Assembly: GCF_000236685.1 (NCBI RefSeq)
Contig: NC_016633.1
Span: 682,001 to 746,000, forward strand
Direction: 5' to 3'
Origin: Sphaerochaeta pleomorpha str. Grapes
GTDB taxonomy: Bacteria; Spirochaetota; Spirochaetia; Sphaerochaetales; Sphaerochaetaceae
DNA length: 64,000 nt
In this document: piece after piece, positions 1 to 64,000 of the stretch
Layout of the letters: every line of letters starts with the position of its first letter
How positions within the stretch are numbered: the stretch's first letter is position 1
Notes under the pieces: generated by a model
Seen by the model: only the letters and a program-made list of their open reading frames with translations
Databases searched by the model: none
Told to the model about the DNA's origin: nothing
Program-made: the position numbers and the translations under genes

Positions 1-1385
1 TAGTGGTATCAGGCTCCTCTGCACTCGACACCAAGGCTCTCACCGGGGAATCCACACCTACGTTTGTACATCCCAATTCCCTGGTAAACAGCGGTTCATT
101 CAATGAATCCTCAGTTTTGGACATCCAGGTAACAAAAGTCTATGCAGACAGTACAGTGAAGAAAATCATGACCCTGGTAGAGGGGGCCTCTGCGAACAAG
201 GCTCCGAGCGAACAGTTTATAACCCGTTTTGCACGGTTGTATACCCCATTTGTTGTCATCGTCGCCCTCTTGCTTACCGTCATTCCTTCCCTGGTTTTTG
301 GCAACTTCTCAACCTGGCTTTACCGGTCGCTTGTCTTTTTGGTAATCAGTTGCCCCTGTGCCTTGGTCATCTCGGTTCCCCTCTCCTTTTTTGCCGGCAT
401 AGGAAGAAGCGCCCGGATGGGAATCCTGGTTAAAGGGGGCAACTATCTGCAGACCCTCAGTGAAATCGATACCATGGTGTTTGATAAGACAGGGACCCTG
501 ACCAAGGGTACGTTTGCCCTGAGGTCGGTCAAAGTGGCTGAAGGCACGTCCTGGACTGAAAAGCAGATACGAGGCTTTGCCTCTGCCCTTGAGTCAAACA
601 GCTCCCATCCGATTGCCAGAGCCTTTGATCTCTTTGCCGAAGGGCAACACAAGGTATCCTCGGTAACGGAAACCCCGGGGCAAGGCATGAGCGGTTTTGT
701 AGACGGACACCAAGTTTTGGCCGGAAGCAGTTCGTTTTTATATCAGAAAGGTATTCTCGCGCCCTTAGGTGAAAGCGAAGACCTTACCCATGTGCAGATA
801 GCTATAGACGGCAGGTATGCAGGAACTGCAGAAATTGAAGACGAGACGAAAGACCTGGCCAAAGGAAATCTCGACAGGCTCAGGAAACTCGGGATCAAGC
901 ATATCGTTATGCTCAGCGGTGACAATGAGGCTGTCGCCTTGCGTGTCGGGTCCAACCTCGGTATAGACGAAATCCATGGGGGTCTGCTTCCCCAGCAGAA
1001 AGTGGAAATCTTCCAATCACTGAAAAAAAAGGGTGGTAAAGTAGCCTTCGTAGGGGACGGGATCAACGATGCACCTGTGCTGGCTCTCTCCGATGTAGGG
1101 CTTGCCATGGGAGGTCTGGGAAGTGATGCCGCTATTGCGGCAGCCGATATTGTCATCCTCGATGACGACCTTGCAAAGATTGGGACAGTCGTTGCAATTG
1201 CAAGGAAAACAAGCAGGATTGTAAAGCAAAACATCACCTTTGCCCTTGTAATCAAAGCAGTTACGCTTTTACTAGGAGCAGTCGGTATCGCTACCATGTG
1301 GTGGGCTGTATTCGCTGATGTTGGGGTTGCTATGCTCGTTATCCTCAATTCCTTGAGACTATTAGCCTATAAAGCTTATCGTTGA
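1..1385 (+). CDS. P1B-type heavy-metal-transporting ATPase (5' end cut by window edge)
   Basis: This is the C-terminal two thirds of a metal-exporting P-type ATPase; the frame is open through base 1, so the true start lies outside the window. In order it shows the actuator-domain TGES motif (about 15 codons in), a transmembrane CPC metal-binding motif (SCPCALVIS), the DKTGT phosphorylation site, the SHP motif of P1B pumps, and the GDGINDAP hinge. CPC together with an Asp in the last helix (FADVGVAMLV) is typical of the Zn/Cd/Pb class (ZntA/CadA-like), so divalent Zn, Cd or Pb is the likely substrate; this is inference from family motifs. The protein would sit in the cytoplasmic membrane. The N-terminal metal-binding region is not visible. 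The EF-G gene follows 50 bases later. Confidence 0.93.
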   Translation, partial: VVSGSSALDTKALTGESTPTFVHPNSLVNSGSFNESSVLDIQVTKVYADSTVKKIMTLVEGASANKAPSEQFITRFARLYTPFVVIVALLLTVIPSLVFGNFSTWLYRSLVFLVISCPCALVISVPLSFFAGIGRSARMGILVKGGNYLQTLSEIDTMVFDKTGTLTKGTFALRSVKVAEGTSWTEKQIRGFASALESNSSHPIARAFDLFAEGQHKVSSVTETPGQGMSGFVDGHQVLAGSSSFLYQKGILAPLGESEDLTHVQIAIDGRYAGTAEIEDETKDLAKGNLDRLRKLGIKHIVMLSGDNEAVALRVGSNLGIDEIHGGLLPQQKVEIFQSLKKKGGKVAFVGDGINDAPVLALSDVGLAMGGLGSDAAIAAADIVILDDDLAKIGTVVAIARKTSRIVKQNITFALVIKAVTLLLGAVGIATMWWAVFADVGVAMLVILNSLRLLAYKAYR

Positions 1386-1435
1386 TTAATCGCTTGGTTG
1401 TGTGATACATTTACGCAGAAAGTAAGGAATTGAAA

Positions 1436-3466
1436 ATGAATGAGAAACTGACACGAAATATCGGGATAATGGCACACATCGATGCGGGAAAGACTACTAC
1501 TACTGAACGCATTTTGTTTTATACTGGGGAGAATCATCGTATCGGGGAAGTCGACAACGGTGAAGCAACCATGGATTTCATGGAACAGGAGCAGAACAGG
1601 GGCATAACCATTGCCAGCGCAGCAACTACCTGTTCCTGGAAAGGCCACCAGATCAATATAATCGATACCCCGGGACATGTTGATTTCACCGCTGAGGTTG
1701 AACGATCTTTGCGGGTTCTTGACGGGGCTGTGGTAGTGGTGTGCGCCGTAGGCGGCGTTGAGCCCCAGACTGAAACGGTGTGGAGACAGGCCGATACCTA
1801 TAAAGTTCCCCGCATAGCCTTTGTCAATAAAATGGACCGGCTCGGTGCAAACTTCGAGGAAGCCATCGAGGAGATCCGCCTTAAACTGAATACAAACCCG
1901 ATTCCCATCTTCATCCCTGTCGGAAGGGAGAATGACTTTAGTGGCATTATCAACCTTTTGACCATGAAATATTATACCTATGACAGTTCAGACCAGGGGA
2001 AAACCGTAATCGAGAATGAGATCCCTGCTGATTTACAGGACCTTGCAGATACCTGGCATGAAAAACTCATCGACAGTGCCTCCTCATTCAGCGATGAGAT
2101 CACAGAGCTGTATTTCGATGGTGAAGAGATTCCAAACGAACTCATTATTGCAACATTGAAAAAGGCCACTATCGAGCGTATGGCCCTCCCTGTCTTTGTA
2201 GGCTCTTCCCTCAAAGATATCGGAGTCCAAGCGCTCCTAGACGGTGTCATAGACTTTTTGCCCTCCCCTAGCGAAGTTCCGGCCCTTACCGGGCTCAATT
2301 TGAAAACAGAGAAAGAAGTCTCGGTATCCTATGATGCAAACAAGCCCCCGCTCGCCTTGATTTTCAAAATCCAGGTTGACAGGGAAGCCGGCCCCATGTG
2401 TTTTGTCCGTGTCTACCAGGGTAAACTGAAAAAAGGTACGGCCATCATGAATATTTCCAAGAAAAAGCGTGAACGCATAAACAGGATTTTGCGTATGCAC
2501 GCTGACCGCCCGGAAGATTTGACTGAGCTTGAGGCTGGCGATATCGGGGTAATCGTAGGATTCAAGGATGCCCGCACAGGCGACACCATCGGCAGCGAAG
2601 GCGTGCAAGTACTCTTGGAGAAAATGCATTTCCCAATCCCCGTTATTTCGGTCGCGATCGAGCCAAACACCCTCAGTGACCAGGACAAGCTTCGCTCTGC
2701 ACTGGGTATCCTTGCACAGGAAGACCCGACCTTTACCTATCGCGATGACGAGGAAACCGGCCAGCTGGTAATCAGCGGGATGGGGGAACTCCACCTTGAT
2801 GTCCTGGTAACCCGACTTACCCAGGAAATGAAAATCCAGGCCAGGGTCGGAAAACCCCAGGTAACCTACAGGGAATCGATCACGAAGGAAGCTTCCGGTG
2901 TTGAGAGTTTCTCAAAAATATTGGCAGGGAAGGAAAATGCAGCATCGATTGCCCTTACTGTCAGGCCGTTAAGCATCGGTGGCGGTACCAAATATCGCTG
3001 TACAGCAAAAACGAAAGGCATACCCGAGGAAATCCTGGAAGCCGTCGAACGGGGAATTACCAATTCCTTCAAGGGTGGAATTAAATTCGGCTATGATACG
3101 TGTGATATGGAAGCTGAGGTTACCGCAATTACTTACAATGAATTGACTGCCTCCCCTTTTGCATTTGAGGCGTGTTCCTCCATCTGTTTCGATAAAGTTG
3201 CCCAAATGGCAGCCCCGGTTTTGATGGAACCCATCATGAAGGTCACTGTTGCTGTACCTGCCCAGTTCGTCGGGGAAGCAATCTCCAGTCTCACGAGCCG
3301 CAATGGTTTAGTAAACAGCATTGAGAGCAGACCAAGTGCCGAATATATCCACGCTCAGGCTCCTCTAGCCCAACTATTTGGATATTCCACAATTTTACGC
3401 TCTGCAACACAGGGAAGAGGCACTTTTTCGATGGAATTTAACCATTATTCACAGAAGTTGCGTTAA
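1436..3466 (+). CDS. fusA: Elongation factor G paralogue (translation GTPase)
   Basis: A 676-residue EF-G-family GTPase acting on the ribosome in translocation and/or recycling. The G1 loop AHIDAGKT (13-20), the G3 motif DTPGHVDF (about 77-84, catalytic His present) and G4 NKMD (about 131) are intact; domains II-V follow in normal order and length. The ATG at 1436 is chosen because AAGGA lies 7 bases upstream; a TTG two codons earlier is less likely. It is not in an rpsL-rpsG-fusA-tuf context, so it may not be the housekeeping copy. Spirochaetes are known to divide translocation and recycling between two EF-Gs (spdEFG1 and spdEFG2). Which class this is cannot be settled by eye, so the symbol is provisional. 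Confidence 0.9.
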
Positions 3467-3513
3467 CAATGGGAGAATTCAAATAACTCTACAGAAATTC
3501 ACGAAGCAAACCC

Positions 3514-3543
3514 TTGCATAATATCTGTTTCCATGCCTAAAAT
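3514..3543 (+). promoter_or_regulatory. Candidate sigma-70 promoter for the XRE gene
   Basis: TTGCAT and TAAAAT are separated by 18 bases. Transcription would start near 3550 and give a leader of about 110 bases. The leader holds two small hairpins: 3581-3604 (CUUG loop, arms pairing with some G-U) and 3627-3640 (GAAAC-TTCG-GTTTC). Confidence 0.4.
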
Positions 3544-3658
3544 ATGAGAGGATAGGAGTGCGATTATGATGCTATTGGTGGGTATCTAAACTTGTTTAGG
3601 TGCCTATTGAATAATTGAGAATTAGAGAAACTTCGGTTTCGTTATAGAGGAGTACAAC

Positions 3659-3982
3659 ATGGCTAGAACTTACAACTTGCAAGACATTTTTGCGCGGAAC
3701 TTGAAAGAAAGAAGAAGGAAACTGGGACTTACACAGGCTCAGCTTGCCGAAAAGATTGGCGTTTCCACTTCTTTTGTTACTGAGATAGAGACCTCCCGAA
3801 AAGCTCCATCCTTTGCTACCATTGAAAAAATCAGCGCTGCTCTCGATGTACCTTGCTGGACCTTCTTCTGTGAAGATGGTGACAAATTGCCCAATGACGT
3901 TTCGGCCATGGACCAGTTTGCCTACAAGCTCAAGCAGGACATCAATCACTTGATTGATATCAATGTAAGCATGACAAAATAA
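3659..3982 (+). CDS. XRE-family helix-turn-helix regulator
   Basis: A 107-residue protein with one Cro/C1-type HTH domain at about residues 12-66, including LTQAQLAEKIGVS and the recognition-helix region TSFVTEIETSRKAPS. The rest is a short helical tail, possibly for dimerisation. It is expected to be a cytoplasmic DNA-binding repressor or activator; no ligand domain is present and the target is unknown. The start follows GAGGAG. The gene is monocistronic: it has its own candidate promoter and is closed by a strong intrinsic terminator. It lies between two EF-G-family genes, but nothing in the sequence shows that it controls them. Confidence 0.88.
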   Translation: MARTYNLQDIFARNLKERRRKLGLTQAQLAEKIGVSTSFVTEIETSRKAPSFATIEKISAALDVPCWTFFCEDGDKLPNDVSAMDQFAYKLKQDINHLIDINVSMTK

Positions 3983-4013
3983 CTTTTAGTGTACAATTTT
4001 GCATAGCTGTTCC

Positions 4014-4048
4014 AGGTTCTGCCTTCACAAGGCAGGACCTGTTTTTTT
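4014..4048 (+). terminator. Intrinsic terminator of the XRE gene
   Basis: A 12-bp stem (AGGTTCTGCCTT with AAGGCAGGACCT, one G-U pair) with a short CACA-type loop, followed by GTTTTTTT. It begins 31 bases after the stop codon. Confidence 0.85.
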
Positions 4049-4126
4049 CATCCCTTTGATTGGCTACGGCTCGAGATTCCTTGGATGCTATACAAGTGTC
4101 TGCATCATCTGCAGAAAATAATTCTT

Positions 4127-4197
4127 TTGACATATAGGGTTATGGGGATTACCATTGACACATGCGTTCTAGGACGTCGGAAATATACCATCCGACG
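4127..4197 (+). promoter_or_regulatory. Candidate promoter and leader hairpin of the EF-G-like gene
   Basis: TTGACA (4127-4132) and TACCAT (4150-4155) are 17 bases apart, giving a start near 4162. The short leader carries a 7-bp inverted repeat, CGTCGGA (4175-4181) with TCCGACG (4191-4197), ending just before the AAAGGAGG ribosome-binding site at 4201. A hairpin so close could modulate initiation; that part is inference. Confidence 0.4.
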
Positions 4198-4212
4198 ACC
4201 AAAGGAGGAACT

Positions 4213-6297
4213 ATGAGCGTTGTCAGCACAGACCTGAGGAATGTCGCAATCGTTGGCCACAACGATACCGGGAAAACCACTTTGCTTGAACAGATGTTGT
4301 TTTATGCAAATGTAATTTCCCGGGCCGAAACTGTTGCAAGCGGCAAGACTACCAGTGACTTCACAGAAGAGGAAATCGCCCACAAGATTTCTGTCCACGC
4401 CTCCCTGGCTACCATGCAGTGGGAAGGCAAAACCCTGAACATCCTTGATACTCCGGGAACAGCCGGATTCATCGGGGAGACAATTTGTGGATTTCGCTCA
4501 TGCGAATCTGCATTGATGGTAATAGACGCCCGAGACGGTGCTCAGATCGAGACAATCAAACTTTGGCGCCACCTTGACGAAAGAAATAAACCGCGTGCGG
4601 TTTTCCTGAACAAAATGGACCGCGACCGCGCTGACTATACAAAGATTATCGATAGCCTGAAAGAGACATTCAAAGCTACTTTTGTACCGGTTTCTATCCC
4701 TATAGGGTCTGGAAAAGACTTCAAGGGTATTATCAACCTCATTGAGAACAAGGCGTACATGGTTACCGAAGGGGGCAAAGAGGTCGTTGCAGAGATTCCC
4801 GAGGAACTGAAGGAATATGAGGACAAATACCGTCTCGAGTTGATCGAGAATGCCGCCGAAGGCGCAGATGAACTCATCGAGAAGTATTTTGCCGATGGGA
4901 CTCTCGATAGCGATGATATTCGCCGGGGGCTTCGTGAAGGCCTTGACCAGAACAGGGTCATACCCGTTTTCTGTGGTGCTGCCCAGCTTGGATCGGGAAT
5001 CACCACCCTACTGAATTTTATCAGATATAATTTCCCCAAACCTATTGGAAAATTCGAACAGGTGATTGATGAAAAGGGAAATTCCGTTCCATTCCCGATC
5101 AAATCCGAAGGACCGGTAAGTGCCGTTGTCTTCAAGACGACCCTCGACCAGTTCAACGGAAAGTTAAGTTTCCTCAAAATCGTAACGGGTACGCTTAATC
5201 CAGACTCGGAACTCTTCAACCCAGAGATCGGGAAAAAGGAAAAACCCGGAAAACTGTATAGAATGATCGGTAAAAAGCTTATTGAGACGGACAGTCTTGC
5301 AGCCGGGGATATCGGACTTATTGCAAAAAGCAATATTGCGATGACCAATTCAACCTTGCTTGGCAGTTCGGACATGAAAATAAAATTCAAACCCCTCGCC
5401 TTCCCTAATCCGATCTATATGCTTGCCATCAATGCCGAGGACAAAAAAAGCGAGGTCAAGATGAACGAGGCCCTCCACAAGGTAACGGAAGAGGACCTTA
5501 CCTTCAGGACCCGGTTCAACGAAGAGACAAAAGAAAGCATCGTAGCAGGAATGGGCGAACTGCATATCAACATGATTCTTGATAAAATCAGGGATAAGCA
5601 GAAAATCGTCATCAATACAAAGCTCCCGAGGGTAGCCTACCGTGAAACTATTACCAAAAAGAGCGGTATCGCAGAATATTCGCATAAAAAACAAAGCGGC
5701 GGACATGGACAGTATGCAAAGGTCCTCATAGAGATTGCGCCCATCGAACGGGGAGAATATTATTCGTTTACCAATGCAATCAAAGGTGGTTCGGTAAGCA
5801 AAGGTTATATTCCCGGCATCGAGAAAGGGCTGCATGAGCAGATGGAAGACGGATACCTTGCAGGCTACCCGATGGTAGATATCGGTATTACCCTGATTGA
5901 CGGTAAGGAACACCCCGTCGACTCCAGTGAGATGGCCTTCAAACTAGCAGCCAAGGGAGCCTTGAAGGTAGCTTTGGAAAAAGCCGGCGTTGTCCTGCTT
6001 GAACCGATCGAGAAACTCTGGGTCTATATCGAGAATGAGTATCTTGGAGATATTCTCTCGGATTTATCCTCAAAACGGGGACGCGTTTTGGGTCAGGAGG
6101 ATATCGGCAACCTACAGTTGGTAAAAGCTTTGGTACCCCAGTCTGAAATGTTGAACTATGCCATTGACCTGAAATCCATGACTAGTGGGACCGGAAGTTT
6201 TGAAATGGAATTCGACCATTATGAACCTCTGAACGGCAAACTCGCCGATGAGGTCATAAAACACTACCACGAAACCAGAAAAGAAGAGGAAGAGTAG
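4213..6297 (+). CDS. Divergent EF-G-like GTPase (EF-G2/PRK12740-like)
   Basis: A 694-residue protein with the full EF-G domain layout but a divergent G domain. G1 reads GHNDTGKT rather than AHIDAGKT. G3 reads DTPGTAGF, so the His that EF-G uses for GTP hydrolysis is replaced by Thr. NKMD (G4) is intact. The region with SHKKQSGGHGQYAKV (domain IV) keeps the usual conserved glycines. The ATG at 4213 is preceded by a near-perfect AAAGGAGG; the longer reading frame from 4162 lacks this. It resembles the EF-G-like family found beside canonical EF-G in many bacteria, whose function is not well defined. It could be a ribosome-associated factor with altered or slow GTPase activity. A recycling role is possible but unproven. 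Confidence 0.85.
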   Translation: MSVVSTDLRNVAIVGHNDTGKTTLLEQMLFYANVISRAETVASGKTTSDFTEEEIAHKISVHASLATMQWEGKTLNILDTPGTAGFIGETICGFRSCESALMVIDARDGAQIETIKLWRHLDERNKPRAVFLNKMDRDRADYTKIIDSLKETFKATFVPVSIPIGSGKDFKGIINLIENKAYMVTEGGKEVVAEIPEELKEYEDKYRLELIENAAEGADELIEKYFADGTLDSDDIRRGLREGLDQNRVIPVFCGAAQLGSGITTLLNFIRYNFPKPIGKFEQVIDEKGNSVPFPIKSEGPVSAVVFKTTLDQFNGKLSFLKIVTGTLNPDSELFNPEIGKKEKPGKLYRMIGKKLIETDSLAAGDIGLIAKSNIAMTNSTLLGSSDMKIKFKPLAFPNPIYMLAINAEDKKSEVKMNEALHKVTEEDLTFRTRFNEETKESIVAGMGELHINMILDKIRDKQKIVINTKLPRVAYRETITKKSGIAEYSHKKQSGGHGQYAKVLIEIAPIERGEYYSFTNAIKGGSVSKGYIPGIEKGLHEQMEDGYLAGYPMVDIGITLIDGKEHPVDSSEMAFKLAAKGALKVALEKAGVVLLEPIEKLWVYIENEYLGDILSDLSSKRGRVLGQEDIGNLQLVKALVPQSEMLNYAIDLKSMTSGTGSFEMEFDHYEPLNGKLADEVIKHYHETRKEEEE

Positions 6298-6308
6298 GTT
6301 TCGGGGAA

Positions 6309-6339
6309 CAATCAGAACTAATGCTTCGTATTCTGATTG
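6309..6339. repeat. Inverted repeat between convergent genes
   Basis: The arms CAATCAGAA (6309-6317) and TTCTGATTG (6331-6339) are a perfect 9-bp pair around a 13-base loop, just after the EF-G-like stop. There is no T-tract. It may assist the stronger terminator about 30 bases further on. Confidence 0.5.
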
Positions 6340-6366
6340 CTTGAGAGTAAGTTTGTAATTGATTTT

Positions 6367-6404
6367 GGAAGGGAACATGCGGCGGCAGGTTCCCTTCCCC
6401 TTTT
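6367..6404. terminator. Bidirectional terminator between EF-G-like gene and trmB
   Basis: The arms GGAAGGGAAC (6367-6376) and GTTCCCTTCC (6389-6398) pair perfectly over 10 bp, followed by CCTTTT on plus and preceded by AAAA-type sequence for the minus strand. It separates two convergent genes. Confidence 0.75.
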
Positions 6405-6420
6405 ATTACGGCTATCCAGC

Positions 6421-7164
6421 TTATCTACCGGTTTTCTCTACCCAGACCTCATTGATGGGGTTGTCCTGGGCCAGACCCTTTTGCTCGAACTTCGTGGTAG
6501 GTCTCCATTTTCTAGGTGGGGCAAACCCTGCATAGGGGTTTACCAGTTCCTCTACCTGCGAAAAAACCTCAAGCATCTGGTAGGCATATTCCTCCCAGTC
6601 GGTGACACAGTAGATATAGCCGCCCTTCTGGAGTTTCTGTGCCATCAGGCGGGCAAGGGGAACTTGGATAAGCCGACGTTTCTGCTGGCGTTTCTTTGGC
6701 CAGGGGTCAGGGAAAAATACATGGAAGCCGGCGACTGACCCGTCTTCAATCATGCTGTTGAGCACTTGTACTGCATCGAAACGCATGAGCCGTACATTCT
6801 CAAGGCCCTGTTTTCCTACGCTATCCATAAGTTTGGAAAAGCCGGACAGGAAAACCTCGATACCCAGGTAGTTGTATTCGCTGCGTTCCCGGGCTATACG
6901 CTCTGTTGAGGTTCCCATCCCAAAGCCAATCTCGATGATTACCGGTTTGTCATTTCCGAAAACTTCTCTGAAAGAGATTTTTTTATCTTGGAAAGGCAAC
7001 CCATAGGTATGGTAGTACTTCCTGATTGCTTCCAACTGAAAAGTCCTCAGATAGGAGGATCTCAACACATAGCTCTTTATTTCCCGCGGAGAACCTTCGG
7101 CCCTGTTTTCAACCCACTTGAGTTCGGGGATATCTGTAAAAATCGTATCTTGGTTTTCCTGCAT
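6421..7164 (-). CDS. trmB: tRNA (guanine-N7-)-methyltransferase
   Basis: A 247-residue SAM-dependent methyltransferase that makes m7G46 in the variable loop of tRNAs. It shows the SAM-binding stretch PVIIEIGFGMGTST, the family hallmark FFPDPWPKKRQQKRR, and the C-terminal segment ending in PTTKFEQKGLAQ, matching TrmB over the whole length. A GGAG site precedes the ATG. It lies 8 bases downstream of mfd on the same strand, so the two are probably co-transcribed. Confidence 0.95.
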   Translation of the reverse strand: MQENQDTIFTDIPELKWVENRAEGSPREIKSYVLRSSYLRTFQLEAIRKYYHTYGLPFQDKKISFREVFGNDKPVIIEIGFGMGTSTERIARERSEYNYLGIEVFLSGFSKLMDSVGKQGLENVRLMRFDAVQVLNSMIEDGSVAGFHVFFPDPWPKKRQQKRRLIQVPLARLMAQKLQKGGYIYCVTDWEEYAYQMLEVFSQVEELVNPYAGFAPPRKWRPTTKFEQKGLAQDNPINEVWVEKTGR

Positions 7165-7172
7165 TACAACTC

Positions 7173-10100
7173 CTATAGCAGCCGTTGCAGTTTTTCCATC
7201 AGGAACAGAGACTTATCCTTGAGGGAAACTGCATCGGTTTTCAAATACATGACATTCATTCGTTTCATATCGAGCCAGACTGTCTTACCGCTCTGGCCAA
7301 TGAGAGCCATCACCTTGTTGACATTCAGGGCGGCTACCTTTCCAAACTCAACCGAAACGGTTCCTTTTCGTTCTGACAGATGGATGATGGACAATTTCCT
7401 GCAGATAATCTTGATCTCTGCAATATAAAGGAGGTTTGCCACCTCTTCGGGCAAAGGCCCGAACCGGTCGGCAAGTTCGGAGGACAAAGACTGCAATTGC
7501 TCTTCATTCGATATGGAGGATATCTTGCGGTAGATATCGAATTTTACCGATGGAGCGGTAATGTAGTTGTCAGGAATGAATCCTGTGTAGTCCAATTCCA
7601 AAAACACTTCTTTCTCGCGGTCGGCTTCCCCGGTTTGCTGCAGGTCGGAGATAGCCTCATCCAGGATGCGGATATACATATCCAGGCCGACAGAGGAGAG
7701 CTGGCCGCTCTGTTCGCGCCCGAGCAGATTGCCTGTGCCCCGGATTTCCATATCCTTCATGGCAACCTTGAACCCCGAGCCCAATTCTGTATGTTCGCTG
7801 ATAATCTTGAGCCTTTTGACAGCAATCTCACTGAGGGCGCTGCCCTGGGGATAGAACAGATAGGCATAGGCCTGCCGGTCGTTTCTGCCTACCCTTCCGC
7901 GTAACTGGTAAAGCTGGCTCAACCCATAGCGGTCTGCCCTGTCGATAATGATGGTATTCACATTGGGGATATCGATGCCGTTCTCAATGATGGTCGTTGA
8001 GACCAGAACCTGGATGCCCTCATGCACAAACCTGCGCATGGTGTCTTCCAATGCACTACTATCCATCTGGCCATGGGCACTTTCTATGATGAGATCGGGA
8101 AGCCGGTTTGACAACTGCATGACGACTTCGTCAAGGCTTTCGATACGGTTATGGAGAAAGAAAACCTGGCCGCCACGGTCGACCTCGGCCCTGATTGCGC
8201 GAACTATCAGATTTTCGTCGTACTCACCGATATTCGTCTCGATAGGACGGCGTGCGATAGGAGGGGTTTTCAAAAGGGACATGTCCCTGATTTTCAGCAA
8301 GGACATATAAAGGGTTCTTGGTATGGGGGTTGCGCTGAGAGAAAGCGAATCGATGCTGGTACGCATAGTCTTTATCTTTTCCTTGTCCTTGACACCGAAA
8401 CGCTGTTCCTCATCAACGACCAAGAGACCAAGATCCCGGTATAGCAGATCTTTCTGCAATATCCGGTGGGTACCGAACACAATGTCGATTTTTCCCTCTG
8501 CAAGCGAAAGCAGGATTTGTTTCTGTTCTTTCTTGGGAACAACGCGGGAAAGCTGGGCACACCTGACAGGGAAATCGGCGACACGCTTGATGAAGTTCTC
8601 ATAATGCTGCTCGGCAAGGATGGTGGTAGGAGCCAAAAAAGCAACCTGTTTGCCTCCCATCACTGCCTTGAAGGCAGCACGGAAAGCAATTTCGGTCTTT
8701 CCGTACCCGACATCCCCACAGACAAGGCGGTCCATGACTATCGGCTTCTCCATGTCTTCCTTGATATCTTCGATACAGGTAAGCTGGTCCACCGTCTCGT
8801 CAAAGGGAAAGGCGGCTTCGAACTGCAATTGCCAGTCCGTATCCTTGGGAAAGGCAAAACCAATGCTATTCTGGCGTTTTGCATACAGGGCAATGAGGTG
8901 CTTGGCCAAGTCCTCAGCGTTCTTCCGCGCTTTCGCTTTCTTGTTTTCCCAGCCCTGGCCGCCAAGCTTATCCTTACGGGGTGTTCCCTGTTCACTTCCG
9001 ATGTAGCGCTGAACCAGGTTGGCCTGTTCGATGGGCACATAAAGCATTTCCCCGTCTGCATAGGCTATCTTGATAAAGTCACGTTCCCGGTCAAAGCTCT
9101 TTACGCGGTCAATTTTGACAAACTGGCCTACCCCGTAGTTCACATGCACGACATAATCGCCTTCATTCAGGTCAACAAAGGAATCGAGCGGGGTTGACTG
9201 CGTATGCTGCAGGGTTTTCACGACCTGGCGGCGGCGTCCAAAAATTTCATGCTCACACAAGGCTATCGTCTTACAGGAAGGAATGGAGAAGCCACCGGAA
9301 ATCTCCTGGTTTTCCCACTGGAGCGTGTTGAATGCACTGAGCATCTGCATGAGCCGTTGTTTCTGGAGGGGATTGTCGGTAAATACCGTCACTGCCCAAC
9401 CCTCTTTTTCCAACACCTTCAGCTCATCACGCAGCAACGTAAAATTGCCAAAATAGGAACGGGGACCATCTATATCGAAAGAAAATGCCCCCTCCTTCTG
9501 GTTTGAAATATCCAAGACCGTAAGGCTACGGGGACACGATTCTTTGAAAGAAGGGAAATCAAAGAGAAGCTGATCGGGTTTCAGGCAGTTGCGGTCCTGT
9601 AAAAAAGCTTCCCGGTAAAGGGATTTTGCTTCCAGCTGGAGACTATGGAAACTGGTTGAGAGCCTCTGGTCCCCGATGAAGCAGAAAAAGTCATCTTTTT
9701 CGAAATATTGGTCCATTGTCGTAGTTCCCAGCGCGGAGCCGACTGTATCGACAAGGGAGATGGACAATCTGTCCACATTCTGGGACGACTCTTGGGTAAT
9801 AGGATTGTATTCCCTGATTTTCCCGATCTTATCCCAGTCTGCATAGATGCGGTAAGGAATCTCGCTCTCATAGGGGAAGATATCCATGACTTCGCCGCGG
9901 ACAGTGAATTCACCAGGTGTGGAGGTAGAGACCGTCCGGTCATAGCCAGCTTTGGCCAATTCTTCTGAAAGGGCTGCAGAATCGAAAGCACCCCCTACCC
10001 TCAACAGGACATTTGCATCCTGTAGTGTCTTGGGGGATACAACCTGGCTTACAAAGGGTCTCAGATGGGTGATGATTATCCCTTTTTTTCTCTCCAGGAT

Positions 10101-10472
10101 AGAATTAAGTCGTTCCAGCTGGCTATATTCGATACTGTCCCCGGTAAAAGGTGTGTATAGTTTTCGGCCATGGCTTGGAAGATAGATGATGGAGACCTCC
10201 TCCTTACTAAGAGGTGTCTGCATAACTGATTTTGCACCGACAAGGAAACCGCAGTCCTTGAGCAACTGCAGGGCACTGTCCTCGGTAGGGCAGACTACCC
10301 AGAGACGTCCTCTCTCACGCCTGCTGAGCAACCTCAGCAAGACAGATAGAGGGTATCCTTCGATACCCTGAACATTCAGTGGGGAGACTCCCTGCACGTA
10401 CGCCTTGTACGCAGGACTGCTTTTGATATACGATTGAACGGAAGTGGCGATTGGCATCTGCATAAGCGCCAT
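7173..10472 (-). CDS. mfd: Transcription-repair coupling factor
   Basis: A 1,099-residue Mfd: it displaces stalled RNA polymerase and recruits UvrA to damage on the transcribed strand. The order is a UvrB-like N-terminal module, an RNA-polymerase-interacting domain (around LNEGDYVVHVNYGVGQF), then the RecG-type translocase with Walker A GDVGYGKTE (about residues 584-592), DEEQRFG box, SATPIPRTL, and a C-terminal TRCF domain. The reading frame extends 23 codons upstream, but the ATG at 10472 is preferred, because the upstream part enters the divergent neighbour's 5' region. Only 34 bases separate it from that neighbour, so any promoters must overlap coding sequence. Confidence 0.96.
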   Translation of the reverse strand: MALMQMPIATSVQSYIKSSPAYKAYVQGVSPLNVQGIEGYPLSVLLRLLSRRERGRLWVVCPTEDSALQLLKDCGFLVGAKSVMQTPLSKEEVSIIYLPSHGRKLYTPFTGDSIEYSQLERLNSILERKKGIIITHLRPFVSQVVSPKTLQDANVLLRVGGAFDSAALSEELAKAGYDRTVSTSTPGEFTVRGEVMDIFPYESEIPYRIYADWDKIGKIREYNPITQESSQNVDRLSISLVDTVGSALGTTTMDQYFEKDDFFCFIGDQRLSTSFHSLQLEAKSLYREAFLQDRNCLKPDQLLFDFPSFKESCPRSLTVLDISNQKEGAFSFDIDGPRSYFGNFTLLRDELKVLEKEGWAVTVFTDNPLQKQRLMQMLSAFNTLQWENQEISGGFSIPSCKTIALCEHEIFGRRRQVVKTLQHTQSTPLDSFVDLNEGDYVVHVNYGVGQFVKIDRVKSFDRERDFIKIAYADGEMLYVPIEQANLVQRYIGSEQGTPRKDKLGGQGWENKKAKARKNAEDLAKHLIALYAKRQNSIGFAFPKDTDWQLQFEAAFPFDETVDQLTCIEDIKEDMEKPIVMDRLVCGDVGYGKTEIAFRAAFKAVMGGKQVAFLAPTTILAEQHYENFIKRVADFPVRCAQLSRVVPKKEQKQILLSLAEGKIDIVFGTHRILQKDLLYRDLGLLVVDEEQRFGVKDKEKIKTMRTSIDSLSLSATPIPRTLYMSLLKIRDMSLLKTPPIARRPIETNIGEYDENLIVRAIRAEVDRGGQVFFLHNRIESLDEVVMQLSNRLPDLIIESAHGQMDSSALEDTMRRFVHEGIQVLVSTTIIENGIDIPNVNTIIIDRADRYGLSQLYQLRGRVGRNDRQAYAYLFYPQGSALSEIAVKRLKIISEHTELGSGFKVAMKDMEIRGTGNLLGREQSGQLSSVGLDMYIRILDEAISDLQQTGEADREKEVFLELDYTGFIPDNYITAPSVKFDIYRKISSISNEEQLQSLSSELADRFGPLPEEVANLLYIAEIKIICRKLSIIHLSERKGTVSVEFGKVAALNVNKVMALIGQSGKTVWLDMKRMNVMYLKTDAVSLKDKSLFLMEKLQRLL

Positions 10473-10506
10473 TACCCTATCACGAGAGAGAAGGTTATGC
10501 AAGAGA

Positions 10507-11316
10507 ATGGATTTGCAACTTGACCGAGAAAAACTTGACATCCTGGCAAATGAGGTTCGATCAGCAGGACAATATGCAAAGCAGCAGCAATCGTTGATAC
10601 ACCGGGATTATAAAAAAGACGGTACGGTAATTACCGAAACCGATCTGGCAATATCAAAAAGGATCCTTGCACTCGTCGGGAATCTTTTCCCAGAGGCAAA
10701 TATCATCAGTGAGGAAACACTTACCCCGTTCGACGACAATGCCCCTTGTACCTTCGTACTCGACCCGATCGACGGGACGGATATGTATTCGCAGGGATTC
10801 CCGTCCTGGGCCGTGGCCCTCGCAATCCTGGACAAGGAAAGGAAACCCGTAGGAGCCTATATCAGTGCCCCGCGGTGGGGTATCGGCAAGGAAGAGTTGT
10901 TTGTAAGGCTTGACCCGTACGGACCGCTTCTGGTAAACGACGAAATCTTCACCGCCAGAGCAGCAAAGGACTTCCCCTACCAGATTACCATGGGTTCGAG
11001 TGGCCAGCGTCTGATGGATTTCTCCCATTTCCAGGGGAAAGTAAGGATTTACGGGAGCAGTATCATCCATATGCTCTGCCCTGTGCTCTATGACCACATC
11101 GAAGGCTGCGTAAACCAAAGCTGCTATATCTGGGATATTGCGGCAAGCCACGCGGTGATGCTCCACGAAGGAATGGATATCGAGTATATCAATGGGGCAA
11201 AGTTCATCTACGACGATGAATTCACCATACAGAGAAAACCATTTCCGCTTTCCCTGTATGGGGGGAACAAAGCCTGCATCGAGAACCTTAAAAAGGTGCT
11301 GCCCCCTAGAGGCTAG
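10507..11316 (+). CDS. Inositol monophosphatase family phosphatase
   Basis: A 269-residue member of the Mg-dependent, lithium-sensitive sugar-phosphatase superfamily. The metal-binding signature is VLDPIDGTDMYSQG, with an upstream SEE that supplies the other acidic ligand, and a C-terminal YIWDIAASHA (the W-D-x-A-A motif). Substrates in the family include inositol phosphates, fructose-1,6-bisphosphate and 3'-phosphoadenosine phosphates; the sequence does not decide between them. The start MDLQLDREKLD is supported by alignment of the conserved helix; upstream in-frame codons overlap the mfd start. Its 3' end overlaps the convergent transporter gene by 11 bases. Confidence 0.88.
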   Translation: MDLQLDREKLDILANEVRSAGQYAKQQQSLIHRDYKKDGTVITETDLAISKRILALVGNLFPEANIISEETLTPFDDNAPCTFVLDPIDGTDMYSQGFPSWAVALAILDKERKPVGAYISAPRWGIGKEELFVRLDPYGPLLVNDEIFTARAAKDFPYQITMGSSGQRLMDFSHFQGKVRIYGSSIIHMLCPVLYDHIEGCVNQSCYIWDIAASHAVMLHEGMDIEYINGAKFIYDDEFTIQRKPFPLSLYGGNKACIENLKKVLPPRG

Positions 11317-12001
11317 TATCGGAAATCTTACCTGCTTCAACCCAATGGCGGGCAAGGTAGATGAACGGCGTATCAAAAAGTGCAACCACCCACTTGAGCA
11401 CATAGGTGCTTATCATAATCTGGATAAGCACTTCTTTGGGGAAAACCCCCCAGAAAGCAATAAGGGTGAAAAGCAACGTATCGATAGCCTGGCTGACGAA
11501 CGTACTGAGATTGTTTCTGAGCCATAGGGTGTTGCGACCAGGTTTTTTCTCCTTCCAAAAGGAGAAAGCCCATATATCATGATAGTTGCTTATCACATAG
11601 GCAATCAGGGAACCGGCTGCGATGCGGGGCATCAAACCGAAAACCGTAGAGAGGGCCCCCTGGGCAATATCCGCGGGAGACGGTTCGAACAACAACGCCA
11701 CCTGCATGAGAATGGTCATTGCAAGAAGGGAGAAGAACCCAATCCCCACGGCTTTTTTGGAAGCTTTCTTACCAAAGAATTCACTGAGGATATCGGTAGC
11801 CAAGAAACTGGTGGCGTAGACAATATTGCCAAGGGTAGCCTCGAGACCGAACAGCGAAATGGTCTTTGTTACCTGTATATTGGCAACTATTACACTGATA
11901 GGAATCCAGATATAGAGGCCAAGCTTACCCCACAGACGAAAAGCGACCATGATGGCCATAAAATTCAAAACAAGCAACAAAACCCAATATAGTTCATTCA
12001 T
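11306..12001 (-). CDS. Queuosine-precursor-type transporter (VUT/YhhQ family)
   Basis: A 231-residue integral membrane protein with about six hydrophobic helices. The family pattern of YhhQ (DUF165/VUT) is visible: VANIQVTKTISLFG, then ATSFLATDILSEFFGKKASKKAV, and a C-terminal segment with IDTLLFTLIAFWG. YhhQ proteins import queuosine precursors (preQ0/preQ1). Whether this one does is inferred from family. The ATG at 12001 overlaps the upstream NTPase stop codon as ATGA, indicating translational coupling; a TTG three codons earlier is the alternative. No queuosine biosynthesis gene is present in the window. Confidence 0.85.
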   Translation of the reverse strand: MNELYWVLLLVLNFMAIMVAFRLWGKLGLYIWIPISVIVANIQVTKTISLFGLEATLGNIVYATSFLATDILSEFFGKKASKKAVGIGFFSLLAMTILMQVALLFEPSPADIAQGALSTVFGLMPRIAAGSLIAYVISNYHDIWAFSFWKEKKPGRNTLWLRNNLSTFVSQAIDTLLFTLIAFWGVFPKEVLIQIMISTYVLKWVVALFDTPFIYLARHWVEAGKISDTSL

Positions 12002-12549
12002 TCCAAACAATTTATAGTTCCTTCCTCATGTAGGGATTTCCATTCTTGACACCGTACTAGCTCTATCATCGCATCGGTGAGTCCATATCGTTGCAGGATC
12101 TGGGGTAAAAACTGTGTTCTCACAGTAACAAGTACCACAAGGTCAGGGGTATCCAGAGCTAAGCGAAATGCCCTATCGAACCCAGACCCTGCAAGTTCAA
12201 AACGCCCGAGTTCATCGAAAACAACAAGATTCGCAGTCCCCAGATGCTTTTCGATGGTCTGGTTCGCCCAGAAAAACACTTCATCGTCAACAAAAAAACG
12301 ACCCCAGCGACGTGCAGAGGGCAATTCCTTTTCACTCAGGGCTATTCGCTCATCCCCGCTCGACAAGTCTCTCAGTCTATAGCAGGTTTTTTCATTATTT
12401 GCAAGGGATATATATCCACAGATTTCACTGGCAAGACAAGAGGAACGGTATTTTGCAAGATAGGAGAGCAAGGTGGTTGTCTTGCCCCCGTTTATGTCAC
12501 CGGTTATGACAATTACCTTACTTGCCACCGAGGAAACTCTGCAGTACAT
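11998..12549 (-). CDS. P-loop NTPase, THEP1-like
   Basis: A small P-loop NTPase of about 183 residues. The Walker A motif is GDINGGKTT near the N-terminus and Walker B is NLVVFDELGRFEL, the latter typical of THEP1-family nucleoside triphosphatases. No membrane segment or extra domain is seen. The biological role of this family in bacteria is poorly defined. The start is uncertain: an ATG at 12549 (preceded by TTG) overlaps the end of the upstream gene, while a GTG at 12528 is also possible; neither has a clear Shine-Dalgarno. It is the middle gene of a tight three-gene operon with an ACT-domain protein and a vitamin/queuosine-type transporter. Confidence 0.75.
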   Translation of the reverse strand: MYCRVSSVASKVIVITGDINGGKTTTLLSYLAKYRSSCLASEICGYISLANNEKTCYRLRDLSSGDERIALSEKELPSARRWGRFFVDDEVFFWANQTIEKHLGTANLVVFDELGRFELAGSGFDRAFRLALDTPDLVVLVTVRTQFLPQILQRYGLTDAMIELVRCQEWKSLHEEGTINCLE

Positions 12550-13177
12550 CAAAAGATTTCATGGAATCTTCACGCTTGATTACAAAGGTAAGCTCATTCA
12601 TGGTCGAAACCAGTTCGATGACATTGATCTGTTCCCAGGCCAAGCGCCGGACTGCTTCATATACAATGCCCGGGGTCTGGAGAAAATCACCGGTAAAGAC
12701 CAAAGAAAGGGCAACCAGGTCGTCCATCTGGTTAAGCACTTCCTCGTCCTTTGCCAATTCGCTGACAAGGGAACGGTACTTCTCGCTCACCGAGAGAGAA
12801 ACCTCATGGCTACCGAGGGTTATATTGAGAAAATCACCTTTCTCCGTGGAAATCTGATCATAAAGGACTCCGAGCTTCGCAATGAAACTATCACGCCGGA
12901 CAAGATTGAGGTCGAAAATATTGGTCTTCATCACAATCCCATACTCGACGTTGTTTGCCTTGCACCGTATATCACGGCTTTTCAGTTCCTCACCGTAACG
13001 TCTCAAAGCCATTACGATGGCAGAGCTCTTCACTTCCTTGCCATAGACTTTCTGGACTTCCGCCTGGATGGAATCTGCATAATTGCTGAATGACAGAATA
13101 CCATTGATCAGCATATCGTGGATGAATGGAGATTTATCCACTACCCGCTTCACGCAACTGCTTACAGAATCTGCCAT
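12518..13177 (-). CDS. ACT-domain-like protein, predicted regulator (COG2150-like)
   Basis: A 219-residue protein with no signal peptide or membrane helix. The first 80 residues include a helical stretch (ILSFSNYADSIQAEV ... SSAIVMALRRY) that resembles the N-terminal module of archaeal predicted regulators with ACT domains. The C-terminal half has a pattern compatible with two ACT-like folds (VALSLVFTGDFLQTPG; INVIELVSTMNELTFVI). ACT domains usually bind amino acids, so a ligand-sensing role is inferred. The ATG at 13177 follows AAAGGAGC; a longer frame adds 12 residues but lacks that site. First gene of the operon with the NTPase and transporter. Confidence 0.65.
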   Translation of the reverse strand: MADSVSSCVKRVVDKSPFIHDMLINGILSFSNYADSIQAEVQKVYGKEVKSSAIVMALRRYGEELKSRDIRCKANNVEYGIVMKTNIFDLNLVRRDSFIAKLGVLYDQISTEKGDFLNITLGSHEVSLSVSEKYRSLVSELAKDEEVLNQMDDLVALSLVFTGDFLQTPGIVYEAVRRLAWEQINVIELVSTMNELTFVIKREDSMKSFDVLQSFLGGK

Positions 13178-13201
13178 TTGATGCTCCTTTTTTCGCTGTG
13201 T

Positions 13202-13232
13202 TATAATAAACACATTTCAAGTTTTTTTGCAA
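13202..13232 (-). promoter_or_regulatory. Candidate promoter of the ACT/NTPase/transporter operon
   Basis: On the minus strand TTGCAA is followed after 18 bases by TATTAT (or 17 bases by TTATTA), about 30 bases upstream of the first start codon. The surrounding region is very AT-rich. Confidence 0.4.
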
Positions 13233-13267
13233 CATTTTTACTACATATATACAAAATTAACTACAAA

Positions 13268-13297
13268 TTGCATATTTTTTACACAGAATGGTATCAT
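13268..13297 (+). promoter_or_regulatory. Candidate promoter of nrdR
   Basis: TTGCAT and TATCAT with an 18-base spacer. This would give a leader of about 125 bases before nrdR. I saw no convincing pair of NrdR boxes in it. Confidence 0.35.
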
Positions 13298-13430
13298 GTA
13301 GAGATTTTCAACAGAAACCTATATTTAGTGTAAAACAACACAAAATTATTGCTAATATCAAAGATACTAACACTAGACACATTGTAAGGGGAATCATTTC
13401 GCAGTATTCTCTCCTACAAGAGGTGCGAAA

Positions 13431-13895
13431 ATGCATTGTCCACACTGCGGAAATATGGATGACAAGGTACTGGAATCGAGGCAGAATGCCAGTGGCAGTT
13501 CGATTCGAAGAAGAAGGGAATGCCTCTCCTGCGGATATCGCTTCACCAGCTACGAACGAATCGAAGACAAACCCCTGATGGTAATAAAAAGGGACGGCAG
13601 GAGAGAACCCTTCGATATAAAGAAACTGGGAAGAGGCATCAGAAGCTGTACCGAAAAGCTGAAAATCAGTGAAAGCACGATAGAATCGCTGCTGCAACAT
13701 ATCGAGGATGAGATAATGCTCAAAGCCGGTTCGAAACGAGAAATCGCCTCCTCCGATATCGGGGATGCTGCACTTCAGGAGCTAAGTCATGTCGATATGG
13801 TTGCCTATGTTCGGTTTGCGGCAGTGTACAAGGCCTTCGATGGCCTAGGCCAGTTCATCCAGGAAATCGAGAAGCTTGGCAAGGAACAGCACTAA
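13431..13895 (+). CDS. nrdR: Transcriptional repressor NrdR
   Basis: A 154-residue repressor of ribonucleotide reductase genes that senses ATP/dATP. The N-terminal zinc ribbon has CPHC (residues 3-6) and CLSC pairs, followed by the ATP-cone domain beginning with PLMVIKRDGRREPFD. Length and motifs match NrdR end to end. AGAGGTG precedes the ATG. The gene converges on, and overlaps by 4 bases, a dGTP triphosphohydrolase-like gene, so two genes linked to dNTP pools are neighbours. No ribonucleotide reductase gene is in the window. Confidence 0.96.
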   Translation: MHCPHCGNMDDKVLESRQNASGSSIRRRRECLSCGYRFTSYERIEDKPLMVIKRDGRREPFDIKKLGRGIRSCTEKLKISESTIESLLQHIEDEIMLKAGSKREIASSDIGDAALQELSHVDMVAYVRFAAVYKAFDGLGQFIQEIEKLGKEQH

Positions 13896-15043
13896 CGGGC
13901 ATCAAACCATTTTCCGGTCAGTGATTGCTCTATACTGTCATTGAGATGTTCAGGCTTGAGTATCTCATTTGCGCAGTCAAGGCAGAAATTGTCGCTCATC
14001 CCTGCCACATAGTCGTAGATCAACCGATTGAGAGAACCATCATGGTCGACATAGGGTTGTCTCATATCCACCAGGTGGTGGTAAAACCCCATCGCCAGCA
14101 TATTTTTCTCCGAAGCATACCCCTTTTCGTCAAACCCATTGACCTCAAGGAGCATCTTCAGATAGTCGATGATCAGACGCAACAGGCGGGAGAAATACCG
14201 CTCATACCCCTCAAGCATCGGACTTTTATAAATATGCTCATAATTGAACCTGATCATAGCCTGCACTGAGGGGAACAGCTCATCACTGAAACTTATGCCC
14301 TTTTCGAAACTGGAATGGTCGATGACATCGTTTACCAGTGCATCGATTATCCCGGCATTGGAAAATCCCAGTTTCTCATTCACGATAGGGGGAAGCTGTT
14401 CGCTGCGCACAATATTAAGACGGGAGGCATCTTCGAAATCGCGGCCAAGGTAGGCAATGGAATCACTGAACCTGACAACCACCCCCTCGAAGGTGGAAGG
14501 GACCAAACCCTTCCGCTGTTTTAAAGCAGCAAGGTCCTTTACCTTGAATTCCGGTTTGAGGGTTTTCACCAAAGACTCCCCGTTATGGCACGCTATCCCA
14601 TCGCGTACCGCATAGGTCAAATTCAACCCTTTTCCATGCTCACAGAGAAAATCGACTACCCGGAGACTATTAATTTCATGTTCAAAGGGGGCAAAACCAT
14701 CCTCGACCATAAAGCCGGATAGGATTTTTTCTCCTGTATGCCCGAAAGGAGTATGCCCGAGGTCATGTCCCATACCAATGGCCCAGGCCAATTCGGTATC
14801 GAGTCCCAACCCCCGGCAAATGGTAGAGGCAATCGAGGCAACATGGAGACAGTGTTCCATCCTGGTACAGATATGGTCATTGCTCGGGGCAAAAAAGACC
14901 TGTGTCTTGTGCTTGAGCCTTCGAAATGGTGATGAGTGGATAATGGCAGTGGTATCGCGGTAATAAGCACCCCGAACATCGCTTTTGCGTTCCTGCAACC
15001 GTGATTTTAATTCCAAATCGGAGAGTTCATTTTGCATTTCCAT
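13892..15043 (-). CDS. dgt: dGTP triphosphohydrolase-like HD-domain protein
   Basis: A 383-residue HD-superfamily enzyme predicted to hydrolyse dNTPs to deoxynucleosides and tripolyphosphate. Conserved features are SSPFRRLKHKTQVF near residue 40, the RMEHCLHVASIA helix, and the metal-binding GHDLGHTPFGHTGE. This shorter type corresponds to the dGTPase-like group rather than the 500-residue E. coli Dgt. GGGGAA precedes the ATG at 15043; a second ATG two codons later is an alternative. It is divergent from the next operon, with a 6-bp inverted repeat (15065-15080) in between. Confidence 0.9.
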   Translation of the reverse strand: MEMQNELSDLELKSRLQERKSDVRGAYYRDTTAIIHSSPFRRLKHKTQVFFAPSNDHICTRMEHCLHVASIASTICRGLGLDTELAWAIGMGHDLGHTPFGHTGEKILSGFMVEDGFAPFEHEINSLRVVDFLCEHGKGLNLTYAVRDGIACHNGESLVKTLKPEFKVKDLAALKQRKGLVPSTFEGVVVRFSDSIAYLGRDFEDASRLNIVRSEQLPPIVNEKLGFSNAGIIDALVNDVIDHSSFEKGISFSDELFPSVQAMIRFNYEHIYKSPMLEGYERYFSRLLRLIIDYLKMLLEVNGFDEKGYASEKNMLAMGFYHHLVDMRQPYVDHDGSLNRLIYDYVAGMSDNFCLDCANEILKPEHLNDSIEQSLTGKWFDAR

Positions 15044-15064
15044 GGTTATTCCCCAAATAGTGTA

Positions 15065-15080
15065 CCTATGGTATCATAGG
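15065..15080. promoter_or_regulatory. Inverted repeat in a divergent intergenic region
   Basis: CCTATG-GTAT-CATAGG lies between the dGTPase-like gene and the aro/XPB operon. It overlaps weak -10-like sequences on both strands and could be an operator. Confidence 0.3.
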
Positions 15081-15108
15081 AAGAGATAGTTTGGATAGCG
15101 GAGGCGTC

Positions 15109-15582
15109 ATGATAGAAAAATACGGGCTGGCTCTCCTTTGCCTGCTCCTCAATTTCCTTGCTTTTACGGCATGTCTGCGGTTTCTATTCTCCCGCCAGGG
15201 ATTCTATTGGGTAGTACCGTTGCTGGTCACCCTCTTTTTGATCTGGCCAAATGCACAGACTCTTTATGCTATTGCCTCCCAGCCAAAGGGAATTGCCACT
15301 ACCTTTAATCTAAAGGAATTCCAACCGGTTATGCTATCCCTGTTCTGGTACACGATGATAGTGACCTTTCATTATGCCCTCAAGAAAACCGTTACCAGCA
15401 ATTACCACCGCGAACAGGTCAAAAAAAATCTCCATGAGGCCCGCTACCAGCAGAAAGTCGAAACAGCGACCTATGAGCGGAGAATCGCCCGCCAGAAAAA
15501 CTACTACAGCAAGGCACCTGCCAGGGTTCCTGTAACAAATACGTACAGCCAGTACTGGACAGACCTGTTCGACCAATTCTGA
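15109..15582 (+). CDS. Small membrane protein of unknown function
   Basis: A 157-residue protein that I do not recognise. It has three likely membrane helices (about residues 5-25, 32-50 and 75-95), then a charged, Lys/Arg/Gln-rich cytoplasmic tail with tyrosines and a probable short coiled coil (about 100-130). The ATG at 15109 is preceded by GGAGG; a TTG 18 bases upstream is not supported. Its stop codon overlaps the aroK start, so it is the first gene of the aroK-aroC-XPB operon. Nothing in the sequence suggests an enzymatic function. Confidence 0.7.
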   Translation: MIEKYGLALLCLLLNFLAFTACLRFLFSRQGFYWVVPLLVTLFLIWPNAQTLYAIASQPKGIATTFNLKEFQPVMLSLFWYTMIVTFHYALKKTVTSNYHREQVKKNLHEARYQQKVETATYERRIARQKNYYSKAPARVPVTNTYSQYWTDLFDQF

Positions 15583-16103
15583 TGATGAAAGAATACCTCT
15601 TCTTCTGTGGAATAAAACATTGCGGCAAAACAACACTGGGAAAAATCATTGCAGACATGATGGGATGCAAATGCATAGACAATGACGACCTTGCCTATGC
15701 CCTCATGGAAGGCTATCCATCCATCCGTACATTTTTCCGGGAACAGGGAAAACAGGCTTTCATGGAGAAGGAAGTGGAAGGTTTGCGTTTGTTCCTCCAA
15801 GAAAACAAGGAACCTTGCATCGTCAGTCTCGGCGGGGGTGCCTGTGACAACGAACCTTTGATGGAGCTGATCAAATACTATGGCAAGAGCGTATACTTGA
15901 AGGTCAGTGAACAAGTCCTGTTGAAACGCATTCTCGTAGACGGGGTTCCTCCCTTCCTTGATGTTTCCGATCCGAAAGGTTCCTTCTCCCGCCTGTATGC
16001 CATTCGAAATGAATGCTATGGCAAAAAATGTGACATTGTGGTAAACTTGCCTGATTATCCTGATGTTCAGGACACGGCAAGGTACCTCTTTGCCAGATTA
16101 TAG
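15582..16103 (+). CDS. aroK: Shikimate kinase
   Basis: A 173-residue kinase that phosphorylates shikimate at the 3-OH, the step before EPSP synthase. The P-loop is GIKHCGKTT (about residues 10-18), followed by the substrate-binding DNDDLAYAL region (Asp of the shikimate site) and SLGGGACDN, equivalent to the GGG motif. The Arg that normally follows the P-loop strand is less obvious than in E. coli AroK. The ATG overlaps the upstream stop codon (TGATG), with a second ATG immediately after. It is followed after 12 bases by aroC, supporting the pathway assignment. Confidence 0.88.
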   Translation: MMKEYLFFCGIKHCGKTTLGKIIADMMGCKCIDNDDLAYALMEGYPSIRTFFREQGKQAFMEKEVEGLRLFLQENKEPCIVSLGGGACDNEPLMELIKYYGKSVYLKVSEQVLLKRILVDGVPPFLDVSDPKGSFSRLYAIRNECYGKKCDIVVNLPDYPDVQDTARYLFARL

Positions 16104-16115
16104 GTAGGAGTTTTT

Positions 16116-17168
16116 ATGGGCCACAACAGTTTTGGTTCGGCACTCACTGTCACCACGTTCGGGGAATCCCATGGCGAAGGGCTCGGGGTGGTGATTGATG
16201 GCATTGAGGCGGGGATCAAGTTGGATTGCGGTGCAATCCAGACAGAAATGGATCGCCGGAGGCCCGGCTCAAACCCGCTTGGCACGAAACGTAATGAGAA
16301 AGATACCGTCACTATACTCTCTGGTCTTTACCAGGGATTGACTACAGGAACACCGCTTACCCTTGTATTATTTAACAATGACCAGCATTCCTCAGACTAC
16401 GTTGAACTGGAAAAGGTTTACAGGCCTGGCCATGCAGATTGGACGTTCGAACAAAAATTCGGCATTCGTGACGTACGGGGCGGAGGCCGTTCCTCTGGCC
16501 GGGAAACAAGCGCCAGGGTTGCTGCTGGGGCAGTTGCCAGACAAGTACTGGAAAGCAAGGGGATTAAAATCTTTGCCGGAACCGTTCAAGTGGGTTCTGT
16601 AGTTGCTGAGCAGAGAAACTGGGAGGAATCCGACAATTTCCTTCGTTGCCCCGACCGTTCGGCTGCTGTGAAAATGGAAGCTCTGATAGAACAGGTCAGA
16701 AGTGAACAGGATAGCATCGGCGGGATTATCGAGTGTCGTGCACAAGGAGTACCTGCAGGACTAGGCGAACCTGTGTTTGATAAACTGGACGCCCTGCTTG
16801 CCCATGCGCTCATGAGTATAGGGGCGGTAAAAGGAGTTCAAATCGGAGACGGTTTTTCCTGCGCCTCAATGCGAGGAAGCCAGTGCAACGACCAGCGCGA
16901 TCGCAATGGGTTTTTATCAAACCATGCCGGAGGAATCCTTGGCGGCATCTCCAGCGGGCAGGAAATCATCCTGCAGGCTGCAGTAAAACCCACCCCGTCG
17001 ATTTCCCTCAAACAGAAAACAGTCGATACCGATAATTGCGAACGCATATTGGAGATAAAGGGCCGCCATGACCCCTGCATCTGCCCAAGGGCCGTGGTAG
17101 TCGTTGAATCTATGGTTGCCCTTACGCTTCTCGACCTATTCTATTGCGCATTCGGAAGGCAAAAATGA
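16116..17168 (+). CDS. aroC: Chorismate synthase
   Basis: A 350-residue flavin-dependent enzyme that converts EPSP to chorismate, the branch point of aromatic amino acid synthesis. Signature segments are FGESHGEGLGVVIDG near the N-terminus, RPGHADW in the middle, and DVRGGGRSSGRETSARVAAGA, all typical of the family. TAGGAG lies upstream of the ATG. The last codons overlap the helicase start as ATGA. It belongs with aroK and the nearby fused aroDE to a shikimate cluster. Confidence 0.97.
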   Translation: MGHNSFGSALTVTTFGESHGEGLGVVIDGIEAGIKLDCGAIQTEMDRRRPGSNPLGTKRNEKDTVTILSGLYQGLTTGTPLTLVLFNNDQHSSDYVELEKVYRPGHADWTFEQKFGIRDVRGGGRSSGRETSARVAAGAVARQVLESKGIKIFAGTVQVGSVVAEQRNWEESDNFLRCPDRSAAVKMEALIEQVRSEQDSIGGIIECRAQGVPAGLGEPVFDKLDALLAHALMSIGAVKGVQIGDGFSCASMRGSQCNDQRDRNGFLSNHAGGILGGISSGQEIILQAAVKPTPSISLKQKTVDTDNCERILEIKGRHDPCICPRAVVVVESMVALTLLDLFYCAFGRQK

Positions 17169-18826
17169 ACGATAAACCACTCATAGTCCAAAGTGACAAA
17201 ACAATGCTTTTGGACGTTCATCACAGTGAGGCTGAAGCCTGTAGGGCCGATTTGGTACGATTCTGTGAACTTATAAAAAGCCCGGAGCATGTCCACACCT
17301 ATGCCTTGAGCGCCATTTCCCTCTGGAATGCTGCATCTAGCGGGGTAACAAGCGAGGAAATCTGCGAAAAACTCACGTTCTGGTCGCGATTCCCTATCAG
17401 TGAAAGCGTACTGTTCTATATCAATGACATAGCCTCCCGTTTTGGAAAGGTAGTACTTACCGAGAGCGAAGACCCTCAGTATTACCAGCTCGAGGTAAAA
17501 ACCGAGAGAATCCGTAGCGAGATTATGGCCAGAAAAGCAATCGCGAAACTCATGATTGTAAAAAGCAACCGTTCTTTCCTCATTGAGAAATACAATCGGG
17601 GTGAGGTCAAACTCCAACTGATCAAGATGGGATATCCCGTTGACGACAGGATTGTCCTTGAGAAGGGAATCCCTGTTGAAATGGCAATGTGCGAAAAGAC
17701 AAAGGGGGGAAAAACCTTCAGTGTTCGTCCATACCAGACCCAGGCAGCCCAGGCTCTGCTCGGGGACCAAGGGCCAGGTTGTGGCTATGGCACAATCGTC
17801 CTCCCCTGTGGTTCAGGGAAAACAGTAGTCGGCATGACCATCATGAGCCAGCTCAAGACCCGTACCCTCATTGTTACGACCAACGTTGCGGCTGTCCACC
17901 AGTGGATTTCTGAAATCCTCGACAAGATGACTTTGACACAACAACAGATCGGAGAATACACCGGGGAAAAGAAAGACCCCAGGGAAGTAACTGTCTGTAC
18001 CTACCAGGTACTCACCTATCGCCCGGATAAGGATGGACCGTTCCCGCACCTCGAGCTTTTGACAAAAGGCCAATGGGGCCTGATTATCTACGACGAAGTA
18101 CATATGCTCCCTGCCCCGGTATTCAAGATTACCGCGGAATTGCAGGCAGTGTACCGTGTCGGCCTAACAGCTACCCTTGTCCGTGAAGATGGCCGGGAAG
18201 ACGAGGTATTCTCTCTGGTAGGGCCAAAACGATTTGATGTTCCCTGGAATGAATTGCAGCAGCAGGGTTTCATCGCAACAGCCTATTGCAGCGAGATCCG
18301 CCTGGATCTACCCACCGATATGGAAATCCCCTATGCAATAGCAAACAAACGGGAAAAATATCGCATTGCCAGCGAGAACCCCTTGAAACTGGATGTGGTA
18401 AAAGGATTGGTTGCACGGCATCCCGATGACTACATCCTGATTATCGGGCAATATATCAAGCAATTGGAAAGCATTGCCGCTGAGTTCAAGCTCCCCATTA
18501 TTACCGGAAGCACTCCAAATGCAAAAAGGGAGGAACTGTACAGGGCTTTTAAAGAAGGGGAATCCCACATCCTGGTGGTAAGCAAGGTGGCGAACTTCGC
18601 CATTGACCTTCCTGACGCCTCCGTTGCCATTCAGGTTTCAGGGACCTTCGGATCCCGATCAGAGGAAGCCCAGCGCCTGGGGAGAATCCTCAGGCCTAAA
18701 AACCGTTCGAGTTTCTTCTACTCGGTAGTTACCCGCTATTCCACGGAAGAGGAATTTGCGGCAAATCGTCAAAAATTCCTTGCAGAGCAAGGCTATTCCT
18801 ATGATATAGAGGTATGGGAAAATTGA
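17165..18826 (+). CDS. XPB/ERCC3-type DNA helicase
   Basis: A 553-residue superfamily-2 helicase of the XPB/Rad25 group. An N-terminal region of about 190 residues is followed by RPYQTQAAQALL (Q-like motif), Walker A LPCGSGKTVVG, IIYDEVHMLP (motif II, DEVH), GLTATLVREDGRE (motif III plus the RED motif specific to XPB), and the C-terminal QRLGRILRPK (motif VI). In eukaryotes XPB opens DNA in TFIIH; bacterial versions unwind 3' to 5'. The ATG at 17165 overlaps the aroC stop codon. It is followed by a gene of a type that accompanies bacterial XPBs, suggesting a two-protein repair unit. Confidence 0.92.
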   Translation: MNDKPLIVQSDKTMLLDVHHSEAEACRADLVRFCELIKSPEHVHTYALSAISLWNAASSGVTSEEICEKLTFWSRFPISESVLFYINDIASRFGKVVLTESEDPQYYQLEVKTERIRSEIMARKAIAKLMIVKSNRSFLIEKYNRGEVKLQLIKMGYPVDDRIVLEKGIPVEMAMCEKTKGGKTFSVRPYQTQAAQALLGDQGPGCGYGTIVLPCGSGKTVVGMTIMSQLKTRTLIVTTNVAAVHQWISEILDKMTLTQQQIGEYTGEKKDPREVTVCTYQVLTYRPDKDGPFPHLELLTKGQWGLIIYDEVHMLPAPVFKITAELQAVYRVGLTATLVREDGREDEVFSLVGPKRFDVPWNELQQQGFIATAYCSEIRLDLPTDMEIPYAIANKREKYRIASENPLKLDVVKGLVARHPDDYILIIGQYIKQLESIAAEFKLPIITGSTPNAKREELYRAFKEGESHILVVSKVANFAIDLPDASVAIQVSGTFGSRSEEAQRLGRILRPKNRSSFFYSVVTRYSTEEEFAANRQKFLAEQGYSYDIEVWEN

Positions 18827-20721
18827 CAGACGTAGAAAAAGAATTATTTAAAAAGATTATCAGCAGGTATTCGGAAGATAACTATTTCTATCTTGCAAAG
18901 AATTATCTCGGCCTTATCCCTACCCCGTTCCATAAGCCGGCCTTGACCACGAAACTGTGCAATTTCTTTTCCCAGGCAGCCATACAGGACAAGATAATCG
19001 ACTTGCTTGATGAACTTGATTGTTTTATCCTGAGCTACATCAAACTCGCCGGACCGGTCAAAGCCGAACAGGTCACCACGCTTCTCAAAGCAAAAGGAAG
19101 CTATGGCACCCTGCTGAGACGGGTAGCAAACCTGCAGGAGCGGATGATTCTGCTCAATGAAAACGGCAAATTGATTTTCAATCCCCTGCTTGAATCCAGA
19201 CTGAACGAATTCTCCAGCCTCAAACCTCTTTTGGGAAATGTAAAGGGCAAAGCCCACAATGGGCCCTATTGCTCAGGTGAGTTTCTCCGGGCCTATCTTT
19301 CTTTGGTCGACAAAGAGGCCAAGGTTGGGTTCAAAGACGAATACGGGTCTTTTTTTCCAGCCTATAACCAAGAACAGCTGAAACAGATTTTTTCCCGTCT
19401 CGGGGAACTCTTTCTTGCTATGGGTGTCTTGGAAACAGGAAAAGAGAAAAGAATATCGATAGATTTTGAAAAAGCAGACAGACTGCTTGCTCTCAATGAC
19501 CGGCAGCTCTTGTGCTTCCTCCTTGCCTGGGAATTGCCGGATAAGGCAAAAAGCAACGCAGTAGGTTTTGCAAACAACCTGATAGAAGTAATTTCCAGCA
19601 TCGGCTCCTTTGATACCAGTTCATTGAAACTGCTGGTAAAGACCATGGCCCTCAAATATGGCATTGAATATGAATCATCCATCCTTGACTGTCTCAGCAC
19701 CTGGGGAATCGTAACCCTGGATGGAGTCTGGCACGCCAATACCATAGCAGAGGAATTCGAGCGATCAACATTGGTAATGGATAGTGACCATACCGTTAGC
19801 TATAACGGTACCTGCCCCCCTGAAGACATTCTCTATCGCTTTTCAGACCTGTGTATCCTCGACCGGCAGACAAGTTATAAGGTATCGCCCCAGAGTTTCT
19901 GCCGTGCCTTGGATAATGGGCTTCCCTTCGATGCTATCAAAAACTACCTGTTGCAGAACAGTTATCCTTCCATGAGCCAATCGTTGGTGAAAATCCTCGA
20001 AATAACGTTCGAACGCTATAGTCAGGTTTCGATTTATGATGGCATTGTGCTGTGTACCTCAGGAAGGGTCGAGCGATTGATCGAGAGTCTGGAAAGCCTG
20101 CAGGAACATTGCCTGAAAAAACTTTCCGATGGCGTTTTTCTTATGAAGCGCTCAAGCGAGAACACCTGGAGGCAGATTCTGGTCTCATCAGGATCACTCG
20201 TTCCCGCAACCATTGCCAAAGAGCAGGTGGAATTAATCCAAAAGGAAGACCATCCCCTGTTCAACGAACTGATACAGCTCAGCCATATCGGCAAAGAAAA
20301 ACTCACCATGCAGGTAGAGCGGCAGGAAAAACAGATGGATAGCGATACCTCAATCCGTGAGGTTATCGAAAACGCAAACCTTACCCCTTCCCAGCGGCAG
20401 GATCTTCTCCAAAGATATGACGCGAGGATGATCCTCAGCACAACGCAGATTATTGGCCAGATTGTAAATGGAGTCATAGAGGCCGGAGGATTCGACTACC
20501 AGGGAAAGGTCAGCCTGTGCAGGCAAGCTGCAGGAAAAGACAATATAGCACTCCAGTTGCAGCTGACAGACCAGGAATTGGTAGTTCAGGCTCTGGAAGT
20601 TGCCTATACCCCCCAAAAAGAAGCCCTGTTGAAAGCTGCAGTCATGCCTACCATGGAAGTGAAAATAATTCCGGTAAGCAAGATTTTCATGGTAAGGCAA
20701 CTTCGCTACTATTTGTGCTGA
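18814..20721 (+). CDS. Helicase-associated protein, XPB partner
   Basis: A 635-residue soluble protein with no helicase ATPase motifs. The C-terminal third (about 390-470, KNYLLQNSYPSMSQSLVKIL ... YDGIVLCTSGRVERLI) looks like the helicase-associated Helicase_C_3 domain, and the N-terminal part contains repeated winged-helix-like segments. From memory, mycobacteria also carry such a gene next to their XPB, and archaeal XPB works with the nuclease Bax1; a comparable partnership is inferred. I see no recognisable nuclease motif. The ATG lies 13 bases inside the helicase gene after AGAGGT, so the two are translationally coupled. The end is 2 bases from the convergent aroDE. Confidence 0.72.
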   Translation: MGKLTDVEKELFKKIISRYSEDNYFYLAKNYLGLIPTPFHKPALTTKLCNFFSQAAIQDKIIDLLDELDCFILSYIKLAGPVKAEQVTTLLKAKGSYGTLLRRVANLQERMILLNENGKLIFNPLLESRLNEFSSLKPLLGNVKGKAHNGPYCSGEFLRAYLSLVDKEAKVGFKDEYGSFFPAYNQEQLKQIFSRLGELFLAMGVLETGKEKRISIDFEKADRLLALNDRQLLCFLLAWELPDKAKSNAVGFANNLIEVISSIGSFDTSSLKLLVKTMALKYGIEYESSILDCLSTWGIVTLDGVWHANTIAEEFERSTLVMDSDHTVSYNGTCPPEDILYRFSDLCILDRQTSYKVSPQSFCRALDNGLPFDAIKNYLLQNSYPSMSQSLVKILEITFERYSQVSIYDGIVLCTSGRVERLIESLESLQEHCLKKLSDGVFLMKRSSENTWRQILVSSGSLVPATIAKEQVELIQKEDHPLFNELIQLSHIGKEKLTMQVERQEKQMDSDTSIREVIENANLTPSQRQDLLQRYDARMILSTTQIIGQIVNGVIEAGGFDYQGKVSLCRQAAGKDNIALQLQLTDQELVVQALEVAYTPQKEALLKAAVMPTMEVKIIPVSKIFMVRQLRYYLC

Positions 20722-20723
20722 GC

Positions 20724-22217
20724 CTATAGTTCGGGATGTATCCAATGGGGATAATGATACCCGGTAAAAGCCTCAAACTGCAGTTTCCCTTGTTCCATGA
20801 GCATGTCTCTCCCTTGGACAACAGTGCAACCTGCAGCGATTGCCCGCTTGAGAAATACGGTTTCACGGGGATGGTAAATGAGTTCATATACGAGTTCATT
20901 CCCTAAAAACCGCAAGGCTGGTACAGGGTCCTCTGTATCGTTGGGGGTCATGCCTACGCTGGTCGTCTGCACCACCAGGTCAACCTTACCGCTGTAACGC
21001 GAACAATTCTCCAAGGAATCATAGGAGCTCATCGTCTCGGAAGCGATTGATTTCGCATGGTCAAGGCTCCTGTTTATGACAGTCACTTTGACACCATGGT
21101 TGTGAAGGGCCCAGATTACCGCCCTGCTTGCCCCGCCAGCCCCGATAACCAGGGCGCTGTGGATGGTTCCCTTTGAGACTTCTTCTGCAATGGGGGCAAG
21201 AAACCCATAATAATCGGTATTGGTTCCCTTCCACATATTCTGGATTCTCGTAACTGTATTGCAGGCCCCTATCTGTTTCACCTCGCGTGTTATCCTCCCT
21301 AGATAGGGCTGTACATCACGCTTATGGGGAACGGTTACCGAAAACCCATGGATCTGGAGCATTTCGGCAAGTTTAAAGAATGCGCGCACGGAATCTACCA
21401 GAAACGGCACGTACACTGCATTGTAATGGATTGCCAAAAACCCAGGATTATGAATAAGGGGAGAAGACGTATGATATACCGGATTACCGATAATGCCATA
21501 GATATGCGTCCTGTCGTCAAGTTTATCGCTACGGTACAGCTCACTCATTGTCTGGGCGCTCAACTGACCGGGTGCAGGCACTTTTTCTGAACTGTCGGTA
21601 CAGAAAGTCAGCATCGACCCGCATTTCTTATAAAGAATGCGGGTAGGAATCCCAAAATCCCCCATCCCGATGATGATTTTATCCTTGATCCCCTGCAGTT
21701 CCTGCTGGACCCTGAACAAAGATATTACATCAATCATACTTTTCGGGGTAACCGCAATCTTGGGGATATCCCCTTTTGCAGCGAGTTTGGAGATGTGCCC
21801 GTAGATATCGGCAGGCACTTTCTCGAAATCATGGTAAGACCTGATAATCTTGATATTTCTCATCCTGAGCGAGGACTCAAGGTCGACTTTGATTTCCGTT
21901 CCGCTTTCCTTGAATTTCAAATCACATTTTTTGATATCTTCTTCAATATCTACATAGGCAAAATCACCTTTTGCCGTATTGTAGAGCAACTGGAGGCGTT
22001 GCTTTTCACCAAGGGTACAGCGCCCCCCGTCACTTACCCGCCTGAGCGTGAGAATGACTGGAATGTCCACCATATTGGGAAAAACCGCGGCTTCCTCTTG
22101 TTCTTCAGGATTTAGGTAGTCCAAGCGCAATTCCGCAAGGGATATCCACTTTCGGTTTTTTACGACCAGGGCCCGGTCTTCTTCTAGGGTAGAACCGGTT
22201 AGCGTTAGGCAAAGCAT
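20724..22217 (-). CDS. aroDE: Bifunctional 3-dehydroquinate dehydratase / shikimate dehydrogenase
   Basis: A 497-residue fusion. Residues 1-215 are a type I dehydroquinase, with the Schiff-base lysine in PKIAVTPKS and an upstream ELRLDYL strand. Residues 235-497 are an AroE dehydrogenase, with SSPLIHN, SVTVPHK (catalytic Lys), NTDYYGF (catalytic Asp) and the nucleotide loop GAGGAS. The fusion converts 3-dehydroquinate to shikimate, feeding the aroK and aroC products encoded nearby. Fusion in this order is seen in plants and some bacteria. The ATG at 22217 follows AGGAGG; the longer frame runs into the promoter region. Divergent from the ABC-F gene. Confidence 0.95.
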   Translation of the reverse strand: MLCLTLTGSTLEEDRALVVKNRKWISLAELRLDYLNPEEQEEAAVFPNMVDIPVILTLRRVSDGGRCTLGEKQRLQLLYNTAKGDFAYVDIEEDIKKCDLKFKESGTEIKVDLESSLRMRNIKIIRSYHDFEKVPADIYGHISKLAAKGDIPKIAVTPKSMIDVISLFRVQQELQGIKDKIIIGMGDFGIPTRILYKKCGSMLTFCTDSSEKVPAPGQLSAQTMSELYRSDKLDDRTHIYGIIGNPVYHTSSPLIHNPGFLAIHYNAVYVPFLVDSVRAFFKLAEMLQIHGFSVTVPHKRDVQPYLGRITREVKQIGACNTVTRIQNMWKGTNTDYYGFLAPIAEEVSKGTIHSALVIGAGGASRAVIWALHNHGVKVTVINRSLDHAKSIASETMSSYDSLENCSRYSGKVDLVVQTTSVGMTPNDTEDPVPALRFLGNELVYELIYHPRETVFLKRAIAAGCTVVQGRDMLMEQGKLQFEAFTGYHYPHWIHPEL

Positions 22218-22251
22218 CGTGGACCTCCTGAACTTGGGTGGATTGTCACCG

Positions 22252-22267
22252 AACACATGCATGTGTT
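22252..22267. promoter_or_regulatory. Perfect 16-bp palindrome between aroDE and the ABC-F gene
   Basis: AACACATGCATGTGTT is a perfect palindrome. It overlaps the expected aroDE start point and the -35 region of the divergent ABC-F promoter, a good position for an operator serving both. The regulator is unknown. Confidence 0.45.
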
Positions 22268-22272
22268 AAAGT

Positions 22273-22302
22273 TATAATAACGTCAAATAACGGGCATATC
22301 AA
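22273..22302. promoter_or_regulatory. Overlapping divergent promoters
   Basis: For aroDE (minus) TTGATA and TATTAT are 17 bases apart (22302 down to 22274). For the ABC-F gene (plus) a perfect TATAAT sits at 22273-22278, sharing bases with the minus -10; its -35 is weak. A further inverted repeat, AACGGG (22289-22294) with CCCGTT (22305-22310), follows. Confidence 0.5.
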
Positions 22303-22330
22303 CACCCGTTTACATCAAAGGGGTCGTACA

Positions 22331-24274
22331 ATGGCAACGTTGCAGGTACAGAACGTGCACCTGGCATTCGCAGATAGGGATATCCTCGATGATATTTCAT
22401 TTACGCTTACCGAAAAAAGTAGAAGTGCCCTCTGCGGAGGAAACGGAAGCGGGAAAAGTACGCTTCTGAAAGTTATAGCCGGGCTCATGCAAGCCGATAG
22501 CATCTCCATCAGTTCTACGAAAGATCTGAGGATTGCGTATCTCCCACAGAGCGACATCGTTTTCGATGCCGGTACCGTATATAGTGAAGTTGAAAAAGGG
22601 TTTTCCCGTTTTTCCTTGTTGCTGGAAGAAAAAAGTGAATTGGAAAATCGTCTTGCCCTCTGCACCGAGGATGAAAATACCCAAAGGCTCTTGTTCAGGC
22701 TCCATGAAATAGATGAGGCATTGCTTGACGGGGGATTCTACGGGAGAAAGGAACAGATTGAACAAATCCTCGCAGGACTGGGATTCCCTTCTTCCGACTT
22801 TTCCCGACAGTGCCTTGAGTTTTCGGGTGGGTGGCAGATGCGCATTGCTCTTGCAAAAGTGTTGGTGGAACATCCAACAGTCATGTTCCTCGACGAACCA
22901 ACCAACTATCTCGATATCGAGGCCCGGTACTGGTTGAAAAATTATCTCAAAGTGTACGATGGCGGGGTGATGATTGTATCGCATGACCAGAATTTCCTTG
23001 ATGAGACCATCAATGAGGTTTTTGAGCTCTTTAACGGCAAACTTACCCGCTATAGCGGGAACTATAGCCAGTACCTGGTTCAGAGGGAGCAGGAGATAGC
23101 TCAATTAGAGGCTACCTTTCGCCAGCAACAGGAACAAATGGAAAAAACCGAGCAGTTTGTCGAACGGTTCCGGTACAAGGCCACCAAGAGCAAGCAGGTG
23201 CAGAGCAGGATCAAGCAAATGGAGAAAATCAAGGTTGTCGAGGTTCCCTCGCACCTCAAACAACTTTCCTTCTCCTTCCCCCCCTCCCCCCATAGTGGCA
23301 ACGATGTCGTGATAGTAGAAAACCTGAACAAGCATTACGGGGAACAGACTATATTCAAAGATTTCTCGATGTTGGTCAAAAAAGGTGAAAGACTTGCAGT
23401 AACGGGACGAAACGGAGCAGGAAAAAGCACCCTTTTGCGAATGCTCTGCAATGCTGACAACCAATATGAAGGGGTCATCCGCCTTGGTAGCGGGGTATGT
23501 ACCGGGTATTTTGCACAGGACACCGAAAAAACCCTCAATCCAGAACTCTCGGTTCTCGACGAAGTTTCCTCAATCGCGGCTACTGCCGATTTGCCCAAAA
23601 TGCGCAACTACCTGGGTTCTTTCCTTTTCTCCGGGGATGATGTCTTCAAAAGCGTCTCGGTACTAAGCGGAGGGGAAAGGAGCCGCCTTGCCCTGCTGAA
23701 AATCCTGTTGCACCCAGCCAACCTCTTGATACTCGACGAACCGACAAACCATCTTGATATCAATGCCAAACAAATGTTGCTCGAGGCACTGAAAAAATAT
23801 GATGGAACCATGATCTTTGTCAGTCACGATGCCTATTTCATCGAGCATATCGCTACAAGGATCCTCTATTTGACAAACGACAACCCGCCTGAGTTTTTTG
23901 ATGGTGACTACTCATATTTTTCCTACAAGCTGGAACAAAAGGAAGCAGTCGAGGTAAAAAATCAGTCCTTTGGCAATACGACGGAAGAAATGGCTACGTC
24001 TGCCCTTTCTTACAAGGAAACCAATAAAAAACGGAACAGGCTCACGTCCCTGAAACGCCAGAGCGAGCAGATCCTGCTGGAAAATGAAAAAATAGAAGCT
24101 GTAATCGAACAACTTTCCGAACAAATGGGAATGATAGAGAATTACAGCGATGCAAAGAAAATAACCAGCCTCATCGAGAAAAAACAGGCACGACAGGAAG
24201 AACTGGAAGAAAGCGAGGAACGTTGGTTCCTCCTCTGCGATGAGATTGAGCTTTTGGAGGCTGAACTTGCCTGA
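22331..24274 (+). CDS. ABC-F family ATP-binding protein
   Basis: A 647-residue soluble protein with two ABC ATPase domains and no membrane part. Domain 1: Walker A GGNGSGKST (about residue 36), signature FSGGWQMRIALAK, Walker B MFLDEPTNYLD. Domain 2: GRNGAGKST (about 360), LSGGERSRLALLK, LILDEPTNHLD. The linker (about 255-305) is rich in Gln, Glu and Lys and matches the P-site tRNA-interaction motif of ABC-F proteins. The C-terminal 80 residues form a coiled coil, as in Uup-like members. The family acts on ribosomes. The ATG at 22331 follows AAAGGGG. Maf overlaps its end. Confidence 0.92.
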   Translation: MATLQVQNVHLAFADRDILDDISFTLTEKSRSALCGGNGSGKSTLLKVIAGLMQADSISISSTKDLRIAYLPQSDIVFDAGTVYSEVEKGFSRFSLLLEEKSELENRLALCTEDENTQRLLFRLHEIDEALLDGGFYGRKEQIEQILAGLGFPSSDFSRQCLEFSGGWQMRIALAKVLVEHPTVMFLDEPTNYLDIEARYWLKNYLKVYDGGVMIVSHDQNFLDETINEVFELFNGKLTRYSGNYSQYLVQREQEIAQLEATFRQQQEQMEKTEQFVERFRYKATKSKQVQSRIKQMEKIKVVEVPSHLKQLSFSFPPSPHSGNDVVIVENLNKHYGEQTIFKDFSMLVKKGERLAVTGRNGAGKSTLLRMLCNADNQYEGVIRLGSGVCTGYFAQDTEKTLNPELSVLDEVSSIAATADLPKMRNYLGSFLFSGDDVFKSVSVLSGGERSRLALLKILLHPANLLILDEPTNHLDINAKQMLLEALKKYDGTMIFVSHDAYFIEHIATRILYLTNDNPPEFFDGDYSYFSYKLEQKEAVEVKNQSFGNTTEEMATSALSYKETNKKRNRLTSLKRQSEQILLENEKIEAVIEQLSEQMGMIENYSDAKKITSLIEKKQARQEELEESEERWFLLCDEIELLEAELA

Positions 24275-24887
24275 ACTTACAAAACTGCTCCCAAAAATTA
24301 TTCTGGCATCACAATCCCCGGCCAGGAAGCGCCTGCTTGAAGACCTGGGAATCGCTGTAACCGTCATCCCTACCGATTGCGATGAAAGCTATGAAGAAAA
24401 TTCCCCAGACAAGGTAGTAGCCATGCTAGCCTTGCGAAAGCTGGAAACCTTCCGGAAAAGACATCCCCGGTATACAGATCCTGTACTTTGCTGTGACACG
24501 ATGGTCTTTTGCGGGGGAAAACTGATTGGCAAAGCCGAAAACAGGGAAGAGGCCTTTGCCCAGCTGGCTTCTTTCAGTGGAAAGACCCAGTCAGTCCATT
24601 CGGGATGGGCTCTCTGGTACAACGACCAGGTGCTTTCTGCCTCTGACACGGCCTATGTCACCTTCAAAGAACTCACTAGTGAAACCATTGAGTCCTACCT
24701 TTCCTGCAGGGAATGGGTCGGTGCAGCGGGCTCCTACAGGATACAAGAGCAGGGAAGCTCGCTTGTACGTAAGGTAGAGGGAGATTTTGCTACTGTTATA
24801 GGCTTGCCACTTTCCCAGATTTCTGAAATACTACTGCTGACTGTGCCCGTTAGTGATGGCGCAGAATTTCCGCCCCCGCGGGGGTGA
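24267..24887 (+). CDS. Maf-like nucleotide pyrophosphatase
   Basis: A 206-residue Maf/YhdE-family house-cleaning pyrophosphatase that hydrolyses non-canonical or methylated nucleoside triphosphates. The N-terminal motif is LASQSPARKRLL (SPAR in place of the usual SPRR); the C-terminal block EWVGAAGSYRIQEQG and VEGDFATVIGLPL is well conserved. TTG at 24267 is the best start: GGAGG lies 6 bases upstream inside the ABC-F gene and the first residues then align with the family. The two genes overlap by 8 bases. Confidence 0.87.
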   Translation: MPELTKLLPKIILASQSPARKRLLEDLGIAVTVIPTDCDESYEENSPDKVVAMLALRKLETFRKRHPRYTDPVLCCDTMVFCGGKLIGKAENREEAFAQLASFSGKTQSVHSGWALWYNDQVLSASDTAYVTFKELTSETIESYLSCREWVGAAGSYRIQEQGSSLVRKVEGDFATVIGLPLSQISEILLLTVPVSDGAEFPPPRG

Positions 24888-24959
24888 GTAACAGATGAAG
24901 GGTGACGTCAACATATCTGCACAATGTGTGTGTGGGATTTGTCGTCAGACAGGAGGATT

Positions 24960-25868
24960 ATGTCCGTAGTAACCATGAAAAGCCTGCTCGAATCAGGCGT
25001 GCATTTCGGCCACCAGACAAAAAGGTGGAATCCAAAAATGGCTCGTTTTATCTTCAGCCAGAGAAATGGTATCCATATCATTGACTTGCAGAAGACTTCC
25101 GCATGTATCGTAGAAGCTTATGATGCTGTTCGTGCTGTTGTAAAGCAGGGCAAATCCGTCCTCTTTGTCGGCACAAAGAAACAGGCACAACAGGCTATCG
25201 AGAACGAAGCAAAACGTTGTGGGATGCCCTATGTCAACAATCGTTGGCTCGGTGGTATGCTCACCAACTTCTCAACAATAAAGAAATCCGTCGCCACACT
25301 CAAGAAGATTGAGAAAATGGAAATCGACGGTACTTTCGAATCCCTTACAAAGAAAGAAGTCTCCCTGCTCACCAAGCAGAAGACCAAACTCGAGAAAAAC
25401 CTTGGCGGTATCAAGGATATGAAGGACCTCCCCGGAGCTCTGTTCATCATCGATACCAAGAAGGAAGCAATTGCGGTTGAAGAAGCCAAGCGCCTCGGAA
25501 TCCCTGTTATTGCTGTTGTCGATACGAACTGTGACCCCACTGACATCACCTACCCCATCCCTGGCAATGATGACGCTATCCGCGCTATCAGCCTGTTTGT
25601 CGAAATCATCGCCAACGCTGTCGTTGACGCCGATAACGAAGCAGGAATCCAGATCATCGAGACCCTCGGAAACGAAGAAGAGACTGCTGAAGAAGCAGCA
25701 GCTCCTGCAGTAGTTGAAGAAGCTGAGGAAGCTATTGTTTTCTCCACCGATGAATCCGCTGATTTTTCCAAGTTTGAAGAAACCAAGGAAGAAGCAGCAA
25801 CCCCCGAAGAGGTTGTAACCGAGAAAAAAGGTATAGTCGTAGACGAAGAGACACTGTACAAGGACTAA
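24960..25868 (+). CDS. rpsB: Ribosomal protein S2 (uS2)
   Basis: A 302-residue S2 of the small subunit. [19 protein letters not shown] at the N-terminus aligns residue for residue with known S2 proteins and fixes the start; AGGAGG is unusually close (3 bases). [21 protein letters not shown] and VVDTNCDP are typical. After about residue 235 there is an extra acidic, alanine-rich tail of about 65 residues that E. coli S2 (241 residues) lacks. tsf follows 11 bases later. Confidence 0.98.
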
Positions 25869-25879
25869 GGAGTTTAAGC

Positions 25880-26731
25880 ATGGCAATTACAGCTGAAGAC
25901 GTAAAAAGACTGCGCGAGGTTACTGGCGCAGGCATGATGGACTGCAAGAAAGCGTTGATCAAGGCAGATGGCGATTTTGATGCAGCAGATAAGATTCTCA
26001 AGGAAATGGGTTTGGCAGCCGTTGCAAAGCGTGTAGACCGTGCAACGAACAATGGCCGCATTTTCGTCAAAGTCACCGCTGATAAGGCTGTTTTGGTTGA
26101 ACTCTCCTGCGAGACTGACTTTGTTTCTGGCAATGAGGAATTCGCAAAACTCGGGAATAACATCTGTGACGTTATCGTAGAGAAAGGTTATACCGAAATC
26201 AATGACGAACTCGTTGCAATGGTTAATGAGCTGATTTCGATCATCAAGGAAAACATGGCTATTAAAAGAGTCTTGGTTCTTCCCCTTGATGCAAACAGCT
26301 TTGCTTCCAGCTATATCCATGGAGAAGGTTCTTTGGGTGTCATCGTGGTATTCAAATCAGACAAGCCTGAGATGTTTGCTACCGATGCAGTGAAGGAATT
26401 TGCAAACGACTGTGCCCTGCACGTCGCTGCTTTCACTCCTTCCTACCTCAAGGCTTCTTCTGTTGATGCATCTTACATTGAAGAACAGTCTGAGATTTTC
26501 AAGGCCCAGGCCGCTAACCTTGATAAGCCCGCAAAGGTTATCGAAGGGATCGTGAAAGGAAAGCTCAACAAGCACCTTAGCGAAATTTGTTTCCTGCAAC
26601 AGCCGTTTGTCAAGGATGACTCGATGAGTGTCGAGAAGAAACTTGAACAGGTCGGTAAGGAAGCAGGTGGTAAACTTGAAATCGTAAGTTACACTTTCTT
26701 CAGGGCAGGCGCAGCTTCCTGTGCCAATTAA
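25880..26731 (+). CDS. tsf: Elongation factor Ts
   Basis: A 283-residue guanine-nucleotide exchange factor for EF-Tu. The N-terminal UBA-like domain includes LREVTGAGMMDCKKAL; ELSCETDFVSGNEEF is the EF-Tu contact signature and HVAAFTPSYL follows in the core. Directly downstream of rpsB with AAGGAG before the ATG, as in most bacteria. A strong hairpin terminator follows the stop. Confidence 0.98.
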   Translation: MAITAEDVKRLREVTGAGMMDCKKALIKADGDFDAADKILKEMGLAAVAKRVDRATNNGRIFVKVTADKAVLVELSCETDFVSGNEEFAKLGNNICDVIVEKGYTEINDELVAMVNELISIIKENMAIKRVLVLPLDANSFASSYIHGEGSLGVIVVFKSDKPEMFATDAVKEFANDCALHVAAFTPSYLKASSVDASYIEEQSEIFKAQAANLDKPAKVIEGIVKGKLNKHLSEICFLQQPFVKDDSMSVEKKLEQVGKEAGGKLEIVSYTFFRAGAASCAN

Positions 26732-26749
26732 GGTAAATCGATTCTTATT

Positions 26750-26782
26750 CACCGCTCACAGTTTTGTGAGCGGTGGTTTTAT
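26750..26782 (+). terminator. Intrinsic terminator between tsf and frr
   Basis: An 11-bp perfect stem CACCGCTCACA / TGTGAGCGGTG with a GTTT loop, followed by GTTTTATT. It ends only 12 bases before the frr start codon, so it probably limits read-through from rpsB-tsf into the frr genes. Confidence 0.82.
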
Positions 26783-26793
26783 TGGAGATTTTT

Positions 26794-27348
26794 ATGCAAC
26801 AGGTACTTGATAATTGTGAAAACAAGATGATGAAAAGCCTGGAGAGTCTTTCCAAGGATTTCTCCTCTTTGCGCACCGGACGTGCTTCCGCTTCGCTGCT
26901 CGACAAGATTCGGGTCGATTACTATGGTGACGAGACCCCGATCAATCAGGTAGCTACTATCAGTGTTCCCGAAGCCAGGATGATTGTAATTCAGCCCTGG
27001 GATAAAAGCCTGCTTCCTGCCATTGAGAAAGCAATTCTCAAGAGCGATCTGGGCTTACCCCCCAACAACGATGGAAAACTCCTTCGCTTGAACTTCCCCC
27101 CATTGAATGAAGACCGCCGCAAACAGTTGGTCAAATCTGCCAAAGCCAATGCAGAACAGGCCAGGGTTGCCATTCGCAATGTTCGCCGTGAGGCTATGGA
27201 TGAGCTGAAAAAAATGCAGAAAAGCAGTGATATCAGCGAAGATGAGCAGAAGGAAGGTGAAGCTAAAATCCAGAAAATGACTGATTCCTATATCGCACAG
27301 GTGAGTTCCCTTGCCGACGAAAAGGAAAAGGAAATTATGGAGATTTAA
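26794..27348 (+). CDS. frr: Ribosome recycling factor
   Basis: A 184-residue RRF, which with EF-G splits post-termination ribosomes. The three-helix-bundle pattern is clear: SLSKDFSSLRTGRAS near the N-terminus, then DYYGDETPINQVATIS, and LNFPPLNEDRRKQLVK. TTGGAGA precedes the ATG at 26794. Followed after 1 base by uppS. The link between RRF and specialised EF-Gs in spirochaetes makes the two EF-G genes at the start of the window relevant. Confidence 0.98.
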   Translation: MQQVLDNCENKMMKSLESLSKDFSSLRTGRASASLLDKIRVDYYGDETPINQVATISVPEARMIVIQPWDKSLLPAIEKAILKSDLGLPPNNDGKLLRLNFPPLNEDRRKQLVKSAKANAEQARVAIRNVRREAMDELKKMQKSSDISEDEQKEGEAKIQKMTDSYIAQVSSLADEKEKEIMEI

Positions 27349-27349
27349 C

Positions 27350-28048
27350 ATGGAAGAGAAACCCGTTGTCCCTACTCACCTTGGTATTATAATGGATGGA
27401 AATGGCAGGTGGGCACAAAAACGTTCACTCCCCAGGACCGCAGGACATTTACAAGGGCTTAAAGCCTTGAAAAAAGTTATCAAGGAAGCATCGGTACAAG
27501 GTATAGGGTTTGTCACCTTCTATGTTTTCTCTACTGAGAATTGGAAACGAAGCAACCAAGAGGTTTCTTACCTTATGGGGTTGCTCGTTTCCAAGCTCCA
27601 TGGAGAACTATCCTTTTACAATCAATATAATATACGCATCTTGGTCAGAGGCGAACTGTCGAAACTGCCGCCTGATGTATCCAAGGTTATCCAAGACACT
27701 ATTTTCGCCACTTCCGCCAACACGGGGATAACATGCATCCTTGCAATAAACTATGGCGGACAAGATGAAATTTGCCGGGCCGTAAACCGACTCCTTTCCG
27801 AAGGCACGGAAAAAACCATTACCTGTACTGACATTCGCAATCATTTGGACTTGCCCGAAATACCACCGGTCGATATGATAGTACGCAGTGCGAACGAGAG
27901 ACGGCTGAGCAATTTCCTTCTTTGGGACAGTGCCTATGCCGAACTGGGATTTTACGAAAAACTTTGGCCTGACTGGGATAGTGAAGACGTGCAGAGAATT
28001 TGTGCTGATTTTTCTGCTAGGGTTAGGAAATTCGGGGGTGTGCAATGA
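27350..28048 (+). CDS. uppS: Undecaprenyl diphosphate synthase
   Basis: A 232-residue cis-prenyltransferase that makes the lipid carrier for peptidoglycan. HLGIIMDGNGRWA with the catalytic Asp, the GHLQGLKALKKV helix, TFYVFSTENW, and MIVRSANERRLSNFLLWDSAYAE (usual form RTSGE.RLSNFLLWQ, here with ANE in place of SGE) identify it. GGAG lies 7 bases before the ATG. cdsA begins within its last codon. Confidence 0.96.
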   Translation: MEEKPVVPTHLGIIMDGNGRWAQKRSLPRTAGHLQGLKALKKVIKEASVQGIGFVTFYVFSTENWKRSNQEVSYLMGLLVSKLHGELSFYNQYNIRILVRGELSKLPPDVSKVIQDTIFATSANTGITCILAINYGGQDEICRAVNRLLSEGTEKTITCTDIRNHLDLPEIPPVDMIVRSANERRLSNFLLWDSAYAELGFYEKLWPDWDSEDVQRICADFSARVRKFGGVQ

Positions 28049-28884
28049 GTTCATTTGGAAAGCGGGTTTTAACAACAGTAGTTGCTGTCCCGACGATTTT
28101 TTGCATCATTTTCTTTCTTCCCCAGAAGTCTTACCTTGCCTTGACTCTGCTGGTTATGGGAGCAGCAGTCATCAGTGCACGAGAATTGAAACAACTCTAT
28201 ACGAAAGCGGAAAATGCCGATCTTCATATCCATACCTGGATGGTAGCACTCCTACCGCTTGCAAAATGGTTGGAAATCGCCTATTTCCAGCAGTTTCCCC
28301 TTCTTGACCTTACGATCGTAGTGCTTGCAATCTTTGTGTATGCAACGGAATTATTTACCGGTCCCAATGATTCATTTTCAAAAACACTTTCCCGTATCGG
28401 CGGTTCAAGTCTCTTGATCATCTATCCTGGTCTTTTGATGACGTTCCTCATCCGCATAGCAGCATTTCCGCATGCGTCAGCTTATCTTATCCTGTTTTTT
28501 CTGTTGGTCTTTGGCAACGATGTATTTGCTTTTATCTTTGGTATGAGCTTTGGAAAAAACAATAAGGGGATTTTCAAGGTCAGTCCCAATAAAAGCATCG
28601 CAGGGTTTCTCGGCGGATTGGCCATGACAATAGTACTTTCCGTTATCTACTGCTATTTTATACCAGGGGTACGAGAAGAAATTTCCCTTTTGGAGGCAAT
28701 CCTTCTTGGATTGGCTACCAATACCAGTGCCAATATCGGAGACCTTATAGAAAGTGCATTCAAGCGCGCTGCAAAGGTAAAAGACAGTGGCACCATCATC
28801 CCCGGACGCGGTGGTCTTCTCGACTCCATCGATTCAATCCTTGCAAGCGCACCGGTTTTCTGGGTGCTGCTCAGATTCTTCTGA
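28045..28884 (+). CDS. cdsA: Phosphatidate cytidylyltransferase
   Basis: A 279-residue integral membrane enzyme that makes CDP-diacylglycerol from phosphatidate and CTP. It has about eight hydrophobic helices. SPNKSIAGFLGG and the C-terminal signature AFKRAAKVKDSGTIIPGRGG mark the family. The signature differs from the consensus: GRGG replaces GHGG and DSID replaces DR-x-D. The start overlaps uppS as ATGA and the end is 1 base from dxr, so expression is coupled. Confidence 0.92.
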   Translation: MSSFGKRVLTTVVAVPTIFCIIFFLPQKSYLALTLLVMGAAVISARELKQLYTKAENADLHIHTWMVALLPLAKWLEIAYFQQFPLLDLTIVVLAIFVYATELFTGPNDSFSKTLSRIGGSSLLIIYPGLLMTFLIRIAAFPHASAYLILFFLLVFGNDVFAFIFGMSFGKNNKGIFKVSPNKSIAGFLGGLAMTIVLSVIYCYFIPGVREEISLLEAILLGLATNTSANIGDLIESAFKRAAKVKDSGTIIPGRGGLLDSIDSILASAPVFWVLLRFF

Positions 28885-28885
28885 T

Positions 28886-30001
28886 ATGAAACGGGCAATT
28901 CTCCTCGGATGTACCGGAAGTATAGGCACTACGGCCATTACTGCAATCCGCGATAAAAACCTTGACATTCAGGTGGTCGCGCTATCTGCACATACAAATG
29001 CCCCTAAGCTTTTTTCTCTGGCTGAAAGCCTATCTGTTGAAGCCGTTTGCCTGACAGGAGGGAATTGTCCTCCCTCTTCGCATTTTAAAACCTATAGTCA
29101 CACAGAAGGCCTGAAGCAAATGCTTCGTACTTTTGAAGCAGATATAATTCTCAATGCCATCGCCGGTTTTGATGGGTTGGAGGCAACTATTGCCTGCATA
29201 GAATGCGGGAGAGACGTCGCTTTGGCCAATAAGGAAAGTGTCGTTTGCGGAGGGTCTTTCCTTTTTGACCTGGCAAAACAACATGGCGTGAACATCATTC
29301 CTGTCGATAGCGAACATAGTGCCTTATATGAATTGATGAAACATCGATCAAAGGATGACATAGAGAGCCTCATCATTACAGCGAGCGGAGGACCCTTCAG
29401 AGACTTGCCCTATGATGAATTCGATACCATAACCGTCGAACAGGCACTCAGACACCCTACTTGGAATATGGGCAGGAAGATTACCATCGACAGTGCAACC
29501 TTGGCTAACAAAGCCCTCGAAGTTATCGAGGCTTCCTATCTCTTTGGATTCCCTTCCGAAAAAATCGAAGTAGTCATCCACCCACAGAGTATTGTCCATT
29601 CTATGGTCAGACTCAAGGATGGGGCTGTCTATGCACAGCTCGGGACCCCTGATATGACCTTGCCAATCGTAAATGCACTCATAGATGGGTCAGAAAGGTT
29701 GGTAAAACCACTCTCCTTTTCCCATCTGCAACTTACCTTCGATGAGCCAGATTTCAAGAGATTTCCCCTTCTGTCCGAAGCTTTCTCCATCTTGAAACGA
29801 AGGGGTTCGACACCGATTGCTTTCAATGCAGCAGATGAAGTTGCCGTGCATGCTTTTCTAAACAAGCAATGCAGTTATGCAAAAATGGTTTCCTGCGTAT
29901 TGAAAACAATGGATAACGACTGGGACCTGCATGTTTCCAATTTTGCAGAGACAGTCGAAATTGATAGAAAAGCGAGGGCCCTCGCAAGAAGTTTCCTATG
30001 A
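28886..30001 (+). CDS. dxr: 1-deoxy-D-xylulose-5-phosphate reductoisomerase
   Basis: A 371-residue enzyme of the MEP isoprenoid pathway that forms MEP using NADPH. LLGCTGSIGTT is the nucleotide loop, LANKESVVCGG and PVDSEHSALYE carry substrate and metal ligands, and ASGGPFRD plus HPTWNMGRKITIDSATL complete the active site. It feeds isopentenyl units to uppS in the same operon. The ATG at 28886 is preferred over the long upstream frame, which overlaps cdsA. Confidence 0.97.
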   Translation: MKRAILLGCTGSIGTTAITAIRDKNLDIQVVALSAHTNAPKLFSLAESLSVEAVCLTGGNCPPSSHFKTYSHTEGLKQMLRTFEADIILNAIAGFDGLEATIACIECGRDVALANKESVVCGGSFLFDLAKQHGVNIIPVDSEHSALYELMKHRSKDDIESLIITASGGPFRDLPYDEFDTITVEQALRHPTWNMGRKITIDSATLANKALEVIEASYLFGFPSEKIEVVIHPQSIVHSMVRLKDGAVYAQLGTPDMTLPIVNALIDGSERLVKPLSFSHLQLTFDEPDFKRFPLLSEAFSILKRRGSTPIAFNAADEVAVHAFLNKQCSYAKMVSCVLKTMDNDWDLHVSNFAETVEIDRKARALARSFL

Positions 30002-31383
30002 CTGCCATCGTGAGCCTTGCCGGTAAATACCTGATTGGTTTGATCGGTATCGGCTTTGTTGTAATCATCCATGAACTAGGCCATCTAACCGTAGCACGGC
30101 TGAGCGGAATTTCTGTGGAAATTTTCTCTTTTGGTCTCGGTCCCCGCATATGGGGGATACAGTTCCATGCAACGGAGTTCAGGATAAGCCTGCTTCCTTT
30201 TGGCGGATATTGCCGTATGAAGGGGGCAGACGACCTTACCCGAGCCCTCGACCGGAATACAAAAACCTTCGAGCACACGGAAATCGGCTCCTTGTTTTCC
30301 GTACATCCCATCAAACGGTTTATCACCTATGCCGCAGGTCCCCTTACCAATATCCTTTTTGCCATCCTGCTGTACGCTATGCTTGCATCGGTCCCCTATT
30401 CGGTGCTCTCCACAAAAGCTGTCATAGCCACGGTAAACGACTATCCTGCCCTGTTTGGAGCAGTCTCAAGCCCAGGCTATGATGCGGGATTGCGCACAGG
30501 TGACCAAATACTCGAATATGACGGGCAACTGATAAGAGACTGGGAAGAATTGGAACTGCTGCTAGCCAATGGAAAACCAGGGCAACATACTTTCCTTTTG
30601 GAACGTGACAAAGAACGGCTTTTGTTCACTATCACACCCGAGAAATCCGATACTGGTATCCGCTTCGGCCTATCACGCAGCCAATTGCCGATCGTTGGTA
30701 GCGTAAGGCCCAACACTCCCGAAAAGAAAGCTGGACTGATGGCCGGGGACCTAATAGTCGCTTGCAATGGTCTGACTATCACAAATGACTTGGACCTAAT
30801 GGTCGCGCTCTCATCAACCGGAGAAAAAACCTCATTGACGGTCCTTCGCAACGGGATCAAGCAGGAAATAAAATTCAAACCGAATACCGATGAGTCAGGA
30901 AACGGCGACTGGGCATTTTCACTCCATGCAGACACCAGACGAGTCGAAGGAAGCCCTTTCAGTCTCATGACAGGTATAAAAACCACCTATTGGATGACTT
31001 TCAATACGATTAAGGCACTTGCTATGATTCTTACTGGAAAGGCTGAAGATGTACGTCAAGAATTTACAGGGATGGTTAGGGCTGCACTGATGATCGGGGA
31101 TATTACCTCACTGGGGCTCGAAAGCAACGTTTTCAGTGGGTTGCGTGCCCTACTCTATCTGCTCGGTATAGTCAGTATTTCCTTGGCTATTGGGAATATG
31201 ATCCCCCTACCTGCTTTTGACGGGGGGCAGATGCTTATAGGGCTCTATGAAACGATCAGCAGAAAACGGGTACGTCCCCAACATTATTGGGTACTGCAAT
31301 TAATCGGTTTCTTTGCAGTTATCCTGATTTTTGGCTTTATGACGTACGTGGACCTGCACCATCTCTACCTAATCAGGCATTAG
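29998..31383 (+). CDS. rseP: RseP-type site-2 membrane metalloprotease
   Basis: A 461-residue intramembrane zinc protease. HELGH (residues 25-29) is the metal site in the first membrane helix, and PAFDGGQ near the C-terminus supplies the third ligand. Two PDZ domains lie between (around 140-215 and 230-300; e.g. GAVSSPGYDAGLRTGD, VGSVRPNTPEKKAGL). In other bacteria RseP cleaves anti-sigma factors and signal peptides. Coupled to dxr by ATGA. The last 11 bases overlap the convergent dnaB. Confidence 0.94.
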   Translation: MTAIVSLAGKYLIGLIGIGFVVIIHELGHLTVARLSGISVEIFSFGLGPRIWGIQFHATEFRISLLPFGGYCRMKGADDLTRALDRNTKTFEHTEIGSLFSVHPIKRFITYAAGPLTNILFAILLYAMLASVPYSVLSTKAVIATVNDYPALFGAVSSPGYDAGLRTGDQILEYDGQLIRDWEELELLLANGKPGQHTFLLERDKERLLFTITPEKSDTGIRFGLSRSQLPIVGSVRPNTPEKKAGLMAGDLIVACNGLTITNDLDLMVALSSTGEKTSLTVLRNGIKQEIKFKPNTDESGNGDWAFSLHADTRRVEGSPFSLMTGIKTTYWMTFNTIKALAMILTGKAEDVRQEFTGMVRAALMIGDITSLGLESNVFSGLRALLYLLGIVSISLAIGNMIPLPAFDGGQMLIGLYETISRKRVRPQHYWVLQLIGFFAVILIFGFMTYVDLHHLYLIRH

Positions 31384-32758
31384 GGTTGCTTCCGGCCACA
31401 TATTTCCTGCTCAATTCCATTTCCTCGAACCGAACAATATTGCTGATAAACGCAAGGGAGAACACCCCTGTCTCACCGTTTCGGTTCTTAGCCATGATGA
31501 CTTTTGTTTCCTGCACGTTATTCTTTTCCCGTTCCGCATCATCATCAGTCCGGTTCTTGCCTACATCACGATGCAAAAGTATAACTACGTCGGCATCCTG
31601 CTCGATAGATCCGCTGTCCCGGAGGTCTGCAAGTTTCGGTTCAACACCATCTGCTTGCCTGCCTACCTGGCTAAGGCAGATAACAGGAAGATCGAGCTCA
31701 CGGGCAAGTTGTTTCAACGACCGTGAAATAATGGAAATCTGTTCATGACGGGGAATTCTGGCATCTGCCTCAGCATCAATAAGCCCGATATAGTCGATAA
31801 AAATAATCTGGATATCGTGCTCAAGCTTCATTCTCCTTGCCTGGGCACGCAACTCCATCAACTTCATATTCGGAGTATCCTGGATATAGAGTTCTGCATC
31901 ATACAAAGCGCCAGAGGCATCGATAATAGAGTTCATCTCACTGTTTTTAAGCGTGGCCTTCCTTATATGGGAAAAGTCTACATGGCTTTGGCCGGTTATA
32001 AGGCGTTCCATCAAAGAGGAGGCACTCATTTCCAGTGAAAAGAATCCTACACGGTACTTCTTCTTAACGATCATATTCAAGGTAACGGAAAGGGCAAAAG
32101 CAGTCTTACCAATGGAGGGCCTTGCCCCAACAATGATAAACTCCTGTTTTTTAAAACCACCTGTGATAGAATCTAGGGGAGCATAGCAACTGTCAAAGCC
32201 GCTTTTCAACCCAGAGGTACTGCGTTCCTCGATTTCCGAGATTGTAGTGGTAATCAGGTCTTTGATACTGTAATAGTTATCGCTTCCTGCAGCTTCGTTA
32301 TTGAGTTTGGAAAGGCTTTGTTCACCCTCATCAATGACTTTCTGGATATCCTGGGACTCATCGAATGCCGCATCCTTTATCTTTGATGAAAAAGTAAGCA
32401 GTTTTCTTCTCTGGGCAAGTGCCTTGAGAATCTTTGCATAATAGGCTGCATTCGTTGTAGTGGGGACATCACTTGTGAGGGTTGAAATATAGGAAAGACC
32501 ACCACACTTGTCGACCAAGTCTTTCTTTTTGAGAAAGGAGCTTAAGGTGATTAGGTCGAGGGTTTCGGTACTATCCTGGCGAAATTGGATGATGGCATCG
32601 AATAGTTCTTGGTGTCCGACTTTATAAAAATCATCCTTGCTCAAAAAATCGGTTACTTCTACAAGAACCTTGTCATTGAGCAGGATTGCACCGAGAACAG
32701 CGCGCTCCGCCTCCTCATTATGGGGCGGAACACGACCGAGCATACTATTCGACGCCAT
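31373..32758 (-). CDS. dnaB: Replicative DNA helicase DnaB
   Basis: A 461-residue hexameric helicase that unwinds DNA at the fork. The N-terminal domain starts with RVPPHNEEAERAVLGAIL; the RecA-like domain holds Walker A GARPSIGKTAFAL and Walker B IIFIDYIGLI, then RSLKQLARELDLPVICLSQ. No intein is present, and length is normal. It is the last gene of the rpsF-ssb-rpsR-rplI operon, 5 bases after rplI; its own ribosome-binding site is weak, so coupling to rplI is likely. Confidence 0.97.
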   Translation of the reverse strand: MASNSMLGRVPPHNEEAERAVLGAILLNDKVLVEVTDFLSKDDFYKVGHQELFDAIIQFRQDSTETLDLITLSSFLKKKDLVDKCGGLSYISTLTSDVPTTTNAAYYAKILKALAQRRKLLTFSSKIKDAAFDESQDIQKVIDEGEQSLSKLNNEAAGSDNYYSIKDLITTTISEIEERSTSGLKSGFDSCYAPLDSITGGFKKQEFIIVGARPSIGKTAFALSVTLNMIVKKKYRVGFFSLEMSASSLMERLITGQSHVDFSHIRKATLKNSEMNSIIDASGALYDAELYIQDTPNMKLMELRAQARRMKLEHDIQIIFIDYIGLIDAEADARIPRHEQISIISRSLKQLARELDLPVICLSQVGRQADGVEPKLADLRDSGSIEQDADVVILLHRDVGKNRTDDDAEREKNNVQETKVIMAKNRNGETGVFSLAFISNIVRFEEMELSRKYVAGSNPNA

Positions 32759-32763
32759 TATTA

Positions 32764-33348
32764 CTACTCTGTCTTTGCTTCAGCTTTTGCAGCAGCTTCA
32801 GCTTTTGCAGCTTCAGCTTTGGCAACAGCCTCTGCCTTGGCAGCAGCTTTTGCAGCTTCAGCAGCAGCTTTAGCGGCTTCAGCCTGACGAGCCTTGACCA
32901 TGGAATCACTTTCAACAACAAGCTTTACTTCAGAACTCTCGTCTTCATAGAGACGGATTCTGACCGTGTAGGTTCCAACCATCTTGATAGTATGGGTTGC
33001 AACTTCAATTCGCTTGCGTTCGATTTCGATGCCTTTCTGGGCAAGTGCATCCTGAATCATGGAGGAAGTTACTGAACCAAACAATTTCCCGCTTTCACCG
33101 GCTGATACAACCAAGGTGATTACAGTGGCGTCGAGCTTTTCCTTCAAGGAAGCAGCAAGTGCACGCTTCTCGATCTTGCGCTTTTCAATGGCAGCCGTAC
33201 GTGAAGCAAACAATGACATGTTTGCCTTGGAATACAATACAGCGGTACCGGTTGGCAACAAGTAGTTACGGGCATACCCGTCCTTTACAATTACAACGTC
33301 TCCCTCTTCTCCGAGGTTGGCGACATCCTGATTGAGAATGATTTTCAT
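32764..33348 (-). CDS. rplI: Ribosomal protein L9 (bL9) with a long Ala/Lys/Glu tail
   Basis: A 194-residue L9. The N-terminal signature MKIILNQDVANLGEEGDVV ... GYARNYLLPTG is canonical and the C-terminal domain ends near residue 148, where most L9 proteins stop. An extra tail of about 46 residues follows, made of near-repeats of AAKAEA and AEAAKA and encoded by repetitive GCA/GCT-rich DNA (32766-32900). Such a tail is expected to form a long charged helix. The function of the tail is unknown. Confidence 0.96.
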   Translation of the reverse strand: MKIILNQDVANLGEEGDVVIVKDGYARNYLLPTGTAVLYSKANMSLFASRTAAIEKRKIEKRALAASLKEKLDATVITLVVSAGESGKLFGSVTSSMIQDALAQKGIEIERKRIEVATHTIKMVGTYTVRIRLYEDESSEVKLVVESDSMVKARQAEAAKAAAEAAKAAAKAEAVAKAEAAKAEAAAKAEAKTE

Positions 33349-33360
33349 ATGGAAAACTCC

Positions 33361-34341
33361 TTACTCGTTCTTTCTATACACAATCCAAGTCTCCGTGACT
33401 CCCAAAAGGGGTAACACGAAAACAACCAATATGTTCAGACCCGGAAGCAAAATCGCTATCAGAAACAAGAGCGAGAGCAACCTACCAAGGTTGACTGTCG
33501 GACTTTTACGGCGCATAAAATGCACCACAATTGCAATTCCCTGAATAGCATAGAGTACAGAACTTCCCAAAGCAATGTTCAAAGACAAAGCCCTAGGCAA
33601 ATAGCCGGTCTTAAGCAAAACTGTCAGGAGGACCACTGTCCAGGAACCAAGAAACACCCATAGGGTAAGCTCTGGAACCCGCCACAGGGAAATACGCTTC
33701 CCAAAGGTACCTTCCCGTTTCAACATAATGCCCAAGGAAGCAAATGAAGCAAATCCACTCAGTCCCATACAAAAGGGAACAAGCACAGCCCCACTCAACT
33801 TCACAACCATCCGGTACAACCATTCGGTATCCTTTGAGGAGATAACCGCAGGGCTGAGCGAACTCTCTATGCCACTATTTTCCAATTGGCCAAAAAGTAC
33901 CTGAAATGTCTTCAACATAGTTGCATCGACATCCAGGATGGTTTCTGAACCCATCGAAAACCAAATCACAAGAATCAAAGAAGCAACCACCCCAAACGAA
34001 GTAGAAGCCAGATAGCGAACCAATAACCGTTCCCTCTCCAAAAGAATCCAAATGGAACAGGAAACCAACAAAACAACCGGGATGAACAACCCAATGAGGA
34101 GAAGTGTCCTTCCGACTGGATTGCCAAGCGCTTCACGCGACTTGAACAATTCGGAAGCCAACAGTAGAAAAGCGACTGCACCGACAGGTACCAGGGCTTT
34201 TTCTCCTTTGGAAAACTTTGGAGCAAGAACCAAAAGGGGAACTGTAAATATAAAATTGCTGAATACCATCTGGGAAAGAAAGAAACTTATCCCTACAATA
34301 ATAGCAGAATTTCTTAAAAATACCGTTTCACTCTGATTCAT
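33361..34341 (-). CDS. DUF2232/YybS-like membrane protein
   Basis: A 326-residue protein with about eight to nine hydrophobic helices and no enzymatic motif. A hydrophobic core and C-terminal LFLIAILLPGLNILVVFVLP suit the DUF2232 (YybS) family, and so does its position: genes of this family are commonly found beside rpsR and rplI. Function in the family is unknown. It sits between rpsR and rplI with gaps of only 12-15 bases, so it is expressed with ribosomal proteins. Confidence 0.75.
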   Translation of the reverse strand: MNQSETVFLRNSAIIVGISFFLSQMVFSNFIFTVPLLVLAPKFSKGEKALVPVGAVAFLLLASELFKSREALGNPVGRTLLLIGLFIPVVLLVSCSIWILLERERLLVRYLASTSFGVVASLILVIWFSMGSETILDVDATMLKTFQVLFGQLENSGIESSLSPAVISSKDTEWLYRMVVKLSGAVLVPFCMGLSGFASFASLGIMLKREGTFGKRISLWRVPELTLWVFLGSWTVVLLTVLLKTGYLPRALSLNIALGSSVLYAIQGIAIVVHFMRRKSPTVNLGRLLSLLFLIAILLPGLNILVVFVLPLLGVTETWIVYRKNE

Positions 34342-34356
34342 AACGCTCCCGAAAGG

Positions 34357-34644
34357 TTATTTCTTCTCGAAGGGCAGATATGCCAAAACACGAGCCCTCT
34401 TGATTTCTGCAGTCACAGCTCTCTGGTGTTTTGCACAGCAGCCAGTGATACGTGCAGGAAGGATCTTGCCGCGTTCTGTTATATAACGGCGAAGCAATTC
34501 GGGGTTTTTATAATCGGGGGTAGCGTTCTGCGTACAGAATTTGCAAACTTTTTTTCTGAAGCTAGGCTTACGTCCGCCCATTCTTCTTTCGCGTCCACCT
34601 TTGTTGTCATCATTGTTCATGGAATCATTATCGTCATCACGCAT
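34357..34644 (-). CDS. rpsR: Ribosomal protein S18 (bS18)
   Basis: A 95-residue S18. The core [36 protein letters not shown] is typical. The N-terminus is extended by an Asp/Asn-rich stretch of about 17 residues. Cys pairs (CKFC, GCCAKH) could bind zinc, as in C+ forms of S18. Partner of S6, encoded two genes upstream. Confidence 0.97.
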
Positions 34645-34684
34645 GAATTTTTCTCCTTACATCATCTTCTGCATAAAGCAGGTT

Positions 34685-35170
34685 TTAGAACGGGATCTGG
34701 TCATCATCAAATTGTTCCGGTCCACCCATGTCCATTGAAGGGGGGGCGTTTACCGGCGCACTTGAAGTCTGCCTTGGTGCATACGATCCCTGGTTTCTTG
34801 TTCCCGCGTCATTTCGACGGCTTTCGGAACGTTCACCATTCGGGCTGGAAAGGAGCTGTAACGAATTGACAGCAATCTCTACACGGGTGCGGGCCTGTCC
34901 ATCCTGTTCCCAACGGCTCTGCCTCAATTCGCCCAAGATCGATACCTGCCTGCCTTTCTCCAGATACTGGTTGAGGGACTCGGCACTTTTACCGAACATT
35001 GTGCAATCGAAGAAGTTGGCCTCATCTTCCCACTTGTTGTCTCCCGTCCTCTTCCTACGGTTAACAGCGATGGAAAAACGACAGATAGCCATACCGCCGC
35101 TCGAGTAGCGAAGTTCGCTTTCCCGAGTCAAACGGCCCACCAGCGCGACCACATTCAAGTCATTTGCCAT
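34685..35170 (-). CDS. ssb: Single-stranded DNA-binding protein
   Basis: A 161-residue SSB with an N-terminal OB fold (NVVALVGRLTRESELRYSS to about residue 108), a low-complexity Gly/Ser/Pro/Gln linker, and the acidic tip DDDQIPF that recruits repair and replication proteins. Placed between rpsF and rpsR as in many bacteria. Confidence 0.97.
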   Translation of the reverse strand: MANDLNVVALVGRLTRESELRYSSGGMAICRFSIAVNRRKRTGDNKWEDEANFFDCTMFGKSAESLNQYLEKGRQVSILGELRQSRWEQDGQARTRVEIAVNSLQLLSSPNGERSESRRNDAGTRNQGSYAPRQTSSAPVNAPPSMDMGGPEQFDDDQIPF

Positions 35171-35204
35171 TCTTGTGCTCCAATACTCTTATTATTTTCT
35201 AGGG

Positions 35205-35486
35205 TTATTTTTCCGTGTTGACAAACAGGAACTTCAAAATCTGTCCAGAAAGCAAAAAGGTCTTCTCAAATCCAAGGATTGAGGTAGGATCTGCTTTCAT
35301 TTCAAAATAGAAATAATGTCCTTTTTCCTGTTTCTTGATGTCATAGGCGAGGTATTTGACGCCCATATCGTCCTGCTTGGTGATTTCTACACCGGCAGCG
35401 GTGAATGCGCTGGTTACAATTTCGAGACCAGCTTGTGTTTTCTCTTCGTTTGCATCGAAGATGATGGTGAACTCATAATTTCTCAT
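35205..35486 (-). CDS. rpsF: Ribosomal protein S6 (bS6)
   Basis: A 93-residue S6. MRNYEFTIIFDANEE, VKYLAYDIKKQEKGHYFYFEM and the FLLSGQILKFLFV ending match the family. AAGGAGG precedes the ATG. First gene of the operon that carries ssb, rpsR, a DUF2232 gene, rplI and dnaB. Confidence 0.96.
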   Translation of the reverse strand: MRNYEFTIIFDANEEKTQAGLEIVTSAFTAAGVEITKQDDMGVKYLAYDIKKQEKGHYFYFEMKADPTSILGFEKTFLLSGQILKFLFVNTEK

Positions 35487-35509
35487 GGTTCCTCCTTACG
35501 GACTAGATG

Positions 35510-35573
35510 ATCCGCCAAAAAAGCGGATAAAGAGGTTCCCATTACATTACCACAACTAAGGGAAGACAGTCAA
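35510..35573 (-). promoter_or_regulatory. rpsF promoter and leader hairpin (possible S6:S18 leader)
   Basis: On the minus strand TTGACT (35573-35568) and TAATGT (35549-35544) are 18 bases apart, predicting a start near 35537. The leader of about 50 bases forms ATCCGC-TTTTTTG-GCGGAT (35528-35510) shortly before AAGGAGG and contains further CCG trinucleotides. S6-S18 autoregulatory leaders in other bacteria carry a bulged CCG; whether this is one needs a covariance search. Confidence 0.4.
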
Positions 35574-35720
35574 CAAAGGCCATGCCCATATCCTAAAATG
35601 CATTACTTTCTTGCAAGCAAAAGAGAAAAGAAAATGAGCAACTCAAAATAATCAGTCAAAAACACAATTACAGGGATGCTGCCAGCAGTTTTCCTTTTTC
35701 GCAGGAATGCCAAAGATATA

Positions 35721-35747
35721 GAAAACCGCCGGAGCGACCGGCGGTTT
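35721..35747 (-). terminator. Terminator of the small COX24-type gene
   Basis: Perfect 10-bp stem AAACCGCCGG / CCGGCGGTTT with a 5-base loop. On the minus strand it runs into TTTT. It lies about 50 bases after the stop of the 29-codon gene. Confidence 0.7.
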
Positions 35748-35798
35748 CTGCATTTGTGAACTGCATGTAGCAGTAAGATAAAATTGCAACAAAGAAGA

Positions 35799-35888
35799 CT
35801 ATTTCTTCTTATGCCTATTCATCCTGAGTTTTTTCTTTCTCTTATGAGTAGCAATTTTATGCTTTTTTCTTTTTCTTCCACAAGGCAC
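35799..35888 (-). CDS. 29-residue AURKAIP1/COX24-domain basic protein
   Basis: A very short gene that is easily missed. GTG CCT TGT GGA AGA opens a 29-residue protein (MPCGRKRKKHKIATHKR, then KKKLRMNRHKKK), with 17 Lys or Arg. AAGGAG stands 7 bases before the GTG, and a good promoter and terminator flank it. The pattern P-x-G-x-KRKxHKxATHKRKKxLRxxRHKKK is that of the C-terminal domain of mitochondrial AURKAIP1/COX24 (mS38), which also occurs as a stand-alone peptide in several bacterial phyla. A structural role in the ribosome is inferred; its position upstream of rpsF agrees. Confidence 0.85.
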   Translation of the reverse strand: MPCGRKRKKHKIATHKRKKKLRMNRHKKK

Positions 35889-35917
35889 TATAGAGCTCCT
35901 TATCAACCGGCTAAGTT

Positions 35918-35990
35918 ATCAGCGCGTGCTGATTCCGATTGATTTTTGTAATTACCGTATCATTATGCAAAGTTGCACTGCAAGCGTCAA
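35918..35990 (-). promoter_or_regulatory. Promoter and leader hairpin of the COX24-type gene
   Basis: On the minus strand TTGACG (35990-35985), a 17-base spacer and CATAAT (35967-35962) form a strong sigma-70 promoter. The leader has a hairpin ATCAGC-ACGC-GCTGAT (35933-35918) ahead of the AAGGAG. Confidence 0.55.
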
Positions 35991-36086
35991 GTAGCTGATG
36001 AAAGAAATACGTGCGCCTTCAGGCCTGCAATAAAGGAAATAGTCGAAAATCGTAGTTTTTTTTCTGATGATTTATGTAACTCCGTA

Positions 36087-36116
36087 TTGCCCCGATTGTC
36101 TAATCTTCACTACTAT
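36087..36116 (+). promoter_or_regulatory. Candidate murD promoter
   Basis: TTGCCC and TACTAT separated by 18 bases, about 25 bases upstream of murD and its GGAGG site. The stretch from 35991 to 36086 shows no other gene. Confidence 0.35.
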
Positions 36117-36140
36117 ATTTCCTATATCACGGAGGGAAGG

Positions 36141-37478
36141 ATGAAGGTTTTAATCTTCGGGCTTGGAATGCATGGGGGTGGTTTTTCAGCCGCTTCCTAT
36201 TTCCTGGACCATGGAGACGAGGTCAGGGTAACAGATCTCAAAGGTGATTCTCAGCTTGGATCGGAAGTACAGACCCTTACCGAAAGAGGTGCCGTATGCA
36301 TTACCGGAAACCACAGGGCCCAGGATTTTAGCTGGGCTGACATCGTCATCAAAAATCCTGCGATTCCTCCTGACAATCCCCTTCTGGCATCAGCCAGGAT
36401 GGTGGTCAATGATTTTGCCTGGCTTTTCTCCTCTCCTTGGTGCGAACAGACAAAGATCATTGCAATCACGGGTACAAAAGGTAAAACCACAACCTCCGCG
36501 GCTGTTGCCCATGTCCTGGAAAAAATGGGATTCGAGGCTATGCAGTGTGGGAATATGGGAATCAGCGCTTTTTCTGTTCTGAAAGATTGGGAAACCAGGG
36601 TTGCCCAAGGGAAAAAGATGCCTGACTACCTTGTCTGTGAGTTCTCTTCCTGGTTAATCAGGGACACGTTCACGGCAATGCACGGGTTGCTCCCCCCTAT
36701 GGAAATCTGTGCCCTTACCAATTTTTACCCAGACCACCTGAATGCCTACAAGTCAACAGACCAATACCTGGCAGAGAAACTGGAACTCTTCGGTCCACAT
36801 ACCAAAAAAGCCGTAGTACCCGATGCCCTGATAAAGGAAATACAAAAACTTACCGGTTTGGACCGTAAACATGTCAGTGGCATCGATAGATCCTGTGCAA
36901 AGGTGCTGGAAGAAATGCCCCACCTAAAGAGCGCCTATGCAATCCTTCTTGCTTTGGGATTCAAATGGAAGACAATCCTCAAAGCACTGCAGAGTTTCAG
37001 CGGGGTTCCCCATCGAATTGAGCAGGTTGGCAGGATCGGCAACATTATGCTGGTAAATGACAGCGCGGCGACCATACCCGAAGCGGTTCATTTTACGTGT
37101 GCAAAATTCCGTCTGATGCCAATACACCTCATCTGTGGGGGAACGGACAAGAACCTTGTGGCAGAATCGATGCTTGAGGAATTGCAAAATGCATCCAGTC
37201 TTTCCCTGCTTGATGGTTCCTTTACGAGAAACAAACTCATTCCCCTTATGAAGAGTAAAAACATACCGTATACAGGTCCTTATTCCAGTATGGAGAAGGC
37301 CCTGGGAAATGCCTGTAGCAAAGCGTTTGAAAAAGCAAAAAACCTACCGGAGCTTCCCCAGGTTGTCCTACTCTCCCCGGGGGCTGCCTCGTTTGAGTTG
37401 TTCGTCAATGAATATGACCGGGGGGACCAATTCAGGAACTTGGCAAATACCCTTCTTGATTCCAAGCCTGACGATTGA
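36141..37478 (+). CDS. murD: UDP-N-acetylmuramoyl-L-alanine:D-glutamate ligase
   Basis: A 445-residue Mur ligase that adds D-Glu to UDP-MurNAc-L-Ala in the cytoplasm. ATP site GTKGKTTTSAAVAHVL, central FYPDHLNAYKS, and C-terminal LLSPGAASFELF ... YDRGDQFRNL (MurD form) are present. The ATG at 36141 follows GGAGG; the longer frame of 56 codons is rejected. It stands alone instead of in a dcw cluster. Its 3' end overlaps the convergent FemAB-type gene by 47 bases. Confidence 0.9.
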   Translation: MKVLIFGLGMHGGGFSAASYFLDHGDEVRVTDLKGDSQLGSEVQTLTERGAVCITGNHRAQDFSWADIVIKNPAIPPDNPLLASARMVVNDFAWLFSSPWCEQTKIIAITGTKGKTTTSAAVAHVLEKMGFEAMQCGNMGISAFSVLKDWETRVAQGKKMPDYLVCEFSSWLIRDTFTAMHGLLPPMEICALTNFYPDHLNAYKSTDQYLAEKLELFGPHTKKAVVPDALIKEIQKLTGLDRKHVSGIDRSCAKVLEEMPHLKSAYAILLALGFKWKTILKALQSFSGVPHRIEQVGRIGNIMLVNDSAATIPEAVHFTCAKFRLMPIHLICGGTDKNLVAESMLEELQNASSLSLLDGSFTRNKLIPLMKSKNIPYTGPYSSMEKALGNACSKAFEKAKNLPELPQVVLLSPGAASFELFVNEYDRGDQFRNLANTLLDSKPDD

Positions 37479-38481
37479 GCCTATAGCGGATATTTTCTGT
37501 AATCGAATAGATTTTCCAGACTACCAACCTAATGACATAATCGGTAGTGGGAGTCCTGTAGTAGGGTTGCCCACCAAAAGAAAGCTTGAATAATTCAAGC
37601 CCTTTCAAATGAAGCCCCCGTCCCATCGGCCCGGGAATCCCAAAGAAATCGTAATATTTACATCCATTCTCACAGGCAAGCGAAATAGCAAAATCCTGCA
37701 AAACGTGGGAACAGGTAATGTTATCCAGTCTGAGCGAGGCACCGAAAAGATAGACAGCCTCAGAAAAACCCATAAGGATTATGCATCCACCGATTATAAT
37801 CCCTTCCCGCCAGGCAAGGATGAGCTTGCATTTCACATCACCGGCTACCTTGCCATCAAGGGCTAGCAGTGCTTTGAGATACTTGCTTGATCGGGCCGAA
37901 AACCCATCCCGTCGGGCTGTCTCGAGATATACGTTATACCAACGCTTGAAATCGTTGGTGTCGCCATTCCAAAGAGACACATCAACGACTTGGGAACTCT
38001 TTCTAAGCGCACGTTTGGCACGGTCCCTATATCCATAGGTTACCGCTTCATAGCCCCACTGCAAATCTAAGCGCACTGTACCATCCGGCTGAACGCTTTC
38101 CTTTGCGGTCCTAAATCTTTTTCCTTCAAGCTTCATCACATTGGGATCATTTACTTCATCCCAGGGAAGATCATACCTGATCGCAAACACGCTTTTGGGA
38201 AGCTGTCGCCTCAACTCCCTGGACAATTCTTTGATAAATTCGGAAATTCCAAGGGTGGGACAATTGAATACATCCGGGCCAAAGGGGATATACGCCAGGG
38301 AACAAAGAGGGAATAATTTCTTTACAAGGACTAGGACCTGGGAATGCCATCCTTCCACCTCTAGGGAAAAAGCATGGGCATTCCAACCCGAGGCATGCTT
38401 GATCGCACCCCAGAAACTACTTTGGAAAGGTGACCCCTGGCAAGGGAATTTTTTATAGTCTATTTTTGTAAGTACAACCAC
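37432..38481 (-). CDS. FemAB/FemX-type aminoacyltransferase (GNAT-fold)
   Basis: A 349-residue FemABX-family protein with two GNAT-like domains. Family-like segments are WGAIKHASGWNAHAF near the start, the basic RDRAKRALRKSS region, and C-terminal GCKYYDFFGIPGPMGRG. Members add amino acids from tRNA to lipid II stem peptides, making peptidoglycan cross-bridges. The exact amino acid cannot be read from sequence. GTG at 38481 has AGGA upstream. It converges on murD, another cell-wall gene, so the link between them is spatial but plausible. Confidence 0.85.
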   Translation of the reverse strand: MVVLTKIDYKKFPCQGSPFQSSFWGAIKHASGWNAHAFSLEVEGWHSQVLVLVKKLFPLCSLAYIPFGPDVFNCPTLGISEFIKELSRELRRQLPKSVFAIRYDLPWDEVNDPNVMKLEGKRFRTAKESVQPDGTVRLDLQWGYEAVTYGYRDRAKRALRKSSQVVDVSLWNGDTNDFKRWYNVYLETARRDGFSARSSKYLKALLALDGKVAGDVKCKLILAWREGIIIGGCIILMGFSEAVYLFGASLRLDNITCSHVLQDFAISLACENGCKYYDFFGIPGPMGRGLHLKGLELFKLSFGGQPYYRTPTTDYVIRLVVWKIYSITENIRYRLNRQAWNQEGYLPSS

Positions 38482-38514
38482 CTTTTTCCATCCTGATAAA
38501 CAATATGCTATGAC

Positions 38515-38540
38515 AAAGGGAGCCTGTTCGGCTCCCTTTT
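38515..38540. terminator. Terminator downstream of metG
   Basis: Perfect 10-bp stem AAAGGGAGCC / GGCTCCCTTT with a TGTTC loop and T-runs on both sides. It lies between the metG stop and the FemAB-type start. Confidence 0.75.
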
Positions 38541-38565
38541 CCGATCCGCTACAAATTGGGAGATA

Positions 38566-40809
38566 TTAACCGACAGGTCCGTTCAGGTATTTTTTGGAGG
38601 TAAGGAATACACCTTCAGATTGCAAGGCCTTTCCATCTACCTTTACTATTCCATTTTCTGCATATATTGGCATAGCAAAGAAATGATCTGCCTTCACATA
38701 GGTCATTACTCCCTCAGGCTGTGTAAATCCTTCTGGCTCCAAGACTGTCCCTGTCTCAAATTGAGGTGCAAACAGAACCTCACAGGTACTGTGCTCCTCG
38801 GCATCAGGGTCACTGGCAGCCAAAAGCATCCCATAGCTCTTCACTCCCCTGAAATTTGCTGGTTTGAGGTTGCTCACCAAGACGATATTCTGTCCCAGCA
38901 GCTCCTCTGCGGTATAATAGGGAACGATTGAACTGACAATCGTCCGGCTTTCCTCTTCCTTGCAATCAAGGGTAAGGATATAGAGTTTATCCCCTGCCGG
39001 GTGTTTTTCGACCTGGGTTATGGTAGCAACCTTAAGGAGTACCTTCCGGTTGAATTGTTCTGCGATTGTTTCCTCTGTAACTGTTTTGTTCTGATCCATT
39101 ATATTCTCCGGTCCTTTCTTTACTTCTTTCGGGGAAGCTTTTTTCTGTTCTTTCTCTGCACGCTCTTCCTGCGACCCGGCAAAACGCTCCCGTAGATCGA
39201 CAATCAGGTCGTCATCCAGTTTTGCAAAAAGCAACTCGGTCTCCCCTATCCCGGATATTCCAGAATAGTCTCCCAGAGATGACCAACGGGCATCGGTGCT
39301 GTTCAAGAACGAGAGCAATTTCTCACTGGTTGTAGGCATGAACGGTTCAATCATGATTCCAAGGTCCCTGATAAGGTAAACCAAGGTCCTGAGCAAGGAA
39401 GCCGCTTTTTTTGGATTCTCGTTACGCATCTTCCAAGGTTCGCCATCCTGGAACGCTTTGTTTCCGATGGAAGAGAGCGCAAGTATTCTCCTCAGGCTTT
39501 CCCGTTCCTCCGCACGCTCCATCAAAGAATCGATTTCCTTTTCTTTTTCCATGATTGCCGCGTACAGATCCATGTCAAGGTCGCCCTCGGGGATTTTCCC
39601 ATCATAGAAACGACGCACGAAGGTAAGGGTCCGGTTCACAAGATTTGACAGATTCCCTATCAACTCACCGTTAACCTTCTCCTGGAAATCAGCCCAAGTA
39701 AACGTAACATCACTCTTTTCGGGCCTATTGTAATACATATAAAAACGCCATACATCCGCGGGAATCCCGGTCTGTTGCACATCATTGCCAAAAATCCCGA
39801 CACCCAGGCTCTTACTGAATTTACCACCCTCGTAATTCAAATACTCGGTGCTGCTCATATGATGAAGCATCGTCCAGTTTTCACCCGAGGCGAGCTGGCA
39901 GGAAGGGAAAATAACCGTATGGAACGGGATGTTGTCTTTTCCGATAAACTGGAACAATTCCGTATTATCCGGGTCATGCCACCATTTCTCCCAGTCTTCG
40001 GTTGCATTGGCACTGATGGAAACATATCCGATAGGGGCATCGAACCAGACATAGAAGACTTTGCCTTCATACCCTTCTTTCGGTACAGGAATCCCCCATT
40101 TCAAGTCACGGGTGATACACCGTTCCTTCAAACCGTCACGAATCCAGGATTTTGTCACTTGAATCGCATTGTTTGCCCAAAAACCATCCACACTGGCTTT
40201 TTGCATCCAGGACTCAAGCAGGGGAAGAGCCTTGGGAAGGTCTATATAAAGATGTTTCGTCTTTTTGGGGATAGGTTTCGTACCACAGACACCGCACTTT
40301 GGCTCGATCAATTCAGTCGGGTCAAGCAGAGTCTGGCAGGAGTCACACTGGTCTCCCCTCGCACCGGTAGAACCGCAATGGGGACAGGTGCCCTCAACGA
40401 AACGGTCGGCAAGGAATCGCTCGCACTGGGGACAATACAGCTGTTCAAGTTCGTGCTCGCTGATATATCCTGCGGCATCGACCTCCTTGAAAATTTTCTG
40501 TACTATCTGCGTCTGTTCAGGGGTACTCGTTCTGCCGAAATAATCGAATGAAATAGAAAACCACGTATATATATCGCGATGGATTGCATGGTAGCGGTCG
40601 CAAAGTTCACGAGGGGAAACCCCTTCTTTCAATGCTCTCGTCTCAGTAGCTGTTCCATATTCGTCGGTACCGCAGACATACAGGGTCTCATACCCCTTGG
40701 AGCGGCAGAACCTGGCGAAAACGTCAGCAGAAAGCACCTGGGTCAAATTGCCTAGATGTGGAATATTGTTTACATAGGGTAATGCAGAGGTAACCAGTCT
40801 TTTTTTCAT
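38566..40809 (-). CDS. metG: Methionyl-tRNA synthetase
   Basis: A 747-residue class I synthetase. HLGN of the HIGH motif is near residue 20, a zinc knuckle with four CxxC pairs (CPQC, CPHC, CDSC, CGVC) lies at about 145-190, and FSKSLGVG is the KMSKS motif. Residues of about 590-700 form a tRNA-binding EMAP-II-like OB fold (VEKHPAGDKLYILTL, NLKPANFRGVKSYGMLLAA). The start is ambiguous: ATG at 40809 gives the expected MKKRLVTSALPYVNN, but AAGGAGG lies 15 bases upstream and is at ideal distance from an in-frame ATT (40821), and a promoter placed over this region would give a nearly leaderless message. Confidence 0.95.
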   Translation of the reverse strand: MKKRLVTSALPYVNNIPHLGNLTQVLSADVFARFCRSKGYETLYVCGTDEYGTATETRALKEGVSPRELCDRYHAIHRDIYTWFSISFDYFGRTSTPEQTQIVQKIFKEVDAAGYISEHELEQLYCPQCERFLADRFVEGTCPHCGSTGARGDQCDSCQTLLDPTELIEPKCGVCGTKPIPKKTKHLYIDLPKALPLLESWMQKASVDGFWANNAIQVTKSWIRDGLKERCITRDLKWGIPVPKEGYEGKVFYVWFDAPIGYVSISANATEDWEKWWHDPDNTELFQFIGKDNIPFHTVIFPSCQLASGENWTMLHHMSSTEYLNYEGGKFSKSLGVGIFGNDVQQTGIPADVWRFYMYYNRPEKSDVTFTWADFQEKVNGELIGNLSNLVNRTLTFVRRFYDGKIPEGDLDMDLYAAIMEKEKEIDSLMERAEERESLRRILALSSIGNKAFQDGEPWKMRNENPKKAASLLRTLVYLIRDLGIMIEPFMPTTSEKLLSFLNSTDARWSSLGDYSGISGIGETELLFAKLDDDLIVDLRERFAGSQEERAEKEQKKASPKEVKKGPENIMDQNKTVTEETIAEQFNRKVLLKVATITQVEKHPAGDKLYILTLDCKEEESRTIVSSIVPYYTAEELLGQNIVLVSNLKPANFRGVKSYGMLLAASDPDAEEHSTCEVLFAPQFETGTVLEPEGFTQPEGVMTYVKADHFFAMPIYAENGIVKVDGKALQSEGVFLTSKKYLNGPVG

Positions 40810-40816
40810 AGAGGTT

Positions 40817-40845
40817 ATAATAGACCGCCTCCTTGTTAATTTCAA
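40817..40845 (-). promoter_or_regulatory. Candidate metG promoter at the start codon
   Basis: On the minus strand TTGAAA (40845-40840), a 17-base spacer and TATTAT (40822-40817). Transcription would begin near 40810-40809, at the A of the ATG. The AAGGAGG site is inside the promoter spacer. Confidence 0.4.
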
Positions 40846-40889
40846 TGGGAAACCGGGATTTGTGGGTGACTTTTCTTTTATTGACAAGC

Positions 40890-40918
40890 TTGACGATACG
40901 ACAGGGAGAAAGTACATT
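40890..40918 (+). promoter_or_regulatory. Candidate hflK promoter
   Basis: TTGACG (40890-40895), 17 bases, then TACATT (40913-40918). The predicted start is near 40925, 29 bases before the hflK ATG. Confidence 0.4.
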
Positions 40919-40953
40919 GAAGATGTGCCTTCCTGGCACATTAAGGAGAGACC

Positions 40954-41937
40954 ATGGATACCATGCAGCAGCCACCAAGGCCTGCGCGTAAGACGAACAG
41001 CATCAGCCCCAAACTGGTTGTCTGGATTATCGTCGCTATCGTGCTCGTCATGTTGGTTCTCAGCAGTTTCTTTGTGGTAGACCAGACCGAACAGTCCGTT
41101 GTATTGCGCTTAGGCAAATACAACCGTACCGTCGGGCCTGGACTTCAGACAAAAATCCCGTTGGGCATCGAATCAAGTTACAACGTTCCGACTCAAGTAG
41201 TGCAGACTATGACCTTCGGATATCGTGCAAATGCATCCAATACCCCATTATTCGGCAGTTCCGACTATCCGAATGAATCTTTGATGCTTACAGGTGATCT
41301 GAACATCATCGATGTAGAATGGATTGTACAGTACAAAATCGAAGACCCTGTAAAATGGATGTTTAATGTTGAATCGAGGGAAACCACAATCCGGGATATC
41401 AGCCAGAGTGTCATGAACCAGCTAGTCGGAGACCTTCCGATTCTTTCTGTCATGACAAGCGAGAGAACAAGTATCGAAGTAATCGCCCAGGAAAAAACCC
41501 AGACGATTTTCGACAACTACAATCTGGGCGTACGGGTAGTAACTGTAAAACTGCAGAACATCGTTCCCCCGGTCGGAGAAGTCCAGGATGCCTTTGAGGA
41601 TGTAAACAAGGCAATACAGGACATGAACCGGCTTATCAACGAAGGGAAGCAGAATTACAACAAAGTAATTCCTTCGGCTACCGGTGAAGCCAACAAGCTT
41701 ATCCAGATTGCCCAAGGATATGCTGCCGAACGTGTCAACCAAGCCTCCGGTGACGTAGCCCGTTTCAACAGTGTCCGCGAAGTCTATGAACAGAGCAAGG
41801 ACATTACCCGAACACGACTCTACATCGAGGCTATGGAAGCAATCGTCAATCCAACGGAAGGCGGATCTGTCACCTTGGTTGATAAGAACTTGAAAAACTA
41901 CCTGCCTTTGCAGATGCTGGGGGGTAATACGAAATGA
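40954..41937 (+). CDS. hflK: HflK, membrane protease modulator
   Basis: A 327-residue SPFH/prohibitin-domain protein. One N-terminal helix (about 21-44) anchors it; the rest is in the periplasmic space, with VVLRLGKYNRTVGPGL, then DLNIIDVEWIVQYKIEDP and IQDMNRLINEGKQNYNKVIPSATGEA as the HflK-type core and coiled coil. With HflC it forms a complex that surrounds and restrains FtsH. AAGGAGA precedes the ATG. The stop overlaps hflC as ATGA. Confidence 0.93.
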   Translation: MDTMQQPPRPARKTNSISPKLVVWIIVAIVLVMLVLSSFFVVDQTEQSVVLRLGKYNRTVGPGLQTKIPLGIESSYNVPTQVVQTMTFGYRANASNTPLFGSSDYPNESLMLTGDLNIIDVEWIVQYKIEDPVKWMFNVESRETTIRDISQSVMNQLVGDLPILSVMTSERTSIEVIAQEKTQTIFDNYNLGVRVVTVKLQNIVPPVGEVQDAFEDVNKAIQDMNRLINEGKQNYNKVIPSATGEANKLIQIAQGYAAERVNQASGDVARFNSVREVYEQSKDITRTRLYIEAMEAIVNPTEGGSVTLVDKNLKNYLPLQMLGGNTK

Positions 41938-42938
41938 GAAATGCAACCAATACAAAAAAACTAGTGACTACACTGGTAGTTATAGCGGTCATCCTGATTA
42001 TATTCCTTCTGCTCGGACCCTTTTACATCCTGTATGAAGGCCAGCAGGCGGTTATCACCAGATTCGGTAAAATTGTTAACACGGAATCTGATGCAGGGCT
42101 TAAACTGAAAATGCCTTTGGTTGACAATGTAGTGATTTACCCAAAGAAAATTATTTCTTGGGACGGGGACGCCCAGCGTATACCGACCAAGGAAAACCAG
42201 TTTATCTGGGTTGACACCACTGCCCGTTGGGTAATCGAAGATGCTGCAAAGTTCTATGAAACCGTCAATACGGTTAATAATGGTCTTTCCAGGCTCAACG
42301 ATGTCCTCGACTCCTCGATCAGGACCATCATCAGTGAGAACTACCTGAATGAAGCAGTAAGGAACACCAACCAGATCAATGACATCAAGGTTATTGAGCA
42401 GGTCCAGAATGTAGAGAGCAACGAAGATGCCGAGACATTGAGAAACCTGACCAAGACCCAGGCAAAGCAGGAAACGATCAGTATCGGTCGTGACGGGCTG
42501 AGCCAGATGATGTTCAATCAGGCAAAGAAGTTCACCGATGCCTACGGTATCAAGATGATCGACATTGTCGTAAGGCAGATCCGCTACAGCGATGACCTTA
42601 CCGAGAGTGTCTACCAGAGGATGATCAAAGAACGTAACCAGATTGCAGAAGCCTACAGGTCCTATGGACGTGGCCAGGCTGCCCAGTGGCAAGGCAAGAC
42701 GGAAAACGAAGAGAAGGTAATCCTCTCCGAGGCATATGCTAAGAGTGAGACGATCAAGGGTATCGCCGATGCCAAGGCAGCTACGATTTATTCTGAAGCC
42801 TATCAGGCAGACCCTGAGTTCTTCGAATTCTGGCGTACCTTGGAGTCGTACAAGAAAACGGTTCCATCCTTGAACAAGGTGTTGAGCACTGACATGCAGT
42901 ATTTCAACATGCTTTATGGGATTAATAAGCAGAAATAG
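41934..42938 (+). CDS. hflC: HflC, membrane protease modulator
   Basis: A 334-residue SPFH protein with an N-terminal helix (about 11-32). FYILYEGQQAVITRFGKIV and DAGLKLKMPLVDNVVIYPKKI match HflC, as do YGIKMIDIVVRQIRYSDDLTESVYQRM and the final Ala/Glu-rich coiled-coil. Partner of the hflK product, translated from the same message. Followed by a strong terminator. Confidence 0.94.
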   Translation: MRNATNTKKLVTTLVVIAVILIIFLLLGPFYILYEGQQAVITRFGKIVNTESDAGLKLKMPLVDNVVIYPKKIISWDGDAQRIPTKENQFIWVDTTARWVIEDAAKFYETVNTVNNGLSRLNDVLDSSIRTIISENYLNEAVRNTNQINDIKVIEQVQNVESNEDAETLRNLTKTQAKQETISIGRDGLSQMMFNQAKKFTDAYGIKMIDIVVRQIRYSDDLTESVYQRMIKERNQIAEAYRSYGRGQAAQWQGKTENEEKVILSEAYAKSETIKGIADAKAATIYSEAYQADPEFFEFWRTLESYKKTVPSLNKVLSTDMQYFNMLYGINKQK

Positions 42939-42961
42939 TTCATAACAGACTTGTTTTTCCG

Positions 42962-42995
42962 GGAAGGGATTATTCGTAATCCCTTCCTTTTTTTT
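42962..42995 (+). terminator. Terminator of hflKC
   Basis: An 11-bp perfect stem GGAAGGGATTA / TAATCCCTTCC capped by a TTCG tetraloop and followed by eight T. Confidence 0.93.
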
Positions 42996-43018
42996 ATGTT
43001 GCAAGCTACACTCTGCCC

Positions 43019-43690
43019 ATGGAAAAAGACACCCTTATCGCCTTCGACTTCGATGGTACGCTCTACCCTATCGATCCCTATGACAGTGAACAGTTGCTTA
43101 TGCTTGCCTGTTCCGCCAAAAAGGGAACCTTGAACCGTAAACGGACAAAATTGGCTGTCAGGCAGGATCAAAAAGGAAATATGGACTGGGCCGCCTTTAC
43201 TGCTTCCTATCGTCTCCATACTAAATCATGTAATGAAGACCTGATACAATCTGTCACAAAGGCTTTACTGGGAAAAGTACACCCAGCCGATTTTGAGGCG
43301 CTCAGGCAACTCTCGTCCCGATCAGACTTCGCCATTATCAGTTGCGGGACTGAAAACCTTGTAGAGGCATTTTTACAGGCACTGGGAATTTCCGATCTTT
43401 TTATCGGAATATGGGGGAAAAGGCTTCATTTCTCCGAGGACAGAAAAACCTCCATGGAAATCCATGTAAAGGGTCCCCAGGACAAAGCAAGGGTTCTTGA
43501 TGCTTTGGGTAAGGATTATGCACGGACGATTGCAATCGGGGACGGTCCCACTGACATCCCCATGTTGCAATCTGCCGACCTCGGACTCATTGTTGACTGG
43601 AAGGGAAAAGGCAACAGCTACCCGTTTGAAACCTTCTCCTCCCTGGATGACGCCTGCAGGAAGGCAAATTTGTTTATCAACGGGGCTTAA
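43019..43690 (+). CDS. HAD-family phosphatase
   Basis: A 223-residue haloacid dehalogenase-superfamily hydrolase. Motif I is AFDFDGTLYP (nucleophile Asp at residue 9 or so), motif II IISCGTENL, and motif III/IV IAIGDGPTDIPMLQSA. The helical cap inserted after motif I and the GDGPTDIPM form resemble phosphoserine-phosphatase-like members; the substrate is unknown. No clear Shine-Dalgarno precedes the ATG, only 24 bases after the hflC terminator, so its expression signal is unclear. The 3' end overlaps the convergent permease gene by 14 bases. Confidence 0.82.
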   Translation: MEKDTLIAFDFDGTLYPIDPYDSEQLLMLACSAKKGTLNRKRTKLAVRQDQKGNMDWAAFTASYRLHTKSCNEDLIQSVTKALLGKVHPADFEALRQLSSRSDFAIISCGTENLVEAFLQALGISDLFIGIWGKRLHFSEDRKTSMEIHVKGPQDKARVLDALGKDYARTIAIGDGPTDIPMLQSADLGLIVDWKGKGNSYPFETFSSLDDACRKANLFINGA

Positions 43691-45335
43691 GCGCCTCAGA
43701 GGCCTTCTTGATACTGAATTTTAGAGAAAGGGAAGCAAAGATACCGATGGCAAACAGGGCAAGGACAATGCCAAGGCCTTCTTTGAATCCCAAATAAAGC
43801 GGGGCTACCAGAAAAAGCGCTTCCAGGACAATAACCACCAGCGAAAAAACCATTGCGAACAACCCGTTCAGGTTGCTCTTCACGGCCTGGCGGGCAATCG
43901 TCCAGTCCAGCAGGGGATGCCCATAATCGAGGCCAAGCCCGAACGCTGCACAACAGAGGATGATTCCCAGCGAAAGAGGTGTCATCCACAGCAGGTTGAA
44001 CATCGGCAAATCAAAATAGGCAAGCGAAACGATAAGGTATAAGATATTGGTACAAAAAACCAAGACCAAATGCAACAGGAGCTTTGATCGCACAATCTGA
44101 CTCGCCTCTATAGGGTATGTCCGATCCATCTCAAACATTGCCCCTTGTCTGCTGACGCTTGTCGAAGACAGCATGCTTATATTGGAAAACAAGGAAATAA
44201 TAAGAAAGAGAATATAGCGAAAATAAGGGGAAGATGAAAGTTGTACTGAAAGACTCTCCATTTCAGAGAGCACCCCGGATAAAGCATAGACCCCAAGCAG
44301 GATAACGGGAATAAACAACTCCCCGGCCAATTCAAAGGTGAAAGCGGAGGAGGAAAAAATACATTCCAGTTCCCTTCTCATCAGGGAAGCGGTAAGGCCT
44401 GTACTTTTTACGGGTTTCTGGGAAATTCTTTGCCGGTGCCGTATCTGGTTTCCCTGGGCAAAGGAAAAACACCGGTTGAACCCCTTTGCCACAAATATGA
44501 CCAAGAGGCCGCCAATTGCAAGGCTTCCCAGAAGTATGGGGGCAATATATACAGGTTGGAATACCACCCTGCCCTGCCAGGCAAACAAAGGAAGTGCCTG
44601 GTAGATGCGTCTGAGGATCTCGGCTGAATTGGCAAGCATAGACTGGTAATCGATTGCAAAGGTGTCACCAGGAGAAAGATTGCGCGAAAAGCTCCCGGTC
44701 ATTGCAAGCATCAAAGCTACAACCAGGGTGAGGGAAACAATCTGCTCGAAAAGCATATGCCGCTTTCCCCGGGTTATCCTGAGGGTGATACTGGAGATGA
44801 ATATGCCCAGCGAAAGGGGAAGCAAGGGACCGGTTATCAGTAACAGGATCCCTCCCCCGACCAAGGCAGGAGTCACCCCTTTGACCAAAGAGGAAGCAAC
44901 CAAGGCAGGGAAAATTACGAATGCATACGTTGCCACATTACCCAGGTAGGCAATAGCCAGCCTGCTGGCAACCATCTCCTTCTCCGTCACCGGAAAGGAA
45001 ATAACCATAGGCTCATCCTTACCCCGGTATAAAATAGAGGTTACACTGGAAAAACTGAATACCATCAGAAACATAAAACCGGTAAAGCAGGCTACAAACA
45101 TGCCGAGATCAGGGATATCGATCATCATCCCCATTACCTGATAGCTATAGAAATTAACGGCGAACATGCCTTCGAAAACCAAAAAACTGAACCCTAGCAG
45201 CAACATCAGGAAAATCTGGAGGATTTTTCCCCCAAGGTTGTCCCGCTTGTTCACAATCCTGGAGATATAGGTTGCTACCGGTTTCGTTCCCTGGAAAAAC
45301 GCTTGGACCAGTGTCCAGACAATTGACCATCTCAT
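43677..45335 (-). CDS. ABC-2-type transporter permease
   Basis: A 552-residue membrane protein with about twelve hydrophobic helices and no ATPase motifs. The regularly spaced helices and a central hydrophilic loop (around 300-320) suggest a fused, double-length ABC-2 permease. PVTEKEMVASRLAIAYLG is the cytoplasmic segment found in such exporters. Its start overlaps the ATPase stop as ATGA, so the two form one exporter. The substrate cannot be deduced; drugs, peptides or envelope components are all possible. Confidence 0.8.
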   Translation of the reverse strand: MRWSIVWTLVQAFFQGTKPVATYISRIVNKRDNLGGKILQIFLMLLLGFSFLVFEGMFAVNFYSYQVMGMMIDIPDLGMFVACFTGFMFLMVFSFSSVTSILYRGKDEPMVISFPVTEKEMVASRLAIAYLGNVATYAFVIFPALVASSLVKGVTPALVGGGILLLITGPLLPLSLGIFISSITLRITRGKRHMLFEQIVSLTLVVALMLAMTGSFSRNLSPGDTFAIDYQSMLANSAEILRRIYQALPLFAWQGRVVFQPVYIAPILLGSLAIGGLLVIFVAKGFNRCFSFAQGNQIRHRQRISQKPVKSTGLTASLMRRELECIFSSSAFTFELAGELFIPVILLGVYALSGVLSEMESLSVQLSSSPYFRYILFLIISLFSNISMLSSTSVSRQGAMFEMDRTYPIEASQIVRSKLLLHLVLVFCTNILYLIVSLAYFDLPMFNLLWMTPLSLGIILCCAAFGLGLDYGHPLLDWTIARQAVKSNLNGLFAMVFSLVVIVLEALFLVAPLYLGFKEGLGIVLALFAIGIFASLSLKFSIKKASEALKPR

Positions 45336-46072
45336 AGGGAGGACGCTCCTTCGGTAAGTTCAAGGAACAGATGTTCCAAGGTTTTGTCCTGGTCACCCCG
45401 TTTTCCCTGCAGCTCCTTCACTGTTCCAAAAAAGAGCAGGGACCCCTGGGCTATGATTCCGATATTGTCGCACAGTTCCTGGGCAACCTCCATGACATGC
45501 GTGGAGAAGAAAACCATATTCCCCTCCCTGCAGTAGTCTCTCATGGTTTCCTTGAGCAGGAAGGAGGCTTTCGGGTCAAGCCCGACCATTGGCTCATCGA
45601 GAATCAGGATTTTTGGTCGATGGATCAAGGCAGCGATTACCCCAAGCTTTTGTTTCATACCATGCGAATAGGAAGATATTTCATCATCCAGGGCCTTCAC
45701 CAGGCTGAACCGTGTTGCAAGGTCTGTAAGCCTTTCATCGCGTTCGCTATCCGAAACCCCATAGATATCACAAATAAATTGGATATGCCTTCGTCCCGTC
45801 ATCTTTTCATAGAACCGGGGTTCATCGGGTACATACCCGATCATCCTCTTTGCCGCCAGACTCTCAGAGACAATATCCAGTTTGTCGAAAGTGATGGACC
45901 CTTGGTCGGGGGCAAGGATTCCTACCAGCATCTTGATCGTGGTGCTCTTTCCGGCCCCGTTTGGACCGAGAAAGCCGAAGATCTTCCCATCAGGTATAGT
46001 AAGCGTCAAATCCTGAACCGCAGGCTTGGTTCCCTTTGTGTAGGTTTTTGTAACATTCGTTATTTCTATCAT
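45332..46072 (-). CDS. ABC transporter ATP-binding protein (ABC-2 exporter)
   Basis: A 246-residue ATPase: Walker A GFLGPNGAGKST (about 35-46), Q-loop region IGYVPDEPRFYEKMT, signature YSHGMKQKLGVI (SHGMK variant of LSGGQ), Walker B ILILDEPMVGLDP and H-loop FFSTHVMEVA. This arrangement is typical of ABC-2 exporters. The ATG at 46072 follows GGAG; a longer frame runs into the promoter. First gene of the two-gene operon. Confidence 0.93.
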   Translation of the reverse strand: MIEITNVTKTYTKGTKPAVQDLTLTIPDGKIFGFLGPNGAGKSTTIKMLVGILAPDQGSITFDKLDIVSESLAAKRMIGYVPDEPRFYEKMTGRRHIQFICDIYGVSDSERDERLTDLATRFSLVKALDDEISSYSHGMKQKLGVIAALIHRPKILILDEPMVGLDPKASFLLKETMRDYCREGNMVFFSTHVMEVAQELCDNIGIIAQGSLLFFGTVKELQGKRGDQDKTLEHLFLELTEGASSL

Positions 46073-46088
46073 GCGTTTCTCCGCTAGC

Positions 46089-46117
46089 AGTATACGGCAA
46101 AGAATCATAATCAGCAA
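46089..46117 (-). promoter_or_regulatory. Promoter of the ABC-2 exporter operon
   Basis: On the minus strand TTGCTG (46117-46112), a 17-base spacer and TATACT (46094-46089), close before GGAG and the ATG. Confidence 0.55.
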
Positions 46118-46159
46118 GAACTATTTCGAATTCTATCTAACTAGAAATTATTTATCTTT

Positions 46160-46228
46160 TATGCATAAAAATTACTTAATAACAAACAATTTGCTAATAT
46201 CAGCCTTTTTTAAGAATATTTATGCATA
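46160..46228 (+). promoter_or_regulatory. Putative ArgR boxes upstream of argG
   Basis: Two 18-base matches to the ArgR consensus WNTGAAT-N4-ATTCANW. TAAGAAT-ATTT-ATGCATA at 46211-46228 agrees in 6 of 7 positions in each half. TATGCAT-AAAA-ATTACTT at 46160-46177 agrees in 6 and 5. Both precede argG in an AT-rich 230-base gap. No argR gene is in the window, so this is inference. Confidence 0.45.
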
Positions 46229-46233
46229 AATAC

Positions 46234-46262
46234 TTGAATATTATTTATAGTTTATTTACACT
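46234..46262 (+). promoter_or_regulatory. Candidate argG promoter
   Basis: TTGAAT (46234-46239), 17 bases, then TACACT (46257-46262). It lies directly downstream of the ArgR-like boxes; the transcript would start near 46269. Confidence 0.4.
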
Positions 46263-46304
46263 CCATCCATACAACAAAAGCAAATACCCTGGAGGATTGA
46301 AGAT

Positions 46305-47522
46305 ATGGAAAAAGAGAAAGTTATTCTTGCATACAGTGGTGGCCTGGATACTTCGGTAATCCTTAAATGGCTTAGCAACAAAGGTTTTGATGTCATCGCC
46401 TATGTTGCAAACGTAGGCCAGAATGAAGACTTTGCGGCTATCGAGAAAAAGGCTTTTGCCACCGGTGCCTCCAAAGTGTATATCGAAGACCTTCGCAAAG
46501 AACTTGTCACTGATTATGTATTCCCTGCCATGAAGGCCAATACCATATATGAAGGGACCTACATGCTTGGCACTTCCCTTGCCCGCCCTATCATCGCCAA
46601 GAGGCAGATTGAGATAGCGAAAAAGGAAGGCACGGTCTATGTAGCACACGGGGCAACCGGCAAGGGCAATGACCAGGTCAGGTTTGAGTTCGGTTACTAT
46701 ATGAACATGCCTGAGGTCAAAATCATTTCCCCCTGGAAGGATCCTGAGTGGCTCAGCCAGTTCGAAGGCCGCTCTGACATGATTGCCTATGCTGAGAAAT
46801 ATGGCATTCCCATAAAAGCCTCAACCAAGAAACCCTATAGCGAAGATGAGAATCTGATCCATATCAGCCATGAGGCCGGTATCCTGGAAAACCCTGCCAA
46901 CAGGTGCCCTGAGGATGTCTACAGCCTCACAGTCAGCCCCAAGAACGCTCCTGACGAAGAGACTTTGCTCACCTTTACCTTTAAAGATGGCATTCCCCTC
47001 TCGGTCAAGAACGAGAATGACGGGACTGAAGTCACCGATCCGCTGGAAATGATCCTCTACCTCAACAAAGTAGGGCATGACAATGCTATCGGACGGGTCG
47101 ATATGGTTGAGAACCGGTTCATCGGCATCAAGAGCCGCGGTGTATACGAGACCCCGGGTTGCGAGATCCTCTGGAAAGCCCACCATAACCTGGAAGGCAT
47201 CACCATGGACAAGGAGGTAATGCATCTTCGTGATGGCCTTACCCCCAAGTATGCAGAGCTGATCTATAACGGGTATTGGTTTGCCCCTGAGTTCAACATG
47301 CTCACCGCTGCCTTTGAGCAGAGCCAGAAACAGGTAACAGGAACCTCCAAAGTAGTATTGTACAAAGGCAACGTAACCTTTGCAGGGGTAACCAGCCCTT
47401 GTTCCCTCTACAATGAGGAACTCGGCTCCATGGATAAGGCCGGGGGCTATCAGCCAGTCGACTGTAAAGGATTCATCAATATCAATGCTATTCGCCTGAT
47501 GGCTAGTTCCAGCCGGAACTAA
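46305..47522 (+). CDS. argG: Argininosuccinate synthase
   Basis: A 405-residue enzyme that condenses citrulline and aspartate using ATP. The ATP loop is AYSGGLDTS (9-17), followed by [19 protein letters not shown] and the SPWKDPEW and [15 protein letters not shown] blocks. GGAGG precedes the ATG by 9 bases. argH is not adjacent. A terminator follows immediately. Putative ArgR boxes upstream suggest repression by arginine. Confidence 0.98.
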
Positions 47523-47543
47523 CCCCCTAGGGAATTGTCTGGG

Positions 47544-47570
47544 AACTGCCTTGGAAACGAGGCAGTTTTT
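47544..47570 (+). terminator. Terminator of argG
   Basis: A 7-bp stem AACTGCC / GGCAGTT with a 10-base loop and a T-run, 22 bases after the argG stop. Confidence 0.75.
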
Positions 47571-47628
47571 CTTTGTCAATTCACAAAGGACCCATCTTAT
47601 GGTAGTCTTAAAAATTGGGGGAAAACCT

Positions 47629-48099
47629 ATGAAAACGAAAGAATTATTGATGAAAGCCGTAGAAACGGCAATGCAAACCATGGAACAGAATATCGGAGGA
47701 CCCTTCGGGGCAGCGTTGGTAGACGGTGAAGGAAAAGTATACCTTGCATCCAACAGCGTCCTAGGCGGGCATGACCCCACTGCCCATGCGGAGATCAATG
47801 TCATCCGCAAAGCCTGCCAGGACAAACAAACCCATGACCTGACAGGATGTGTCGTCTACACGACCTGTTACCCTTGCCCCATGTGCCTTTCTGCATGCAT
47901 CTGGGCAAATATCAAGGAAGTCTATTATGGCTGTACCCCCAAGGATGCCGCAGCTATAGGATTCAGGGACGATTTTATCTATTCCTTCATCAATGGAGGT
48001 TGCACCGATGCCTCGGTACTGCCAATACATGCAGCAGAACGAGAGATATGCCTGCCCCTTTTCGAGGCATATGCTAAAATGGACAAAGAAATCTATTGA
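47629..48099 (+). CDS. Guanine deaminase-like cytidine/purine deaminase
   Basis: A 156-residue zinc-dependent deaminase. Zinc ligands and the catalytic Glu are in PTAHAEINVIRKA, and the two Cys in YTTCYPCPMCLSACIW. The C-terminal AAAIGFRDDFIY closely resembles the GuaD/guanine deaminase form rather than tRNA adenosine deaminase TadA, so guanine to xanthine is the favoured reaction. GGGGGA precedes the ATG. Its 3' end overlaps the convergent GH20 gene by 7 bases. Confidence 0.82.
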   Translation: MKTKELLMKAVETAMQTMEQNIGGPFGAALVDGEGKVYLASNSVLGGHDPTAHAEINVIRKACQDKQTHDLTGCVVYTTCYPCPMCLSACIWANIKEVYYGCTPKDAAAIGFRDDFIYSFINGGCTDASVLPIHAAEREICLPLFEAYAKMDKEIY

Positions 48100-49601
48100 A
48101 CAATCCCTGATTTCCGGCTGTGATGCCTTACCCGCATCCGCTGGATTTTTTTTCTGAGCCCAGAATACCAGACAGGGGGATTCCAGAAAAGGCGGCTTGC
48201 CATTGAGACACCAGAAGGAAAGAGCTTTTTCGAACCTCCTTTGAGGTTTTTTCTGAACTGCTTCCAGTCAAGCAATCCGCTTTCCGTCCACAGGGCCTCT
48301 GAACCAGCAACCAAACGGGGGAACATATGTTTGTCCCGTTGTTTCCGGGTATAGACTTTTTCAGTCCAGAGCAGGAATTCCGACCCTGGAACCGTATATT
48401 TTTTCCCGGCTAGATTTTGGATCGAATGCCCATATTGGTAGGCATCATGGACAGTTACCATGGAATGGGGCAGATCCAAATAGGTATGGAAATAATCCGA
48501 CATGATACATATACGACCTGCAAGGACCCCCTGACGGCCAAAATCGAGCGGAGACCAGATCTGGCAGGCTATTGACGGATCATAGGATTCCTGCACGGAA
48601 TCATTCCACACAATCACCCGTTTGCCTTTTTCCCGGGCAGATACCGCCATCTGGTTGGTAAACCAGGATAACAAGCCCTCTTCTTGCTGCAATTGCAGTT
48701 CTTTGATTCTTTTCTGGCACTTGGGACAGGTTTTCCACCGGGTAAGGGGAATTTCATCTCCCCCTAGGTGGATATACGGCCCAGGAAACAAATCACATAT
48801 TTCAGCGATTACCGTGCGGGCAAAGACAAGTGCCTCGTCATTACCCATACACAGCAATTCCGAAAAAATTCCGCCTCCCTTAGGTACTGAGAAAGGACCG
48901 CCCGTGCAGCTGAACTGGGGATACCCAACCAAGGCAGCCATGAAATGGCCAGGCATATCAATCTCCGGAACAATGGTAATATTCCTTTGGGAAGCATATG
49001 CCACTACCTGTTTAATCTGTTTTTTCGTATAGAAAGGAGCATCACTACTTGTCAGAAGCGGATAGGCACCTATAGCAATACGCCATCCCTGGTCATCGCT
49101 GAGGTGCCAATGGAACACGTTCAACTTCAAACGGGAAAGCAAATCCATCAGACGCAACAGCTCCGGGACCGGGCAAAAACTCCTGGTTGCATCGAGCATA
49201 AAGCCTCTCCAGAAAAAGGCAGGGTAATCATCGATCTCACAGCAGGGGAAAGAATGCGATGGACAATCTGCAAGTTGACGCAAGGTCTGGATTGCATAAA
49301 AGGCACCCCCAGGTGTCTTACAGGTAATCGAGCACCCACCTGGAAAAACCCTAAGGTGATAGGAATCAGTGGTTTGGGCATCATCTGAGACAATAAACTG
49401 GATTGCCGCGTTTTTTTTCCCAGTCCCTACCGAGCAAACGGTACCAAACGAAGAGCGAAGCAATGTAGCCAGTTGCGTGGCGGCAAAAAAATACTGCATT
49501 GACGGAATGAGAATATCCAGTTTGTCCGGTAACAAAAAAGTACCGTTGGTCAGAGAAACAGAGCCATTGGGTCGGGGAATGATCGAAAGAGTTTTTTTCA
49601 T
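48093..49601 (-). CDS. Beta-N-acetylhexosaminidase, GH20
   Basis: A 502-residue glycoside hydrolase. The GH20b-like N-terminal domain precedes a TIM barrel with WRGFMLDATRSF, FHWHLSDDQGWRI, MPGHFMA and the catalytic Asp-Glu pair HLGGDE. No signal peptide is seen, so it would act in the cytoplasm on imported sugars. It is the last gene of a ROK-binding protein-permease-permease cluster, 12 bases after the second permease. Chitin- or peptidoglycan-derived oligosaccharides are plausible substrates (inference). Confidence 0.9.
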   Translation of the reverse strand: MKKTLSIIPRPNGSVSLTNGTFLLPDKLDILIPSMQYFFAATQLATLLRSSFGTVCSVGTGKKNAAIQFIVSDDAQTTDSYHLRVFPGGCSITCKTPGGAFYAIQTLRQLADCPSHSFPCCEIDDYPAFFWRGFMLDATRSFCPVPELLRLMDLLSRLKLNVFHWHLSDDQGWRIAIGAYPLLTSSDAPFYTKKQIKQVVAYASQRNITIVPEIDMPGHFMAALVGYPQFSCTGGPFSVPKGGGIFSELLCMGNDEALVFARTVIAEICDLFPGPYIHLGGDEIPLTRWKTCPKCQKRIKELQLQQEEGLLSWFTNQMAVSAREKGKRVIVWNDSVQESYDPSIACQIWSPLDFGRQGVLAGRICIMSDYFHTYLDLPHSMVTVHDAYQYGHSIQNLAGKKYTVPGSEFLLWTEKVYTRKQRDKHMFPRLVAGSEALWTESGLLDWKQFRKNLKGGSKKLFPSGVSMASRLFWNPPVWYSGLRKKIQRMRVRHHSRKSGIVQ

Positions 49602-49613
49602 GGGGAGTAATAC

Positions 49614-50444
49614 TTATTCCTTTGTAGATCCGGCAGCAAAGCCCTGTGCGATTTTGTCCCTGAAAATCAGGTAGAAGACCACCATGGGGACAGTGCCTAT
49701 TGCGAGGGCAGAGAATTGGAGCCCGTAATCACGGGACATCCCCCCTGCAAAACTGTTTATTCCTACCGGTAACGACCGTATCGCAATATCACTGGTAAGC
49801 GTCTGCACCAGGATGAATTCATTCCAGTTACCCAAAAAGGTATAGATGAACATTGTCGATATAATTGGCGTCGAAACGGGAATGATTATCTTAAAGAAGA
49901 CCTGGAGGAACGACGCACCTTCGATGATCGCCGACTCCTGCATTGCATCGGGAATACCCCTGATATAGGTCGTTGACAAAAAAATCTGAAAAGGGAGACC
50001 GAAGGCGATATACGGGAGGATTACCCCAAGCCGCGTATTGGCTATCCCCATCCTGGTCTCCATGATAAACAATGGCACGATGACAGAATGGACGGTAATC
50101 AGCAACCCAAGCGTATAGAACATCATGAGCACCTTGTTGAAACCATATCTGAATTTCGAGAAGGCGTACCCACTGCCCATTGCAAACACTACGGTAAAAA
50201 GCGTAGCTATCAAGGAATAGAGAAGGCTGTTGTAGAAGTAGACACCCAGATGTCCCTGGACCCAGGACAACACATAGTTCTGCAGGTACAGAAACATTGG
50301 GGGCAACAGGGGGTTTCGCACAATCAGGGCATGGGGTTTGAAGGAATTAAGTAACATCCAGACAAGGGGGACGACAGTCAACAATGTAAAAACTATCATG
50401 ATAAGGTAGGCAATACCTTTCCAGAACGGCCTATGTTTCTTCAT
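49614..50444 (-). CDS. Sugar ABC transporter permease, MalG type
   Basis: A 276-residue permease with six hydrophobic helices. The cytoplasmic EAA loop reads ESAIIEGASFLQVFFKIIIP, which contacts the ATPase. FYNSLLYSLIATLFTVVFAM and GNWNEFILVQTL are typical of CUT1 family members. It pairs with the permease encoded just upstream. No ATPase gene is in the cluster, so a shared MsmX/MsiK-type ATPase is expected. Confidence 0.92.
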   Translation of the reverse strand: MKKHRPFWKGIAYLIMIVFTLLTVVPLVWMLLNSFKPHALIVRNPLLPPMFLYLQNYVLSWVQGHLGVYFYNSLLYSLIATLFTVVFAMGSGYAFSKFRYGFNKVLMMFYTLGLLITVHSVIVPLFIMETRMGIANTRLGVILPYIAFGLPFQIFLSTTYIRGIPDAMQESAIIEGASFLQVFFKIIIPVSTPIISTMFIYTFLGNWNEFILVQTLTSDIAIRSLPVGINSFAGGMSRDYGLQFSALAIGTVPMVVFYLIFRDKIAQGFAAGSTKE

Positions 50445-50454
50445 GGCTTTCTCC

Positions 50455-51342
50455 TTATTCGTATTTTTGCTCTATGCGGTTGCTCACCGCCTGCAAAACC
50501 AAGATCAAACCAACGCTGAGCAATACGATGATAATGGAGACAGCACTCCCAAACCCATATTTGTAATATTTGAACGTATTGGTATACATATAGAGAGCTA
50601 TGACCTCGGTGAAATGGGCTGGTCCACCACCTGTCATTGCAAAAATCAGGTCAAAGGCTTTCAAGCTGCCTGAAATCGCAAAGATTGCGGTAGTCGCGAT
50701 GGCCCCCACCATGCTGGGAAGAATAATCCTGGAGAACATCTGGCCTTCCGAAGCCCCATCGATCTGCGCCGCTTCCAAAATAGAGGGTGAAATTTTCTGG
50801 AGGTTTGCAAGGTAGATGATCATATAGGTTCCGGTATACATCCAAAGCAAAACGAACAGGATGGGAACTATGGCAAGGCTCCTGTTCTCAAAAATTTTCA
50901 TCACGTACTGGGTGTTGCCTGTAATATTCCGAACGAGAGCTGTCAGCAAACCGGAAGAAGAGAAAATCTGGTTCCAGAGCAGTGCAACAACGACAGGCGA
51001 TATCGTTATGGGAAGGAATATCATGGTTTGAAAAAACTGAGTTCCCTTCACCATTTTCCGATGCAACATAAAAGCCAGCAGAAAACCTAAAGGAATCTGG
51101 CCGAATACTGAAATTACAACAATGAGCAGATTGTTTCTGAGACCATGGAGAAAAACAGGGTCAACAAAAATGGTCCGGTAGTTCTCCAGGCCAGAAAATG
51201 CCGGGATTCCGTAGCCATTCCACTTAGTAAAGCTCAAAGAAAAACTGAACAGGACAGGAAACACGATAATTGCAGCAAAAAGGATTAATCCTGGCGCTAC
51301 CAGAACCCAATAGCTTGCCATTTTTTGTTGTTTGAACGTCAT
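50455..51342 (-). CDS. Sugar ABC transporter permease, MalF type
   Basis: A 295-residue permease with six helices, starting MTFKQQKMASYWVLVAPGLILF. TIFVDPVFLHGLRNNLL, EAAQIDGASEGQMFSRIILP (EAA loop) and the C-terminal helices agree with CUT1 family members. The ATG at 51342 is the preferred start; a frame 16 codons longer lacks a site. It lies between the binding protein and the MalG-type permease. Confidence 0.92.
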   Translation of the reverse strand: MTFKQQKMASYWVLVAPGLILFAAIIVFPVLFSFSLSFTKWNGYGIPAFSGLENYRTIFVDPVFLHGLRNNLLIVVISVFGQIPLGFLLAFMLHRKMVKGTQFFQTMIFLPITISPVVVALLWNQIFSSSGLLTALVRNITGNTQYVMKIFENRSLAIVPILFVLLWMYTGTYMIIYLANLQKISPSILEAAQIDGASEGQMFSRIILPSMVGAIATTAIFAISGSLKAFDLIFAMTGGGPAHFTEVIALYMYTNTFKYYKYGFGSAVSIIIVLLSVGLILVLQAVSNRIEQKYE

Positions 51343-51409
51343 TGGTATCTTACCTTCCAAAGGGTTGCTTCCGTTTTGAAACAGAAGCAACCCTGATTAC
51401 AAAACTCGT

Positions 51410-52735
51410 TTATTTGTTTCCACGGTCGATTTTATCAACCATCGTTTCCAGGCTTTGACCAACCTGCAAGGGAGTCATGGTTCCAAACATCATGTTCTGC
51501 AAATTGACATTGAAGGTTCCGATCGGCTCTGCACCAAGGACAGAGTCCATGACGTAGCCCATGGGCACTTTCCCTGCATAGGCAATCAGTTTCTTTACCA
51601 TAGGATCTGCATCGGAAGGCTCTGCCAGTTTATATGCGGGCAATCTTCCGAATCTCTGCCTGATGGCAGAACCTTCAGGACCCGAATAGAACCAGATCCA
51701 TTTCCAGGCAGCCTCTGCCTGTTTGTCGGTAAGCTTTGCATTCATACCAAACCCTTGCCCTGCAGTGGCAGAGGTAGACTGGCTCTTGCCTATCTGGTTG
51801 GGAACATCGGGGAAAGACTCCAGCGTCATGTAAGTCTTCTGCTCGTCGGTAAGTTCTCCAACAAGGCTATTTACGGTCCAACCGCCATCAATGAAGTAAA
51901 CAGCTCTTTCGTTTACAAAATCATCGAGACCCTGGCCATAGGCCAATTGGTTCGTACCAGGCGAAAGCATCTGCTTATCAGACAGTTGCTTGATGATATC
52001 CATGGCTGCAACGAACTGCGGGTCATCGAATTTTGCACCGGTACCTGCAATGGCACTGTCGAACCAAGGAAGGCCACAGGTTCTTTCAACGAGCATTCCT
52101 GCAACGCAGGACTGCATCGGCCAAGCATCCTTATTGGCAATGGAGATAGGTATCAAGCCAGCGGCTCTGATGGCAGGCCCCTGGGCGATCAATTCGTCAA
52201 GGGTTTTGGGCATCGTCAGGTTTAGTTCCTTGAGCAAACGGGTATTGGTATACATAATCGAGCAAATGCTGATATCCTCAGGCAGCTCCCAGATTTCACC
52301 ATTATTCCCCTGCCCCTGCATTGCCATATCCGCAAACTCTGCCTCATGTCCTTTCAGCCACGGCCGAAGGTCCTTGACCAAACCGGCATTGGTTACCTGG
52401 GAGGTTCGTTTACCTGGGTAAAGCAGAATAATATCAGGTAACTGGCCGGATACGGCAAGAGTCTGCAGCTTGTCATGGAAAGACTCGCCGAAGCCATATT
52501 CAAATTGCAATTTGATGTCGGGATTTTCGCTTTCAAACTGTTTTACCAAAAAGGCAAAGTTCGGGGCCGTAGTTTTATCCGTCTGATCAAGATAATGGTA
52601 GACAGAGAGGGTTGTCACCCCATTGGCATCGGTCTTGTTCGGAGTCATTTCCTTTGTCCCTGCCGAAAAAAGCAATGGGGGGAACAGAAGGAGAGACACG
52701 AATAGCGTCAAGAGCATGTGTTTCGATTTCATCAT
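51410..52735 (-). CDS. Extracellular sugar-binding protein (ABC family 1)
   Basis: A 441-residue periplasmic binding protein. The N-terminal leader of about 25 residues (LLLFPPLLFSAGTKE) ends without a lipobox Cys, so signal peptidase I cleavage is likely. FESENPDIKLQFEYG and the WKWIWFYSGPEGSAIRQRFG stretch are typical of CUT1 oligosaccharide-binding proteins. GGAGG is 3 bases from the first ATG and 6 from the second (52732), so the second may be used. Feeds the two permeases encoded downstream. Confidence 0.9.
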   Translation of the reverse strand: MMKSKHMLLTLFVSLLLFPPLLFSAGTKEMTPNKTDANGVTTLSVYHYLDQTDKTTAPNFAFLVKQFESENPDIKLQFEYGFGESFHDKLQTLAVSGQLPDIILLYPGKRTSQVTNAGLVKDLRPWLKGHEAEFADMAMQGQGNNGEIWELPEDISICSIMYTNTRLLKELNLTMPKTLDELIAQGPAIRAAGLIPISIANKDAWPMQSCVAGMLVERTCGLPWFDSAIAGTGAKFDDPQFVAAMDIIKQLSDKQMLSPGTNQLAYGQGLDDFVNERAVYFIDGGWTVNSLVGELTDEQKTYMTLESFPDVPNQIGKSQSTSATAGQGFGMNAKLTDKQAEAAWKWIWFYSGPEGSAIRQRFGRLPAYKLAEPSDADPMVKKLIAYAGKVPMGYVMDSVLGAEPIGTFNVNLQNMMFGTMTPLQVGQSLETMVDKIDRGNK

Positions 52736-52759
52736 TAGCCTCCAGAAATATATGTGAGA

Positions 52760-52774
52760 TCCTAGAACCTAGGA
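52760..52774. promoter_or_regulatory. Inverted repeat between the ROK gene and the binding protein
   Basis: TCCTAG-AAC-CTAGGA, located in the 48 bases between the two genes. It may mark an internal operator or processing site. Confidence 0.3.
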
Positions 52775-52783
52775 GAGAGCTTT

Positions 52784-53950
52784 TCACGTATTTACAAAAA
52801 AAAGCGGAAAATGGGGAGAAAGTGCAGCATCCTCGAGAGGTTCCAGGTTCATCAAGACTTTATCCAGAACCAAGGCTGCCGCACCAAAGGAGACCGCCTG
52901 GTACCCGAGCGAAGAAAATTGAATCTGACAGCCATTGTCGTCCCCATCCAGAGAGTTCTGCATGAGTGCCAGCTTCAACATTTCCGGCATAAAGGAACGG
53001 AATTTTTCTATATCCCCACCGATAAAAACATTCCCAATATCGAGTGTGTTAACAAGAAAAGCGATGTTACCGCATACTTCCCTTATATAATCCTGTAGTG
53101 CATCAAGGTCATCGGCGAGCTGATAATTGGGACTTGTCCCTTTTTTCAGAACTATCTGGTGTTTATCCTGGGATTCACGGTTGAAAACACTTTTGAATTC
53201 TCCCGCCATCGAGTGGTTTCCCCGGTAGATTTTCCCATCGAATCCAAAGCCAATACCAACTGTCGGTTGCGCTGAGCCATCTATGTCGGAATAACATTTC
53301 CAGAATTCAATCAGTACGAACAAGAAATTTTTCAATCGCCGTTTTCTCTGGAAAACAACTTCTCCCCAGGCGCCGCAATTGGCATCGTTTTCCAAGATGA
53401 CAGGAAAATCAAACCGGGAAGCCAGTTGTTTTGCAAAATCAAACGGTTGGGTAAAATCCAAGGATACAGAACGCGTGATTGTCTGGCTGTCACCATCGAC
53501 AATGCCCGAAAACCCGATCCCGACACCCAAAAGAGGGCGTTCAAGCCATTTGAGCCTACCTACCAACCCATCAAGCAAGGCAGTAATATCCTCACAGAAG
53601 GATTTTGCAACAAATCCTTTTGGAAGGGTCTCCGAAAAGAGGATAGCCCCTTCAAGATCAACAGCAAGGGCAGTATAGGAATCTGAACGGATTTCAATGC
53701 CCAATACAAAGAAATGGTCTTTATTCAGTTGCAAGCCAGTAGCTTTCCGGCCGCCTTTCGGGCCTACCTGCTTTTCATCGCATTCGAGCAGGACCTGCTG
53801 TTCTATCAGGTCATTGACAATGCTTGACATCGACGACTTATTCAAGCCAAGCCGTTTTGCCAGCTCTGCCCTGCTAAGCTCTTCCTCGATCCAAAGCTGT
53901 CTGATAACCCGGGAGGAATTTATAATCCTTGTTCTTCTGGGAAGGGACAT
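52784..53950 (-). CDS. ROK-family transcriptional regulator
   Basis: A 388-residue regulator. An N-terminal winged HTH (SRAELAKRLGLNKSSMSSIVNDLIEQ) precedes a ROK domain with GIEIRSDSYTALAVD, GIGFSGIVDGDSQ and ENDANCGAWGE. The usual zinc-binding CxCGxxGC motif after the GHMAGE segment is absent (HSMAGEFKSVF). It probably represses its own cluster until a sugar binds. AAGGAG lies 7 bases before the ATG. Its promoter overlaps a palindromic operator, and it leads the binding protein, permeases and GH20 gene. Confidence 0.9.
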   Translation of the reverse strand: MSLPRRTRIINSSRVIRQLWIEEELSRAELAKRLGLNKSSMSSIVNDLIEQQVLLECDEKQVGPKGGRKATGLQLNKDHFFVLGIEIRSDSYTALAVDLEGAILFSETLPKGFVAKSFCEDITALLDGLVGRLKWLERPLLGVGIGFSGIVDGDSQTITRSVSLDFTQPFDFAKQLASRFDFPVILENDANCGAWGEVVFQRKRRLKNFLFVLIEFWKCYSDIDGSAQPTVGIGFGFDGKIYRGNHSMAGEFKSVFNRESQDKHQIVLKKGTSPNYQLADDLDALQDYIREVCGNIAFLVNTLDIGNVFIGGDIEKFRSFMPEMLKLALMQNSLDGDDNGCQIQFSSLGYQAVSFGAAALVLDKVLMNLEPLEDAALSPHFPLFFVNT

Positions 53951-53967
53951 TTTCAGGCTCCTTCGGC

Positions 53968-54023
53968 TAGTTAGTATGTTTTTGTACTAACTAAAAGTAA
54001 ACCCTTTCTTCTATTTTTGTCAA
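53968..54023 (-). promoter_or_regulatory. ROK gene promoter with overlapping operator
   Basis: On the minus strand TTGACA (54023-54018) and TTACTT (54000-53995) are 17 bases apart. A perfect inverted repeat, TAGTTAGTA (53968-53976) and TACTAACTA (53985-53993), covers the start point. It resembles the TTAGT...ACTAA operators of ROK repressors such as XylR, so autoregulation is likely. Confidence 0.6.
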
Positions 54024-54152
54024 GAAAAATTTTTTTTATCTTCTTTATTGAATTGCAAATAAGAACATTTTCCCTTATTGCCAAGAGCAAAACTACTAAT
54101 CAAACCCAGGCTTATACTAGGTAGGTTGGTTCATAACCATTCCAACAAGGAC

Positions 54153-54195
54153 ATAGCAGGGGCACCCTATATTATATATAGGGTGCCCCTGCTAT
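54153..54195. repeat. Perfect 20-bp inverted repeat with a 3-base loop
   Basis: Left arm 54153-54172, loop TAT, right arm 54176-54195; the arms contain AGCAGGGGCACCCTATAT and its exact complement. No T-tract follows on either strand. It lies about 30 bases past the stop of the flavodoxin/ferredoxin gene, so it may end or protect that message. The rest of 54024-54224 shows no gene. Confidence 0.85.
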
Positions 54196-54224
54196 ATAGA
54201 TCCAAGTTGGTTGGGTTTTCTATC

Positions 54225-54968
54225 TCAATTTGTAAACAACTCACTTTCCCTTCGATTTTGACAATTTGTTTCCAAACGCTGCACGGTACCTAAAAACCGT
54301 TCATCGACAAACGTTCTTGCCTGACGCGAACAGCTCTTCACACACGCACAACAATGGATGCAAAGAGCAGGATCCTTGGTTTTCAAAGCATCGGTGGGAC
54401 ATACAGCCAGGCAACGGTTACAATGGATACAGCAATCATTGGCTACGCTCATATAAGGAGGGTCTGGACAAACGATTCCCGTGCGATAGGGTCTGTTTCC
54501 CTTTAGAAGGACTTTTTCACTTAGATTGGGAGCCAAGGCAGCAAGCTTGTCGAGCACGTGGAAATCCTCGATATCAGGTCGCTTGAAGCCGACTTTATCA
54601 GTGAAGCTATGTTGGGTAACGATTGTTGCTGCCCCTAGCAGGGGAACGTCCTTGCCTGCGAGAATATCCTCGATTTCAACAAGTGCATCATCATAATCAC
54701 GGTTACCGTAGGTTGCAATAGCCAAAGCCGAACAGTTCTGGCACGTAAGATGGCTTACAAGGTAGGATGCAAACAGAGCAGGTACCCTTCCTGCATATAC
54801 GGGAAAGGCAATTATCAAGAGCGTTTCTTTGAAAACGAGAAAATCCTTCCGGTCTTTTACAAGGGTGACATCAAATAGGTCAAAGCCTTTTTTCATTGAT
54901 TGTGCCACAGCAAGGGCACAGGTTTTACTATGGCCAGTAGGACTGAAACAGATACATGCAATGTTCAA
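54225..54968 (-). CDS. EFR1-type flavodoxin-ferredoxin fusion protein
   Basis: A 247-residue protein. Residues 1-150 form a flavodoxin-like domain: SPTGHSKTCALAVAQ is the FMN phosphate loop and FPVYAGRVPALFASYL follows. The C-terminus has two 4Fe-4S motifs, CCIHCNRCLAVCP and CIHCCACVKSCS (about 180-225). It should carry electrons between unknown partners in the cytoplasm. The start is a TTG that overlaps the ArsR stop, with GAGGAA 7 bases upstream, so the two genes are translationally coupled. Confidence 0.87.
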   Translation of the reverse strand: MNIACICFSPTGHSKTCALAVAQSMKKGFDLFDVTLVKDRKDFLVFKETLLIIAFPVYAGRVPALFASYLVSHLTCQNCSALAIATYGNRDYDDALVEIEDILAGKDVPLLGAATIVTQHSFTDKVGFKRPDIEDFHVLDKLAALAPNLSEKVLLKGNRPYRTGIVCPDPPYMSVANDCCIHCNRCLAVCPTDALKTKDPALCIHCCACVKSCSRQARTFVDERFLGTVQRLETNCQNRRESELFTN

Positions 54969-55270
54969 AACAATTCCTCGTAGTGTTCCATACCCAATGC
55001 CAAAATGCTATGGATATGTTCATCATTGAGTCGATAGACTACGTTACGCCCCTCTTTTCGGAATCGGACCAAACGTCTTGCCCTCAACAATTTCAGTTGC
55101 TGGCTGATGGTACTCTGTTGCATCCCCAGGGACTCTGATATGGTATTTACCCCCAGCTCGCCTTTTTCAAGGAGAAACAATATCTTTAGACGGGTAGGAT
55201 CCCCGAAAACCTTGAAAAACTCTGCAATATCGACAATTTCTTCCTCTAAAGGAATTAATAACTCTTGCAT
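54965..55270 (-). CDS. ArsR-family winged-helix regulator
   Basis: A 101-residue repressor. FKVFGDPTRLKILFLLEKGELGV, TISESLGMQQSTISQQLKLLRARRLVRFRKEGRNVVYRL is the typical winged HTH. The Cys-rich metal motif of classic ArsR (ELCVCDL) reads ELGVNTI here, so arsenic or Cd sensing by that site is not supported. The ATG follows AGGGAGG. Its target is probably itself and the downstream fusion protein. Confidence 0.88.
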   Translation of the reverse strand: MQELLIPLEEEIVDIAEFFKVFGDPTRLKILFLLEKGELGVNTISESLGMQQSTISQQLKLLRARRLVRFRKEGRNVVYRLNDEHIHSILALGMEHYEELF

Positions 55271-55288
55271 GGCTACCTCCCTTTTTCG

Positions 55289-55305
55289 AGTATACAGACA
55301 CTGTA
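55289..55305 (-). promoter_or_regulatory. ArsR promoter -10 with overlapping operator
   Basis: TATACT on the minus strand (55294-55289) overlaps the inverted repeat TACAG-ACA-CTGTA (55293-55305). A related repeat, CTGTA-AAA-TACAG, sits at 55368-55380. The -35 is weak. Binding of the ArsR product is inferred. Confidence 0.4.
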
Positions 55306-55411
55306 AGGAAAAGACCAGCATATCTAATTTTGGGAAATACAATCGGTACAAGATATATTCTCATTTTCTGTAAAATACAGTACAGTGATAGCATATAAAT
55401 CTGGAGCATAC

Positions 55412-55908
55412 ATGGGCAAACCCTTAATTGGATGGATTGGCACTGGTGTAATGGGCCGTGGATGGCCCATCAAATCCTTGTTGTCAGCCACTGGGTAACC
55501 GTATATGACAGGACGCCATCGAAAACCGAACCTTTGCCCAAGAAAGTTGCAGCCTAGGCATCGAGCCAACGGAAGCAGAAAAAAAGGATATACTTTTTTC
55601 GATGGGAACGCACCCAAAGATGTCGGAGAGACCTCGGATGATCGAGACGATTGGCAAGGGCTCAGCGGATTGCTGGACTTTGGCAATCTCGCTCCAAAGA
55701 TATTGAATGGTAATTTTCAACCAAGCCTCGCTGTCGACCATTTTGCCAGAGACAGTGGAATAGCTCTGGAAGAATCAGAAAACAGGGGATTATGCCTCCC
55801 TACCCTTGCATTGGCCTTGTAGCTTTTTATCGTTCCACAAGGCTCAGGAGAAGGAAAATCAGGCATATAAGCATTAGTATCGGCACTGGACAGATTGAGC
55901 CAGTCACA
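55412..55908 (+). pseudogene. Decayed beta-hydroxyacid dehydrogenase (3-hydroxyisobutyrate dehydrogenase family)
   Basis: A gene remnant on the plus strand. It opens with ATG and MGKPLIGWIGTGVMG (Rossmann loop), shifts frame near 55453, and continues as WMAHQILVVSHWVTVYDRTPSKTEPL. Stop codons and another frameshift follow (TAG near 55554). The C-terminal part reads NLAPKILNGNFQPS ... DHFARDSGIALEE ... LCLPTLALAL, then after TAG a LFIVPQGSGEGKSGI fragment, TAA, and ALVSALDRLS. This matches the family order, but about 120 residues of the middle, including the catalytic region, are missing. The family normally spans about 290 residues. No intact copy is in the window. Confidence 0.82.
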
Positions 55909-55934
55909 TTGTTATACCAACCAGGAGGTTTGAG

Positions 55935-57230
55935 GTGAACATTCACAAAGAAGCTGCAAAACTTGTCCTAGAGGGCAAGGAAGTAAACCTTCCCGTAATT
56001 ACTGACAATATGGGGGGCAAATCACTCGACATAACGAAACTACGCAAAGATACCGGTTACATAACCTATGACCCTGGTTTTGTAAACACAGGATCCTGCA
56101 TGAGCTCCATATGTTATGTTGACGGAGAAAACGGAATCCTCCGTTACCGTGGATATGATATCGAGGACCTTGTAGAAACCTGTGACTTCGTTGAAGTCGC
56201 CTATCTCTTGATCAAAGGCGAATTGCCTGACCTGCCACAGCGGCATACCTATGCAGAGTTGCTAAACAAGCATTCACTCCTGCATGTCGATATGAGGAAT
56301 TTCTTCCGTGACTACCCACAGGAAGCCCATCCCATGTCAATCCTTTCGGCAATGGTTGCTTCCCTTTCCGCCTTCTATCCGGAATTGGAAGACGTCGATC
56401 CAGAAGAGAATGTTGACTTGACCGTCACGCGTCTGCTTTCCAAAATGAGAACCATTGCAGCTTTCAGCTATCGACAGATGAACGGGCTCGATTTTGTGGA
56501 ACCCACCTACAAATACTCCTATTGTGAAAACTTCTTGAACATGATGTTCAAGACCCCTGTCAACGCCTATGTACCAGATCCAGTGCATGTAAAGGCTCTC
56601 AACGAACTGTTGATCCTCCATGCCGACCATGAACAGAACTGTTCGACAAGTGCTGTCCGTCTGGTAGGAAGCAGTGAAGCCAACCTCTATGCCTCTGTTG
56701 CTGCAGGGTGCTGTGCACTGTGGGGAAGCAAACACGGGGGAGCAAACCAGGCCGTTCTGGAAATGCTGACAAAGATTTATAACGATGGCATGAGCATCGA
56801 GGAAGTAGTCAGCAAAGCCAAGGACAAGGATGATCCCTTCAGGCTCTCAGGATTCGGTCACCGGGTATACAAGACCTATGATCCAAGGGCGAAGATAGCG
56901 AAGAAAATCTGCACTGAGGTACTGGGTGTCGAAAGCCAGAATGATCCATTGCTCCAGATTGCCCTCGAGCTTGAAAAAGTTGCCCTCAGCGATCCTTATT
57001 TCATCGAAAGGAATCTCTACCCGAACGTAGACTTCTATACCGGTATAATTTTCCACTCGATGGGTATTCCCGAATCGATGTTTACGGTTCTGTTTGCACT
57101 CGGACGACTTCCCGGCTGGATTTCCCACTGGTTGGAATGGAGACATGACCCGTATCAGAAAATCGGTCGCCCACGTCAAGTCTATTCAGGCCCACAGGTC
57201 AGGAAGGTTGTTCCGCTTGAAGACCGGTAA
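55935..57230 (+). CDS. gltA: Citrate synthase
   Basis: A 431-residue enzyme that joins oxaloacetate and acetyl-CoA. Active-site regions are LHADHEQNCSTSAVR (His), WGSKHGGANQAVLEM (His), and GFGHRVYKTYDPRA (Arg), with the catalytic Asp in NVDFYTG. The start is GTG: AGGAGG lies 6 bases before it. With acn and icd nearby it supplies 2-oxoglutarate. A HAD gene overlaps its end. Confidence 0.97.
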   Translation: MNIHKEAAKLVLEGKEVNLPVITDNMGGKSLDITKLRKDTGYITYDPGFVNTGSCMSSICYVDGENGILRYRGYDIEDLVETCDFVEVAYLLIKGELPDLPQRHTYAELLNKHSLLHVDMRNFFRDYPQEAHPMSILSAMVASLSAFYPELEDVDPEENVDLTVTRLLSKMRTIAAFSYRQMNGLDFVEPTYKYSYCENFLNMMFKTPVNAYVPDPVHVKALNELLILHADHEQNCSTSAVRLVGSSEANLYASVAAGCCALWGSKHGGANQAVLEMLTKIYNDGMSIEEVVSKAKDKDDPFRLSGFGHRVYKTYDPRAKIAKKICTEVLGVESQNDPLLQIALELEKVALSDPYFIERNLYPNVDFYTGIIFHSMGIPESMFTVLFALGRLPGWISHWLEWRHDPYQKIGRPRQVYSGPQVRKVVPLEDR

Positions 57231-57879
57231 AGCACTGATTTTCGATTTCAATGGCACGCTCTTCTGGGATACTTCCTATAACAGGGAAGCCTGGGGGGCG
57301 ATTGCCAAAAAATATCGGAACAAACCATTTACTGACGAGGAAATGCACCTGCTCAACGGAAGGACAAACTACCAGACGGTAGCATACCTTCTAGGTTATA
57401 GTTGTGACCAAAAGACTGCCGATTCGATAGCCAGGGAAAAGGAAGCTCTGTACATACAGATATGCGAGGACCATCACCCCCTACACCTTGCGCCCGGAGC
57501 GGAATCCTTGCTGAAAAAAGCCAAACTGCTTGGCATCCCTATGGCTATTGCAACTAGTGCAGGAAAGGAAAACATGGACCACTACAAACAGTGGTTCTCC
57601 CTTGGCAGGTACTTTGACGAGCATCTCATTATTACCGATGACGGGAAACGCAGGGGGAAACCGGAACCTGACATCTACCTCGAGGCCTGCAAGGCACTTG
57701 GTTACTCCCCGTCTTCCTGTATCGTGTTTGAGGATACGAAAAGCGGTATCCAAAGCGCAATCAATGCGGGAATAACGGAAATCTACGCGATTGCAAGCAA
57801 CGGGGCAGACATTGAGACAATAAAGGCCATGGAACATGTCCATGGCCTTCTCAGCGATTTCAATCAATTCAACCTATAG
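57217..57879 (+). CDS. HAD-superfamily phosphatase (beta-phosphoglucomutase-like)
   Basis: A 220-residue HAD hydrolase. Motif I is [11 protein letters not shown]; Asn replaces the second Asp (DxDGT to DFNGT), the form found in several sugar-phosphate phosphatases. Later motifs are [11 protein letters not shown] (II), [11 protein letters not shown] (III) and [16 protein letters not shown] (IV). TTG at 57217 with AGGAAGG upstream is the most likely start; it is inside gltA. The substrate is unknown. The end overlaps icd by 6 bases on the opposite strand. Confidence 0.83.
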
Positions 57880-59103
57880 GTTTTCTATCAGAGTATCCCC
57901 GAATTCCTTTGTCCCCAACAGCACAGAAGGCATTTTTTCATTCTGGAGCAACCGGAAAAAGTCCTGCGTTACGTTACCGCTTGCAATGCTGCGTGCAACT
58001 GACGACCGTATCAGATCGGCAGCGGCATCCCATTGCAGGTACCGAAGCATCATTTCAGACGACAGTACCAGCGAGAGAGGATTAACCATGTTTTTTCCGG
58101 CTATATCGGGTGCTGTCCCGTGGGTTGCCTCGAAGATTGCAGCGCCGCTGTCATAGTTGATATTCGCACCAGGGGCAATCCCGATCCCCCCGACCTCGGC
58201 AGCCAGGGCATCGGAAACATAGTCCCCGTTGAGATTCATGGTGGCAATGACATCGTAGGCTTCAGGCTTCAATAAAATATTCTGAAGGAAGGCATCACAG
58301 ATGCAGTCCTTGATCTCCAAGTCGGCAAGGCCTTCGCGTTTGATAAAATAGCGCCCGCTCTCGTCCCTGATGGCACCGAATTCCTTCTCGGCCAACTCAT
58401 AACCCCACTTACGGAAGCCGCCTTCGGTAAATTTCATGATATTACCCTTATGGACAAGGGTAACATTCCTGCGTTTCTTTTCCAGCGCATAGAGGATAGC
58501 GGACCGTACCAGGCGCTGGGTCCCTTCCTTCGAAACAGGTTTGATGCCAATTGCGCTGGTTTGGGGAAACCGTATGGCACTCACCCCCATTTCATCACTC
58601 AAAAAAGCGATTACTTTCTGTACTGCCTCAGACCCTGCTTCCCATTCGATACCTGCATAGATATCTTCGGTGTTTTCCCTGAATACGACCATATCTACTT
58701 TCTCGGGGTGTCTAACTGGTGAAGGAACACCTGTAAAATATTCGACAGGGCGAAGGCATACGAACAGATCAAGTTTCTGGCGCAAGGTGACATTCAAGGA
58801 ACGCATGCCTTTGCCGACAGGAGTGGTAAGCGGTCCCTTGATAGCAACCTTGTACGTAGAGATAGCCTCAAGGGTTTCATCGGGAAGGAAAGTTCCGACA
58901 GTGTCCAGGGCTTTTTGCCCGGCAAGGATTTCTTTCCATTCGATCTTTCGCTCATTGCCATAGGCTTTCATAACGGCGGCATCTACTACCGACTTCATAA
59001 CAGATGTTATTTCTTTGCCTACTCCATCCCCTTCGATAAAGGGGATGACCGGATGGGAGGGAACGATGATTTTACCGTTTTCCATACTGATGTGTGTTTG
59101 CAT
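57874..59103 (-). CDS. icd: Isocitrate dehydrogenase, probably NAD-dependent
   Basis: A 409-residue enzyme that oxidises isocitrate to 2-oxoglutarate. [18 protein letters not shown] carries the substrate-binding Ser and Arg residues of the E. coli type, followed by [14 protein letters not shown] and NLNGDYVSD. In the cofactor loop, [14 protein letters not shown] has Asp-Ile where NADP enzymes have Lys-Tyr (E. coli 344-345), and the Tyr of TYDFERL is Gln (VTQDFFRL). These changes are known to switch preference to NAD. The ATG overlaps the acn stop (TAATG). Confidence 0.9.
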
Positions 59104-61040
59104 TATTTCTCTCCCTTGAGGACATTGAGCAACCCACCGGCAAGCAGCATTTCCTTCTGGTCCTCGGTACAATGACAATCAAGCGAGAAGGCAAGGTTGG
59201 CGGTTTTATCAGTGAGCACGACCGTACCGGTCGAGATCTGGCTGACAATATCATCGATTACCAGCTCATCCCCTTCAGAAATCCTCAGATAGTCTTTTTC
59301 ATCCTTGAAAGTCAAAGGTACAATGCCAAAGTTGCAGAGATTATTCTGGTGGATACGTTCGATGGAAATGGCAACAACAGCTTTTACGCCCAGAAACATC
59401 GGGCAAATGGCAGCATGCTCCCGGCTTGAACCCTGTCCATACGAAGCGCCTGCAACGATAACGTTGCCAACACCCGCATCCCTGTTCTTCGCCGCCCTCG
59501 CAGGAAAGAGCGGGTCGACAGGTTCAAAAACATATTTCGAATATTCGGGAATGTTCGAGCGATATTTCAGCCTGGCTCCGGCAGGCATAATATGGTCGGT
59601 GGTTATCTTGTCTCCCACCTTTATTGCCACTACCCCTTTGAGATTTTTTGCCAGCGGGGTGTTTATTGGCGGGTTGCCGATATTCGGTCCCCTGACAATT
59701 TCCACCTGAGACCCATCAAGGGGTGGGAATATGAACATACGGTCATCGATTATGAATTTTTCGGGCATCGAAACCTGCGGATAGGCTATCCCATGATTGC
59801 CAAGGGGGTCGACAAAGGTTCCCGCAATGGCACTGAGGGCTGCGCTTTCCGGGCTTACCAGATAGAGCTGACCGCTCTTCGTACCGCTCCTGCCTTCAAA
59901 ATTACGGTTGCTGGTTCGCAGCGAAATCCCATTTGTATTGGGACTCTGGTGATTCCCGATGCAAAAACCACAGGCACTTTCGAGAATCCTGGCTCCGCTG
60001 GCAATCATCTTTGCAAGCGATCCGTCACTGGCAAGCATCAGCAAGACTTCCCTGCTTCCCGGCGCAATGCCAAGGCTTACATGCTCGCTGACAGTATGCC
60101 CGTCAAGAATATCGGCTACCTTTTTCATATCGGTATAGCTACTATTGGTACAGGACCCGATGAGCACCTGATCGATTTTTTTGCCTGCAAAGTCTTTCAT
60201 CCTGGCGATGTTTCCAGGAGAATGGGGACAAGCGCAAAGTGGTTCCAACACCGAAAGATCCAATTCAAACAACTGGTCATACACGGCATCGCTGTCTGCC
60301 AAGAGAGGTACGTAATCCTGGGCTCTCCCTTGTGCCTGCAAGAAGGCAAGGGTATTCTCGTCAGAAGGAAACAAACTGGTGGTTACACCACATTCTGCAC
60401 CCATATTGCAAATGGTTGCACGGTCTGTCACCTGAAGGGTCTTCACGCCCTCCCCTGTATATTCAAATACACAGTTCACGTTTCCCTTTACGGTAAAATG
60501 TTCGAGGACAGCAAGAATGACGTCCTTTGCAGACACCCAGGGACGAAGTTTGCCACTGAGGCGAATTTCAACCACCTTGGGGCTGATGATATGAAAAGGT
60601 CCCCCGGCCATGGCTACTGCGACATCGAGACCGCCTGCCCCTATGGCTATCATTGCCAGCCCACCACCGGTAGGTGTATGGCTGTCGCTGCCAAGGAGGG
60701 TTTTCCCTGGGGCTCCGAACCGTTCGAGGTGTACCTGGTGGCAAATCCCGTTTCCGGCACGGGAAAATACAATACCTTTGCTTGCTGCAACGCTCTGCAG
60801 GTAGCGATGGTCGTCTGCATTTTCAAAACCTACCTGTACGGTGTTATGGTCGACATAGCTGACTGCCAGTTCATTCTTGATTCGATCCAACCCCATTGAT
60901 TCAAACTGCAGGTAGGCCATTGTACCGGTTGCATCCTGGGTCAAGGTCTGGTCGATATGGATCCCGATCGGTTTCCCCGCTTCAATACAGCCTTCCTCAA
61001 GATGGGACGAGAGGATTTTTTCGGTGAGTGTCTTACCCAT
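59103..61040 (-). CDS. acn: Aconitate hydratase (Aquifex/mitochondrial-type)
   Basis: A 645-residue 4Fe-4S enzyme that isomerises citrate to isocitrate. [32 protein letters not shown] and [12 protein letters not shown] include the three cluster Cys; the C-terminal swivel domain has [17 protein letters not shown]-like [14 protein letters not shown]. The length suits the compact aconitase group, not the 890-residue AcnA. AGGAGC precedes the ATG. Coupled to icd, it forms a two-gene citrate-to-2-oxoglutarate unit. Confidence 0.95.
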
Positions 61041-61069
61041 AGGTGCTCCTGATATATGATTATCTTTCT

Positions 61070-61098
61070 ATTGTATACGATTATATCGTTTTTTGCAA
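61070..61098 (-). promoter_or_regulatory. acn-icd promoter with internal inverted repeat
   Basis: On the minus strand TTGCAA (61098-61093), 17 bases, TACAAT (61075-61070). The spacer holds ACGAT-ATA-ATCGT (61090-61078), a possible operator. Confidence 0.6.
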
Positions 61099-61108
61099 AA
61101 CCCTGGTT

Positions 61109-62308
61109 TTAGGCTTGTTCAACACTTTGTTTTCGTTGCAAGACCAAGGCCACTGCCATTTCAAGGAACACCACAGAACCTGCGATTACCCCAAAGAGAA
61201 GCAGCACTGTCTGGAATGAGAACCGCTCATATATATAACCACCGAAAACGGCACCAAAGATAGTTCCTACGGTAAGCAGGACCTCGTGGACAATCATCCT
61301 CTCTGATCGATTGAGACATCCGCTTACCCCATGGAACATGCTCTGGTCATAGCCTGCCGCAAATACGATGCCAAAGAGAAAGAAGAAAACGGCATACCCA
61401 CTGATAGATTCGATTTTGACTGCCGCCAGGCAAAGGATTGAAAAGAGAATCTGGGTCAGGAAAATATACCGTTTATGGAACTGCCAGAAACCGGTGAGTC
61501 CCAAAGCCATAAAACTGAAACACGTCGTAACCCCGCGAATGAGCAGCAGAAGGCCAGTCGTACTTTCGCTGATTTTCAGGACTTCCTTGGCATAGAGCGG
61601 AAATATGGTTAGGATGAGACTCATCCCTGAATATACTATTATCAAGCCGATCCAACAGTAGTACCGCAGAATCGTGCTGTTGTCCTTCAGTTGGCTCTGT
61701 TGCCTTTCGGTTTTCTCGCTTGCAACCGAGCGTATACCGGGAACCAGTACACTGCTGAGATAGATTACCAGAAACACGAAACCGAACAGGACAAGGGCTG
61801 TGTAGAACGGAAGTGTCGTGGAACGCTCAACCAGGATTCCTGCGACAAATGAAGAAAAGCCAACCCCGAACGACCAGGAAAAATTGAAAGCATTGGTAAC
61901 ATGATTCAGTTCCCTGCCTTCCTTTCCCCGAGAAAACCACCCCTCGATCTGGGGCCACAGAAGACTCATGAAGGCACCATAGAAGGCAAGGCTCACATAG
62001 GCAACGGCAAGGTTGGTAGCTGAGACGAAAACCGCTACCGAGACAGCCATCCCGGCAAGGGATATTTCAACGAGGTTCCTTGGCCGGAAATTGGTACAGT
62101 AAGAGGCCCCTGCGATACAGAATACCAGATAGGTAGCTGTACTGATCGACGTGGCAATACCGATTTTATCGGCGGTCAAACCGAAAAAAGCCTTCAGATG
62201 GTATACCATAGCCAAATTGACCATCGCAATGGTCAACTGGGCGATAAAGGATGAAATATTCAATACCCAAAACTGTATGGATGCAGTCTTTTCTTTTGTG
62301 AATTCCAT
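61109..62308 (-). CDS. MFS transporter
   Basis: A 399-residue permease with 12 predicted hydrophobic helices. The typical central cytoplasmic loop (about residues 190-215) is charged. The ATG at 62308 follows GGGAGAG; the longer reading frame upstream is antisense to another gene. Substrate is unknown. It lies downstream of a candidate promoter with CTTG-NN-CAAG repeats and divergent from a DUF212 gene. Confidence 0.83.
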   Translation of the reverse strand: MEFTKEKTASIQFWVLNISSFIAQLTIAMVNLAMVYHLKAFFGLTADKIGIATSISTATYLVFCIAGASYCTNFRPRNLVEISLAGMAVSVAVFVSATNLAVAYVSLAFYGAFMSLLWPQIEGWFSRGKEGRELNHVTNAFNFSWSFGVGFSSFVAGILVERSTTLPFYTALVLFGFVFLVIYLSSVLVPGIRSVASEKTERQQSQLKDNSTILRYYCWIGLIIVYSGMSLILTIFPLYAKEVLKISESTTGLLLLIRGVTTCFSFMALGLTGFWQFHKRYIFLTQILFSILCLAAVKIESISGYAVFFFLFGIVFAAGYDQSMFHGVSGCLNRSERMIVHEVLLTVGTIFGAVFGGYIYERFSFQTVLLLFGVIAGSVVFLEMAVALVLQRKQSVEQA

Positions 62309-62328
62309 GAAACTCTCCCGGTAGCAAA

Positions 62329-62376
62329 GGTATAGCAACTTTATACCCACTTGAGCAAGAAGTATCCTTGCGCAAG
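62329..62376. promoter_or_regulatory. Candidate MFS promoter and paired CTTG-NN-CAAG sites
   Basis: On the minus strand TTGCTC (62358-62353) and TATACC (62334-62329) are 18 bases apart. CTTGAGCAAG (62350-62359) overlaps the -35, and a perfect CTTGCGCAAG palindrome follows at 62367-62376; centres are 17 bases apart. Confidence 0.3.
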
Positions 62377-62402
62377 GGAAAAAAAGTAGGTAGTGTAAGA
62401 TC

Positions 62403-62867
62403 ATGAACAACGATATCCTGCATAACATACCTTTTATTGCGGCTGCCTTGGCCGTTATTATCGCACAGGCTTCGAAACCCTTCATAAACGCAATCGTTGA
62501 CCACCGATTTGACTGGTCACTGCTCCATAGTACCGGCAGCATGCCTTCAAGCCATACAGCGGGAGTCATTGCCCTTTTGACCGGTATAGGAATGACCGAA
62601 GGGATCGGGACTGTAGATTTTGCCATTTCCATGACCTTTGCCGCGATTGTCATCCACGATGCCATGGGAGTGCGTAGGGAAGCTGGAAAACAGGCAGAGG
62701 TCATCAATGAATGGAGCCGCATCCTCAGTGATCTCCACAGGGAAGGCCAATTCACCCCGGAAAACCTCAAGACTATGCTGGGTCACTCATTCAGCCAGGT
62801 TGTCGGGGGGATTGTCGTAGGCCTTGTCGTAGGGTTCTCGATAACAGGATACATTCTCGCCCACTAA
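62403..62867 (+). CDS. Divergent PAP2-family membrane protein (DUF212/YuiD)
   Basis: A 154-residue protein with about four hydrophobic helices. STGSMPSSHTAGVIALLTGIG and AIVIHDAMGVRREAGKQAEVIN mark the DUF212 group, distantly related to PAP2 phosphatases. A phosphatase function has not been established here. No strong ribosome-binding site is visible. Divergent from the MFS transporter gene. Confidence 0.85.
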   Translation: MNNDILHNIPFIAAALAVIIAQASKPFINAIVDHRFDWSLLHSTGSMPSSHTAGVIALLTGIGMTEGIGTVDFAISMTFAAIVIHDAMGVRREAGKQAEVINEWSRILSDLHREGQFTPENLKTMLGHSFSQVVGGIVVGLVVGFSITGYILAH

Positions 62868-62875
62868 AGGTTTTC

Positions 62876-62904
62876 TTGACTTTTTGGCTAGGGAAAGGCA
62901 TTAT
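62876..62904 (+). promoter_or_regulatory. Promoter of the first amino-acid-binding protein
   Basis: TTGACT (62876-62881), 17 bases, then CATTAT (62899-62904), about 48 bases before the ATG. Confidence 0.5.
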
Positions 62905-62951
62905 CCAGAAGGTTGCAGGAATTTACATAATTTCAGGAAGGAAGAAATAGC

Positions 62952-63701
62952 ATGAAAAAAGCAGGTATGTTTTTGGCCATTGCATTGGTCAGTATTGGAT
63001 GTTTGTTCGCAGGCGGGACAAAAGAAGCAAAGAATGGGTATGTTTTCGCCGCCGATGCCACCTGGCCTCCCCTCGAATTCGTCGACAATGGCACTCTGAC
63101 CGGTTTTGAAGTTGAATTGATGCCTCTCATCGGCGAGAAAGTCGGTGTTCCCATGACCGTGAAAAACATCCCCTGGGATACTATTTTCGCAGGTCTTGCC
63201 AATGGGGCCTATGACGGAGTCTCTTCAGGCGTAACGGTTACCGAGGAACGCAAGAATTCCATGGACTTCTCTACCCCAATCCTCCAGGCAGGTCAGGTGG
63301 TAATCATCCGCACAACTGACAAATCGACAGTCAAGGGCATTGAAAACCTTACCGGGAAAAAGATCGGTGTCCAGATCGGAACTACCGGTGATTTTGCTTT
63401 GGAAAACTACCAGGTCACCAAGAAAGTCTATGATGACATCGGACTGGCCATCGAAGACCTGTTGAACGGCAATCTCGATGCTGCTGTATGTGATTCCCTC
63501 ATTGCCAGTGATTTCGTGCTTGCCAATGCCAACTATAGCAGCAAACTGACGGTAGCCGGCGAACCCTTCACCCAGGAAGATATCGCCATTGCAGTGAAGA
63601 AAGGAAATACAGAATTGCTCAATCTGGTCAACAAAGGCCTGCAGATGATGAAAGACGATGGGTCTTTCGATGCCTTGAAGCAGAAATGGAATCTTCTGTA
63701 A
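62952..63701 (+). CDS. Amino acid ABC transporter substrate-binding protein
   Basis: A 249-residue family 3 binding protein. The N-terminal leader ends in CLFAGGTKE; Cys17 (SIGC) could be a relaxed lipobox, otherwise it is secreted. FAADATWPPLEFVDNGTLTGFEVELM starts lobe 1, and GVTVTEERKNSMDFSTP with IGVQIGTTGDF follow. Polar or basic amino acids are likely ligands. GGAAGGAAG precedes the ATG. It is a single gene closed by a terminator; a close paralogue follows. Confidence 0.92.
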   Translation: MKKAGMFLAIALVSIGCLFAGGTKEAKNGYVFAADATWPPLEFVDNGTLTGFEVELMPLIGEKVGVPMTVKNIPWDTIFAGLANGAYDGVSSGVTVTEERKNSMDFSTPILQAGQVVIIRTTDKSTVKGIENLTGKKIGVQIGTTGDFALENYQVTKKVYDDIGLAIEDLLNGNLDAAVCDSLIASDFVLANANYSSKLTVAGEPFTQEDIAIAVKKGNTELLNLVNKGLQMMKDDGSFDALKQKWNLL

Positions 63702-63724
63702 GCCTTTCGCTACATCTTTTCCAG

Positions 63725-63745
63725 GGGGACTTCGGTCCCCTTTTT
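63725..63745 (+). terminator. Terminator of the first binding-protein gene
   Basis: GGGGAC / GTCCCC stem with a TTCG tetraloop, followed by TTTTT. Confidence 0.85.
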
Positions 63746-63777
63746 CTTTGCTGCAGGGCAGAAACAATATGAATTTT

Positions 63778-63827
63778 TATGCATATTTATTCCTATATAC
63801 TTGACATATAATGTATGATTATGCAAT
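63778..63827 (+). promoter_or_regulatory. Putative promoter and ArgR boxes of the second binding protein
   Basis: TATGCAT-ATTT-ATTCCTA (63778-63795) and AATGTAT-GATT-ATGCAAT (63810-63827) each match the ArgR consensus halves in 6 of 7 positions. Between them lies TTGACA (63801-63806) and a perfect TATAAT (63807-63812). Two promoter readings are possible; the boxes flank or overlap either. Confidence 0.45.
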
Positions 63828-63856
63828 ATTTCGTATATCTCAAGGAGAAAACCAAT

Positions 63857-64000
63857 ATGAAAAAAATTGCAATTGTATTACTTGCTTTGTTGCTTTGCTG
63901 TACCTCAGTCGTATTTGCCCAAGGCCAGAAAGAGACCGGCGAGCAGAATTCCTATGTATTTGCTGCCAACTGTGCTTGGCCTCCCCTTGAATTCGTTGAC
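63857..64000 (+). CDS. Amino acid ABC transporter substrate-binding protein (3' end cut)
   Basis: The first 48 codons only. The leader runs from MKKIAIVLLALLLCC to VVFAQGQKE, and the mature start YVFAANCAWPPLEFVD is almost the same as that of the preceding gene (YVFAADATWPPLEFVD), so the two are tandem paralogues. AAGGAG precedes the ATG by 9 bases. The gene continues beyond the window. Confidence 0.88.
   Translation, partial: MKKIAIVLLALLLCCTSVVFAQGQKETGEQNSYVFAANCAWPPLEFVD

Follow-up and report, generated by a model that had tools for sequence, protein, structure and literature searches.

A p52/Tfb2-like partner of the XPB helicase in Sphaerochaeta pleomorpha, a probable relative of a TFIIH subunit

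Described partners of XPB

In human and yeast TFIIH, p52 (Tfb2) is the part that holds and drives XPB. It has been reported as not found in bacteria, and a later literature report of a bacterial p52 was not found. The N-terminal domain of XPB binds the p52 clutch within TFIIH (PMC6422496, available part), a contact that, according to the accessible portion of the literature, matters in the diseases XP and TTD. Changes of Tfb2 E342 are lethal and unrelieved by TFB6, a pattern reported for interface mutants (PMC9557730, available part); E342 is probably an interface residue. Archaeal XPB is described, in the passages available, as working with Bax1, which holds the ThM and HD2 regions of the helicase and not its N-terminal domain. 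The function of XPB in archaea and bacteria was termed 'more elusive' in the available section of a 2026 review (PMC13024598). WYL proteins act as single-stranded DNA (ssDNA) sensors in damage responses, and the WYL domain of Pif1 serves the helicase by holding ssDNA (PMC9964779), both as given in the accessible parts of the sources.

The XPB-partner locus and its recurrence

The window, a stretch of 64,000 nucleotides from Sphaerochaeta pleomorpha str. Grapes, carries the helicase gene in a run of shikimate genes:

15582..16103, + strand: aroK, shikimate kinase (PF01202), upstream in the same gene run
16116..17168, + strand: aroC, chorismate synthase (PF01264)
17165..18826, + strand: xpb, XPB/ERCC3/RAD25-type SF2 helicase, 553 aa, ATG at 17165
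17180..17560, + strand: XPB N-terminal domain (PF13625, E 4.4e-25)
18814..20721, + strand: partner, p52/Tfb2-like, 635 aa, ATG at 18814
20724..22262, - strand: aroD-aroE fusion (PF01487, PF08501), convergent, 2 nt past the partner gene

The aroC stop and the xpb start share 4 nt (ATGA). The original prediction of an XPB-type helicase with RED motif and SF2 core, followed by a gene with an overlapping start, is borne out. The helicase reaches 820 bits against NCBIfam NF045503 'DNA repair helicase XPB' (cut-off 610), an equivalog-level score, and a pattern scan found GSGKT, DEVH, TAT, RED and QRLGR. Pfam places PF13625 at the N-terminus, followed by PF04851 and, C-terminally, PF16203; the N-terminal domain and two RecA domains are present. 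Its closest PDB sequence is yeast Rad25 (258 bits). The partner gene, read from its ATG, overlaps xpb by 13 nt. An XPB was also seen on one unannotated 'Bacteriophage sp.' fecal scaffold.

The two genes form a real and recurrent pair. In the order of the source genome, the partner is present in all 57 XPB-bearing genomes and adjacent to XPB in 56. Among plasmid-collection records of other phyla, 8 of 10 have it close to XPB. In other spirochaete families it often lies elsewhere: in 20 of the 25 genomes inspected closely, the second PF13625 gene is not linked to XPB. Loss of the partner from some XPB genomes was considered and rejected. In three genomes of the same order, where the protein search had failed to find the partner, a second PF13625 site lies directly downstream of XPB (E 4.9e-13, 9.1e-11 and 3.8e-5), and in family f22 (24 genomes in the sample) a profile of 15 unlinked partners (A8) detected a divergent, unlinked partner in 9/9 tested genomes. 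These apparent absences thus reflect limited search sensitivity. Against this stands one genome (G017) in which PF13625 matched weakly (E 0.015) and XPB was not found. Across 21 loci, the distance correlation between XPB and partner was 0.967, versus 0.895 and 0.908 with aroC, which is compatible with co-evolution.

The shikimate setting had been called unexpected. The position after aroK-aroC stands; the setting is, however, not a one-off, as aroC lies upstream of the pair in 21 and a convergent aroDE at all of 24 related loci. Outside the order it occurs at 1 of 40 loci (L098). This neighbourhood says little on the function of the pair.

Domains of the partner protein

Four regions were delimited in the partner:

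19012..19737, + strand: winged-helix array, aa 67-308 (AF2 model)
19759..20028, + strand: clutch (HubA) domain, aa 316-405 (fold of the XPB N-terminal domain)
20026..20193, + strand: module at the position of the p8-pairing p52 domain, aa 405-460 (p52 alignments; module profiles)
20479..20712, + strand: WYL-like (Sm-fold) barrel, aa 556-633 (predicted fold)

As predicted, the partner combines a lack of ATPase motifs (no Walker A, RED or motif VI in the pattern scan) with a helicase-associated region. The latter, aa 338-408, resembles PF13625 (E 9.7e-6) at 26 bits, under the Pfam cut-off of 34.2; this weak single-sequence match is supported by the relatives in alignment A1, 18/19 of which also match (E up to 0.1, best 1.1e-11). 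The PF13625 label 'Helicase conserved C-terminal domain' seems also to cover clutch domains outside helicases.

A profile of 19 partners searched against 177,635 PDB sequences returned Tfb2 in the top three places (E 1.7e-6 to 3.1e-6), followed by the XPB N-terminal domain (E 0.003) and human p52 (E 0.007). Tfb2 exceeds the XPB N-terminal domain by 11 bits, and its best match falls in the clutch region. The profile stretch YeitkesilrAlDsgl aligns with GQITRESIRRALTNGI of Tfb2, the corresponding XPB stretch being YKLTAYSLYAAVSVGL. An ITRES/ITKES helix is common to Tfb2 and the partner profile; the ITKES consensus letters are missing from the source genome's own copy. Partner residue D323, conserved in at least 90%, aligns with Tfb2 E342 (counted by hand). 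The Pfam Tfb2 cut-off (PF03849) was reached in 0 of 197 spirochaete genomes (best 28.9 versus 34.5 bits), and at E 0.001 eight of the 197 matched, the source genome not among them. Because its score lies below the threshold, the protein is labelled p52-like, a probable homologue, and not a Pfam Tfb2 member. Among 15 partners from other families, one matches Pfam Tfb2 (E 2e-6). The A8 profile ranked unrelated winged-helix proteins and XPB (E 0.03-0.08) above p52 (0.11). A profile of the N-terminal half found nothing relevant in the PDB.

The AF2 model of the whole partner (pLDDT 85.1, pTM 0.78) was compared by Foldseek and VIA. In Foldseek, PDB ranks 1-22 all belong to TFIIH entries, the matched chains being read as p52/Tfb2 (best E 5.7e-10), at TM-scores of only 0.18-0.28 by query and rmsd values of 10.8-22.1 Å; hence, single domains fit p52 well, and the placing of the domains relative to each other does not. 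In VIA, p52 chains reach Z 7.3-11.8, the longest alignment spanning model residues 20-462. According to the model, the domains are ordered as in p52, with winged helices, an XPB-binding clutch and a p8-type module; the WYL-like barrel is additional. A clutch-free model of aa 1-308 (pLDDT 88.6) contains several winged helices. Its best Foldseek match in 350,542 chains is 6tru_A, the N-terminal half of p52 (E 8.7e-3), and in VIA, winged helices of the MarR type score as high as p52 (Z 6-7). The clutch fits the human XPB N-terminal domain at Z 11.6 and 2.2 Å over 87 residues in VIA; the sequence match to Tfb2 and this predicted fold both mark the region as a clutch (HubA) domain.

Directly behind the clutch lies the putative p8-dimerisation module. 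VIA alignments with p52 reach model residue 458-462, e.g. 6trs_B over 314-460 (141 residues at 7.7 Å). A profile of Deinococcus small proteins and partner modules (A7) ranked Tfb5/p8 first in the PDB (E 0.0064), as did a profile of the modules without the small proteins (A9, E 0.19): the right protein, at modest significance. The three Deinococcus small proteins as a profile on their own returned nothing relevant from the PDB. In Deinococcus, a small p8-like gene (99-115 aa) is located between XPB and partner, all three genes being co-directional.

The C-terminal barrel of the model resembles the WYL domains of PafBC, BrxR, CapW and DriD (VIA Z 7.6-10.0, rmsd 2.3-3.0 Å, 69-74 residues), the next fold being Sm (best Z 8.1). 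Its sequence profile detected no WYL chain and nothing relevant in the PDB, and a Pfam scan up to E 10 gave no WYL match for the partner.

Candidate function, alternatives and known systems

Neither of the outcomes named beforehand as contradicting the original prediction, an unrelated family for the partner or its absence beside other bacterial XPB genes, occurred. The partner is most likely homologous to p52/Tfb2. With good confidence it can be regarded as a bacterial counterpart of this subunit, which would form with XPB a minimal two-protein XPB-p52 lobe. In the proposed mechanism, the partner clutch and the structurally equivalent N-terminal domain of XPB would form a pseudo-symmetric dimer. 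The p8-type module would then lie against RecA2 of XPB, ordering the two RecA domains and raising ATPase and translocase activity. DNA would be held by the winged-helix array and the WYL-like barrel, the latter probably binding ssDNA, and XPB would thereby be turned on where DNA is damaged or opened. Finally, XPB may pump or twist duplex DNA and so open a bubble, either for repair or where a polymerase has stalled. With a p52-like partner, bacterial XPB acquires a definite role that can be tested; the pair could also serve as a two-protein system to study how p52 drives XPB, and it bears on the origin of TFIIH. On a tentative wider reading, for which the chances are somewhat below even, the XPB-p52-p8 lobe exists whole in bacteria as a stand-alone module (three genes in Deinococcus, two elsewhere), shares a common ancestral machine with the eukaryotic lobe, and gained a WYL-type ssDNA sensor in some bacterial lineages.

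Independent duplication is an improbable alternative: a copied N-terminal domain of bacterial XPB, fused with winged helices and barrels of unrelated origin, would pair like p52 without a shared whole-protein ancestor. The XPB N-terminal domain is indeed the next-best sequence match and close to the clutch by fold, while the N-terminal half lacks a sequence match and winged helices are common. However, the 11-bit lead of Tfb2 and the common ITRES/ITKES helix, the p8/Tfb5-type module in the same place as in p52, and the first Foldseek rank of 6tru for the clutch-free half all speak against it. It is very unlikely that the partner is a WYL-type transcription regulator which detects ssDNA or a nucleotide by means of its WYL-like domain and regulates either the operon or a damage regulon, XPB being a client gene. 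Such a role would suit the several winged helices, the barrel similarity and the ssDNA sensing described for WYL proteins; yet the WYL profile had no match among 16 partners taken from spirochaete families that are more distant, and the domain order is that of p52. Among 27 distant partners, the clutch profile recognises 25, whereas the N-terminal-half and WYL-like profiles recognise only 4.

The suggested analogy with Bax1 fails, although archaeal XPB has this partner. DUF790 (PF05626), which is taken here to be Bax1, occurs in 0/61 genomes of the order, while 4/14 control genomes were positive, and it is not among the three Pfam matches of the partner (up to E 10). The best sequence and fold matches are TFIIH p52/Tfb2, and no nuclease appears among the best 50 matches listed in either fold comparison. 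Bax1 moreover contacts other regions of XPB, as far as described. A Bax1-like nuclease used by XPB to cut damaged DNA is therefore scarcely credible. Two further candidates were dismissed: a defence system, since PADLOC did not match the partner, and viral carriage, since a single-protein scan of viral contigs found no relative of it.

Among known systems, archaeal XPB-Bax1 is alike in providing a dedicated XPB partner; Bax1 itself is a nuclease from a different family, which these genomes lack. PafBC, DriD, CapW and BrxR share the fold of the C-terminal barrel but give no sequence-profile match, and in contrast to Pif1-WYL helicases the barrel resides on the helicase's partner. In actinobacteria, a 'Helicase-associated domain-containing protein' is likewise an XPB neighbour with PF13625 in its second half; in M. 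tuberculosis this is presumably Rv0862c beside Rv0861c (XPB). Two such proteins (L023 and L035) show a WYL-like C-terminus by eye, the WYL profile giving no match. Actinobacterial pairs differ in their variable gene order and orientation, and the proteins of Actinomyces and Arthrobacter are longer. The closest resemblance is to TFIIH p52/Tfb2 (GTF2H4) with p8/Tfb5, which has the modelled order of winged helices, clutch and p8-type module, gives the best profile and fold match, and has an acidic clutch residue at the aligned position. The partner differs from p52/Tfb2 in being bacterial, in its greater length, which includes a helical linker and a WYL-like barrel at the C-terminus, and in an N-terminal half diverged beyond sequence detection.

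Genomic setting of the XPB-type helicase

The XPB-type helicase gene (xpb) lies in a same-strand run with shikimate genes and, directly downstream, the gene of a 635-aa partner protein.

15582-16103, plus strand: aroK, in a same-strand run with aroC, xpb and the partner gene
16116-17168, plus strand: aroC, shares 4 nt with xpb
17165-18826, plus strand: xpb, shares 13 nt with the partner gene
18814-20721, plus strand: partner gene, last plus-strand gene of the run
20724-22262, minus strand: aroD-aroE fusion, convergent, 2 nt past the partner end

The overlapping start predicted for the gene after xpb is borne out by the 13 nt common to both. The gene at 15091-15582 (+), whose last base is also the first of aroK, encodes a hydrophobic protein of 163 aa that gave no Pfam match over the cut-off. 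The genome comprises 3.59 Mb in one contig, and the close relatives among named records are Sphaerochaeta. The original prediction regarded the placement after aroK-aroC as unexpected. Outside the order Sphaerochaetales, aroK and aroC are close to xpb in only one of 40 loci (L098); within it, aroC lies upstream in 21 of 24 related loci, two of the other three being cut by contig ends. Convergent aroDE is present in 24/24 related loci; a weak aroDE match occurs in L068 and L075 of the 40 outside loci. The shikimate setting is read as an operon arrangement inherited within the order, not as a functional link.

Identity of the partner

The helicase matches the bacterial XPB equivalog with 820 bits. 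Of the proteins with a solved structure, XPBs of eukaryotes are nearest to it in sequence (258 bits with yeast Rad25). The best of the shorter, archaeal-type solved entries reaches 142 bits. PF13625 is an N-terminal domain (NTD) in this XPB, though Pfam names it 'helicase C-terminal domain'. In TFIIH, the XPB NTD and the same-fold 'clutch' of p52 form a pseudo-symmetric dimer recruiting XPB, and p52 stimulates the XPB ATPase (PMC6422496). Because PF13625 represents the XPB NTD, which pairs with this clutch, p52 became the hypothesis for the partner. The helicase-associated region predicted in the partner was recovered with PF13625 in 18 of 19 relatives at E up to 0.1, but in the window's copy Pfam yields no more than a sub-threshold match to it.

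A profile of 19 partners (A1) was compared with 177,635 PDB sequences. The top three were yeast Tfb2 (E 1.7e-6, 1.8e-6 and 3.1e-6), followed by XPB NTD (E 0.003 and weaker) and human p52 (E 0.0065 and 0.007). The ITKES helix of the profile aligns with ITRES of Tfb2, where XPB reads LTAYS; the window's own partner has diverged at these letters. Partner D323 aligns with Tfb2 E342 (counted by hand from the alignment). Changes of E342 are lethal and unrelieved by TFB6, and PMC9557730 describes the majority of mutants at the interface as TFB6-independent; E342 is therefore probably an interface residue. The Pfam Tfb2 model weakly matches 3/19 A1 members (best 0.0075). A8, a set of 15 partners of other spirochaete families, contains one match to Pfam Tfb2 (E 2e-6, stronger than the PF13625 match of that protein) and one to Pfam Tfb5 (E 0.0062), both below the cut-offs. 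Eight of 197 spirochaete genomes were matched by Tfb2 in open frames of 582-677 aa (profile positions 233-357); none of the 197 passed the cut-off, and the window's genome is absent from the eight. The match overlaps a PF13625 place in at least three of them (G064, G094, G117). Profile-profile alignment of A8 with an alignment of 25 sequences (A3) covered 263 columns (E 8.8e-13), spanning A3 180-447, from the end of the winged-helix array through the clutch into the module behind it.

An AlphaFold2 model from 25 sequences (pLDDT 85.1, pTM 0.78) was searched against 350,542 PDB chains. Foldseek ranks 1-22 were chains of TFIIH entries (best E 5.7e-10); 7o4i_2, 8ebt_D and 6trs were named p52/Tfb2 by sequence search, the others read as p52 from label and length. 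VIA aligned p52 chains with Z 7.3-11.8, the longest covering model 20-462 (p52 17-461). XPB NTD aligned with residues 316-402 (Z up to 11.6, 2.2 A), and WYL domains with residues ~560-635 (Z 7.6-10.0; best Sm protein 8.1). The model as a whole superposes badly on p52: in Foldseek with rmsd 10.8-22.1 A and a query TM of 0.18-0.28, in VIA with rmsd 15.7-23.5 A for most whole-length p52 rows. The predicted domains and their order agree with p52, while relative angles differ.

The winged-helix half without the clutch (residues 1-308) was modelled alone (pLDDT 88.6). Foldseek put 6tru_A, the N-terminal half of p52, at the top of all chains (E 8.7e-3 at a probability of 0.96) and 6tru_B in fourth place at E 0.17; no chain reached E 0.001. 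VIA gave p52 a best Z of 6.8 (136 residues, 4.1 A), similar to MarR-type winged helices (best 7.4), and a sequence profile of the N-terminal half found nothing in PDB sequences. The resemblance of this modelled half to p52 is supportive, not decisive.

Spread of the XPB-partner pair

XPB was found in 57 of 61 sampled genomes of the order. Protein search detected the partner in 54, adjoining XPB downstream on the same strand in 53; in G053 it lies on a different contig, XPB being at a contig end. Three genomes missed by this search have a second PF13625 place directly downstream of XPB, so that the partner is present in 57/57 XPB genomes. XPB is directly upstream of the partner in 23/24 named loci, partly from the same genomes; L047 is cut by a contig edge. 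Three of the four order genomes without XPB gave no PF13625 match. G017, with XPB undetected, shows a weak match (E 0.015, G017:C1:43642-43869, within L122); the open frame around it, of 517 aa, may be a partner retained after loss of the helicase.

PF13625 matched 163/197 spirochaete genomes at E 0.001, with two or more places in 118 of these (hand count). At E 0.1, 23 of 25 closely inspected genomes of other families have a second place, near XPB in three and on another contig or >40 kb off in 20. The two lacking it belong to one family, f22, where the A8 profile found a partner in 9/9 genomes tested. The A1 profile detected a partner nearby in 15/40 XPB loci from outside the order.

Ten bacterial plasmid-collection records of other phyla carry XPB over >=99% of the query. 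A clear partner lies <5 kb away in eight: three Deinococcus, Paenibacillus (14-nt XPB-partner overlap), Actinomyces, Arthrobacter, Tsukamurella (by annotation and A1 profile) and Gloeocapsopsis (PF13625 slightly below cut-off). Nonomuraea has a partial, weak match; near the Nocardia XPB no partner match was found. A Corynebacterium diphtheriae plasmid with predicted resistance genes holds an XPB-like gene (L031 4995-6575), matching just two thirds of the query and followed by an IS3 transposase. Five loci of other spirochaete families contain a NYN + OST-HTH/LOTUS gene directly after the partner, possibly a nuclease associated with the XPB-p52 pair.

L066 2915-3811, minus strand: NYN + OST-HTH/LOTUS gene
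L067 3074-3874, minus strand: NYN + OST-HTH/LOTUS gene
L070 2629-3408, minus strand: NYN + OST-HTH/LOTUS gene
L071 8948-9724, plus strand: NYN + OST-HTH/LOTUS gene
L076 6534-7334, plus strand: NYN + OST-HTH/LOTUS gene

The p8-type module, the barrel and a proposed mechanism

The module behind the clutch is the part of p52 with which p8 pairs (PMC6422496). Profiles of the corresponding partner module retrieve yeast Tfb5 (p8) as the five best PDB sequences, with small Deinococcus proteins included (alignment A7, E 0.0064-0.01) or omitted (E 0.19-0.29). These proteins (99-115 aa) are encoded between xpb and the partner gene on three Deinococcus plasmids.

L024 6744-7043: small gene
L028 6737-7084: small gene
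L034 6741-7070: small gene

Their profile matches the partner module with hhalign E 7e-4, at a probability of just 27%. In A7, the L024 protein shares 27% identity with the module of L043, which is related to the window, and 14% with the window's own module. By sequence, the small protein may be p8-like in its C-terminal part, a lead and not proof. The N-terminal tail is basic; in L028 and L034 it matches an AT-hook very weakly. In Actinomyces oris, too, a 99-aa protein is encoded between the two genes (L023 4205-4504), but by eye it is small and membrane-like, not p8-like.

The clutch of the partner would grip the XPB NTD, and the p8-type module would lean on RecA2, tuning the XPB motor. The WYL-like barrel would hold opened DNA; its fold is reported to bind ssDNA in DriD and PafBC, and in Pif1 a WYL domain can assist the helicase by gripping ssDNA (PMC9964779). 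K565, K623 and R628 of the barrel are invariant in the 25 A3 sequences, a pattern compatible with a nucleic-acid ligand. Rifampicin depleted an ercc3 (xpb) transposon mutant of M. tuberculosis (PMC10534295). The pair presumably acts in DNA repair or the rescue of blocked transcription. No report of a bacterial p52 was found in a search of open-licence PMC papers.

The WYL profile recognises the four distant partners within the class (L114, L116, L118, L119) and none of the 16 from families further away. Like p52, these 16 proteins stop a short way past the p8-type module; the window's partner adds the WYL-like barrel.
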